Assembly (NCBI GenBank): GCA_020725105.1
Contig: DYFQ01000023.1
Span: 6,337-44,197, forward strand
Direction of reading: 5' to 3'
Origin: Symbiobacterium thermophilum
GTDB taxonomy: Bacteria; Bacillota; Sulfobacillia; DYFQ01
DNA: 37,861 nt
A program made the translations under genes and the position numbers. The notes under the pieces are model-generated. The model made no database searches. It saw only the letters and a program-made list of their open reading frames with translations, and was not told the DNA's origin. Within the stretch, counting starts at the first letter, position 1; each line of letters begins with the position of its first letter. Below are positions 1-37,861 of the stretch, piece after piece.

Positions 1-1491
1 GGCGAGCCCGGGGTCGCGCTGCTCATCACCGGACCGGGCCTGACCAACGCGGCCACGGCCATCGGCGAGGCCTACGCCGACTCCTCTCCCGTGCTGGTCC
101 TCTCGAGCCAGGTGGAATCGTACCTGGCGGACCGGGAGAAGGGGTCGCTGCACGATCTGAAGGACCAGCTGGGACTGATGCGCGTCCTGACCAAGCAGGC
201 GGCGCGGGTGACGCGGGTCCGCGACATCCCACCGGCCATCGCCTGGGCCATGCAGAACCTGAGAACCGGCCGGCCGCGCCCGGTCCACCTGGAGTTCCCC
301 CTGGACGTGCTGTCGGCCAGCGACGAGGTGGCGTTCGCGGCCCCCGGCCGGCGGGCCGACGGGCCGGCCGACCCGGACCTGGTCGAAGAGGCGGCCCGGC
401 GCCTCGCCGCCGCCAGGCGGCCCCGCATCTGGGCCGGCGGGGGCGCCGTGAGCGCCGGGGCCGGGGCCGAACTGTTGCGGCTGGCCGAGTGGCTCCAGGC
501 GCCGGTCCTCACCACCGCCATGGGCAAGGGCGTCTTCCCCGAGGACCATGCCCTGTCCCTGGGCGCGGGCAGCCGGGATCCGGCGGTCGCGGAGTTTCTC
601 GCCGAGGGCGACGTGCTGCTGGCGGTGGGCACCCGGCTGTCGGCCATGGAGACGCGGGGCTTCGCCGTGCGGCTCCCGCCAACCCTGATCCACTGCGACG
701 TCGACCCGTGGGAGATCGACCGCAACTACCCCGCCACCATCGGCCTGGTGGGCGACGCCCGGGCCACGCTTCAGGGCATCCTGGCCGCGCTGGCCCGCCG
801 GCCCGACGCCCCGCCGGTCACCGCCGGAGCAAAGGCCCTTTTCGGGAGCGCGGTTGCCCGGTCGGTGGCCGAGGTTCGTTCGGCCGCCCGGGCGCGGGCG
901 GCCGAACGCGGCCCGAAAGAACTTGCCTTTTGCGAGGCCCTGCGGGCCGCCCTGCCGCCCGAGGCCATCCTGGTGGCCGACATGACCCTGGTGGCCTACA
1001 CGGCCATCCGGTTCTTTCCGTGCGTGCTGCCGCGGACGTTTCTGTTCCCCAGGGGTTTCGGCACCCTGGGCTTCGCCGTGCCGGCCGCCATCGGCGCCCG
1101 GATCGGCCGTCCCGACCGCCCGGTGGTCTCGCTGGCCGGTGACGGTGGCTTTCTCTTTACCGGCCAGGAACTGGCCACGGCGGTCAAGTACCGGCTGCCC
1201 ATCCCCTTCCTGGTCGTCAACGATCAGGCCTACGGGGTGGTCAAGCGGTCCCAGATCGACACCTTCGGCAACCGGACCATCGGCGTGGACGTGACCAACC
1301 CCGACTTCGTCCGGCTCGGAGAGGCCTTTGGCGCCCGCGCCGTGCGGCTTGGCCGCCTGGAGGACCTGGGTCCCGTGCTCGAGCGGGCGCTGGGCGCCGA
1401 CGGTCCGACCCTGGTGGAAGTGGTCCCGCCGGTCGCTCCCGAGGCGGTGCCGCACCACGCCGCGGAGGGCCGGACGGGGAGGGAGAGCTGA
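1..1491 (+). CDS. Thiamine-pyrophosphate-dependent enzyme, acetolactate synthase / 2-oxo acid decarboxylase family (5' truncated)
   Basis: The reading frame is open from base 1 and enters in the middle of the N-terminal TPP domain (ITGPGLTNAATAIGEAYAD), so roughly 70 N-terminal residues, including the usual catalytic Glu, lie outside the window. 496 residues are visible. Order: rest of the PYR domain, the typical RPRPVHLEFPLDVL boundary, a central Rossmann-like domain (about 115-250), and a C-terminal PP domain with the TPP/Mg motif GDGGF near visible residue 380 and the matching VVNDQ Asn near 407. The family cleaves or joins 2-oxo acids. The segment after the PYR motif (SSQVESYLADREKGSLHDLKDQ) is not typical of biosynthetic IlvB and reminds me of AruI-like 5-guanidino-2-oxopentanoate decarboxylases. 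The next gene begins 1 bp after the stop and is an aminotransferase, which fits a transaminate-then-decarboxylate pair. The family is certain; the substrate is inference. Confidence 0.85.
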   Translation, partial: GEPGVALLITGPGLTNAATAIGEAYADSSPVLVLSSQVESYLADREKGSLHDLKDQLGLMRVLTKQAARVTRVRDIPPAIAWAMQNLRTGRPRPVHLEFPLDVLSASDEVAFAAPGRRADGPADPDLVEEAARRLAAARRPRIWAGGGAVSAGAGAELLRLAEWLQAPVLTTAMGKGVFPEDHALSLGAGSRDPAVAEFLAEGDVLLAVGTRLSAMETRGFAVRLPPTLIHCDVDPWEIDRNYPATIGLVGDARATLQGILAALARRPDAPPVTAGAKALFGSAVARSVAEVRSAARARAAERGPKELAFCEALRAALPPEAILVADMTLVAYTAIRFFPCVLPRTFLFPRGFGTLGFAVPAAIGARIGRPDRPVVSLAGDGGFLFTGQELATAVKYRLPIPFLVVNDQAYGVVKRSQIDTFGNRTIGVDVTNPDFVRLGEAFGARAVRLGRLEDLGPVLERALGADGPTLVEVVPPVAPEAVPHHAAEGRTGRES

Positions 1492-1492
1492 C

Positions 1493-2719
1493 GTGGCCAC
1501 CACGCCCGACGCCCGGGCCCGGTACTCGGCCCTGGCCCTGGCCGCCACGCCCGCCGCCTGGGAGTCAAGCCGGCTTTTGCTGAGGCCGGACAACATCCAG
1601 CTTGCCTGGGGCCTGCCCGACCCCGGCTCCTTCCCGGTGGCGGCCCTGGCCGGGGCGACCGAGCGGGCGCTCGCCCGGGAGGGCCGGCGGGCGCTGCAGT
1701 ACGGCGGCGGTCCCGCCCTGGGGGCCCTGAAGAACTGGGTGGCCGAGCGGTCCCGGGCCCGGGGCATCGCCGTCGGCCCGGAGGGCTGCATGCTCACCAC
1801 CGGCGGCTCCCAGGCGCTGGACCTGGTGGCCCGGGCGCTCCTGAACCCCGGCGACCAGGTCTGGGTGGAGGCGCCCACGTACGTCTGGGCGATCCGGCTG
1901 TTCAACCGCTACCGGGCGAGGGTCCGCGGCTTCCCCCTGGACGGCGGAGGTCTGGTGGTGGAGGCGGTCGAGGAAGCGCTGCGGGCCGGACGGCGGCCGC
2001 GGCTGCTGTACGTGGTTCCCAACTTCCACAACCCGGCGGGGGTGAGCCTGGAGGCCGGGCGCCGGCGCCGCCTGGTGGAACTGGCGGCGGAGTACGGGTT
2101 CTGGCTGGTGGAAGACGACGCCTACGGCGAACTCTACTTCACCGCGGAAGCCCCGCCGCCGCTGGCGGCAGTCTCAGGCGGCAGCCCGGCCCACGAATGG
2201 GTGCTCCACCTGAACACCTTCTCCAAGACCATCGCTCCCGGCCTGAGGCTGGGCTGGATCGTGGGCCCCGAGACCGCCATCGGGGTGCTGGGCGGCGTCA
2301 AGCTGGACGGGGCGGTCAGCCCCTTCGTCCAGACCGTGGTGGCCACGTTCCTGGCGGAGGAGGACTTCGACGCGCGCCTGGCCGGGCTGCGCGCTCTCTA
2401 CCGGAGCCGCAAGGAAGCCATGGTCGCCGCGCTGGCCCAGACCATGCCCGAGGGGGCCGGGTGGACCGACCCGGACGGCGGTTTCTTCGTGTGGCTGCGG
2501 CTGCCGGACGGCCATACGGGCGAGGGCCTGGCGCCGGCGGCGGCCAGGGAGGGCGTCACCTACGTGCCGGGGAGCGCGTTCTATCCCGACGGGGACGGTG
2601 CCGGGGCCAGCCACGTCCGGTTGTGCTTCAGCTTCTACCCCGAGGCCACCCTGGCCGAGGGCGTCCAGAGGCTGGCCAGGGCGCTCGCCGGCCCCCCCGG
2701 CCTAGTCCAGGGGCTCTGA
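1493..2719 (+). CDS. PLP-dependent aminotransferase, fold type I (2-aminoadipate/aromatic aminotransferase-like)
   Basis: A 408-residue aminotransferase of the LysN/MocR-catalytic-domain type without an N-terminal HTH domain. Visible motifs: TTGGSQALDLVARALLNPGD (phosphate-binding region), VVPNFHNPAGVS (cofactor-contacting Asn-Pro), VEDDAYGEL (Asp that contacts the pyridine N), NTFSKTIAPGLRLGW (Schiff-base Lys) and a C-terminal HVRLCFSFY with the carboxylate-binding Arg. GTG at 1493 is chosen because GGGAGGGAG lies just upstream and it starts 1 bp after the preceding stop, so the two genes are almost certainly co-transcribed. The gene's last 18 bp overlap the convergent nuclease gene on the other strand. 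The amino-group donor cannot be told from the sequence. Confidence 0.88.
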   Translation: MATTPDARARYSALALAATPAAWESSRLLLRPDNIQLAWGLPDPGSFPVAALAGATERALAREGRRALQYGGGPALGALKNWVAERSRARGIAVGPEGCMLTTGGSQALDLVARALLNPGDQVWVEAPTYVWAIRLFNRYRARVRGFPLDGGGLVVEAVEEALRAGRRPRLLYVVPNFHNPAGVSLEAGRRRRLVELAAEYGFWLVEDDAYGELYFTAEAPPPLAAVSGGSPAHEWVLHLNTFSKTIAPGLRLGWIVGPETAIGVLGGVKLDGAVSPFVQTVVATFLAEEDFDARLAGLRALYRSRKEAMVAALAQTMPEGAGWTDPDGGFFVWLRLPDGHTGEGLAPAAAREGVTYVPGSAFYPDGDGAGASHVRLCFSFYPEATLAEGVQRLARALAGPPGLVQGL

Positions 2720-3169
2720 CTCCTGGTCCTCGGCCCTCCCGTCGCCGCCCTCGCCCTCGTCGGTGATGGCGGCGGCCACCAGGACCTTCTCCAGGGCGAA
2801 GATGGGCGCGTCGGCCCGGATGGCCAGCGCGACCGCGTCCGAGGGGCGGGAGTCGATCTCCAGGGTTTCCGCCTGCCCGTTCTTCTGCTGGACCTCCAGG
2901 GTGATCTGGGCGAAGAAGGTCTGGTTGCGGAGGTCGTCGATGAGGACCCGGGAGATCCGGTAGCCCAGCTGCTCCAGGAGGTTCTTGATGAGGTCGTGGG
3001 TCATCGGGCGCGGCGGGGTGATCTTCTCGATGGCCATGGAGATGGCGTGAGCCTCCAGCGGCCCGATCTCGATGGGCAGGTACCGGCGGCCGGCCTCGTC
3101 CTTGAGGACGATGACGGCCCTGGAGGTCTGGGGATCGAAACCGATCCGGTCGATGCTCAGGCGGATCAC
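2702..3169 (-). CDS. Bifunctional nuclease family protein (BFN / DUF151)
   Basis: 155 residues that match the single-domain BFN family along its length: VIRLSIDRIGFDP start, VIVLKDEAGRRYLPIEIGPLEAHAI, and the conserved EIDSRPSDAVALAIRADAPIFALEKVL block. Members related to plant BBD proteins have been reported to cleave DNA and RNA; the bacterial role is poorly defined. GTG at 3169 is chosen over an upstream in-frame codon at 3220 because AGGGGAGGT lies 7 nt before it. It follows the peptidase gene by 75 bp but has its own promoter-like sequence, with a palindrome filling the spacer. The tail is acidic (EGEGGDGRAEDQESEPLD). The 3' end overlaps the convergent aminotransferase gene by 18 bp. Confidence 0.85.
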   Translation of the reverse strand: MIRLSIDRIGFDPQTSRAVIVLKDEAGRRYLPIEIGPLEAHAISMAIEKITPPRPMTHDLIKNLLEQLGYRISRVLIDDLRNQTFFAQITLEVQQKNGQAETLEIDSRPSDAVALAIRADAPIFALEKVLVAAAITDEGEGGDGRAEDQESEPLD

Positions 3170-3218
3170 GGCTGGGACCTCCCCTCCGGCTCTGGGTCCC
3201 CGTGGAGACTGCCCCCTC

Positions 3219-3248
3219 ATTATAGCGGCCTGGACAGGCCGCCATCAA
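3219..3248 (-). promoter_or_regulatory. Promoter of the BFN gene with a palindromic spacer (possible operator or overlapping terminator hairpin)
   Basis: On the minus strand, TTGATG (3248-3243) is followed by 18 nt and a perfect TATAAT (3224-3219). The 18-nt spacer is itself an inverted repeat, GCGGCCTGTCCAGGCCGC, with 7-bp arms and a 4-nt centre. The -35 overlaps the stop codon of the peptidase gene. Predicted start is near 3212, giving a leader of about 43 nt to the GTG at 3169. The palindrome could be an operator, or a hairpin that ends the upstream operon, though no U-tract follows. Confidence 0.6.
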
Positions 3249-4219
3249 CCGGCGCCGGGCTCCGGCACCTCGGGGAACAGGTCGCGGCACGCGGGCAGCC
3301 CGGGCAGCCCCTCGGCCGCCAGGACGGCCCGGCGCACCGCCTCGGCCACCGCCTCGACGGCCGCCGCGCAGAAGACGGCGTCCACGTCAAACCAGGTATG
3401 CACCGGCGAGACGGAAAGGGCCAGGCCGTCGTGGGCCATGACCGCCACCTGCCTGAGCTGGACCCGGTCCAGGGCCACGTCGGTGACCACCGCCACCAGC
3501 GTCGTGTGCTGGGCGGGCCACCCGGCCGCGAGCGCGCTGGCGTCGCTCTCCCGCCGGAGCATGGCCGCGGTGTCCACCAGCCGGCCGGTGACGGGGTTTC
3601 TGGTGCCCGCCAGCAGCCGCTGGGTCCGCCAGTCGCGCACGTCACCGAAGGCGTTGACCACCGCGAGCGCCCCCACCACGGCGCCGTTGTCCAGGTGCAC
3701 GCTCCAGGTGCCCAGACCGCCCCGCATGGCGTGAGCCGGGCCGAACAGTTTGCCAACGGTTGCCCCGGTTCCGGCGCCCACGTTTCCCTCGGCTACCGGA
3801 CCCGCGTCCGCCGCCCGGCAGGCCTCGTAGCCCATGGCTGCGTCCGGCCGGCGGCGGGGATCGCCCACCGCCAGGTCAAAGACGACGGCGGCCGGTACGA
3901 TGGGCACCCGGGCCACCCCGGCGTCAAAACCGATGCCGGCCTCCTCCAGGAAGCGGACGACGCCGGTGGCGGCGTCGAGACCGAAGGCGCTGCCGCCGGT
4001 GAAGAGCAGGGCGTGGATCCGCTCCACCAGCCGTCCCGGAGCCAGGAGGTCCGTCTCGCGGGTCCCGGGCGCGGCGCCCCGGACGTCGCAGGCGCCCACG
4101 GCCCCGGGGTCGCCGGGCTCGGCGGCAAACAGCAGCACGGTGCAGCCGGTCAGGGCCTCGCGGTCGGTGGCGTGGCCCACCCGCACGCCGGCGACGTCGG
4201 TGACGGCTCGATGGGTCAT
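3245..4219 (-). CDS. P1/DmpA family peptidase (peptidase S58, L-aminopeptidase/D-esterase-like)
   Basis: 324 residues, near the usual family length. It starts with the characteristic VTDVAGVRVGHATDREALTGCTVLL, then FTGGSAFGLDAATGVVRFLEE (about 74-93), the GNVGAGTGATVGKL loop (about 145-157) and HTTLVAVVTDVAL (about 238-250). The last block is where these Ntn-fold enzymes self-cleave to expose a Ser or Thr nucleophile; here Thr239 and Thr240 are the candidates. Members release N-terminal amino acids or hydrolyse beta-peptides. The start ATG overlaps the stop of folK-birA as ATGA (4216-4219), so translation is probably coupled. Why a peptidase ends this operon is unclear. No signal peptide is visible, so it is probably cytoplasmic. 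Confidence 0.88.
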   Translation of the reverse strand: MTHRAVTDVAGVRVGHATDREALTGCTVLLFAAEPGDPGAVGACDVRGAAPGTRETDLLAPGRLVERIHALLFTGGSAFGLDAATGVVRFLEEAGIGFDAGVARVPIVPAAVVFDLAVGDPRRRPDAAMGYEACRAADAGPVAEGNVGAGTGATVGKLFGPAHAMRGGLGTWSVHLDNGAVVGALAVVNAFGDVRDWRTQRLLAGTRNPVTGRLVDTAAMLRRESDASALAAGWPAQHTTLVAVVTDVALDRVQLRQVAVMAHDGLALSVSPVHTWFDVDAVFCAAAVEAVAEAVRRAVLAAEGLPGLPACRDLFPEVPEPGAG

Positions 4220-5589
4220 GACGGCTCGCCTCCCGTGGTCGGACTGCCTGCCCCGGCCGAGGACCGGCGCAGGCTCAGCTCTCCCGCTTGCAGGTATCTC
4301 GTTCCCTCGGGCGTGCTCAGGACGGCCCGGCCCGCCCCGTCGACCCCTTCCAGCCGGCCCCGCCACGTCCCGGCCGGGCCGCGCGCCACCACCTCCCGGC
4401 CAGACCAGGCCAGGCGCCGCTGGTAGGCGGCCCGGCACCAACCGAAGCCGGCCTCCAGCCAGGCCCGGTAGCCCTCCTCCAGCCGGTTGAGAAAGGTTCC
4501 GGCCAGCCGGCCGCGGGCGACCGTATCCCCGGTGCGGAGCACCAGGGCGGTGGCGGGGAGGGCCAGCCCGCCGGGCAGGGCGTCGGGCGACACGTTGCAG
4601 TTGACCCCGGTGCCCAGCACGACCCAGCCCTGGTCCGGAGCCCCCTCCACCAGGATCCCCGCCGCCTTGCCCCCGTCTACCAGCAGGTCGTTGGGCCACT
4701 TGATGGCCGGCGAGAGGCCGGTGACCGCCTCCACCGCCTCGGCCAGGGCCACGGCGGCCACCAGCCCCAGTTGCGGCAGGTCCGCGCGGCCGGCAGGTGG
4801 CCGCAGCACCACCGAAAGCCACAGGCCACCGGGGGGCGACACCCAGCCGCGCCCCAGCCGGCCCCGGCCGCGGGTCTGAACCTCGGCCGCGCAGGCTGTC
4901 CCCTCGGGGGCGCCCGCCCGCACCAGGTCGCGGGCCCAGTCATTGGTCGAGCCCACCTCCGGCCGCCAGAGCCACGGGCGCCCCAGCCGGCCGGTGACCT
5001 CGAGCCAGGGACCGACCGCGCCGGCGGTGACGGGCGGGTCGGCCCCCCGGCCGGCCGCGGCGGGTGCCGCCGGGGCCGGCGCGCCGGGGGGCCAGAGGGG
5101 ATCCGCCGCCGGCCGCAGGGCCTGCCCAGGCATGAGGGCGTCCAGGAGTTCACCCACCCGGCGCCCAACCGGCAGCATCAGGCCGGGGTCCAGTTCGGCC
5201 AGGGGGACCAGGACAAACGCCCGCTCGGCCAGGCGCGGGTGGGGAAGCACCAGGTCGGGGCCGGAGACCACCAGGTCACCCGCGAGCAGCAGGTCCAGGT
5301 CCAGGGGGCGGGGCCCCCAGCGGGGACCGCCGGCGTCGCGCCGGCGGCCGAACTCCGCCTCCACCGCCAGGCACTGGCGAAGCAGGGGGTCAAGCTCCGT
5401 CTCCAGTTCGGCCACGGCGTTGTAGAACCACGGCTGGTCGGAAAGGCCCACCGGCGCCGTCTCGTAGACCGCCGAGGTCCGTACCAGCCGGCTTGACGGC
5501 AGCGCCGCCAGCCGGCGGCAGGCCCCGGCCAGGTTGGCCAGGCGGTCGCCAAGGTTGGAACCGAGGCCGACGAAGGCGCGGGCGCTCAT
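4216..5589 (-). CDS. FolK-BirA fusion: HPPK joined to biotin protein ligase
   Basis: One uninterrupted 457-codon frame encodes two enzymes. Residues 1-158 are 6-hydroxymethyl-7,8-dihydropterin pyrophosphokinase: VGLGSNLGDR, TSAVYETAPVG, FYNAVAELET, the signature RWGPRPLDLDLLL (90-102) and LPHPRLAERAFVLVPLAEL. Residues 160-195 are a Pro/Ala/Gly-rich linker. Residues 200-457 are a biotin-[acetyl-CoA carboxylase] ligase: EVGSTNDWAR, the biotinoyl-AMP loop GRGRLGRGW (241-249), KWPNDLLV (297-304), GKAAGILVE and a small C-terminal domain. The N-terminal HTH of regulatory BirA is absent, so the ligase half is monofunctional. I found no ATG, GTG or TTG with a ribosome site between the domains. The start overlaps the folB stop as ATGA, and the stop overlaps the peptidase start. 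In related Clostridia folK and birA are neighbours, which makes a fusion plausible. Confidence 0.9.
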   Translation of the reverse strand: MSARAFVGLGSNLGDRLANLAGACRRLAALPSSRLVRTSAVYETAPVGLSDQPWFYNAVAELETELDPLLRQCLAVEAEFGRRRDAGGPRWGPRPLDLDLLLAGDLVVSGPDLVLPHPRLAERAFVLVPLAELDPGLMLPVGRRVGELLDALMPGQALRPAADPLWPPGAPAPAAPAAAGRGADPPVTAGAVGPWLEVTGRLGRPWLWRPEVGSTNDWARDLVRAGAPEGTACAAEVQTRGRGRLGRGWVSPPGGLWLSVVLRPPAGRADLPQLGLVAAVALAEAVEAVTGLSPAIKWPNDLLVDGGKAAGILVEGAPDQGWVVLGTGVNCNVSPDALPGGLALPATALVLRTGDTVARGRLAGTFLNRLEEGYRAWLEAGFGWCRAAYQRRLAWSGREVVARGPAGTWRGRLEGVDGAGRAVLSTPEGTRYLQAGELSLRRSSAGAGSPTTGGEPS

Positions 5590-5942
5590 GGCCGCTCGAT
5601 TTCCACCGCCACCGTCCGGAACGGGCCGGGGAGGGGCGCCCGGGGCTTGGCCACCCGGACCCGGACCGACTCGGGCCCGAACCGGTCCAGCACGGCGCGG
5701 GCGATGGCTTCCGCCAGCGCCTCCAGGAGCGCCAGCCGGGTTCCCTCCACCACCTGGCGGACGGCGCCGTACACCTCGGCATAGTTCACCGTCCGGCCCA
5801 GGTCGTCGGTGCGGCCGGCCTCGCCCAGGCCGAGCCGCAGTTCCAGATCGACGACAAACGGCTGGGGCCGGGCCCGCTCCTCGGGCAGCGCGCCGTGGGT
5901 CCCGAAGAACTCCAGGCCCTCAAGGAGTAGCCGGTCGCGCAT
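5586..5942 (-). CDS. folB: Dihydroneopterin aldolase
   Basis: 118 residues, the normal size of FolB, which turns 7,8-dihydroneopterin into 6-hydroxymethyl-dihydropterin, the substrate of the HPPK encoded next. Family marks: LEGLEFFGTHGALPEERARPQPFVVDLEL (N-terminal strand with the pterin-site Glu), the LGRTVNYAEVYGAVRQVVEG helix with the conserved Tyr, LLEALAEAIARAVL and VRVRVAKPRAPLPG with the C-terminal Lys. ATG 5942 is preferred because GGGGGAG lies about 8 nt upstream. The in-frame GTG at 5951 directly abuts that site. The ribosome site sits inside a duplicated 28-bp segment shared with the end of folP. The stop overlaps the next ATG by 4 bp. Confidence 0.9.
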   Translation of the reverse strand: MRDRLLLEGLEFFGTHGALPEERARPQPFVVDLELRLGLGEAGRTDDLGRTVNYAEVYGAVRQVVEGTRLALLEALAEAIARAVLDRFGPESVRVRVAKPRAPLPGPFRTVAVEIERP

Positions 5943-5946
5943 GTCC

Positions 5947-6009
5947 TTCACTCCCCCGGGGGCGGCCAGCCCCGCGTGTCGTTCACTCCCCCGCCGGCGG
6001 CCAGCCCCG
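5947..6009. repeat. Imperfect tandem direct repeat at the folP-folB junction
   Basis: A 28-bp unit occurs at 5947-5974 and again at 5982-6009 (period 35 bp), identical except for two adjacent bases. The copy at 5982 encodes the C-terminus and stop of folP. The copy at 5947 supplies the Shine-Dalgarno sequence and first codons' context of folB. It looks like a recent local duplication that separated two genes which may once have overlapped. Confidence 0.8.
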
Positions 6010-6822
6010 GACGACGGCGTCGGCCATCCGGGCCACCCGCGCCATGGCCTCGACGTCGTGAACCCGGACCACGTCGGCGCCGGCGGCTATCGCCAGGGCG
6101 ACACAGGCGGCGGTGCCCTCCAGGCGCTGGTCGACGGGAAGACCCAGCACGTGGCCGATGGTTCGCTTGCGGGAGGGACCCACCAGGATGGGCCGGCCCA
6201 GCACCCGCAACTCCCCCAGGCGCCTGAGCACCTCCAGGTTGTGGCCGGTGTCCTTGCCAAAGCCCAGCCCCGGGTCGACGATGATCCGGTCGTCGCCGAC
6301 GCCGGCCGCCCGGGCCCGGGCCACGGCGGCCTCCAGCGCCCGCAAGATCTCGCCCATCAGGTCGCCGTAGACCGCCTCTCGCTGGTTGTGCATGACGATG
6401 ACCGGCACCCCGTACCGGGCGACCACCCGGGCCATGCCGGGGTCGGCGGCCAGGCCCCACACGTCGTTCACCAGGCGGGCTCCCCGGCGCAGGGCCGCCT
6501 CGGCCACCTCCGCCTTGTAAGTGTCGATGCTGAGGGGGACGTCGGTCGCCCGGGCCAGCCGCTCCACCACCGGGAGCACCCGCCGCAACTCCTCCCGGGC
6601 CGGGACCGGCGTGGCCCCGGGCCTGGTGGACTCACCGCCCACGTCGATCAGGTCGGCTCCCTGGCGGGCCAGTTCCAGCCCCTGGGCCACCGCCGCTTCG
6701 GGGTCCAGGTACCGCCCGCCGTCGGAAAAGGAGTCGGGCGTCACGTTCAACACGGCCATCACGTAGGTCCGGCTGCCGAAGTGAAAGACCCGGCCGTCCA
6801 CGTCAAGAGGCGGGCTGGCCAC
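5983..6822 (-). CDS. folP: Dihydropteroate synthase
   Basis: 279-residue TIM-barrel enzyme that joins p-aminobenzoate to hydroxymethyl-dihydropterin diphosphate, the step after HPPK and the target of sulfonamides. Visible family blocks: MAVLNVTPDSFSDGG (pyrophosphate loop), ADLIDVGGESTRPGA, LSIDTYKAEVAEAAL, LVNDVWG, VIVMHNQ, IIVDPGLGFGKD (pterin-binding Asp), GRPILVGPSRK (Lys) and the C-terminal VVRVHDVEAM with the Arg-x-His. GTG 6822 is chosen because GGGAGG lies 8 nt upstream; the upstream cyclodeaminase stop is only 4 bp away. All key residues are present, so it should be active. Confidence 0.95.
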   Translation of the reverse strand: MASPPLDVDGRVFHFGSRTYVMAVLNVTPDSFSDGGRYLDPEAAVAQGLELARQGADLIDVGGESTRPGATPVPAREELRRVLPVVERLARATDVPLSIDTYKAEVAEAALRRGARLVNDVWGLAADPGMARVVARYGVPVIVMHNQREAVYGDLMGEILRALEAAVARARAAGVGDDRIIVDPGLGFGKDTGHNLEVLRRLGELRVLGRPILVGPSRKRTIGHVLGLPVDQRLEGTAACVALAIAAGADVVRVHDVEAMARVARMADAVVRGWPPAGE

Positions 6823-6826
6823 CTGG

Positions 6827-7468
6827 CTAGCCTCCCTGCTCCAGGGCCTGGTAAGCCGCGTCCACGGTGGCCAGTTCCCGCTGGATGCCGTCGCCGGCCG
6901 CCTGGTTCTCCAGCCCGGCCAGGTTGACGGCCACGTTGGCCCGGGCGCCGCCATACGCCGCCCGGGCCAGGTAATAACCGGTCCTGGCGTCGGAGGCGGC
7001 GCTGGGGTTGCCCAGCTCAGCCGCCAGCCGGGCGTCGGCCATGACCTGGACCGCCAGCCGGGCGACTTCCAGGGGCGGCCCGGCCGCGCCAACGAGTGCC
7101 CGCTCGACGGCGGCGGCCCGCTCGGACCGCTCCGCGTCGGTGCCCCTGGGGAGCCGGTAGGCCGCCATGACGGCCTCGAAGGCGCGGCTGTCCTCGTCGA
7201 TCAGTTCGAGAAACCGGCTCTGGTGGGCACCGGCGCGGGGCAGCACCGGTTCCAGCCGCGGGCCGACGTCCCTGAACCGCTCGCGCCCGATGGTGAGACG
7301 CAGGACCTTGGCCACCAGGCCGGCGGCCATGGCCCCCGCGGCGGCCGCCGCCGAGCCGCCGCCGGGCACCGGCCTCGCTTCCCCCAGCGCCTGGCAGAAA
7401 TCACCCAGCGGCCGCTGAGGCCAGGCGACGGCATTCGCTGTTTCTGGTACTCCTCTCTCCGGCGTCAT
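6827..7468 (-). CDS. Formiminotetrahydrofolate cyclodeaminase / methenyl-THF cyclohydrolase (FTCD_C family)
   Basis: 213 residues of the all-helical FTCD C-terminal family, which includes the FchA cyclohydrolases of acetogens. Marks: LGDFCQALGEARPVPGGGSAAAAAGAMAAGLVAKVLRLT near the N-terminus (active-site glycine loop), a DEDSRAFEAVMAAYRLPRG-like helix, a central VARLAVQVMADARLAAELGNPSAASDARTGYYLARAA block, and a C-terminal region like that of family members. In the hut context it should remove ammonia from 5-formimino-THF to give 5,10-methenyl-THF. The formiminotransferase half is a separate gene two genes upstream, so the activities that are fused in animal FTCD are split here. ATG 7468 has GGGAGG about 13 nt upstream, a rather long spacing. 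Confidence 0.87.
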   Translation of the reverse strand: MTPERGVPETANAVAWPQRPLGDFCQALGEARPVPGGGSAAAAAGAMAAGLVAKVLRLTIGRERFRDVGPRLEPVLPRAGAHQSRFLELIDEDSRAFEAVMAAYRLPRGTDAERSERAAAVERALVGAAGPPLEVARLAVQVMADARLAAELGNPSAASDARTGYYLARAAYGGARANVAVNLAGLENQAAGDGIQRELATVDAAYQALEQGG

Positions 7469-7489
7469 CAGCAGTCAAGGTCCTCCCTT

Positions 7490-7627
7490 TCACCCGGCCG
7501 CCGGCGTGCAGGCCAGGCGCGTGGCCACCCCGGCGATGGCCCCCAGCAGCAGAAACCAGAGCACCTTCCGGTCATACAGGGGGCTTGGCGGGGGCTTGGC
7601 CGCCTTCCCCTCCTCGTCAGCCGCCAC
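7490..7627 (-). CDS. Small single-pass membrane protein, 45 residues, unknown function
   Basis: A short frame between hutI and the cyclodeaminase gene starting at GTG 7627, with GGGAGG 8 nt upstream; its start lies inside the last codons of hutI (11-bp overlap), as expected of a coupled operon gene. The product has a charged, proline-rich N-terminal part (ADEEGKAAKPPPSPLYDRK) followed by one hydrophobic helix (VLWFLLLGAIAGVATRLA) and a short CTPAAG tail. It fills the gap between the flanking genes almost exactly. I do not recognise the family. A conserved position in related hut operons would support it. Confidence 0.55.
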   Translation of the reverse strand: MAADEEGKAAKPPPSPLYDRKVLWFLLLGAIAGVATRLACTPAAG

Positions 7628-8930
7628 CGTTTGAACCTCCCTCGCGCCCGGCCGCCTGAACCAGGCGGCCCCCGGAAACCACCACCCGCCCTGCCTTGAT
7701 CACCCAGTCCACCCGGTTGGAGCCGAAGTAGTAGGGGATGGCGTCGGCCGACGGCGCATCGAAGGCCACCAGGTCGGCCTGCTTCCCCGGTTCCAGGCTG
7801 CCCACCTTGCCCGCCCGGCCCACGGCGTGGGCGGCGTTGATGGTGGCCGCGCTGATGGCCTCGGCCGGCGTCAGCCCCAGCCCGCGGCAGGCGATACCCA
7901 TCACGTGCACCATGGAGTCGACGGGCGAGGTGCCCGGGTTGTAGTCCGTGGCCAGGGCCACCGGGACCCCGGCCGCCACGAACGCCCGGGCGGGTGCCCA
8001 GCGGCGGGCGCCCAGGGTGAAGCTGGTGCCCGGCAGAAGCACCACCACCACGCCGGCGGCGGCCAGCCTCGGCATCACCTCGGCCGGCGTGTGAATGCAG
8101 TGGTCGGCGCTGGTGGCGCCGAGTTCGGCCGCCAGCGCGGAACCGCCCGAGGGCCCGAGTTCGTCGGCATGCAGCTTGGGCCGGAGCCCCAGCCGCCGGC
8201 CGGCCGCCAGGATCTCGCGGGCGTCGCTCACCGGAAAGACCTCGGTCTCGCAGAAGACGTCGCAGAACTCGGCCAGCCCGGCGACGGCGGGCAGCATGGC
8301 TTCCACCACGTGCCTGACGTAGTCGCTCCGCCGGCCCCGGAACTCGGGAGGGACGGCATGCGCCGCCAGAAAGGTAGGCACCAGGTCCACCGGGTGGCTT
8401 CGGTCAAGGTTGGCGACGACCCGCAGTTGCTTCACCTCGTCGGCCAGGGTCAGGCCGTAGCCACTCTTGGCCTCCACCGTGGTGGCGCCGTGAACCAGCA
8501 TCCGGTCAAGCGCGGCCCGGGCGGCCACTTCCAGGCTCGCGGCCGACGCCGCCCTGGTGGCCGCCACCGTGGCCAGGATACCCCCTCCGGCCGCCAGGAT
8601 CTCCAGGTACGACCGGCCCTGCAACCGCTGGACGAACTCGCCCTCCCGGCTGCCGGCGTGGACCAGGTGGGTGTGGGGGTCCACCAGTCCCGGGAGCACC
8701 ACCCGGCCGCTGGCGTCCAGGACCCGGGTGTCGGGGCCGGGGGGGAAATCCGCCAGCACGCGGTCGGTGGGCCCCACGGCCAGGATGGTGTCGCCGGCGA
8801 CGGCCACCGCCCCGTCTCGGATCCGGCCCGGGTCGGCCAGGGCAGAACCGGTTCTGGGCGTCCGGCTCGAGCCCGCCACGGTACACAGTTCGGTGGCGTG
8901 GGTGACCAGCAGGGTTGGCGGGGGCGTCAC
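7617..8930 (-). CDS. hutI: Imidazolonepropionase
   Basis: 437 residues, amidohydrolase superfamily. Converts 4-imidazolone-5-propanoate to N-formimino-L-glutamate, third step of histidine breakdown. Marks: the metal site DPHTHLVHAGSREGEF, the substrate-binding GRSYLEILAAGGGILATVAATR block, VEAKSGYGLTLADEVKQL, TFLAAHAVPPEFRGR (metal His), KLHADELGPSGGSALAAELGATSADHC (metal His) and ALATDYNPGTSP (catalytic Asp). All family residues I can identify are present. GTG 8930 overlaps the ftcD stop as GTGA and has GGGGGAGG about 10 nt upstream. The 3' end overlaps the start of the small membrane gene. Confidence 0.95.
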   Translation of the reverse strand: MTPPPTLLVTHATELCTVAGSSRTPRTGSALADPGRIRDGAVAVAGDTILAVGPTDRVLADFPPGPDTRVLDASGRVVLPGLVDPHTHLVHAGSREGEFVQRLQGRSYLEILAAGGGILATVAATRAASAASLEVAARAALDRMLVHGATTVEAKSGYGLTLADEVKQLRVVANLDRSHPVDLVPTFLAAHAVPPEFRGRRSDYVRHVVEAMLPAVAGLAEFCDVFCETEVFPVSDAREILAAGRRLGLRPKLHADELGPSGGSALAAELGATSADHCIHTPAEVMPRLAAAGVVVVLLPGTSFTLGARRWAPARAFVAAGVPVALATDYNPGTSPVDSMVHVMGIACRGLGLTPAEAISAATINAAHAVGRAGKVGSLEPGKQADLVAFDAPSADAIPYYFGSNRVDWVIKAGRVVVSGGRLVQAAGREGGSNGGG

Positions 8931-9883
8931 CGGCCGGGTGCCTCCCCCGACCCTCCGGTCCCCGTGCCTTCCGCCCCGGCCCGCAGCGCCTCCAGCAGGC
9001 GCAGCTCAAGCACCTGATCGTCGCGGAAGCCCTCAAGCCCGAGATAGTATCGGGCGGCCTCGATCAGGGCGGCGGCCGGCACCAGCCCCACCACCTCGGA
9101 GCCGATGACCGGCACCCCGTGGCGGCGGGCCTCGACCCGGACCAGTTCCACCGCGCGGTAGATGGGGGTCGCTTCGGTGTCCACCAGGTTCATCGACACC
9201 TGCGCGATGCCCCGATCTCCCAGCCGGAGACCCAGGGCCTTGACGTTCACCAGGCCGCCCGAGGAACCCCGCACGGCCCGGGCAATGGCCCGGGCCAGCT
9301 TGACGTCGCCGGTGCCCAGGTTCACGTTGTACGCCACCAGGGGCTTCCGGGCGCCCACCACCGTCGCGCCGGCGGTGGGATGCACGGCCGGGGGGCCGAA
9401 GTCGGGCCGGCGCTCGGGGGTGGCGATGGTCTCCCGCAGGGCCTCGAACTCGCCGCGGCGGATGTCGGCCAGGTTCCTGCGGTCGGGCCGGGTGGCCGCC
9501 GCCTCGTAGAGGTACACCGGAATGTTCAGTTCGCTGGCGATCCGCCGACCGAGTTCCCGGGCCAGGGCCACCGCGTCGGCCATCTCCAGCCCGAAAAGGG
9601 GCACGAAGGGGATGACGTCGGTGGCGCCGATCCTGGGGTGCTCGCCCTGGTGCCGGGTGAGGTCGATCAGGTCCCTGGCCCTGGCGGTGGCCCGGAAGGC
9701 CGCCTCGGCCGCCGCCCGGGGCTCCCCGACAAAGGTGACGACGCACCGGTTGTGGTCGGGGTCCCGGTGGACGTCGAGCACCTGGACCCCCGGCACCTCG
9801 CGGACGGCCGCCGCCAGGGCCTCGATGACCTCGGCGCGCCGCCCCTCGGAGAAGTTGGGCACACACTCGACCAGCGCGGGCAC
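8927..9883 (-). CDS. ftcD: Glutamate formiminotransferase (FTCD N-terminal-type)
   Basis: 318 residues covering the two formiminotransferase subdomains only. Marks: LVECVPNFSEGRRAEVIEAL at the N-terminus, DVHRDPDHNRCVVTFVGEP, the HQGEHPRIGATDVIPFVPL folate-site block, PVYLYEAAATRPDRRNLADIRRGEFE, PTAGATVVGARKPLVAYNVNL and GIAQVSMNLVDTEATPIYR. It transfers the formimino group of formiminoglutamate to tetrahydrofolate, leaving glutamate. GTG 9883 is preferred because GGGAGG is 8 nt upstream; an in-frame GTG at 9892 overlaps the hutU stop (GTGA) but touches the ribosome site itself. The cyclodeaminase half is encoded separately at 6827-7468. Confidence 0.93.
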   Translation of the reverse strand: MPALVECVPNFSEGRRAEVIEALAAAVREVPGVQVLDVHRDPDHNRCVVTFVGEPRAAAEAAFRATARARDLIDLTRHQGEHPRIGATDVIPFVPLFGLEMADAVALARELGRRIASELNIPVYLYEAAATRPDRRNLADIRRGEFEALRETIATPERRPDFGPPAVHPTAGATVVGARKPLVAYNVNLGTGDVKLARAIARAVRGSSGGLVNVKALGLRLGDRGIAQVSMNLVDTEATPIYRAVELVRVEARRHGVPVIGSEVVGLVPAAALIEAARYYLGLEGFRDDQVLELRLLEALRAGAEGTGTGGSGEAPGR

Positions 9884-9888
9884 GGCCT

Positions 9889-11583
9889 TCACCTCCCGGC
9901 GCGCCCGGCGGGCCCGCCGGGCGCGGTGCGGGCCATGGGGAGCTTCAGCCCGTGGCGCCGGGCGGCGGCCAGCGCCTCGGGGTACCCGGCGTCGGCGTGG
10001 CGCATGATGCCGGTGCCGGGGTCCGTGGTGAGCACCCGCTCCAGCCGGGCCCCGCCGTCGGCGGTGCCGTCGGCCACCACCACCATGCCCGCGTGCAGCG
10101 AGTAGCCGATGCCCACCCCGCCGCCGTGGTGCACCGCGACCCAGGTAGCGCCGGCGGCCGTGTTCACCAGCGCGTTCAGCACCGGCCAGTCGGCGATGGC
10201 GTCGGAGCCGTCCCGCATGCCCTCGGTCTCCCGGTACGGCGAGGCGACCGACCCGGCGTCCAGGTGGTCCCGGCCGATGACGATGGGCGCCCGTAACTCG
10301 CCCCGCCGGACCAGGTCGTTGAAGGTGCCGCCGATCCTGGCCCGCTCCCCGTAGCCTAACCAGCAGATGCGGGCCGGCAGTCCCTGAAACGGCACCTTTT
10401 CCCGGGCCAGCCTGATCCAGCGCACCAGCGGCTCGTTGTCGGCCAGCTCGTCCAGGATCACCTGGTCGGTGCGGTGGATGTCCGCCGGGTCCCCCGAGAG
10501 GGCCACCCAGCGGAAGGGGCCCCTGCCCTCGCAGAAGAGGGGCCGGATGTAGGCGGGCACGAACCCCGGGTAGGAGAAGGCGTCGGCGACCCCCGCCCGG
10601 TGGGCCTGGGCCCGGAGGTTGTTGCCGTAGTCGAAGACCACCGCCCCCCGGGCCCGGAAGTCGACCATGGCCTGGCAGTGGGCGGCCATCGACGCCATGG
10701 CCCGGGCCGCGTAGTCCCGGGGATCCTCCCGCCGCAGGGCGTCGGCCTCCGGGACCGACAGGCCGGCCGGGACGTACGACAGGGGGTCGTGGGCGGGGGT
10801 CTGGTCGGTGACCACGTCCGGTACCAGGCCCCGGCGCACGAGTTCGGGATAGACGTCGGCCGCGTTGCCCAGCAGGCCCACCGAAAGGGCGGTGCCACGC
10901 GAACGGGCGTCGTCCACCAGACGCAGGGCCTCGTCCAGGTCGCGGGTCATGGCGTCGCAGAAGCCCCGGTCAAGGCGGCGGCGGAGCCGCCGTTCGTCGA
11001 CCTCCACCACCAGCGCGACCCCTTCGTTCATCGTGATGGCCAGGGGCTGGGCGCCGCCCATGCCTCCCAGGCCGGCCGAGAGCACCCACCGGCCTTTCAG
11101 GCTCCCGCCGAAGTGCCGGCGGGCCGCGGCGGCCAGGGTCTCGTAGGTGCCCTGGATGATCCCCTGGGTGCCGATGTAGATCCAGCTCCCGGCGGTCATC
11201 TGGCCGTACATGGTGAGGCCCTGCCGTTCGAGTTCCCAGAAGGTCTCCCAGTTGGCCCAGGCGGGAACCAGCAGGCTGTTGGCGATGAGCACCCGGGGCG
11301 CCCACGGGTGGGTCCGGAACACCCCGACCGGCTTTCCCGACTGGACCAGGAGGGTCTCGTCACCCTCCAGGTCCCTGAGGGCCGACACCAGGGCACCGAA
11401 GGCCTCCCAGTCGCGGGCGGCCCGTCCGGTGCCACCGTAGACGACGAGTTCGTCGGGCTTCTCCGCCACCTCGGGATCCAGGTTGTTCAGGAGCATCCGG
11501 AGGGCGGCCTCCTGGGGCCAGCCCTTACACGAGAGGCTGGTTCCCCGGGGCGCCCTGACCGGTCCGGAGGGCCGGTTCGACAC
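9889..11583 (-). CDS. hutU: Urocanate hydratase (urocanase)
   Basis: 564 residues, close to the usual 550-560. The enzyme adds water to urocanate with NAD+ as a tightly bound electrophile. Marks: [32 protein letters not shown] near the N-terminus, [23 protein letters not shown], the NAD-binding [64 protein letters not shown] with the conserved Cys, and [26 protein letters not shown] 11583 is chosen because GGGGAGG lies 8 nt upstream; the longer frame from 11619 adds an unsupported N-terminal extension. It sits 57 bp after hutH. Confidence 0.95.
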
Positions 11584-11640
11584 CGGCGTCACCTCCCCGA
11601 CGGGGTCTGGGTCCAGCATCCACGGCTCGCGGAGTCTGGT

Positions 11641-13179
11641 TCAGTCGAGGGGCCCCACGGCGGCCTCCGCGGCCGCCAGGACCCGGCCTTCAAGCACCAG
11701 CCGCCCGGCCGCCTCCAGGTCGGGCCCCAGCTCGCGGTCGGCGTCAAGGAAGGCCACCCGCTCGCGGAAGGCCCGGTAGGCGGCGAGCGTCCCCTTGCCC
11801 AGCCAGGCCTCGAGACCCTTGGGATAGCGCAGGTCCAGGGCCTGGCAGGCGCAGAGGAGTTCGATGCCCACCAGGTGGGCCAGGTTTCTCACGGCGTCGC
11901 GGGCCTTGCGCGCCGCCGCGGCCCCCATGGACACGTGGTCTTCCTGGTTCGCGGAGACGGGGATCGAGTCCACGCTGGCCGGGGCCGCCAGGAGCTTGTT
12001 CTCGGCCGCCAGGGCGGCCGCGGTGTACTGGGCCAGCATGAGCCCGGAGTGCAGCCCGCCCCGGGGCACCAGGAACGGGGGCAGCCCGGACAGTTCCGGG
12101 TTGGTCAGGCGGTCCACGCGGCGTTCCACCATGTTGCCGAGCCCGGCCAGGGCCACCGCCAGCAAGTCCAGGGCGACCGCCACGGGCTGGCCGTGAAAGT
12201 TCCCGCCCGACAGCACCACCCCGGCCTCGGGGAAGAGCAGCGGGTTGTCGGTGGCCGCGTTGATCTCACGCTCGAGACTCACGGCGGTGAAGGCCAGCGC
12301 GTCGCGAACCGCCCCGTGCACCTGCGGGACGCACCGCAGGGAGTAGGGGTCCTGGACCCGCAACTCCCCCGGCCGGCTCACCGACCGGCTCCCCTCCAGC
12401 AGCCGCCGGAGGTTGGAAGCCACGGCCGTCTGGCCCGGGTGGGGCCGGACGGCGTGGAGCCGGGGGTCGTACGCGGCGGCGATGCCTCGCCAGGCCTCGG
12501 CGGTGAGGGCGGCGGCCACGTCGGCGGTCCGGCGTACCACCCCGGCGTCCCAGGCCGCCAGGCCGCCCACGGCGGTCATGAACTGGGTGCCGTTGATCAG
12601 CGCCAGTCCCTCCTTGGCCTCGAGGGAAACGGGCGCCAGCCCCACCTCGGCCAGGGCCCGGCCGCCCGGCAGGCGGCGGTCGCCGACCCATGCCTCGCCG
12701 GCGCCGACGAGGACCAGGGCCATGTGGGCCAGGGGCTGCAGATCACCCGACGCCCCCAGCGACCCCTGCTCGGGGACGACCGGGCACACGTCACGGTTGA
12801 CCAGTTCCAGGAGATGCTCGACGAGTTCCGGCCGTACGCCCGAGTGCCCCCGGGCCAGCGCGTTGGCCCGCAGGAGCACCAGCGCCCGGGCGGCGTCTCT
12901 GTCCATCGGCCGGCCGACGCCCGCCGCGTGGCTTGCCAGGAGGTTGTGCTGCAGTTCGCGGCTCTCCTCGGCCGAGATGACCACCTCGGCCAGCCGGCCG
13001 ACGCCGGTGGTGATGCCGTAGACCGGCTCCCCGGCGGCCACCAGGGTCGTCACCTGGTCGCGTGAGCGCGCCACCGCGTCCCGGGCGGCCGGCGCCAGCC
13101 GGGCGGGGACCCGGCCGCGGGCCACGGCCACGACCCCGGCCAGGGTGAGCGATTGACCGTCTACCCAGACGACGTCCAT
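11641..13179 (-). CDS. hutH: Histidine ammonia-lyase
   Basis: 512 residues. The first enzyme of histidine breakdown, making urocanate and ammonia with the self-formed MIO cofactor. The MIO triad Ala-Ser-Gly is at 143-145 in PEQGSLGASGDLQPLAHM. Other marks: VYGITTGVGRLAEVVIS (with the catalytic Tyr), QHNLLASHAAGVG, LRANALARGHSGVRPEL, NGTQFMTA, ATDNPLLFPE, SGGNFHGQPVA and a C-terminal PVSANQEDHVSMG. ATG 13179 matches where relatives begin (VWVDGQSLT aligns with the family's VTLDGSSLT). Its AAAGGAGG is only 2 nt away, so the in-frame GTG at 13203 remains possible. It leads the hut-fol gene run. Confidence 0.95.
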   Translation of the reverse strand: MDVVWVDGQSLTLAGVVAVARGRVPARLAPAARDAVARSRDQVTTLVAAGEPVYGITTGVGRLAEVVISAEESRELQHNLLASHAAGVGRPMDRDAARALVLLRANALARGHSGVRPELVEHLLELVNRDVCPVVPEQGSLGASGDLQPLAHMALVLVGAGEAWVGDRRLPGGRALAEVGLAPVSLEAKEGLALINGTQFMTAVGGLAAWDAGVVRRTADVAAALTAEAWRGIAAAYDPRLHAVRPHPGQTAVASNLRRLLEGSRSVSRPGELRVQDPYSLRCVPQVHGAVRDALAFTAVSLEREINAATDNPLLFPEAGVVLSGGNFHGQPVAVALDLLAVALAGLGNMVERRVDRLTNPELSGLPPFLVPRGGLHSGLMLAQYTAAALAAENKLLAAPASVDSIPVSANQEDHVSMGAAAARKARDAVRNLAHLVGIELLCACQALDLRYPKGLEAWLGKGTLAAYRAFRERVAFLDADRELGPDLEAAGRLVLEGRVLAAAEAAVGPLD

Positions 13180-13389
13180 GGCCTCCTTTGACCGGGCGGC
13201 CACCCCCTTCAGGTCAAGGGAATCCGCCCGGCCCCCTTAGCCTTCCCGCTGGGCCAGGGGATTCCTGCCGCGCCCCTCGGAGGGAAGGGGCCGAGACGGT
13301 GGTGCTGGTCAGCACCGGCCCGCGACTCACGCGGGCGGAGGTCGTCCAGGTCGGGGTTCGCCGGAGCCAGTGGTGGGCTGACGCCCGGC
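13180..13389 (-). other. Intergenic region between the MFS gene and hutH; no clear promoter seen
   Basis: About 210 bp of very GC-rich sequence. Two short inverted repeats lie side by side at 13302-13337: GGTGCT/AGCACC with a 4-nt loop and GCCCGCG/CGCGGGC with a 5-nt loop; neither is followed by a T-run. A third, GCCCCT/AGGGGC, lies closer to hutH. The hut promoter would be expected here, but I could not find good -35/-10 hexamers. Confidence 0.4.
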
Positions 13390-14691
13390 TCAGCCGCCGG
13401 ACGCGGCCGGGGGCCCTGCGTCCGCTCCCGCCGCGCCCGGGGCGGGGCGGCATATGGGCCACGCCGCTTCCCGGATGCCCGGGAGGAAGAGGCCGAAGAT
13501 CCCCGGGCTGGCGCCGACGAACCCCATGAGCACCAGGGCCGGCCCGGTGCCGACGGCGTCGGCCAGGGGACCGGCCATGGCGGCGGACGCGGCCATGATC
13601 AGAAGGGTGACGCTGAGACGGAAAGCAAACACCCGGCCCCGGACCTCGAGCGGGGTGATCTGCTGGATCCAGGCCACCGAGGTCGGGAAGAACGCCGCGT
13701 TGGACACCCCCACCAGGAAGTAAAGACCCATGGCCACCGCCGGGCTGCGGTTGAGTCCGAGGAGAACCACGGACAGCCCCGCCAGCAGGAACCCCGGCAT
13801 GATGATCCAGGGCTTGGGAAAGCGCTGGCCGTACCTGCCGATGACAAAGGTCGTGAGCGTCATCGCCACCCCCTGGATGGAGAGGAAGATGCCAAACCAG
13901 AAGGGATCCATGCCCAGCAGTTCCTTGATGGCCACCACCAGGAGGGTGTTGACGGCGCCCAGGGCCACGGCGGCCGCGGCCATCACCACCAGCAGCGACA
14001 GCACCGTCGGGTTCTGAGCGTGGTACCGCAGCCCGCCCAGCAGGTCGTCAAGGGCCCCGCGGAGGCCCCGCGGGCGGGGCCGGGCCGCCAGCTTCAGCGC
14101 CAGGCCCAGCAGGAGCAGGGCAGAGATGCCGTAGGTCAGGGCGTTCAACCCGAAGGTCACCTGGACGCCCACGAAGCGGACGATGGCGGCGGCGGCGGCG
14201 AAGCCCAGCACGTCCATGAGGAAGTCGGTGAAGTGCAGGAACAGCGAGCCGGCGTGGATCTGCTCGCGGCCCTCCAGGGTCTCGGGGACGGTGGCGGCGA
14301 AGGCGGGCCGGGCGACGGTCTGAACCAGCGTGACCAGGAACAGGATGCCGTAGGCCAGCAGCAGGGACGGGCTGAAGATCAGCCCCAGCACCAGCGCGGC
14401 CCGCACCAGGTCGCAGGCGATCAGCGTGCGCCGCTTGTCCCACCGGTCCACCAGGACGCCGGAAAAGGGGCCGAAAGCCCACGGGGCGACGTAGGCCACG
14501 GTGACCCAGCCCACCGCCGCCGCCTGGGCCCCGCCTACCTCCAGGGCCAGGACGTAGACCCCGACCCGGGTCAGGTTGTCTCCCAGCCGGGCGACGGCCG
14601 CCGCCAGCCAGAGAACAAGGAAGTTGCGCCGGGCCAGGATGGTCAGGTAGCCGACACTGCCGTCCTTATCTGTCTCCGCCGCCACGGCCAC
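13390..14691 (-). CDS. Major facilitator superfamily transporter
   Basis: 433 residues with about 12 hydrophobic segments. The N-terminal helix RRNFLVLWLAAAVARLGDNLTRVGVYVLAL and the loop 2-3 motif FGPFSGVLVDRWDKRRTLIACDLVRA match the MFS_3/enterobactin-exporter-like group of MFS proteins; a second-half counterpart is RYGQRFPKPW, and TPLEVRGRVFAFRLSV recalls the ITP..RGR motif of this group. The tail is Pro/Ala-rich. GTG 14691 is chosen because GGGAGGG lies 6 nt upstream; the frame extends further 5' but without hydrophobic sequence. The substrate is unknown. It is upstream of and co-oriented with hutH, but 210 bp away, so it may or may not belong to histidine use. Confidence 0.85.
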   Translation of the reverse strand: MAVAAETDKDGSVGYLTILARRNFLVLWLAAAVARLGDNLTRVGVYVLALEVGGAQAAAVGWVTVAYVAPWAFGPFSGVLVDRWDKRRTLIACDLVRAALVLGLIFSPSLLLAYGILFLVTLVQTVARPAFAATVPETLEGREQIHAGSLFLHFTDFLMDVLGFAAAAAIVRFVGVQVTFGLNALTYGISALLLLGLALKLAARPRPRGLRGALDDLLGGLRYHAQNPTVLSLLVVMAAAAVALGAVNTLLVVAIKELLGMDPFWFGIFLSIQGVAMTLTTFVIGRYGQRFPKPWIIMPGFLLAGLSVVLLGLNRSPAVAMGLYFLVGVSNAAFFPTSVAWIQQITPLEVRGRVFAFRLSVTLLIMAASAAMAGPLADAVGTGPALVLMGFVGASPGIFGLFLPGIREAAWPICRPAPGAAGADAGPPAASGG

Positions 14692-15022
14692 CCGACGCCC
14701 TCCCGCCCAGGCCCCCTGGCGTTGCGGACAGCCGGCGGCCGGCCGCGGAGTGGCGCCAGTGACCCGATCAAGATGCTCCGTCCTTCGACGCCCGAATGGC
14801 AATTCCTGTTACAGCAGGACTCGTGCTGCAGGCGTTCACCGGCCGGAGTTAACCAGAGATCAGCCGCGGGCCGCCGGGGTGCCCGGCCTCCGGCTGCCCT
14901 CGGACCGGCCGCGAGCCACGAGGGTCCAGGTATACGTGACCACCGGGACGACGATGAGCCCTACCCGGGTCTTGACCACCTCGGCGGCCCGGCGCGCTTC
15001 GGTTCGAGCCCGGTCCTGCTCT
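14692..15022 (-). other. 331-bp region between the nucleotidyltransferase gene and the MFS gene
   Basis: No recognised gene apart from a doubtful short frame at 14860-14979. A bulged hairpin lies around 14809-14836 (minus strand CCTG-CAGCA ... TGCTG-taa-CAGG). The segment 14760-14860 is less GC-rich than its surroundings, as expected of a promoter region for the MFS gene, but no pair of hexamers with good spacing stood out. Confidence 0.4.
14860..14979 (-). CDS. Possible small membrane peptide (doubtful)
   Basis: A frame ending in TGA at 14860-14862 encodes a basic stretch (HKEQDRARTEARRAAEVVKTR) followed by a hydrophobic helix (VGLIVVPVVTYTWTLVA) and a basic, Gly/Pro-rich tail. The only usable start I see is GTG 14979 (39 residues), which cuts into the basic stretch and lacks a convincing ribosome site. 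The charged-hydrophobic-charged pattern looks protein-like, but the frame may be chance in GC-rich DNA. Confidence 0.2.
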   Translation of the reverse strand: MVKTRVGLIVVPVVTYTWTLVARGRSEGSRRPGTPAARG

Positions 15023-16525
15023 TTATGCGTGGTCGTCCCTCCCTTCCCGACCCGGGTCCGGGCCCGCGGCGGCCGTGGCGGATTCAGCGGCCTCGGCGGG
15101 TTCAGGGGCCGGGCGGGGCAGCGCTTCGCCCCGCTCCAGCGCCCGGGCGTACTGGCGGACCAGGTCTTCCAGCGCCGGCCGGGTGTTGAGCCCCGGGTCA
15201 TCCAGCACCGCTTCGAGGAGCGCGTTGAGGATCCGCCCGACGGCCGGCCCCGGGCCGATCCCCGCCACCCGCATCACGTCGTGACCGTCGACGGCCAGGT
15301 CCTTCAGGCCAAAGGCCGCGTCCTCGGCCAGAACCCGGTCGATCCGCTCCAGAAGCCGCCTGGTCCCCCGGGAGACGGCCCCCGGCTTGTTGCCTGAAGC
15401 GATGCGGTCGGCCCGCCGCAAGACCAGGAGGTCGTCCAGGTGCTCCAGGCCGATCCGGCGGACGAGCCGGCGCACGGCCGCGTCGGACATGTCCCGCTGG
15501 TGGTGCAGGTCCATGTGGCGCCTGACCAGGTGGACCACCCGGTCGATGACGGCGGTCGGGTAGCGCAGCCGGCGGAGCACCGACCGGGTCAGGTGCGCCC
15601 CCACCACCTCGTGGTGGTAGAAGTGGCGCTCGCCGTTCTCCACCACCAGGCAGCGAGGCTTGGCCACGTCGTGCAGGAGCGCCGCCAGCCTCAATTCCAG
15701 CCGGGGCGGGGTGTTGGCCACCGACAGGAGCGCGTGGGTCCACACGTCGTACCGGTGGTGGATGTTCTGCTCGACCCCCACCCCTTCCAGGAGTTCCGGC
15801 AGGAACTGGGCCAGGAGATCCGTCTGGCGCATGACCTCCAGCGCCCGGCCGGGGGCCCTGGAGGTGACGATCCGGCTGAACTCGTCGCGGACCCGCTCGG
15901 CGGACACGTGGGTCAACAGCGAGGCGTTGGGCCCGACGGCGGCCAGCGTCTGGGGGTCGATTTCCAGGTCGAGTTCGGCCGCGAACCTCACCGCCCGCAG
16001 CAGGCGCAGCGCGTCCTCGCGGAAGCGGCTTTCGGGGTCGCCCACCGCCCGGACCCGCCGGTGGATCAGCAGGTCCTCAAGCCCGCCAAAGGGGTCTACC
16101 AGCCGGCCGCCGGAGTCCAGGGCCATGGCGTTGATGGTGAAGTCCCGCCGGGACAGGTCGGCCTCGATCTCCGCCACGAAGCGCACGGCGTCGGGGTGGC
16201 GGTGGTCGGTGTAAGCCTCCTCCACCCGAAAGGTGGTCACCTCCACCGGGCCGCCCCTGGTGAGCACGGTGACCGTGCCGTGGGCGATACCGGTGGGCCG
16301 GACCCGGGGGAAAAGCGCCATGACGGCTTCGGGGCGGGCGTCGGTGGCAACGTCCCAGTCCTTGGGGCCCACGTCCCGGAGCAGGTCCCTGACGCAGCCG
16401 CCTACGAGGTAGGCCTGCCAGCCCGCGTCCTCAAGAGTCCCGAGGACCCGGCGGACGGCCGCCGGGACCCTGCGCCGGAGGCAATCCGGGCACAGCACCT
16501 GCGGTCGGGATACTCCGACAGCCAC
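15023..16525 (-). CDS. tRNA nucleotidyltransferase / poly(A) polymerase family protein (CCA-adding type) with HD domain
   Basis: 500 residues. Order: a short N-terminal segment with CPDC (12-15), the class II nucleotidyltransferase head with AYLVGGCVRDLLR (39-50) and catalytic Asp pair in KDWDVATD (55-62), RRDFTINAMA (126-134) and the neck block RFREDALRLLRAVRFA, then an HD domain with LAALLHDVAKP (280-290) and a following HHEVVGAHLTRSVLRRL. This arrangement is that of CCA-adding enzymes and bacterial poly(A) polymerases with a fused HD phosphohydrolase; the sequence alone does not tell A-adding from CCA-adding. tRNA-Lys here lacks an encoded CCA, so a CCA-adding enzyme is needed in this organism. 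GTG 16525 has GGAGGAGGG about 5 nt upstream. It is 83 bp downstream of ftsH, with a strong hairpin between. Confidence 0.88.
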   Translation of the reverse strand: MAVGVSRPQVLCPDCLRRRVPAAVRRVLGTLEDAGWQAYLVGGCVRDLLRDVGPKDWDVATDARPEAVMALFPRVRPTGIAHGTVTVLTRGGPVEVTTFRVEEAYTDHRHPDAVRFVAEIEADLSRRDFTINAMALDSGGRLVDPFGGLEDLLIHRRVRAVGDPESRFREDALRLLRAVRFAAELDLEIDPQTLAAVGPNASLLTHVSAERVRDEFSRIVTSRAPGRALEVMRQTDLLAQFLPELLEGVGVEQNIHHRYDVWTHALLSVANTPPRLELRLAALLHDVAKPRCLVVENGERHFYHHEVVGAHLTRSVLRRLRYPTAVIDRVVHLVRRHMDLHHQRDMSDAAVRRLVRRIGLEHLDDLLVLRRADRIASGNKPGAVSRGTRRLLERIDRVLAEDAAFGLKDLAVDGHDVMRVAGIGPGPAVGRILNALLEAVLDDPGLNTRPALEDLVRQYARALERGEALPRPAPEPAEAAESATAAAGPDPGREGRDDHA

Positions 16526-16546
16526 CTCAGCCCTCCTCCAGCGGAA

Positions 16547-16573
16547 GCGAGCCGCACCTGGGGCGCGGCTCGC
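16547..16573 (-). terminator. Hairpin between ftsH and the nucleotidyltransferase gene
   Basis: Perfect 9-bp inverted repeat GCGAGCCGC / GCGGCTCGC with a 9-nt loop, in the 83-bp gap downstream of ftsH. There is no T-run on the minus strand, so it may be a partial terminator or an mRNA 3'-end stabiliser and not a full rho-independent terminator. Confidence 0.4.
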
Positions 16574-16608
16574 CTTTCACCGGCCGCCGGGTCGGGCCCC
16601 GGGGCCAG

Positions 16609-18552
16609 CTACTCCTGTACGGTCACCGGCTTGAGCGGTCCCGTCTCCGGCTTCTCCTTCCTCGGCGCGCGGCCCTTGGCCGGCGCCTCGGCCGCCTGCG
16701 CCCCCACCGGCTGGGGGGCGCCCGCGGCCGCCGGGGCCAGTTCGCCGGAGAGCAGCTGCTCCACCTCGTGGCCCTCGAGGGTTTCCCGCTCCATGAGGGC
16801 CGCGGCGATCCGGTCCAGGCTCTCCCGGTGCTCGACGAGCACCTGGCGCGCCTTGGTGTAGCACTGGTTGACGACGGTCCTGACTTCCTGGTCGATGGCG
16901 GCCGCCACTTCCTCGGAGTAGTTGCGGTCGCGGGCGATGTCGCGGCCGAGGAAGACCAGGTCCTGCTTGGTGCCGAAGGTCAGCGGCCCGAGTTTTTCAG
17001 ACATCCCGAACTCGGTGATCATCCGCCGGATCATCTTGGTGACCTTCTCCAGGTCGTCGTGGGCGCCGGAGGTCAACTCGCCGAAGACCAGTTCCTCCGA
17101 GGCCCGGCCAGCCAGGGCGACGGTGATCCGGTCCAGGATCTCGTTCTTGGTGATGAGGTACCGGTCTTGCTCCGCCAGTTGCAGCACGTACCCCAGGGCC
17201 GCGCCCCGGGGGATGATGGACACCTTGTGCACCGGGTCGGTGTGGGGCAAGAGCTTGGCCACCAGGGCGTGGGCCGCCTCGTGGAAGGCGATCATCCGCC
17301 GCTCCTTCTCCGACATGACCCGGCTCTTGCGCTCGGGCCCGGCCAGGACCTTGTCGATGGCGTCCTCCATCTCGGCCATGCCGACCTTCTTCTTGCGCCG
17401 ACGGGCCGCGAGAAGTGCCGCCTCGTTCATCAGGTTTTCGATGTCGGCACCGGTGAAGCCGGGGGTCCGGCGGGCCAGCACCTTCAGGTCCACGTCCTGG
17501 TCGAGCGGCTTGTTGCGGGCGTGGACCTTCAGGATGGCCTCCCGGCCCACCAGGTCCGGCCGGTCGATGACGATCTGCCGATCGAACCGCCCCGGCCGCA
17601 GCAGTGCCGGGTCGAGGACGTCGGGCCGGTTGGTGGCGGCCATGACGATGATGCCCTCGTTGATCCCGAACCCGTCCATCTCCACCAGCAACTGGTTGAG
17701 GGTCTGCTCCCGCTCGTCGTGGCCGCCGCCGTAGCCGGCGCCCCGCTGGCGGCCGACGGCGTCGATCTCGTCGATGAACACGATGCAGGGCGCGTTCTTC
17801 TTGGCCTGCTCGAAGAGGTCGCGCACCCGTGACGCGCCGACGCCGACAAACATCTCGACGAAGTCCGAGCCGGAAATACTGAAGAAGGGAACGCCGGCCT
17901 CGCCGGCCACCGCCCGCGCCACCAGCGTCTTGCCGGTGCCGGGCGGTCCCATGAGCAGCACGCCCTTGGGAATCCTGGCTCCGAGTTCCAGGTATCGCTT
18001 GGGGTGCTTCAGGAAGTCGACGATCTCCCGAAGCTCCTCGATGACCTCGTCAATGCCGGCCACGTCCTGGAAGGTGACCCGCCGGCGGTCGTCGGCGTGC
18101 AGCTTGGCCCGGGACTTGCCGAACTGCATGACGCGGTTCCCGCCGCCCTGGCTCTGCTGCATGATGAAGAAGAAGGCGCCGACCACCAGCAGGATGGGCA
18201 GCATCGTCGTGAGCAGGGCGGTCCACCACGGAGGCTCGGGAGGAGGCAAGAAGGTCATCTGCACGCCCTTGGCTTCGAGCAGCGAGTAGATCTCGGCGGG
18301 CGCGGTCCCGCTCTGGGGAATCGAGGTCTTGAACTCCCGCTTCTCACCGTTGAACACGGCGGACCCGGTCACCAGGCCGGTGCGCTCAACGAAGCGGACT
18401 TCCCGGACGGCGCCCTGCTCGACCCAGGCCTTGAATTCGTTATAGAGAATCTCCTGCCGCTGCTGGCTCTGGGAAGAGAAGTAATTGGCCACCGAGATGG
18501 TGAGAAACAGCAGCAGTAGATAGAATGTCAGGCTTCGGAAGATCCTGGGCAC
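16609..18552 (-). CDS. ftsH: ATP-dependent zinc metalloprotease FtsH
   Basis: 647 residues, normal length. Two N-terminal membrane helices (about 8-24 and 111-130) flank an extracytoplasmic domain. The AAA+ module follows, with Walker A GPPGTGKT (202-209), Walker B IVFIDEID (257-264), pore loop [17 protein letters not shown] and the second region of homology [20 protein letters not shown]. The zinc-protease domain has HEAAH at 424-428. It degrades misfolded membrane proteins and short-lived regulators as a membrane-anchored hexamer. GTG 18552 has GGAGGAA about 8 nt upstream. The acidic/Ala-rich tail (about 605-647) is not conserved in the family. It has its own promoter-like sequence and follows tilS, as in Bacillus, but without hprT between them. 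Confidence 0.97.
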
Positions 18553-18607
18553 CCAGGGTTCCTCCTCTCACCCGCCCGCACCAGGCTCGGGCGGCTCGGG
18601 GCAATCC

Positions 18608-18636
18608 ATTCTACCATGCCGGGAGCACCAGGACAA
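18608..18636 (-). promoter_or_regulatory. Sigma-A-type promoter for ftsH
   Basis: Minus strand: TTGTCC (18636-18631), a 17-nt spacer, then TAGAAT (18613-18608), with TGG directly before the -10 (extended -10). Predicted start near 18601, about 49 nt before the GTG of ftsH. Confidence 0.6.
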
Positions 18637-18666
18637 ACCGGGTGACCCAGGTCCACCTGCTCAAAC

Positions 18667-20139
18667 CTATTCGGTCGGCGCTGCAAGGTCGCCGCCGGCC
18701 CGGGACGTCGGCTCGCCAAGCGGGGTCTGTTCCAGAACGAGGACGGTACGGGTGTCCGGGCCCACCTTGACCCGGTCGTCGATGCGGTAACCCGCCACCC
18801 AGACCACCTGGCCCCCGGCCGTCACCAGCGGCAGCCGATCCCTTGCCGACCTGGGTACCTTCAGGCCGATGAGAAAGTCCTTGAGTTTCTTGGAGCCGGT
18901 CATGCCCAGCGGAACAAACCGGTCACCGCGGCGTCGGTTGCGGACCTCCAGGGGTAGGGCTACCTTATTATAGTCAAGGGCTCCCCCCTCGACAAGGTGA
19001 AGGCCGGCCCGGCGGACCTCGCCGGCCGGCACCAGCCGGGCGGTGATCCGGACGCCGGCTTCCACCACGTTCACCGAGCCGGGGACCGGCAGGGCGTAGG
19101 CATACGGCCGGACCTTGTCCCGAGGGGCGGTCGTCACGTGCAGCCGGCCGGCTTCCCGCCGGACAAGCACCCCCGCGCCCAGTTCCACGGTGCAACCCGC
19201 CCCCTCCGGCTGCAGCAGGTCCAGGGCCGCGTCCACCCGGGAAAGGGGCGGCGTCCAGGCCGCCCTGACCAGCCCGGCCGCCCGCCGGAGGACCCTGCGG
19301 CGGAGGCCCGGCGGCAGATCAACAAGCACCGGTACCGAGAGGGTCACCGCGGACGGTTCGTGGGAAAGCAGGGCCTGAGCCCACGCCTCGTCGGTCAGCT
19401 GTTCCAGCAACGCCCGGTCTCCCCGCACGGCGTCGGCCAGGGCCGCCAGGCGGGACCGCAGGCCGGGCTGGTACTCCCGCTCCAGAAGGGGAACGAGCGC
19501 CAGGCGGATCCGGTTCCGCGTGTAGGTGAGCCTGCGGTTGGACGGGTCCCGGCGGGGCTGGAGGCCTTCGGCGCGGCAGTAGGCCTCGATGGCGGCGCGG
19601 TCCACCTCCAGCAGGGGGCGGGCCAGCCAGACGCCGGCACCGCCGTCGCGCCGGACGGGCGGAATCCCCGCCAGCCCGTCCAGGCCGGTGCCCCGCAAGA
19701 ACCACATGAGCACCGTCTCGGCCTGGTCGTCCCGCTGGTGGCCCAGCGCCACCCAGGCCGCGTCCCGCTCCCGGGCCACCCGGCCCAGAAACTCGAGCCT
19801 GGCGCGGCGGGCGGCCACCTGAGCCGACAACCGGAGCCGGCGGGACAGCGCGGGCACGTCGGCCTCTTCCACCACGGCGGGGACGCCGAGGCTTCCGGCA
19901 AGCTCGGCCACGAAGGCCGCCTCCGCCGCCGCCTCGGGCCTGAAACCGTGATTGAGGTGGCCCACCACCAGCTCCAGCCCGAGTTCGGCCCTGAGCCGCC
20001 AGAGGGCGTGCAGGAGGCAGACCGAGTCCGGGCCTCCGGAGACGCCGACGACGACCGGTCCGGCGGGGCGGAACATGCCGTGGCGCTGGATGGTCCTGCG
20101 CACCGTGTCGAGGAGCGGGGACGCCCGGGAGCCCCCCAC
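18667..20139 (-). CDS. tilS: tRNA(Ile)-lysidine synthase
   Basis: 490 residues. The PP-loop ATPase signature VVGVSGGPDSVCLLHAL lies at 31-47, followed by VVGHLNHGFRPEAAAEA, VALGHQRDDQAETVLMWFLRGTGLDGLAGI and RPLLEVDRAAIEAYC, all typical of TilS. The C-terminal part contains the tRNA-binding TilS domains (RRRGDRFVPLGMTGSKKLKDFLIGLKVPRSARDRLPLV). The enzyme adds lysine to C34 of the CAU-anticodon tRNA-Ile. GTG 20139 is chosen because GGGAGG lies 8 nt upstream; an ATG at 20193 would add 18 poorly conserved residues. It lies downstream of the spoIIE terminator and upstream of ftsH, the Bacillus order. Confidence 0.93.
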   Translation of the reverse strand: MGGSRASPLLDTVRRTIQRHGMFRPAGPVVVGVSGGPDSVCLLHALWRLRAELGLELVVGHLNHGFRPEAAAEAAFVAELAGSLGVPAVVEEADVPALSRRLRLSAQVAARRARLEFLGRVARERDAAWVALGHQRDDQAETVLMWFLRGTGLDGLAGIPPVRRDGGAGVWLARPLLEVDRAAIEAYCRAEGLQPRRDPSNRRLTYTRNRIRLALVPLLEREYQPGLRSRLAALADAVRGDRALLEQLTDEAWAQALLSHEPSAVTLSVPVLVDLPPGLRRRVLRRAAGLVRAAWTPPLSRVDAALDLLQPEGAGCTVELGAGVLVRREAGRLHVTTAPRDKVRPYAYALPVPGSVNVVEAGVRITARLVPAGEVRRAGLHLVEGGALDYNKVALPLEVRNRRRGDRFVPLGMTGSKKLKDFLIGLKVPRSARDRLPLVTAGGQVVWVAGYRIDDRVKVGPDTRTVLVLEQTPLGEPTSRAGGDLAAPTE

Positions 20140-20299
20140 GGTCCGTACCTCCCATGCGCGCGTCAGGTCGGGTCCACCTCTACGGTACACCATGCCCGGG
20201 GACCTGAGCCAGCGCCGGGCCGGCGGCTGACGTCCGGGCGCCGGGGCGACCGGCCCGGGCCGGCGGCCACCGGGCGGGCGGCGTTGCGCCAGAGGCGCC
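20140..20299 (-). other. Region between the spoIIE terminator and tilS
   Basis: About 160 bp with no gene that I can support. It must hold the tilS promoter if the terminator at 20300-20329 is efficient, but no good hexamer pair was found; the best AT-containing stretch is near 20180-20195. Confidence 0.35.
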
Positions 20300-20329
20300 A
20301 AAAAGATGAGCGCGGTGCTGACCGCGCTC
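20300..20329 (-). terminator. Rho-independent terminator after spoIIE
   Basis: Minus strand: 9-bp stem GAGCGCGGT / ACCGCGCTC with a 4-nt loop (20329-20308), then three bases and a run of five T (20304-20300). It lies 46 bp after the spoIIE stop codon. Confidence 0.8.
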
Positions 20330-20374
20330 CAGGTTGGGTTGGGGGAGGAACACCTCCGGCCCCGTGGATCACCG

Positions 20375-22819
20375 TCATCCCTGGGCGGCCTCCCGGACCG
20401 TGAACCCGACCACCACGACGGTGGCGTCATCCTGCGGGCCGCCGCCGGCCCGGCACTCCTGCACCAGCAACCGGGCCAGGGCCGCCGGCTCCCGGTCGCG
20501 GGCCTCTTCCAGCCTGCGCCTGACCCGGTCTTTACCCGAACCGGGAACCTGTCCGGGGCACCACAGCCCGTCGGTGGCCAGTACCAGCAGGTCACCGGGC
20601 GCCACGTCGAACTCGCGGGTCGTCGCCTCGGCACCGGCGACGACCCCGACGGGCAGCGCGGCCGACCGCAGCGCCCTGATCCCCCGGGCGGTCACCAGGT
20701 AGCTGGGGGCGGCGCCCCGCTTGACCACCTCCGCCCGTCCGGTCACCAGGTCGCACACGGCCAGGTCGACCGTGGCAAACGTCTCGCGGCCCGGCCCGCC
20801 GGCCAGCCCGGCGTCGACCAGACGGAGGATGGCGTCGGGCGGCAGCCCCGCCCGCCACAGCCGTTCCACCAGCGACACCAGGCGCCGGCTCTCGGCCGCC
20901 GCCGGGCCGCCCGACCCCATCCCGTCGGACAGAAGCACCAGCAGCCGCCCGTCTTCTGACTCCAGGACCCGGTAGGAGTCGCCGCAGACCTGCTGCCCGG
21001 CCTTGGGTGCCTGGTCTGCCCCGACGGCATAGCCCAGCCGGGGCCGGGGGCTCAGGGTGAAGCTGCAGGTCGGCGCGCCCAGTCGCCAGGTACAGTGCGG
21101 TTCGGCCATGGCCAGCTCGACCCCGGCCGCTTCCCCGGCCTCGCTGGCGACCACCGTGCGGCACTCGTCGCCGGTGTCGCACGGCGGTCTGGTCACCACC
21201 AGGGCCACCCGGCCGGTGGGACCCCTTCGGGTCTGGACCCGCTCCAGCGGCAGGCCGGCGTCCCGCAGCCGGCTGGCCACGACGGTGTCCGGCGAGCTGT
21301 CGCCGGACCCGGCGATCATCTCGTTGGCCAGGCCGGCCAGGACCTGGCCGATCCCGTCCAGCTGGGCCCGGAGCTTCAGCCGCACTTCCGCCACGGCCCG
21401 GCGGTTGCGCCGCTCCAGAGCCCCGAGTTCCGCCACCTGCCGGGCCTCGTGAACGAAGTCGTCAAGGTAGCGACAGTGCCGCCGCAGCCCGTCCGGGACG
21501 TCCACCGTCCCCTGGGCCTGCAGGCTCTCCAGGAGCCTGACCGCGCCGGGGTAGACCTCGGGCAGGTGTTCTTCCCAGCAGTGCTGGTAGCGGGGACACC
21601 CGCGGCAGAGCCGGCGGGAGACAACCTTGACCTGCTCGGACGGGCGTGGCACCTCGCCCGCCTCGGCCGGCTCGGGGTCAGCGGTCGCGGCGGCTTCCCG
21701 GCACACTTCGGCCAGGGCGGCCAGCCGCGCAGCCGGCCCGTCCCTGGCCGGCGCGGCCAGCTCAGGTGCCGGTGGTCCGACGCGCCACCCGGAGAGCCAC
21801 ACGCGGGCGGTTCGAAGCCACCGCCGGGGAAGCGCGAGCAGGAGTCCGGCACCGGCCGCGGCGCCCACCAGCCCCGGCCCGGCCAGCGCCGGATCGAGCA
21901 CGGCCATGGCCAGCCTGACGCCGAGGTAGCCGCCGAAGACGCCCGGCCGCCCCAGTTCGCGGAAGGCCCCGGCCAGAAGCCCCGCCAGGCCCTCGGCGCC
22001 CACGATTGCCGCCGCCTTCCCCGGAACCGGGGCCAGTCCGCCGGCCAGCGAGGCCGCCGCCCCGGCCAGCACGCCCCCGGCCGCGCCGGCAGCGGGTCCC
22101 ACCAGCAGGGCCAGGCCGGCCGACACGGCGCCCGCCGCCACGCTACCCAGGGGCACCCCGGCCAGGCGGAGGCCGGCGCACCCGAGCAGCGCCCCGCCGG
22201 CCAGGGCCGCCAGGGCGACGGGCTCGGCCCCAGCCCGGCGGGCCGGCGCCGGCGGGACCGAGAGGGCCAGGACCCCGAGCCCGAAGAGCCGGTACAGCCC
22301 GGCCGCCAGCACCCCGTCGAAAGCCGACGCCACCAGGTCGTAAGGGGTGACCCCGCCGGCCGTGCCCCCGGCGAGCCGGGCGGTCATGGCTCCCAGCCCC
22401 ACCAGGCCCGCGGTGGAAAGTGGCCCGGGCTCGCCCCGCAGCCGGCGCCACAGCGCCCACAAGAGGACGACCAGGCCGGCCCCGGCAAGCAGGCCCGCCA
22501 TGGCCGGCCAGCCCCGCGCCAGCGCGCCCAGTCCCGTGGCCAGCGCCACCGCCGGGGCGCTCCGGCGCCTCAGGCCCAGGGTGGCACCAAAGAAACCCAT
22601 CGCGAACGGGCTCAGCCCGCCGGGCAGCGCCGCCCGGCCCAGGAGGTAGCCACAGGCGGCCAAGGGCCAGGCACCCCTTGGAAACCAGAGGAGCGCGCGG
22701 TCCGCCCGGGCCCGCCGCCTCCGGCGTCGGGGCCGGGACCGGGTAGCCGGCGCCCGGCGAGGTGCCGGGTCCGGCTGCCGGGGGGCGGAACGCAGGGCTC
22801 CGATGGCAAGTCGGAGCAC
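20375..22819 (-). CDS. spoIIE: Stage II sporulation protein E (membrane PP2C phosphatase)
   Basis: 814 residues, the usual SpoIIE length. A very basic N-terminal stretch (about 14-42, rich in Arg) is followed by about ten hydrophobic segments (about 45-335), a central cytoplasmic region with the conserved Cys cluster CRGCPRYQHCW (about 403-413), and a C-terminal PP2C domain with GDSYR (about 611-615), LLVLLSDGMGSGGPAAAESRR (metal-site Asp near 630), FATVDLAVCDL, GAAPSYLV, GDLLVLATDGLW and DDATVVVV. SpoIIE gathers at the polar septum, dephosphorylates SpoIIAA and so activates sigma-F in the forespore. GTG 22819 has only a weak ribosome site. A promoter-like sequence with unusual spacing lies just upstream. 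Transcription should end at the terminator 46 bp downstream. Confidence 0.95.
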   Translation of the reverse strand: MLRLAIGALRSAPRQPDPAPRRAPATRSRPRRRRRRARADRALLWFPRGAWPLAACGYLLGRAALPGGLSPFAMGFFGATLGLRRRSAPAVALATGLGALARGWPAMAGLLAGAGLVVLLWALWRRLRGEPGPLSTAGLVGLGAMTARLAGGTAGGVTPYDLVASAFDGVLAAGLYRLFGLGVLALSVPPAPARRAGAEPVALAALAGGALLGCAGLRLAGVPLGSVAAGAVSAGLALLVGPAAGAAGGVLAGAAASLAGGLAPVPGKAAAIVGAEGLAGLLAGAFRELGRPGVFGGYLGVRLAMAVLDPALAGPGLVGAAAGAGLLLALPRRWLRTARVWLSGWRVGPPAPELAAPARDGPAARLAALAEVCREAAATADPEPAEAGEVPRPSEQVKVVSRRLCRGCPRYQHCWEEHLPEVYPGAVRLLESLQAQGTVDVPDGLRRHCRYLDDFVHEARQVAELGALERRNRRAVAEVRLKLRAQLDGIGQVLAGLANEMIAGSGDSSPDTVVASRLRDAGLPLERVQTRRGPTGRVALVVTRPPCDTGDECRTVVASEAGEAAGVELAMAEPHCTWRLGAPTCSFTLSPRPRLGYAVGADQAPKAGQQVCGDSYRVLESEDGRLLVLLSDGMGSGGPAAAESRRLVSLVERLWRAGLPPDAILRLVDAGLAGGPGRETFATVDLAVCDLVTGRAEVVKRGAAPSYLVTARGIRALRSAALPVGVVAGAEATTREFDVAPGDLLVLATDGLWCPGQVPGSGKDRVRRRLEEARDREPAALARLLVQECRAGGGPQDDATVVVVGFTVREAAQG

Positions 22820-22864
22820 GATCCGGTCACCGTTCTCTGGGGGGAGAATCGGGGTCGTACCGCC

Positions 22865-22898
22865 ATTTTAGAGACAGGCAGGGGGGACCGGATGTCAG
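22865..22898 (-). promoter_or_regulatory. Candidate Spo0A-type sigma-A promoter of spoIIE (22-bp spacing)
   Basis: Minus strand: CTGACA (22898-22893) and TAAAAT (22870-22865) are separated by 22 bp, far from the normal 17. The Spo0A-activated promoters of B. subtilis spoIIE and spoIIG are known for 21-22 bp spacing. A 0A-box-like TGTCGCA (consensus TGTCGAA) lies upstream at 22931-22925. Predicted start near 22858, about 39 nt before the GTG. Confidence 0.5.
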
Positions 22899-22907
22899 AA
22901 TGGGTCG

Positions 22908-22938
22908 CCGGCGGTGCCCGGAATTGCGACACCGCCGG
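22908..22938 (-). terminator. Inverted repeat between mrpG and spoIIE
   Basis: Perfect 9-bp arms CCGGCGGTG / CACCGCCGG with a 13-nt loop that contains the 0A-box-like sequence. It lies 25 bp past the mrpG stop. There is no T-run, so it is either a weak terminator of the mrp operon or part of the spoIIE control region. Confidence 0.4.
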
Positions 22939-22962
22939 TCACCGACGGCGCCCCGTCCCGGT

Positions 22963-23295
22963 TCAGCCGGCTTCCCCCTCGGGCCCGGCCGGCCGCGCCG
23001 CCTCGGCCTCCCAGGGACGGATCCCCGCCCGGCGAGCGGAGAGGGCGATCATGTGGGTGGCCACCGGGGTGGTCAGGAACTGGAAGAACAGGGCCAGGAC
23101 CACCTTGGTGGTCACCGGCGTGCTGGAGAAGCAGACCGCCGCCGCCAGCAGCGCTCCGGTGATGCCCAGCGTCGCCGCCTTGCTGGCGGCGTGCATCCGG
23201 GTGAACAGGTCGGGCAGCCTCAGAATCCCGAGCGAGGCCAGGCCCAGGAAGAACAGGCCGATCACGAGGAGGAGCCCGGCCAGGACGGTCTCCAC
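22963..23295 (-). CDS. mrpG: Mrp-type Na+/H+ antiporter subunit G
   Basis: 110 residues with three hydrophobic segments and the PhaG/MnhG core FFLGLASLGILRLPDLFTRMHAASKAATLGITGALLA, the LPD-TR-H-A-K-TLG signature of the family. Last gene of the mrp operon, 4 bp after mrpF. GTG 23295 is preceded by a G-rich ribosome site (AGGGGGTAGGGG). The tail is Glu/Ala-rich. Confidence 0.92.
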   Translation of the reverse strand: METVLAGLLLVIGLFFLGLASLGILRLPDLFTRMHAASKAATLGITGALLAAAVCFSSTPVTTKVVLALFFQFLTTPVATHMIALSARRAGIRPWEAEAARPAGPEGEAG

Positions 23296-23299
23296 GCCC

Positions 23300-23554
23300 C
23301 TACCCCCTCTGCACCAGCTGGGCGTAGGCCACGGTGCCCACGAACCCTACCAGGGTCACCACCAGCACGCCGTCGATGAAGACGGCGTCCCTGAAGAGAA
23401 TGGCCAGCATGGCCAGGGCCGCCACCACGTGCGTCACCAGCACGTCGGAAGCCATCACCCGGTCCTGGGCCGTGGGTCCAAGCAGGAGCCGGGCCAGGGC
23501 CAGCCCGGCGGAGACGCCCAGCGCGGCGAGGGCGTACACCACCAGCCCGCTCAT
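23300..23554 (-). CDS. mrpF: Mrp-type Na+/H+ antiporter subunit F
   Basis: 84 residues with three membrane segments and the family block RLLLGPTAQDRVMASDVLVTHVVAALAMLAILF, typical of MnhF/PhaF. The ATG overlaps the mrpE stop as ATGA, with GGAGGTGA as ribosome site, so the two are translationally coupled. Confidence 0.92.
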   Translation of the reverse strand: MSGLVVYALAALGVSAGLALARLLLGPTAQDRVMASDVLVTHVVAALAMLAILFRDAVFIDGVLVVTLVGFVGTVAYAQLVQRG

Positions 23555-24024
23555 CGCGTCACCTCCAGCAGGCGCCGCTCAAGGCCCTGCTTCAGCTGGC
23601 GCACCGCCTCGTCCGGGTCGGGCGCGAAGATGATGTGGACCAACAGGGCCGACCGGTCCTCGTTCACGTCCACCGAGAGGGTTCCCGGGGTCAGGGTGAT
23701 CAGGTTGGCCAGCGCGGTGATCTCCGCGTCGGTGCGGGCGGCAAGCGGCAGCCGGATGACCCGGGGCGCCAGGTTGCCGCGGGGGAAGAGCACCCGGTAG
23801 GCCAGGTCGATGTTGGCCCGGATGAGCTGGCCCAGAAACCACGCCGCAAAGCCGAGCAGCCGGACCACCCGCTGGCCGTAGGCGACGTCGGCATACTGCC
23901 GGTGCACGGCCCGGATGAGGATCAGCCCCAGGACGAAACCCACCAGCAGCGTGCCCGGCCCGAAGTTCCCGGTAAGGAAGGCCCAGGTCAGGGCAAGCAC
24001 GATGTTCAGCAGGAACAGGCTCAA
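23551..24024 (-). CDS. mrpE: Mrp-type Na+/H+ antiporter subunit E
   Basis: 157 residues. N-terminal helices (LFLLNIVLALTWAFLTGNF, TLLVGFVLGLILI), RVVRLLGFAAWFLGQLIRANIDLAYRVLFP, then a cytoplasmic domain with LANLITLTPGTLSVDVNEDRSALLVHII, the MnhE/PhaE signature. The only sensible start is TTG 24024, preceded by a G-rich stretch; there is no in-frame ATG or GTG before the first helix. It lies 26 bp after mrpD, the largest gap inside the operon. Confidence 0.9.
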   Translation of the reverse strand: MSLFLLNIVLALTWAFLTGNFGPGTLLVGFVLGLILIRAVHRQYADVAYGQRVVRLLGFAAWFLGQLIRANIDLAYRVLFPRGNLAPRVIRLPLAARTDAEITALANLITLTPGTLSVDVNEDRSALLVHIIFAPDPDEAVRQLKQGLERRLLEVTR

Positions 24025-24050
24025 CTTTCCCCACCCCCTGCGGCCCGGGA

Positions 24051-25532
24051 CTACCGGGCACCCAGCACCGCCATGACGTAGGCCGTCCCGTCCAGTAGCT
24101 GCGCCGCCGCCTGCTGGCTCAGCACCAGCAGGGCCTCGCCGCCCAGGCCCAGGACAACCGAGAAGGCCACCAGGGCCGCGGCCGGCAGGTAGAGGGCGGC
24201 CGGCACCGGCCGGAGCCCGGCCGGCTTTTCCTCGCCCCAGAAGGCGTAGCGCCAGATCTTCATCATCGAGTACAGGGTGAAGAAGCTCACCACGATGGCG
24301 ACGGCCACCACCGCCACCTCGCCCTGGGCCAGGCCGGCCCGGATCAAGAGGAACTTGCCGAAAAACCCCGACAGGGGCGGGACGCCCGCCAGGGACAGGC
24401 CGGCCACCATGAACAGGCTGGCCATGACGGGGTAGCGGCCGGCCAGGCCGCCCATCTCGCCCAGGTCGTAGGCGCCCGTGGCCCGCTCGGCCAGGCCGGC
24501 GATGAGGAAGAGGGCGGTCTTGACCAAGATCTGGTGCACGATGAAGAAGATGGCGGCCGCCAGCCCGGCCACCGAAAGAAAGCCGATCCCCATGATCATG
24601 TAGCCTACCTGGCTGACGATGTGAACCGACAGGATTCGCTTCCAGTTGTCGTAGCCCACCGCGCCCAGGACGCCCAGGAGCATGGTGAAACCGGCCACCA
24701 CCAGGAGCGCGGCGTGCAGGTAGCCCGGGTCGTGGGTGAAGACCAGGCTGAACACGCGCAGCACGGCGTAGACGCCGACCTTGGTCAGCATGCCGGCAAA
24801 GACCGCCGTCACCGGCAGCGGCGCCGCCGGGTAGGAGGCCGGTAGCCAGAAATACAGGGGGAACAGGGCCGACTTGACTCCGAAGACCACGATGAAGACG
24901 GCGGCCGGGATGGTGAAGACGGCCGGGTCCGGCGCCCGGGCCACCTTGACCGCCAGATCGGCCAGGTTGAGGGTGCCCGCCAGGCCATAGAGTGTCCCCA
25001 CCGCCGCCACGAACAGGGTGGAGGAGACCAGGTTGGTCACCAGGTAGTGGACGCCACCCCGCAGCTGGCCGGGCTCGCTGCCCAGGCTCACCAGGGCGTA
25101 CGACGCGATCAGCATCACCTCGAAGAACACGAACAGGTTGAAGATGTCGCCGGTCACAAAGGCCCCGTTGATCCCCATGAACAGGAACTGGTAGAGCGCG
25201 TAGAAGCCGTGCCGCTCCCGGTCGGGGTCCAGGGTCTGGACGGCGTGGCCCAGCACGCAGAGGCCGACGATGCCGGAGACCACCAGCATGATGGCGCTCG
25301 TGAGGTCGACCACCAGGGTGATGCCAAAGGGCGGGACCCACCCGCCGGCAAACATGACCTGCACGCCCCGGGCGCGGACCAGGCCCAGCAGGGCCACCTC
25401 CACCCCCAGGGTCACGGCGGCCAGCGCCAGGCTCCCCCAGCGGCCCACCCCCAGCGAGCGGCGCGCCAGCCACAGGACGATGCCGCCCAGCAGCGGCAAA
25501 AGCACCGGCAAAAACACCAGGGGGCTGCTCAC
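24051..25532 (-). CDS. mrpD: Mrp-type Na+/H+ antiporter subunit D
   Basis: 493 residues with about 14 membrane helices, related to NuoM/N-type proton-pumping subunits. Marks: GDIFNLFVFFEVMLIASYALVSLG with the family's conserved Glu, VFGVKSALFPLYFWLPASYPAAPLPVTAVFAGMLTKVGVYAVLR with the conserved Lys residues of the antiporter module, and FFIVHQILVKTALFLIAGLAE. GTG 25532 overlaps the mrpC stop as GTGA and has GGGAGG about 9 nt upstream. Confidence 0.95.
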   Translation of the reverse strand: MSSPLVFLPVLLPLLGGIVLWLARRSLGVGRWGSLALAAVTLGVEVALLGLVRARGVQVMFAGGWVPPFGITLVVDLTSAIMLVVSGIVGLCVLGHAVQTLDPDRERHGFYALYQFLFMGINGAFVTGDIFNLFVFFEVMLIASYALVSLGSEPGQLRGGVHYLVTNLVSSTLFVAAVGTLYGLAGTLNLADLAVKVARAPDPAVFTIPAAVFIVVFGVKSALFPLYFWLPASYPAAPLPVTAVFAGMLTKVGVYAVLRVFSLVFTHDPGYLHAALLVVAGFTMLLGVLGAVGYDNWKRILSVHIVSQVGYMIMGIGFLSVAGLAAAIFFIVHQILVKTALFLIAGLAERATGAYDLGEMGGLAGRYPVMASLFMVAGLSLAGVPPLSGFFGKFLLIRAGLAQGEVAVVAVAIVVSFFTLYSMMKIWRYAFWGEEKPAGLRPVPAALYLPAAALVAFSVVLGLGGEALLVLSQQAAAQLLDGTAYVMAVLGAR

Positions 25533-25969
25533 CGGAAGTCACCTCCCCCGCCCGGAGCGCCGGCCGGCCGGGACGCGGCCCGGCCCGCGACCGTCCGCTC
25601 CCCGTCCGCTGCCGCCCGGGCCTGGACGCGGGCGGGGGCCGGATCCATCGGGGTGCCCAGCACGTCCACGTCGCCGAAGGTGGCGATGTGCCGGTAGGCC
25701 AGCACCAGCAAGAACGCGGTGACGCCGAAACCGATGACGATGGCCGTCAGCACCAGGGCCTGCGGCAGCGGGTCCACCACGGCGCCCGCGCCGGCCCCCA
25801 GGATGGGCGCCCGGCCGCGGGGGACGCCGGCGCCCGCCATCAGCATCAGGTTGGCCCCGTGGGATAGCAGGCCCAGCCCCAGGACGACCCGGATCAGGTT
25901 CCGCCTGAGCATCAGGAAGGTTCCTGTCCCGAACAGGACGCCGATGACCAGGGCCAGCACCAGTTCCAC
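25529..25969 (-). CDS. mrpC: Mrp-type Na+/H+ antiporter subunit C
   Basis: 146 residues, NuoK-like with three helices: FGTGTFLMLRRNLIRVVLGLGLLSHGANLMLMAGAG and DPLPQALVLTAIVIGFGVTAFLLVLAYR, both typical of MnhC. After the third helix comes an unusually long Ala/Arg/Gly-rich hydrophilic tail (about 100-146), longer than in most MrpC. It starts 2 bp after the mrpB stop. Confidence 0.93.
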   Translation of the reverse strand: MELVLALVIGVLFGTGTFLMLRRNLIRVVLGLGLLSHGANLMLMAGAGVPRGRAPILGAGAGAVVDPLPQALVLTAIVIGFGVTAFLLVLAYRHIATFGDVDVLGTPMDPAPARVQARAAADGERTVAGRAASRPAGAPGGGGDFR

Positions 25970-25971
25970 CG

Positions 25972-26385
25972 TCAGGCCTCCCGCAGTCCGAAGATGACCT
26001 GCAGCACCATGCCCACGACCACCAGGTACACCCCCAGGTCAAAGAAGAACGCCGAGGAGATCTTCACCTCGGGCCAGAAGGGAAGGTCCAGGTGGAGAAG
26101 GCCGCTGGTGAGGAAGGGCTGGCCCAGGACCAGGGCGGCCACGCCTGTCCCCGCGGCAAGCAACAGGCCCAGGGCCGCCAGGGCCGTTTCGTCCACCGGC
26201 ACCATCCGCCGGGCGTGCTCCACCCCGAAGGCCAGGGCCTGCAGCACCAGGGCCGCGGCGGCCACCAGGCCGGCGATGAAGCCGCCACCGGGAGCGTTGT
26301 GCCCGCTCACCAGGAGAAAGACGGAGAACAAGAGGGTCAGGTGCAGGCTTACCCGGGCCACGGTCCGCAGGATCAGGCTGGTCAT
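25972..26385 (-). CDS. mrpB: Mrp-type Na+/H+ antiporter subunit B
   Basis: 137 residues, four hydrophobic segments. Family marks: [37 protein letters not shown] (the G-HN-PGGGF-AGL signature of MnhB), and [27 protein letters not shown] at the C-terminus. The ATG overlaps the mrpA stop as ATGA. Confidence 0.94.
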
Positions 26386-28670
26386 CCCTGCGACCCCCGC
26401 TTCCCCAGCCGGAGCAGGGCGAAGACCCCGGCCGCGGCGATGGCCAGCACGGTGATCTCGCCCATGGTGTCAAGGCCCCGGAAGTCAACCAGGATCACGT
26501 TGACCACGTTCTTGCCCCCGGCCAGTTCCAGGCTGTTGGCCACGAAGTAGTCGGAAATGCGGGGAAAGACGGGCTCGGTCACGGCCAGGAGCGCCAGCGC
26601 CGCGGCGCCGGCGCCCACCAGGCCCGCCGCGGCCAGGTCGGCGCCCCTGCTCCCGTAGCCGGAGCCGGCCCACCGCAGCGCGGCCCGGGGCAAGAAGGCG
26701 AACACCGCCACGAACAACACCACGGTCAGCGTCTCGATGAGCAGCTGGGTGAGGGCCAGGTCGGGCGCCTGGAGGATGACGTACATCAGGGACACCATGT
26801 ACCCGACGACCCCGAGGGACAGGATGGCGCCCAGACCGGTCCGGAGCAACGTCGTGGCAAGGGCTCCGGCGACGACGACCGCCGCCACCACCACAAACTC
26901 CGGGCCCACCGGGGACCACTGGCCCCAGGGCAGCACCCGCCAGTGAAGGAACAACGTGACCCACAGGAACCCGGCCGCCGCCAGCAGCACCACGGTCAGG
27001 TGGTGCCGCAGCGGGCGGTGCTGCACCAGGTCGTTGAGGCGCCTGGTGCCCCGCTCAACCGCCCCCACCAGGGCCTCGTACCAGCCGATGGGCTGCAGGG
27101 CCGGCGGCCAGACCCGCGCCGGCGCCACCAGGAGGGCCAGGTAGCGGTAGGCAACCAGCCCTGACGCGATCACCAGGAGCCCGACCGCCAGTTCGGCCGT
27201 GAACCCGTGCCACAGCTCCAGGTGAAAGCCAGCGGGCCGGGCCGCCACGGCGGCGACGGCAGGCTGAAGCACCCGCTCGGCCAGGGCCGGCGCGAGCCCG
27301 AAACCCAGCACCCCGGCGGCCAGCACCGCCGGCGGCGCCGCCATGGCCCGGCCAGGCTCGTGGGGCTGGTGCGGCGGCGTGACCCGCGACCGCCTGAAGA
27401 ACAGGTCCCAGGCCAGGACCACCGCGGCGGCGAGGTTGAGGGCGCCGTTCAGCCCGAGCCCCAGGACAAACACGGCGCTCGCCCAGCCGTGGGCCCCCGG
27501 GCCGAAGGCGGCCTCCAGGATGAGTTCCTTGCTGACAAAACCCAGCAGCGGTGGCAGCCCGGCCATGGAGAGGGCAACCACCAGGGCGGTGGCGGCGGTG
27601 CGGGGCATCCCCCGGCGGGCCAGCCCGCCCAGCCGGCCCAGGTCCCGGGTACCGGTCCCATGCTCCACGTTGCCGGCGATCATGAACAGGGCGCCCTTGT
27701 ACAGGGCGTGGTTCAGCGTCTGCGCCATGGCCGCCACCACCGCCGGGAGCGTGCCCAGCCCCAGCAGGCCGGTGAGCACGCCAAGCTGGCCGATGGTGGT
27801 GTAGGCCAGAAACGCCTTCAGGTTGCGCTGGCTCAGCGCCAGGTACGCCCCGGCCAGCATGGTGGCCACCCCGGTGAGCCCGACCACGAGCAGCCACGGC
27901 AGCGTTCCGCCCAGCAGGGGCAGAAAGCGGGCCAGCAGGAAGACCCCGGCCTTGACCATGGTGGCCGAGTGCAGGTACGCGCTGACCGGCGTGGGCGCCT
28001 CCATGGCCCCCGGTAGCCACACGTGAAAGGGGAACTGGGCCGACTTGGTGAAGGCGCCAAACGCCAGGAGCGCCAGGATCGCGCCGTAGGAGGGGTGGCC
28101 CCGCAGGGCCGCCGGGTCGGCCAGGAGGTCGGCCACCTCCAGACTGCCGGTGGCCAGCAGCACCAGCACGAACGCGGCCAGGAGTCCGAGCCCCCCGACG
28201 ACGGTCACGACCAGGCTCCGCTGGGCCCCGGCCCGGGCCTCGGGCCGCTCGTAGTTGAACCCGATGAGCAGGTAAGAGCTGACGGTGGTGAGTTCCCAGA
28301 ACACGAACAGCAGGATCAGGTTGCCCGACAGTACCAGGCCCAGCATGGAGACCATGAACAAAAGCAGGTACCAGAAGAAGCGGTTCACCCGCTCGGCGCC
28401 GTGCATGTAGGCCGACGCGTAGGTGAAGACGAGCGCGCCGATGCCGCTCACCAGCAGGCCGAAAAACCACGCCAGGCCGTCGATGTACAAGGAAAGGTTG
28501 ACGCCGGCGCTGGGCATCCAGGGCACCGACCAGGCTACGACCCGGCCGGCGAGAACCTGAGGGCCCGCCCCCGCCAGCAGGGCAAGAAACGCCAGGATCG
28601 ACAGCCCCATCCCTAGGGCGAACGCCATGGCCCGGCTCGTCCCTTCGTTGAAACGGCTTGACAGACCCAC
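26382..28670 (-). CDS. mrpA: Mrp-type Na+/H+ antiporter subunit A
   Basis: 762 residues, slightly shorter than B. subtilis MrpA. The N-terminal part is a NuoL-like antiporter module: [30 protein letters not shown] (with the conserved Glu), [42 protein letters not shown] (Lys residues and HSATMVKAG signature) and [19 protein letters not shown]. The C-terminal part holds the MbhD/MbhE-type region ([40 protein letters not shown]), followed by [25 protein letters not shown]. First gene of a complete mrpABCDEFG operon exchanging cytoplasmic Na+ for protons. GTG 28670 or ATG 28628 could be the start; neither has a strong ribosome site. About 200 nt of structured leader precede it. Confidence 0.93.
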
Positions 28671-28873
28671 TTCACTCTGTCGGCAAGCCGGCCTGAAATG
28701 TTAGCTCCGGGGGCGCCAGGGACCGTCCGCCCCTGGTAGCGGGGGGACGATGCCGGACCGCGGGGACGCGTCGGACCGTGCGGGCGCGGGGAGTCGCCGG
28801 CGCGGCCACGCGGCATCGTCCGTCCCGGCCCCGCCGGCCCGGGCCCCACGGCCGCGCCCCCCTGAGCCCAGCA
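28671..28873 (-). ncRNA. Predicted structured 5' leader of the mrp operon with interleaved stems (candidate cis-regulatory RNA)
   Basis: In minus-strand RNA order, stem A is 28858-28850 with 28807-28799 (9 bp, GGCGCGGCC/GGCCGCGCC) and stem B is 28821-28811 with 28755-28745 (11 bp, GGACGATGCCG/CGGCATCGTCC). The arms alternate A5'-B5'-A3'-B3', a pseudoknot topology. A third hairpin (CCAGGG/CCCTGG, 28716-28736) lies nearer the start codon and overlaps an alternative GGGGCG/CGCCCC pairing. The RNA matches no riboswitch class I recognise. Chance pairing is a real risk at this GC content. Confidence 0.35.
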
Positions 28874-28879
28874 ATAGGC

Positions 28880-28909
28880 AACGTACCACGGGCGTACAGT
28901 CAGTGTCAA
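28880..28909 (-). promoter_or_regulatory. Promoter of the mrp operon
   Basis: Minus strand: a perfect -35 TTGACA (28909-28904), 18-nt spacer, and an extended -10, TGG followed by TACGTT (28885-28880). The -10 hexamer itself is weak (3 of 6). Predicted start near 28873, leaving a leader of about 200 nt before mrpA. Confidence 0.55.
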
Positions 28910-29040
28910 CCTGACGTGGCCGGCCTGGCCCTGGGCTGCGCGCCGCCGTCCTGACGGCGCCACGCCCCGCGCAGGCCGGGCACCCTGTACCAGGGAGGCG
29001 GACTGCCGGGGGCGAATGGTGTCGGGGGAGGTGGGCTGGC
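28910..29040 (+). other. Upstream region of nadK
   Basis: This part of the 370-bp divergent gap lies between the mrp -35 box and nadK. Apart from the nadK ribosome site it holds several GC-rich inverted repeats (for example GCCGCCGTC/GACGGCG around 28941-28959). A plus-strand promoter is expected, but I found none with good hexamers; TACAGT at 28895-28900 is the best -10 and lacks a matching -35. Confidence 0.3.
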
Positions 29041-29844
29041 ATGCGGGTGGGGATCTTCGGCGGCGGTCCCGAGGCCGGCCCGGTCATCGAGGAACTCCGG
29101 GCGGCCCTGGAAGCGGCGGGACACCAGGTGGTGGATCCGGCAGGCGATCCGGAACTCATCTGCGTGGTGGGCGGGGACGGCACCTTCCTGCGAGCCGTCA
29201 GGAGCCTGGGCTATCCGGAGGTTCCCTTCGTTGGCCTGAACACGGGCCACCTGGGCTTCTTCCAGGAACTGGGGCCCGGGGACACCCACCGGCTGGCGAA
29301 TGCCCTCGGCCGGCCGCCGGCGGCCGTGGAGGCCTACGCGCTGGTGGAGGCCAGCATAGCCGGCCAGGACCGGACCTGCTGGGCGGTCAACGAGTGCGTG
29401 CTCAAGGCGGGCAACGGCAAGACCCTGCACCTGCGGGTGAAGGTGGGCGACACCCGGCTGATGCGTTTTGCCGGCGACGGCTTCATCGTGGCGACCCCCC
29501 TGGGCAGCACCGCCTACAACTGCGCCGCCGGCGGGGCCATCCTCCACCCGTCCCTGCCGGCGCTGGTGGTGACGCCGCTCGCCCCGTTGAATACCACCGC
29601 CTACCGCTCGCTGACCCAGGGCTTCGTCGTTCCCCACACCCTGGGAGTGGAGTTCTGGGTGGAACCCGGCACCCACGCCGAGCCGGTGCTGGTGGCGGAC
29701 GGCGAGGAGCACCCGGTACCCAAAGGGGTACCGGTCCGCTTCGGCCGCGCCTCCTACCAGGTGAGGTTCTGGCGGGTGGACGCCCGGGAGACCTTCTGGG
29801 ACCGGATCCGGACCCGCTTTCTGGGCGACGCCGGCGACTGGTAG
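29041..29844 (+). CDS. nadK: NAD kinase
   Basis: 267 residues, usual length. Marks: the ATP/NAD-kinase signature VVGGDGTFLRAV (GGDGT at 44-48), FVGLNTGHLGFFQEL, the NE pair in WAVNECVL, FAGDGFIVATPLGSTAYNCAAGGAILHPSLPALVVTPLAP (substrate-binding GSTAYN-AGG) and VADGEE near the C-terminus. It phosphorylates NAD to NADP. ATG 29041 has GGGGGAGG about 9 nt upstream. It is the only plus-strand gene in this section apart from the second nitroreductase and is divergent from mrpA across a 370-bp control region. It converges with the first nitroreductase, 18 bp apart. Confidence 0.95.
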   Translation: MRVGIFGGGPEAGPVIEELRAALEAAGHQVVDPAGDPELICVVGGDGTFLRAVRSLGYPEVPFVGLNTGHLGFFQELGPGDTHRLANALGRPPAAVEAYALVEASIAGQDRTCWAVNECVLKAGNGKTLHLRVKVGDTRLMRFAGDGFIVATPLGSTAYNCAAGGAILHPSLPALVVTPLAPLNTTAYRSLTQGFVVPHTLGVEFWVEPGTHAEPVLVADGEEHPVPKGVPVRFGRASYQVRFWRVDARETFWDRIRTRFLGDAGDW

Positions 29845-29862
29845 CGCCGTACCGGGCCGGCC

Positions 29863-30387
29863 TCAGTCCAGAACCGTCGTGACCTCCTCCAGCGGGCGGC
29901 GCGGCCGGGTCTCCGGGGCCTCGGCCGGGTAGCCCACCGGGACGAGGGCCACCGGCCGCAGGGAAGCCGGGATCCCCAGCACCTCCCGTACCCGCACCTC
30001 GTCGAAGGCCCCGACCCAGCAGGTGCCCAGCCCGTGCGCGGTGGCCGCCAGCAACAGGTTCTGGGTGGCCGCGGCCGCGTCTTGCAGGCAGTAGAGGGTC
30101 CTGCCCCGCTGGCCGTACCTGGTGGCCGAGCGCTCCGGGTCGGCGCAGACCACGATCACCACCGGCGCCTGGGCGATGAACTCCTGGTCCAGGGCGGCCC
30201 GGGCCAGCGCCGCCCTGGCTTCGGGCCGGCGCGCCACCACGAAGTGCCAGGCCTGGAGGTTGCCGGCGCTGGGCGCCATCACCGCCGCCTCCAGGAGCCG
30301 CGTGACGGTGGCCGGCGAAACCTCCCGATCGTGGTACGACCGCACGCTGCGGCGTTTGTTGATCGCAGCTTCCAGCTCCAAGCTCAT
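29863..30387 (-). CDS. Nitroreductase family protein (FMN-dependent)
   Basis: 174 residues, the short single-domain nitroreductase type. Marks: AAINKRRSVRSYHDREVSPATVTRLLEAAVMAPSAGNLQAWHFVV (FMN phosphate-binding RRSVR and the APSAGNLQ-W-F block), AAAATQNLLLAATAHGLGTCWVGAF and VALVPVGYPAE near the C-terminus. Such enzymes reduce nitro groups, quinones or flavins with NAD(P)H. It starts 19 bp after the stop of the MFS gene, so the two are probably one operon. The ATG has only a weak ribosome site (GGTG). The physiological substrate cannot be deduced. Confidence 0.9.
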   Translation of the reverse strand: MSLELEAAINKRRSVRSYHDREVSPATVTRLLEAAVMAPSAGNLQAWHFVVARRPEARAALARAALDQEFIAQAPVVIVVCADPERSATRYGQRGRTLYCLQDAAAATQNLLLAATAHGLGTCWVGAFDEVRVREVLGIPASLRPVALVPVGYPAEAPETRPRRPLEEVTTVLD

Positions 30388-30406
30388 GTTGGTAGTTTCA
30401 CCATCC

Positions 30407-31810
30407 TCACCAGCTTTGAGTAGGTCCCTCCCGCCGCGCGGCGAAGCGCTCCGCCTCGCGGCCCTTCAGCCCCGAAGCCACCAACAGCCCGGCCGCCGCG
30501 GCCGCCGCGACCAGCAAAAAGGCCAGGCTGTAGCCGGACACGGCACCCCCGTGCGACGCGATCACCGCTCCGATCAAAGCGCCGCCGGCCATCTGACCCA
30601 CGCTGGCAAAGACGGTCAAAAGCGCCAGCGACGCCGCCCTTGTCCGGCCGGCGGCCTCGCTCAGCACCGCGTACCTGAGGGGCGCCCCCGTCAGGCCGGC
30701 CAGCCCGAAGCCGATCGCCGCGCCGGCGGCCGCGAACAGCGGCAGCGACCGCACGGTCAGCGGAACCAGCAGCAGGCCGGCCGCCAGCGTCGCGCAGGCC
30801 GCCGTGAGCACGGCGCGGGAGCCCAGGCGGTCCAGCAGCCGGCCCGCCAGGGGAGCCCCCACGGCGCTGGCCGTCACCGCCGGCACCAGCAGCAGGCTGG
30901 CCGTGGCCGGCCGCACCCCGAAGGCGGCCGCCGCCAGGGCGGGAACGAAGATGAGGACCGCGTGAACCAGGCCGCTGATGGCCGCCAGGCGGTAGACCAG
31001 CCGCAACTGGCGGTTCTTCAGGAGGTCGGGATGGACGACGGGGTCCGGCGTCCGTTGCTGGCCGCGCCAGAAGAGGGACAGCACCACCACGGCGGTCACC
31101 AGCAGCGCCCACACCCGCGGTGAGGCGAGACTGGCGCCCGGGTGCCGGGCGTCAAGACCGTTCAGCCCCAGGGTCAGGCAGGCCAGGCCGGCCGCCAGCA
31201 GCCCCATCCCCGGCCAGTCGAACCGTACCGGCCCGGGCTGCGGCGAGGAGGGCAGCACCCGCGCCCCCAGCCACAGGACGAGGGTGGCCAGGGGCAGGTT
31301 GACCAGGAAGAACCAGGGCCAGCCGAAGGGTAACAGGACGCCGCCGAGCAGCGGCCCGACGAGAAAGGCCAGGCCAAACATGGCGCCGGTGGCGCCCAGG
31401 GCCCGGCCCCGGCGCTCGGGCGGGAACGTCTCACCGATGGTGGCGCTGGCGACCGGGAAGATACCCCCGGCGGCCAGACCCTGGACGGCGCGGCCCAGGA
31501 GCAGAACGGAAAAGCCGGGCGCCAGGGCCACGACCAGCGACCCGGCGGCGAAGAGGGCGATGTCCAGGCTGTAGATCTCGCGGCGCCCGTAGATGTCGGA
31601 CAGCCGGGCCATGAGCGGGTTCCCCACCAGGTTGAACAGGACGTAGGTGGTGAACACCCAGGCCAGGGCACGCTCGTCGACCCCGAAGCTCTCCCCGATC
31701 GGCTTGAGCGCCGGCCCGACGATGGCGATGTCCAGCGCGCCCATGAAGACCCCCGCCAGCAGGACGGCAAGGACGCGACCCGGCTTTGTTACGGCAGGCT
31801 CAGTCGTCAG
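30407..31810 (-). CDS. MFS transporter, drug-efflux (DHA2/EmrB-QacA-like) type
   Basis: About 467 residues with 12-14 hydrophobic helices. The first helix VLAVLLAGVFMGALDIAIVGPALKPIGESFG carries the DHA2-type D-x-x-I-V-x-x-A-L motif; the loop 2-3 motif is NPLMARLSDIYGRREIYSLDIALF; the helix 5 antiporter motif is ASATIGETFPPERRGRALGATGAMFGLAFLVGPLLGGVL. The start is uncertain. The frame has no ATG, GTG or TTG close before the first helix, and CTG 31810 is the most sensible; the open frame upstream runs to 32065 but overlaps the divergent gene. It is followed by a nitroreductase gene 19 bp downstream. Likely exports a toxic organic compound. Confidence 0.82.
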   Translation of the reverse strand: MTTEPAVTKPGRVLAVLLAGVFMGALDIAIVGPALKPIGESFGVDERALAWVFTTYVLFNLVGNPLMARLSDIYGRREIYSLDIALFAAGSLVVALAPGFSVLLLGRAVQGLAAGGIFPVASATIGETFPPERRGRALGATGAMFGLAFLVGPLLGGVLLPFGWPWFFLVNLPLATLVLWLGARVLPSSPQPGPVRFDWPGMGLLAAGLACLTLGLNGLDARHPGASLASPRVWALLVTAVVVLSLFWRGQQRTPDPVVHPDLLKNRQLRLVYRLAAISGLVHAVLIFVPALAAAAFGVRPATASLLLVPAVTASAVGAPLAGRLLDRLGSRAVLTAACATLAAGLLLVPLTVRSLPLFAAAGAAIGFGLAGLTGAPLRYAVLSEAAGRTRAASLALLTVFASVGQMAGGALIGAVIASHGGAVSGYSLAFLLVAAAAAAGLLVASGLKGREAERFAARREGPTQSW

Positions 31811-32027
31811 TTCCCAACCCGCCCCTGGTGGAAAGGGTGCCGGTCTTCCGGCAAGAAACCCCGTACGCGCACCACTGTACCACCTCCGGCCGGCGCCGTC
31901 ACCCGCGGGGGCGCCCGGGCCGGGCCGGAAAAGGCAGCCGCGGCGGGACAAGGACTTCGGGCGGCCCGGTTCAAAGACTCCGGGTAAGGCCGGCCGGCAT
32001 CCGCCCGGCCCCGGAGGTGACCGACCG
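31811..32027. other. Divergent control region between the MFS gene and the second nitroreductase
   Basis: 217 bp. It contains the probable MFS promoter at 31874-31902 and a short hairpin GCCGG/CCGGC in that gene's leader. Toward the plus-strand gene the only clear element is the ribosome site GGAGGT at 32013-32018; a plus-strand promoter was not identified with confidence. Confidence 0.35.
31874..31902 (-). promoter_or_regulatory. Possible promoter of the MFS-nitroreductase operon
   Basis: Minus strand: GTGACG (31902-31897), 17-nt spacer, TACAGT (31879-31874) preceded by TGG (extended -10). Each hexamer matches consensus at 4 of 6 positions. Predicted start near 31867, about 57 nt before the proposed CTG start. 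Confidence 0.4.
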
Positions 32028-32867
32028 TTGACCAGACCGACCGCTCCGCCCGCCCGGCGGCGCAACCGTTACGAGCTTCTGGGCCTGGACCCGGCCGCAA
32101 ACCCCGTCCTGGAGGCGATCGCCGCCCACGCCTCGTGCCGCGCCTACCGGCCCGATCCCCTGCCCGAAGGAACGGTGGAACGGCTGGCGGTGGCCGCCCA
32201 GAGCGCGCCCACCTCCTCCAACCTGCAAGCCTACTCCATCGTGGTGGTCCAGGACCCGGCCCGCAAGAGGCGCCTCTACGAGCTCTGCGGCGAGCAGCCG
32301 ATGATCCTCGACGCCCCGCTCTTTCTCGTCTTCTGCCCCGATCTCCGCCGGCTGGAATACGTCTGCCGCCGCCAGGGCCACCGGTTCGGAGCCGGGTCGC
32401 TGGACATGTTCCTCGTGGCCACGGTGGACGCGGCGCTGGCAGCTCAGAACGCCGCCCTGGCCGCCGAAGCCATGGGCCTGGGCACCTGCATGGTGGGTGC
32501 CATCAGGGAGCGGCCGCGGGAGGTCATCGACCTGCTCGCCCTGCCGCCGGGAGTGTACGCCCTGGTGGGGCTCTGCGTCGGTTACCCCGCCGCCCGGGGG
32601 GAAGTGAAACCGAGGCTACCGCTGTCGGCCGTGTTGCACCGGGAGACCTATAGCGACCGCCACCTGGACACGGCCGTGGCCGAGTACGACCGGCTGATGG
32701 CGGCCGCCGGGATCTACGGGGGGCGCCAGGTGCCCGCGCCGGGCGGCCAGGTCCGGCCGGAGCAGGCCAGCTACGGCTGGGCGGAGCACACGGCCAGACG
32801 GCTCGCGGCCGCGCGCCGCCGGGAGCTCCGCTCGGTGCTTGAAGCCCACGGTTGGTGCCTCACATAG
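32028..32867 (+). CDS. NADPH-dependent nitroreductase / flavin reductase (NfsA/FRP-like)
   Basis: 279 residues, the larger nitroreductase type. Marks: NPVLEAIAAHASCRAYRPDPLPEGTVERLAVAAQSAPTSSNLQAYSIVVV (FMN-binding SCRAYR and APTSSNLQAYS), DAALAAQNAALAAEAMGLGTCMVGAIRE, VYALVGLCVGYPA and the C-terminal HRETY that is usual in NfsA. Start TTG 32028 is chosen for GGAGGT 9 nt upstream; there is no earlier ATG or GTG in frame that avoids the divergent promoter region. NfsA-type enzymes carry out two-electron reduction of nitroaromatics and quinones. It is divergent from an MFS exporter plus another nitroreductase and convergent with a nitrilase. Confidence 0.9.
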   Translation: MTRPTAPPARRRNRYELLGLDPAANPVLEAIAAHASCRAYRPDPLPEGTVERLAVAAQSAPTSSNLQAYSIVVVQDPARKRRLYELCGEQPMILDAPLFLVFCPDLRRLEYVCRRQGHRFGAGSLDMFLVATVDAALAAQNAALAAEAMGLGTCMVGAIRERPREVIDLLALPPGVYALVGLCVGYPAARGEVKPRLPLSAVLHRETYSDRHLDTAVAEYDRLMAAAGIYGGRQVPAPGGQVRPEQASYGWAEHTARRLAAARRRELRSVLEAHGWCLT

Positions 32868-32888
32868 GTGCTAACACGGCAATCCGGC

Positions 32889-32915
32889 GGCGCCCCGGTG
32901 AAGCACCGAGGCGCC
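32889..32915. terminator. Hairpin between convergent nitroreductase and nitrilase genes
   Basis: Two arms, GGCGCC-C-CGGTG and CACCG-A-GGCGCC, pair over 11 bp with one C/A mismatch and a 3-nt loop. It lies 21 bp after the nitroreductase stop and 10 bp after the nitrilase stop. No long T-run on either strand, so terminator strength is uncertain. Confidence 0.5.
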
Positions 32916-32925
32916 CGGCGGCCCC

Positions 32926-33945
32926 CTATCGCTCTCCCCCGGGGCCAGCCGGGCAAGGTTCCTCACGGGTCGGCTCGTTGCCGCCGGTTTCGGAATCGTG
33001 CGCCGCGACGCCTAGAAACTCCACCCCCCTCGCCGGCCGTTCGTCGACGATGAGCCGGAACACGTCAGGCCGGCTGTAGTGGCCGACCGGGTCGAAGTCG
33101 TAGCGGGCCTCGGTGATCGCCCCGAGGTCCAGGTCGGCGACGAGGATGCCCTCCTCGTCGTAGAGCGGCCCGGCCAGGTAGTCGCCCAGGGGCCCGACGA
33201 CGGCGCTGCCGCCGCGGCAGAGGATTTCGGGGCCGTCGCCGATGTCTTCCCAGTCGCGCGGGAACAGGGACCGCGACAGGAACTGATTGCAGGACAAGAC
33301 GAAACAGCGTCCCTCGCAGGCGACGTGGCGGATGGTGGCCTGCCACGAGTCCCGGGGGTCGGCGGTGGGCGCCAGGTAGATGTCGACGCCCTTGGCGTAC
33401 ATGGCCATGCGGGCGAGCGGCATGTAGTTCTCCCAGCAGATGAGGCCGCCCACCGTGCCGAACTCGGTCTGGACCACCGTGATGGTGCTGCCGTCCCCTT
33501 CCCCCCAGACCAGGCGTTCCGCGCCCGTGGGCTTGAGCTTGCGGTGTTTGCCCAGCAGCCGCCCGTCGGGGCCGAAGTACAGAAGCGTGCAATATAGCGT
33601 TCCGCCGTGGTGGCGGGCCGCGCGCTCGATAACGCCGACCGCCGCGTAAACGCCGCCGCGCCGGGCCGTCTCGCCGATGGCCTCGGTCACCGGCCCCGGC
33701 ACGTCCACCGACTGCTCCCAGTACCGGGCATAGGCGCGGCGGCCCGCGGGGCTTCGGCTACCGACCACGGTGCCAAAGCTCATCCCGCGCGGGTAGGCCG
33801 GGATCATGGCCTCGGGGAAAACGACCAGCCGGGCGCCCTGCCGCGCGGCCTCCTCCAGCAGGCGGCACACTTTCTTCGTGGTGGCCTCGCGATCGAGCAG
33901 CACGGGGGCCGCCTGGACCACCGCCGCGCGCACCGAGATCGCCAT
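32926..33945 (-). CDS. Nitrilase (carbon-nitrogen hydrolase family)
   Basis: 339 residues. The Glu-Lys-Cys triad is visible: E45 in VVFPEAMIPAYPRG, K136 in KHRKLKPTGAERLVWGEGDGS and C170 in VGGLICWENYMPLARMAMY. The WENYMPLAR context and the HRKLKPT-ER-WG motif are those of true nitrilases (EC 3.5.5.1) and not amidases or Nit1-like proteins. Also typical are SWQATIRHVACEGRCFVLSCNQF and the C-terminal HYSRPDVFRL. Hydrolyses a nitrile to carboxylic acid and ammonia. ATG 33945 has GGGGGAGG upstream. It sits in a group of xenobiotic-type genes. The tail (about 315-339) is extra and not conserved. Confidence 0.92.
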   Translation of the reverse strand: MAISVRAAVVQAAPVLLDREATTKKVCRLLEEAARQGARLVVFPEAMIPAYPRGMSFGTVVGSRSPAGRRAYARYWEQSVDVPGPVTEAIGETARRGGVYAAVGVIERAARHHGGTLYCTLLYFGPDGRLLGKHRKLKPTGAERLVWGEGDGSTITVVQTEFGTVGGLICWENYMPLARMAMYAKGVDIYLAPTADPRDSWQATIRHVACEGRCFVLSCNQFLSRSLFPRDWEDIGDGPEILCRGGSAVVGPLGDYLAGPLYDEEGILVADLDLGAITEARYDFDPVGHYSRPDVFRLIVDERPARGVEFLGVAAHDSETGGNEPTREEPCPAGPGGER

Positions 33946-34027
33946 GGACGATCCTCCCCCCGTCGGGTTCGTCGGCCGGCCGTCGGGCCGCCGGTCAGAC
34001 GGTTCAACCCCCGCCCGCCGGTCCCTC

Positions 34028-34639
34028 TCAGCGGGCCTCTGCTTCGTCCAGCAAGAGCACGGTCTCGTTGCGGCCGATGGGCTCTGAGAGGTCCACGTGG
34101 CCGGCCAGGGAGTCCACCGGCCGGCCCTCCACCAGGATGCGGACCTTTTCCACGCCGGGGAACTTGATCAGGGTATTGGCGATGGCGGCCAGCACCAGGA
34201 CCTCGCCGCGGCTGCCCACGGCCAGCCTGGTGATGTCCCGCGAGAAGTCGGGGTAGGCGATGAAGTCCCTGACCGTCACGCCGAGGACCCGCGTTTCCCT
34301 GGGAATCAGGCCGGTGAGCTGCGGGCTGACGGGTCCCCGCACGAGTTCTTCCAGGGCGGCCCTGAGCGGGTCCTCACCGCGCACCGGGCGCAGTTCGGGG
34401 ACCAGCCAGAACTCGGTGGGCGTGCTCTTGACGAAGTAAAGGGTGGTTAGCTGTTCCCCCGCCCGGGCGGCGACGAGTTCCCGTTCGAGTTCGGCGACCC
34501 TGTCTCTCAAGGCCTGGTTTTCCGCCTCAACCTGCCTGAACCTGGCCGCGGGCACGCAGCCGGCCAGCGGTAAGCTGAGGAGCAGAACGACGCAGCCGAC
34601 GAGCAGCCGGTTCCGGGTGGGGACGGCAGGTCCTGACAT
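34028..34639 (-). CDS. Lipoprotein with GerMN domain (spore germination-type)
   Basis: 203 residues. N-terminal signal NRLLVGCVVLLLSLPLAGC with a lipobox LAGC, so it should be lipid-anchored outside the membrane. A short coiled coil follows (FRQVEAENQALRDRVAELERELVAAR), then a GerMN domain: TLYFVKSTPTEFWLVPELRPV, DPLRAALEELVRGPVSPQLTGLIPRETRVLGVTVRDFIAYPDFSRD, EVLVLAAIANTLIKFPGVEKVRILVEGRPVDSLAGHVDLSEPI. GerM of Bacillus is needed for sporulation and germination and binds the spore envelope channel. ATG 34639 is chosen for its GGGGGGA ribosome site. It is downstream of the tRNA terminator and so needs its own promoter. Confidence 0.88.
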   Translation of the reverse strand: MSGPAVPTRNRLLVGCVVLLLSLPLAGCVPAARFRQVEAENQALRDRVAELERELVAARAGEQLTTLYFVKSTPTEFWLVPELRPVRGEDPLRAALEELVRGPVSPQLTGLIPRETRVLGVTVRDFIAYPDFSRDITRLAVGSRGEVLVLAAIANTLIKFPGVEKVRILVEGRPVDSLAGHVDLSEPIGRNETVLLLDEAEAR

Positions 34640-34749
34640 CGAGCATTCCCCCCGGCTGGTATTCGCCACCCCGGTGGTAGCAACCTACAGCCGCGGGCAC
34701 TCCTGACGAAGTCCGGCAGGCGAGCCGGCATCTCTCATCCGGACGGACG

Positions 34750-34772
34750 AAAAGCGACCCGTGCCGGGTCGC
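34750..34772 (-). terminator. Rho-independent terminator after the tRNA genes
   Basis: Minus strand: 7-bp stem GCGACCC / GGGTCGC with a 5-nt loop (34772-34754) followed directly by TTTT (34753-34750). It lies 3 bp past the 3' end of tRNA-Lys. Confidence 0.8.
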
Positions 34773-34775
34773 GTG

Positions 34776-34848
34776 TGGGCCATCTAGGACTCGAACCTAG
34801 AACCGTCCGGTTAAGAGCCGGATGCTCTACCAGTTGAGCTAATGGCCC
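34776..34848 (-). tRNA. tRNA-Lys (CTT)
   Basis: Minus strand: the acceptor arm GGGCCAT pairs with ATGGCCC, D-arm GCTC...GAGC, anticodon arm CCGGC-TCTTAAC-CGG type with anticodon CTT, T-arm with GGTTCGAGTCC, discriminator A. The 3' CCA is not encoded. It is 1 nt from the preceding tRNA-Met. Confidence 0.95.
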
Positions 34849-34849
34849 G

Positions 34850-34925
34850 TGGTAGCGGCGGCTGGATTTGAACCAGCGACTCCGCGGGTATGAACCGCGT
34901 GCTCTGACCACTGAGCTACGCCGCC
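34850..34925 (-). tRNA. tRNA-Met (CAT), elongator
   Basis: Minus strand: acceptor GGCGGCG with CGCCGCT (G1-U72 wobble pair), D-arm GCTC/GAGC, anticodon arm CGCGG-TTCATAC-CCGCG, T-arm GCTGG/CCAGC, encoded CCA end. The anticodon stem lacks the three G-C pairs of initiator tRNA. It closely resembles the elongator tRNA-Met of B. subtilis, which has the same G1-U72 pair, and not the lysidine-bearing tRNA-Ile2. Confidence 0.93.
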
Positions 34926-35021
34926 ATGCCGCACCAGTTATTGTAGCCGGAGGCTCCCGGCAGCGTCAAGGCGAGGCAGGCGGCGCCCGCCGTCTGGTTC
35001 CGCCCGCGGGAAGCCGGCCGG

Positions 35022-35411
35022 TCAGCGACCGCCGCGGCCGCCGCGGCGGCTGTCGGTGTGCCGCTTCAGCTCGGTCAGCTTCTCGTCGGATTCCTTGATG
35101 AACCTGGCCAGTTTCTGCTCGAAAGAGCTCCCGCCGCGTCGCCGGTCACCGCCCCGGCGCTGCCCGCCTCCGGGCTGGGCCTGGCGAATGGAGAGGCCGA
35201 TCTTACCCCGGTCGTCCATGGACAGGATCTTGACCTTGACGCGGTCGTTCTCCTTGACGTACTCCTTGACGTCCCGGACGTAGGTGTCGGCTACCTCAGA
35301 GATGTGGACCAGGCCGGTCTTGCCGTTGGGCAGGGTGACGAACGCGCCGAAGTGCGTGATGCCGGTAACCACGCCTTCGACAATCTGGCCGACTTCAATG
35401 GCGACGCTCAA
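35022..35411 (-). CDS. S1 RNA-binding domain protein (YabR/GSP13-like)
   Basis: 129 residues. An S1 OB-fold fills residues 1-75: EVGQIVEGVVTGITHFGAFVTLPNGKTGLVHISEVADTYVRDVKEYVKENDRVKVKILSMDDRGKIGLSIR. The C-terminal part is a basic Gly/Arg-rich segment with a helix (SSFEQKLARFIKESDEKLTELKRH) and ends in RRGGRGGR. Yab R in Bacillus has the same build and position after divIC. It probably binds ribosomes or RNA. TTG 35411 is chosen for GGAGG about 8 nt upstream; other in-frame starts lack a ribosome site. A consensus promoter drives it, and the two tRNA genes follow on the same strand about 100 bp downstream. Confidence 0.9.
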   Translation of the reverse strand: MSVAIEVGQIVEGVVTGITHFGAFVTLPNGKTGLVHISEVADTYVRDVKEYVKENDRVKVKILSMDDRGKIGLSIRQAQPGGGQRRGGDRRRGGSSFEQKLARFIKESDEKLTELKRHTDSRRGGRGGR

Positions 35412-35445
35412 ACACGGTCCTCCTAGCGTACGTAATGCGGACATA

Positions 35446-35475
35446 ATTATACCGACGCAGGCAAAACAGTGTCAA
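35446..35475 (-). promoter_or_regulatory. Consensus sigma-A promoter for the S1 gene and tRNAs
   Basis: Minus strand: perfect TTGACA (35475-35470), 18-nt spacer, perfect TATAAT (35451-35446). Predicted start near 35439, 28 nt before the TTG start. The strongest-looking promoter in the window, suitable for tRNA transcription. Confidence 0.85.
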
Positions 35476-35544
35476 GAAACGAGGCGCGGCGGCAGCGGGG
35501 AAAAACCGATGTCTGCCAGCGTTTTCTTGCGGGAAAGACAAAGA

Positions 35545-35925
35545 TCATCTGCCAGAGACTGGTAACGGCTCCGCCTGGGAGGCTTCGCCCGACATGACCA
35601 CCCGGTAGGGCACCTCGCCCACGCGAACCAGGCCCAGCATCTCCCGGGCCGCCTGCTCCACGTAGGCGTCGGACTCGAAGTAGGCCATCTCCGCCCGCAG
35701 GCTGTCGTTCTTCTGTTCCATTACCGCGATGCCGGCTCTGAGGTTTTTCGCTTCCCGGGCGAGCCGGAAGATCCGGTACTCCTGGTGAAGAAAGCCGAAA
35801 AGGATGTAGGCCGCCAGCGCCACGCTGGCCAGCCTGCGCCAGCGGATCCTCACCCGCCGCGCAGCCGACCGCCGGCGCACGGGCAGGCGCAGATCCTCCT
35901 GGAACTCCACGAGGGCCCGCGCCAT
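35545..35925 (-). CDS. divIC: Septum formation initiator family protein (DivIC/FtsB-like)
   Basis: 126 residues: a basic cytoplasmic N-terminus (RLPVRRRSAARRVRIRWRR), one membrane helix (LASVALAAYILFGFL), then a coiled coil (YRIFRLAREAKNLRAGIAVMEQKNDSLRAEMAYFESDAYVEQAAREMLGLVRVGEVPYRV) that ends with the AREMLGLV-GE motif of DivIC/FtsB. DivIC works with FtsL and DivIB at the septum. ATG 35925 has GGAAGGGGAAGG just upstream, and its A is the last base of the preceding gene's TGA (TGATG), so translation is coupled to the HTH gene. Confidence 0.9.
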   Translation of the reverse strand: MARALVEFQEDLRLPVRRRSAARRVRIRWRRLASVALAAYILFGFLHQEYRIFRLAREAKNLRAGIAVMEQKNDSLRAEMAYFESDAYVEQAAREMLGLVRVGEVPYRVVMSGEASQAEPLPVSGR

Positions 35926-36173
35926 CAGCCTTCCCCTTCCTCGCCCGCGGCACAAGTCTCGCCGTAGATCCGGAGCGGGTCGCCTTCCAGCACGATCACG
36001 ACCTGGTAGCCCTTCTGGCGCGCCCGGTTGTAGAACGTTGCCACCGTCCCCGCCGTGATCCCCAGCTGCCGGGCGATGTCCTCGTTGGACCAGCCGCTTT
36101 CCTTGAGGGCGACCACCTGTTTCTCCCGGAAGCTCAGGCGTTCGGCGCCCCGGATCTCGACTCGCACGGTCAT
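35925..36173 (-). CDS. Small helix-turn-helix protein (sigma-70 region 4 / LuxR-type fold)
   Basis: 82 residues. RLSFREKQVVALKESGWSNEDIARQLGITAGTVATFYNRARQKGYQVVIV is a clear HTH of the sigma region 4/LuxR type, with the recognition helix at TAGTVATFYNRARQKG. It ends with a short acidic tail (CAAGEEGEG). I do not recognise a named family. It is first in a two-gene unit with divIC, overlapping it by one base, and a near-consensus promoter lies just upstream, so it could control division or its own operon; that is inference. ATG 36173 is chosen because the frame upstream is the promoter region itself; the ribosome site AGGCGGGA is weakly placed. A 6-bp hairpin lies in the leader at 36185-36203. 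Confidence 0.72.
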   Translation of the reverse strand: MTVRVEIRGAERLSFREKQVVALKESGWSNEDIARQLGITAGTVATFYNRARQKGYQVVIVLEGDPLRIYGETCAAGEEGEG

Positions 36174-36232
36174 TCCCGCCTGTCGGCCCCGGACGCTGGG
36201 GCCGAGGTCCGGGAACGGGGTCGGTGATACAG

Positions 36233-36261
36233 AGTATAGACACCACTCATACAATTGTCAA
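36233..36261 (-). promoter_or_regulatory. Sigma-A promoter of the HTH-divIC operon
   Basis: Minus strand: perfect TTGACA (36261-36256), 17-nt spacer, TATACT (36238-36233, 5 of 6). Predicted start near 36226, leader about 53 nt. The -35 overlaps the 8-bp palindrome ACAATTGT (36251-36258). Confidence 0.8.
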
Positions 36262-36274
36262 CAGCTTTTCCCCG

Positions 36275-36283
36275 TTGTCCACA
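36275..36283 (+). promoter_or_regulatory. DnaA-box-like nonamer
   Basis: TTGTCCACA differs from the DnaA box TTATCCACA at one position and lies 14 bp upstream of the -35 of the HTH-divIC promoter. A second, poorer match (TTGTCAACA) overlaps that -35. A single good box is weak evidence. Confidence 0.3.
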
Positions 36284-36305
36284 AGAATGCCCCGGACACA
36301 CCGGT

Positions 36306-36950
36306 TCAGTCCGGCTGGCCCGGAGGTGGGGGTGTCCTGGGGCGCAGGCGGTTCCAGAAAGGCCCCAGCCGGCGCCGGAAGGCGGCTGCCCGCGTCCGGA
36401 CGGCCTGCCATTCCCGTCGCAGGCGCCGCGCCGGGCGCCTGAGCCACGGCCACCGCCTGGCCAGCCGCCGGCCCACCGCCAGGGCCAGGCCGGCCAGCCA
36501 CCGGACCGGCAGGGCCAGGACCAGCAGCCCGGCCGGGACCAGCACCGCGCCGACCAGCCACGCCAGCGCCAGCCAGGCCCAGCCCACGGGCAGGACCACG
36601 GCGCGCACCAGTAGCCGGACGGCGGCGACGACCAGGCGCCGGGCCAGGTCCAGCAGGCGGTGGAGGGCCCGGACCACCACCGGGCTGGCCAGGCTGCCGT
36701 AGAGCCATAGCCCGGTGCCCAGGCCCAGCACCACGTACAGCCGGAGGTCGACCCAGTTCCCTGCCACCAGGGCGACCAGTAGCACCACGGTGGCGGCCAG
36801 CCAGAAGACGACGTCCCACAGGGCCACCAGGAGGCCCCGTAGCCGGAACGTCCAGCGGATGGCCCGAACACAGTCGTAGAGCAGCCCCACCGCCGCTCCG
36901 GCCAGCACCATGGCGAGCATGGTCGACAGCTGGCTCTCAAGCGGGATCAC
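36306..36950 (-). CDS. yabQ: Spore cortex biosynthesis protein YabQ
   Basis: 214 residues. The first 90 or so match YabQ: several membrane helices with LAGAAVGLLYDCVRAIRWTFRLRGLLVALWDVVFWLAATVVLLVAL and NWVDLRLYVVLGLGTGLWLYGSLASPVVV, including the YD-R and LWD--FW signatures. Two further hydrophobic stretches follow (about 112-165), then a long Arg/Trp-rich basic tail ending in PPPPGQPD. YabQ is a mother-cell membrane protein needed for cortex formation. GTG 36950 has GAGGA about 7 nt upstream. It follows yabP by 27 bp, the usual pair. Confidence 0.9.
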   Translation of the reverse strand: MIPLESQLSTMLAMVLAGAAVGLLYDCVRAIRWTFRLRGLLVALWDVVFWLAATVVLLVALVAGNWVDLRLYVVLGLGTGLWLYGSLASPVVVRALHRLLDLARRLVVAAVRLLVRAVVLPVGWAWLALAWLVGAVLVPAGLLVLALPVRWLAGLALAVGRRLARRWPWLRRPARRLRREWQAVRTRAAAFRRRLGPFWNRLRPRTPPPPGQPD

Positions 36951-36977
36951 GGTCGGGTCCTCTTCGGGGCCCCCGGG

Positions 36978-37274
36978 CTAGCGGAAGATCCGGTCGAAGA
37001 AGCCCCGGCCTCGACCCCTGCCACCCCGCCCCCGCTCGCCGGTGTAGGTGAGGCCGGTCACCAGCCCCTCCACGGTCAGGCTGCCCTGCTCGAGGTTGAG
37101 TTGTTTGATGTTGAGCTCCTCGCCCTGGATGTTGAGGGTGCCCAGTTCGGTCTCGAGCACGATGACCTGGTCGTCGTAACTCTCCACGTGAACGACGCCC
37201 GAGATGTTCACGGTTTCGCGGTTGTTCACCACCACCCGGTGGCCGTCGGACGTGGGGAACTCGGGCTCGCCCAC
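36978..37274 (-). CDS. yabP: Sporulation protein YabP
   Basis: 98 residues, usual length. The core HRVVVNNRETVNISGVVHVESYDDQVIVLETELGTLNIQGEELNIKQLNLEQGSLTVEGLVTGLTYT is the YabP/YqfC signature. The C-terminus carries an Arg/Gly-rich insert (RGRGGRGRGRG) before FFDRIFR, unlike most YabP. GTG 37274 has GGAGGGA 8 nt upstream. It is separated from the HU gene by a terminator. A CATATCCT at 37343-37336 on the minus strand loosely resembles a sigma-E -10 element; no clear -35 accompanies it. Confidence 0.92.
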   Translation of the reverse strand: MGEPEFPTSDGHRVVVNNRETVNISGVVHVESYDDQVIVLETELGTLNIQGEELNIKQLNLEQGSLTVEGLVTGLTYTGERGRGGRGRGRGFFDRIFR

Positions 37275-37353
37275 CGCCGTTCCCTCCTCGCTCCCGGCGT
37301 CTCACCGCTGCCCGTCGGGATGGCAGTCCGAAGGAAGGATATGCCCTGGCGGC

Positions 37354-37382
37354 AAAAAAAGACCGGGCCCCGGGGCCTGGTC
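37354..37382 (-). terminator. Rho-independent terminator after the HU gene
   Basis: Minus strand: 9-bp stem GACCAGGCC / GGCCCGGTC with one wobble pair and a 4-nt loop (37382-37361), followed by seven T (37360-37354). It lies 30 bp past the HU stop codon. Confidence 0.85.
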
Positions 37383-37412
37383 GTGGCTGGCCGGCGCGGG
37401 CGCGGTGCGGGC

Positions 37413-37718
37413 CTAGCGGCCGGGAAGCCGGCCGGTGGGTCCGGCTCCCTCCACGGCGTCCTTCAGCGACTTGCCGGCCCTGAAAGCTGGAACCCTGGTG
37501 GCGGCGATGCGGATCTCTTCCCCGGTCTGGGGGTTTCTACCGACGCGGGCCGCCCGGTCCCGCACCTCGAAGGTGCCGAAGCCCACCAGCGAGACCCGGT
37601 CCCCCCCGGCCAGACTCTCCTCGATGACCTCAAAGACGGCGTTGACCGCCCGTTCCACGTCCTTCTTGGTCATGCCGCTGCGCTCGGCGACGGCCGAGAC
37701 CAGTTCTTGCTTGTTCAA
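37413..37718 (-). CDS. HU family DNA-binding protein
   Basis: 101 residues. [88 protein letters not shown] covers the full HU fold, including the GFGTF turn, the GRNPQTGE arm tip and the PAFRAGK-LK end. A short extra tail ([12 protein letters not shown]) follows. It is a dimeric nucleoid protein. TTG 37718 is the start: AAGGAGGA lies about 7 nt upstream and homology begins there. The TTG overlaps the stop of the preceding gene by 4 bp (TTGA), so translation is probably coupled. Confidence 0.95.
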
Positions 37719-37861
37719 GCCGATCCTCCTTCGTCTTCTGGCTCGCCCGCCGCCGGCGGGCTGTCGGCGACGGCGTGCAGCGCCCCCTCGGCGCCCACCC
37801 CCGCCGCCAGCGCCAGCCCGGTCAGGGTCCACAGGGCTTCGCCCACCGCCCGGCGTCGCCG
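37715..37861 (-). CDS. C-terminal end of a probable MazG-family nucleotide pyrophosphohydrolase (partial)
   Basis: Open from the window edge to TGA at 37717-37715; 48 residues visible. [30 protein letters not shown] resembles the final helices of MazG domains (G-x-LL-x-x-x-x-LA-x-x-GV-x-x-E-ALR), where GEALW stands for the usual GDLLF, followed by an acidic tail. MazG/YabN lies upstream of the HU gene in Bacillus, which supports the call. The rest of the gene is outside the window, so the identification is moderate. Confidence 0.5.

Follow-up and report, generated by a model that had tools for sequence, protein, structure and literature searches.

Enzymes of folate synthesis have been described as fused to one another, as in the FolK-FolP and FolB-FolK bifunctional enzymes (e.g., PDB 3mcm and 2cg8), and the FolB-FolK fusion of Bifidobacterium longum has been recorded together with other folate fusions (PMC1971073). 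Biotin protein ligases (BPLs) are placed in class I when they lack an N-terminal HTH (PMC3048393). A ligase joined to an enzyme of another cofactor's pathway is known from the BirA/type III pantothenate kinase protein (NF009862, PRK13325). For B vitamins, 131 fusions have been compiled (PMC4921024), and the tables of that compilation may list FolK-BirA, a fusion for which we found no description in the literature searched. Here we analyse such a fusion, encoded in a 37,861-nucleotide stretch of DNA that we call the window; among the NCBIfam models matched by the protein, none stands for the combination of FolK and BirA.

The fusion gene and its surroundings

The folK-birA fusion gene occupies positions 4216-5589 of the minus strand, from an ATG at 5589 to a TGA at 4218-4216, and encodes 457 amino acids in one frame. 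Residues 1-167 (5089-5589) make up the HPPK (FolK) domain together with the native tail at its C-terminus, as delimited by Pfam, an AlphaFold2 model and the FolK ends of relatives. The Pfam HPPK profile PF01288 is matched over its full length (1-116 of 116) by residues 6-135 (2.1e-35, 122 bits against a cut-off of 25.7), and the NCBIfam folK model TIGR01498 gives 130 bits (4.5e-38, cut-off 54.1). A Pro/Ala/Gly-rich linker follows at residues 168-198 (4996-5088), delimited by the frame scan and predicted by AlphaFold2 to be disordered. The remainder, residues 199-457 (4219-4995), is a biotin protein ligase according to Pfam, to sequence and fold matches and to the NCBIfam birA_ligase model (151 bits against a cut-off of 83.1, 2.9e-44). 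Its catalytic domain PF03099 (BPL_LplA_LipB; residues 215-318, 4636-4947; 6.8e-17) carries the motifs STN, QTRGRGRLGRGW, KWPND and GGKAAGIL, and is followed by BPL_C, PF02237 (residues 396-441, 4267-4404; 1.1e-5), both matches being above cut-off. Pfam found no HTH in the protein, such as the N-terminal one of class II BirA, and since the 31-residue linker is also too short for this domain, we take it to be absent. With PF03099, PF02237 and the ligase motifs but no HTH, the C-terminal half is, judged by its sequence, a class I BPL.

The AlphaFold2 model contains two confident domains, with a mean pLDDT of 85 and values below 50 only at residues 172-194 and in the C-terminal tail (446-457). Both halves match in sequence the proteins of solved HPPK and BPL structures, and the ligase half matches the BPLs of Pyrococcus, Aquifex and Mycobacterium in fold comparison. 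The last strand of the HPPK domain spans residues 158-160 in the model, and many of the separate FolKs of class relatives end in a similar short Trp-containing tail, so the native FolK end probably lies near W166-P167. When 24 fused proteins are aligned, positions that match the known active sites do not vary in either half. In the HPPK half these include R82, R94, D97, D99, H117 and R123, which by E. coli numbering correspond to the catalytic Asp pair, Arg and His residues of HPPK. In the BPL half they include S214, T215, Q238, G241, G243, K297, W298, P299, N300 and D301, and the biotin/ATP-site motifs GRGR and KWPND are present, most of their positions without variation. The original prediction, according to which FolK is joined to a BirA lacking the HTH through a Pro/Ala/Gly linker in a single frame, with catalytic signatures kept in both halves, is borne out by the 457-codon frame with its domain matches, by the Pfam search for an HTH and by these invariant residues.

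The gene order on the minus strand is folP-folB-folK::birA-S58-BFN. The dihydropteroate synthase gene folP (5983-6795; Pfam Pterin_bind, 1.2e-82) has an uncertain start codon, its longest open reading frame extending to 7092 and overlapping a gene at 6827-7468. The stop of folB (dihydroneopterin aldolase, 5586-5951; Pfam FolB, 5.2e-37) and the start of the fusion gene share an ATGA at 5586-5589, and another ATGA at 4216-4219 joins the stop of the fusion gene to the start of an S58 (DmpA/P1-type) peptidase family gene (3245-4219; Pfam Peptidase_S58, 3.8e-40). A gene of this peptidase family adjoins folK/birA in several class members (L191, L192, L193, L194, L198, L199). A series of histidine-degradation-like genes (6827-13203, likewise on the minus strand) immediately precedes folP-folB-folK::birA, with hutH- and hutU-like frames recognised by reading and FTCD_N/FTCD, a HutI-like amidohydrolase and FTCD_C by Pfam; genes of folate-dependent catabolism thus adjoin those of folate synthesis in the window.

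The source genome (2.74 Mb, 97% complete) encodes a single HPPK, that of the fusion gene. Two further PF03099 genes are present, similar to models of lipoate ligase and octanoyl transferase, which leaves the fusion as the only biotin ligase found; another locus encodes a biotin carrier protein with the motif EAMKM. We looked in the genome for a second FolK or BPL that would make one half redundant and found none; given the single copies and the carrier, both halves are expected to be needed.

Occurrence and origin of the fusion

The FolK-BirA fusion is recurrent, not a singleton. Of 154 class genomes, 20 from 8 families, including that of the window, have FolK and BPL in a single frame (G000, G005, G007, G011, G033, G050, G075, G087, G090, G091, G093, G094, G108, G109, G110, G115, G135, G136, G137 and G139, the gene of G050 being truncated at the 5' end). 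Among them are a single-contig genome, G108, and Sulfobacillus benefaciens AMDSBA4 (L046), of which G135 appears to be the same record. Two further families of the phylum carry the fusion as well, f72 in all 3 genomes and f96 in the majority. None was found at E <= 1e-80 in 301 Chloroflexota genomes centred on a Dehalococcoidia record, and 296 Actinomycetota genomes centred on a Thermoleophilia record yielded one in-frame pair, G941, with a TAG between the genes. One genome, G343 (81% complete), has two copies of the fused gene, on contigs C173 and C88. In genus g136 of f96, where fused and split folK/birA states occur side by side, FolK is longer by some 30 residues inserted close to position 111 of the profile (L175/G328; G352, G273); L175 (G328) was left out as evidence because it has no standard start near the FolK domain.

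Class members with separate genes at one locus mostly have the order folP-folB-folK-birA, which confirms the adjacency of folK and birA within this class. The junction is an ATGA overlap in G088, G089, G114 and G126, and in G048 the ribosome site and ATG of birA lie inside folK. In G124 and G125 the two genes share a frame and only one TAA stands between them, followed by a ribosome site and a TTG start; this arrangement (L138 and L141, reverse strand, around position 1984) might be an intermediate of fusion or the outcome of its reversal. Losing such a stop/start overlap through a small indel or the loss of a stop is enough to produce a fusion. Relatives in which the genes are separate and the start overlaps had been named in advance as grounds for refutation; they do exist, but they reveal the source of the fusion instead of refuting it.

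These data bear on the question of whether the genes fused repeatedly or fused once, in a distant ancestor, and were split again in many lineages. A single ancient event would fit the domain order, identical everywhere, as well as the single TAA of G124 and G125. Yet the grouping of all fused sequences in one clade is rejected for the BirA halves (AU test, p 0.005) and for the FolK halves (p 0.012), split genes commonly have ordinary ATGA or ribosome-site junctions, and the fusions differ in the presence of an HTH and have unlike linkers. We therefore regard a single ancient fusion as unlikely. As neither the fused FolKs nor the fused ligases group into a single clade, the folK-birA junction has probably been fused repeatedly, and several events are likely from the sequences compared. 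Their number is uncertain because the trees are weakly supported: parsimony requires 9 changes between fused and split states in each tree, of which well-supported branches force only 2 (BirA) and 1 (FolK).

Products, variants and reading frame

We consider it very probable that two operon neighbours have fused to give a tethered bifunctional enzyme. The fusion would have arisen in a folP-folB-folK-birA operon, when one small indel or stop loss removed the folK stop and birA start at their short overlap, the HTH being lost in this lineage. The product would be a single chain of about 457 residues carrying HPPK and a class I BPL on a flexible linker. Its N-terminal HPPK would transfer pyrophosphate from ATP to 6-hydroxymethyl-7,8-dihydropterin, and its C-terminal BPL would make biotinyl-AMP and biotinylate the carrier protein of biotin-dependent carboxylases. 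We infer from the sequence that both activities are present, and the two folded domains probably work independently; channelling is not expected, because ATP is the only substrate common to the two enzymes. Both essential cofactor steps would depend on one translation start coupled to folB and would be made in a fixed 1:1 ratio. This co-expression may be the benefit of the fusion, or there may be none at all.

A free ligase might also, or even mainly, be made, by use of a non-standard internal start codon or by cleavage of the linker. The predicted disorder of the linker and the two separate proteins of relatives are compatible with this, but the only in-frame standard start shortly before the ligase fold, M153, has no ribosome site and is buried in the end of the HPPK domain, in line with the original prediction that no internal start with a ribosome site exists. 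Other fused lineages, moreover, read through, with linkers evolving as protein: in pairs of fused relatives the dN/dS of the linker is 0.10-0.49 where measurable, and no gap breaks the frame, which argues that the linker is translated. These values apply to the linkers of the relatives, since none of the genomes searched belongs to the family or order of the window's genome. Production of a free ligase is, on this evidence, distinctly improbable.

The fused gene has variants. In G011 (family f12; L031, 1146-2672, plus strand) and G090 (family f38; L136, 1501-3003, plus strand) an HTH (HTH_11) is kept between FolK and the ligase, and other f38 members have linkers of similar length with HTH-like sequence. 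Judged by their domains, these FolK-HTH-BPL proteins tie a BirA of the biotin-repressor type to HPPK. In G016, the genome whose sequence is most similar to the window by both halves, HPPK instead shares its frame with the downstream neighbour NadC, a quinolinate phosphoribosyltransferase with both QRPTase domains, N and C (L044, 4453-3116, minus strand). A separate HTH-BirA gene comes after this apparent second kind of FolK fusion. The C-terminus of FolK seems tolerant of whatever is encoded downstream, and the FolK-NadC protein suggests that fusions at this end favour position over pathway logic.

It is conceivable, and we would be surprised if it proved correct, that the fused chain ties protein biotinylation, and in the HTH forms repression of the biotin operon, to the level or state of the folate enzyme, the junction being a hot spot at which fusion recurs because the joined chain is favoured. 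Very improbable, in our view, is a coupling of folate and biotin status through HPPK, which would serve the ligase, or in HTH-bearing forms the repressor, as a regulatory or localising module. The recurrent fusion of the same junction and the retention of the HTH could be read in favour of such a role, but the two enzymes have ATP alone in common, the same FolK end is joined to NadC in G016, and folK and birA are elsewhere plain operon neighbours, which fits position rather than function.

Between residues 154 and 205 the scan found all three frames free of ATG, GTG and TTG as well as of stop codons, and the linker lacks an ATGA overlap, unlike both ends of the gene. The nearest alternative start/stop pair is a GTGA at residue 146, inside the HPPK domain, whose use would require two indels. 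By a codon-usage score with the neighbouring genes as training set, each 30-codon block spanning the linker comes out best in frame 1, and the values for frames 2 and 3 are negative everywhere. This score, taken together with the linker dN/dS of relatives, leads us to reject a frame left open by chance in GC-rich DNA. As no frame of the linker contains a start, a single base error or indel there cannot yield two ordinary genes; the sequencing error that had been named as a possible refutation could thus not, if single, split the gene. That two overlapping genes lost their junction to an assembly or base error is scarcely credible, despite the GC-rich homopolymers of the linker and the separate, ATGA-overlapping genes of relatives, since such a frameshift is rejected by the start/stop and codon-usage scans and by the recurrence of the fusion in 19 further genomes of the class, the single-contig G108 among them.

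Meaning and comparison with known systems

Tethering of two operon neighbours thus remains our preferred reading, and from the sequences the gene appears to be a recurrent fusion between enzymes of unrelated pathways. That two proteins are encoded by a fused gene is commonly taken as a sign that they act together. Repeated fusion without a common pathway, explained by adjacency and a fragile stop/start overlap, would make FolK-BirA a clean counter-example to this kind of inference. Should selection instead have favoured the fusion, this would indicate an as yet unknown connection between the supply of folate and that of biotin. Gene finders and annotators should in either case be prepared for both essential activities on a single chain and, in some lineages, for a folate enzyme that carries an HTH repressor.

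Among described proteins, the N-terminal half resembles monofunctional HPPK/FolK (PF01288, TIGR01498) in its full-length domain, its catalytic residues and its position just after folP-folB, and differs from it by the added C-terminal biotin ligase. The class I BPLs without HTH of Pyrococcus, Aquifex and M. tuberculosis (PF03099 and PF02237) share the fold, the motifs and the lack of a DNA-binding domain, whereas the window protein adds an N-terminal HPPK. In the FolK-FolP and FolB-FolK enzymes HPPK is likewise part of a fused protein, but there the partners come from the same pathway and here the partner comes from that of another cofactor; folB and folP are separate upstream frames by Pfam, so the protein is neither an HPPK-DHPS nor a DHNA-HPPK. 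The BirA/type III pantothenate kinase protein is alike in joining a ligase to an enzyme from the pathway of a different cofactor. Against its model the window protein scores 65 bits (cut-off 761), with a match to the ligase part only and none to the pantothenate kinase. The two fusions differ in the partner and in the end at which it is attached, the ligase being the N-terminal part of that model and the C-terminal half of FolK-BirA.
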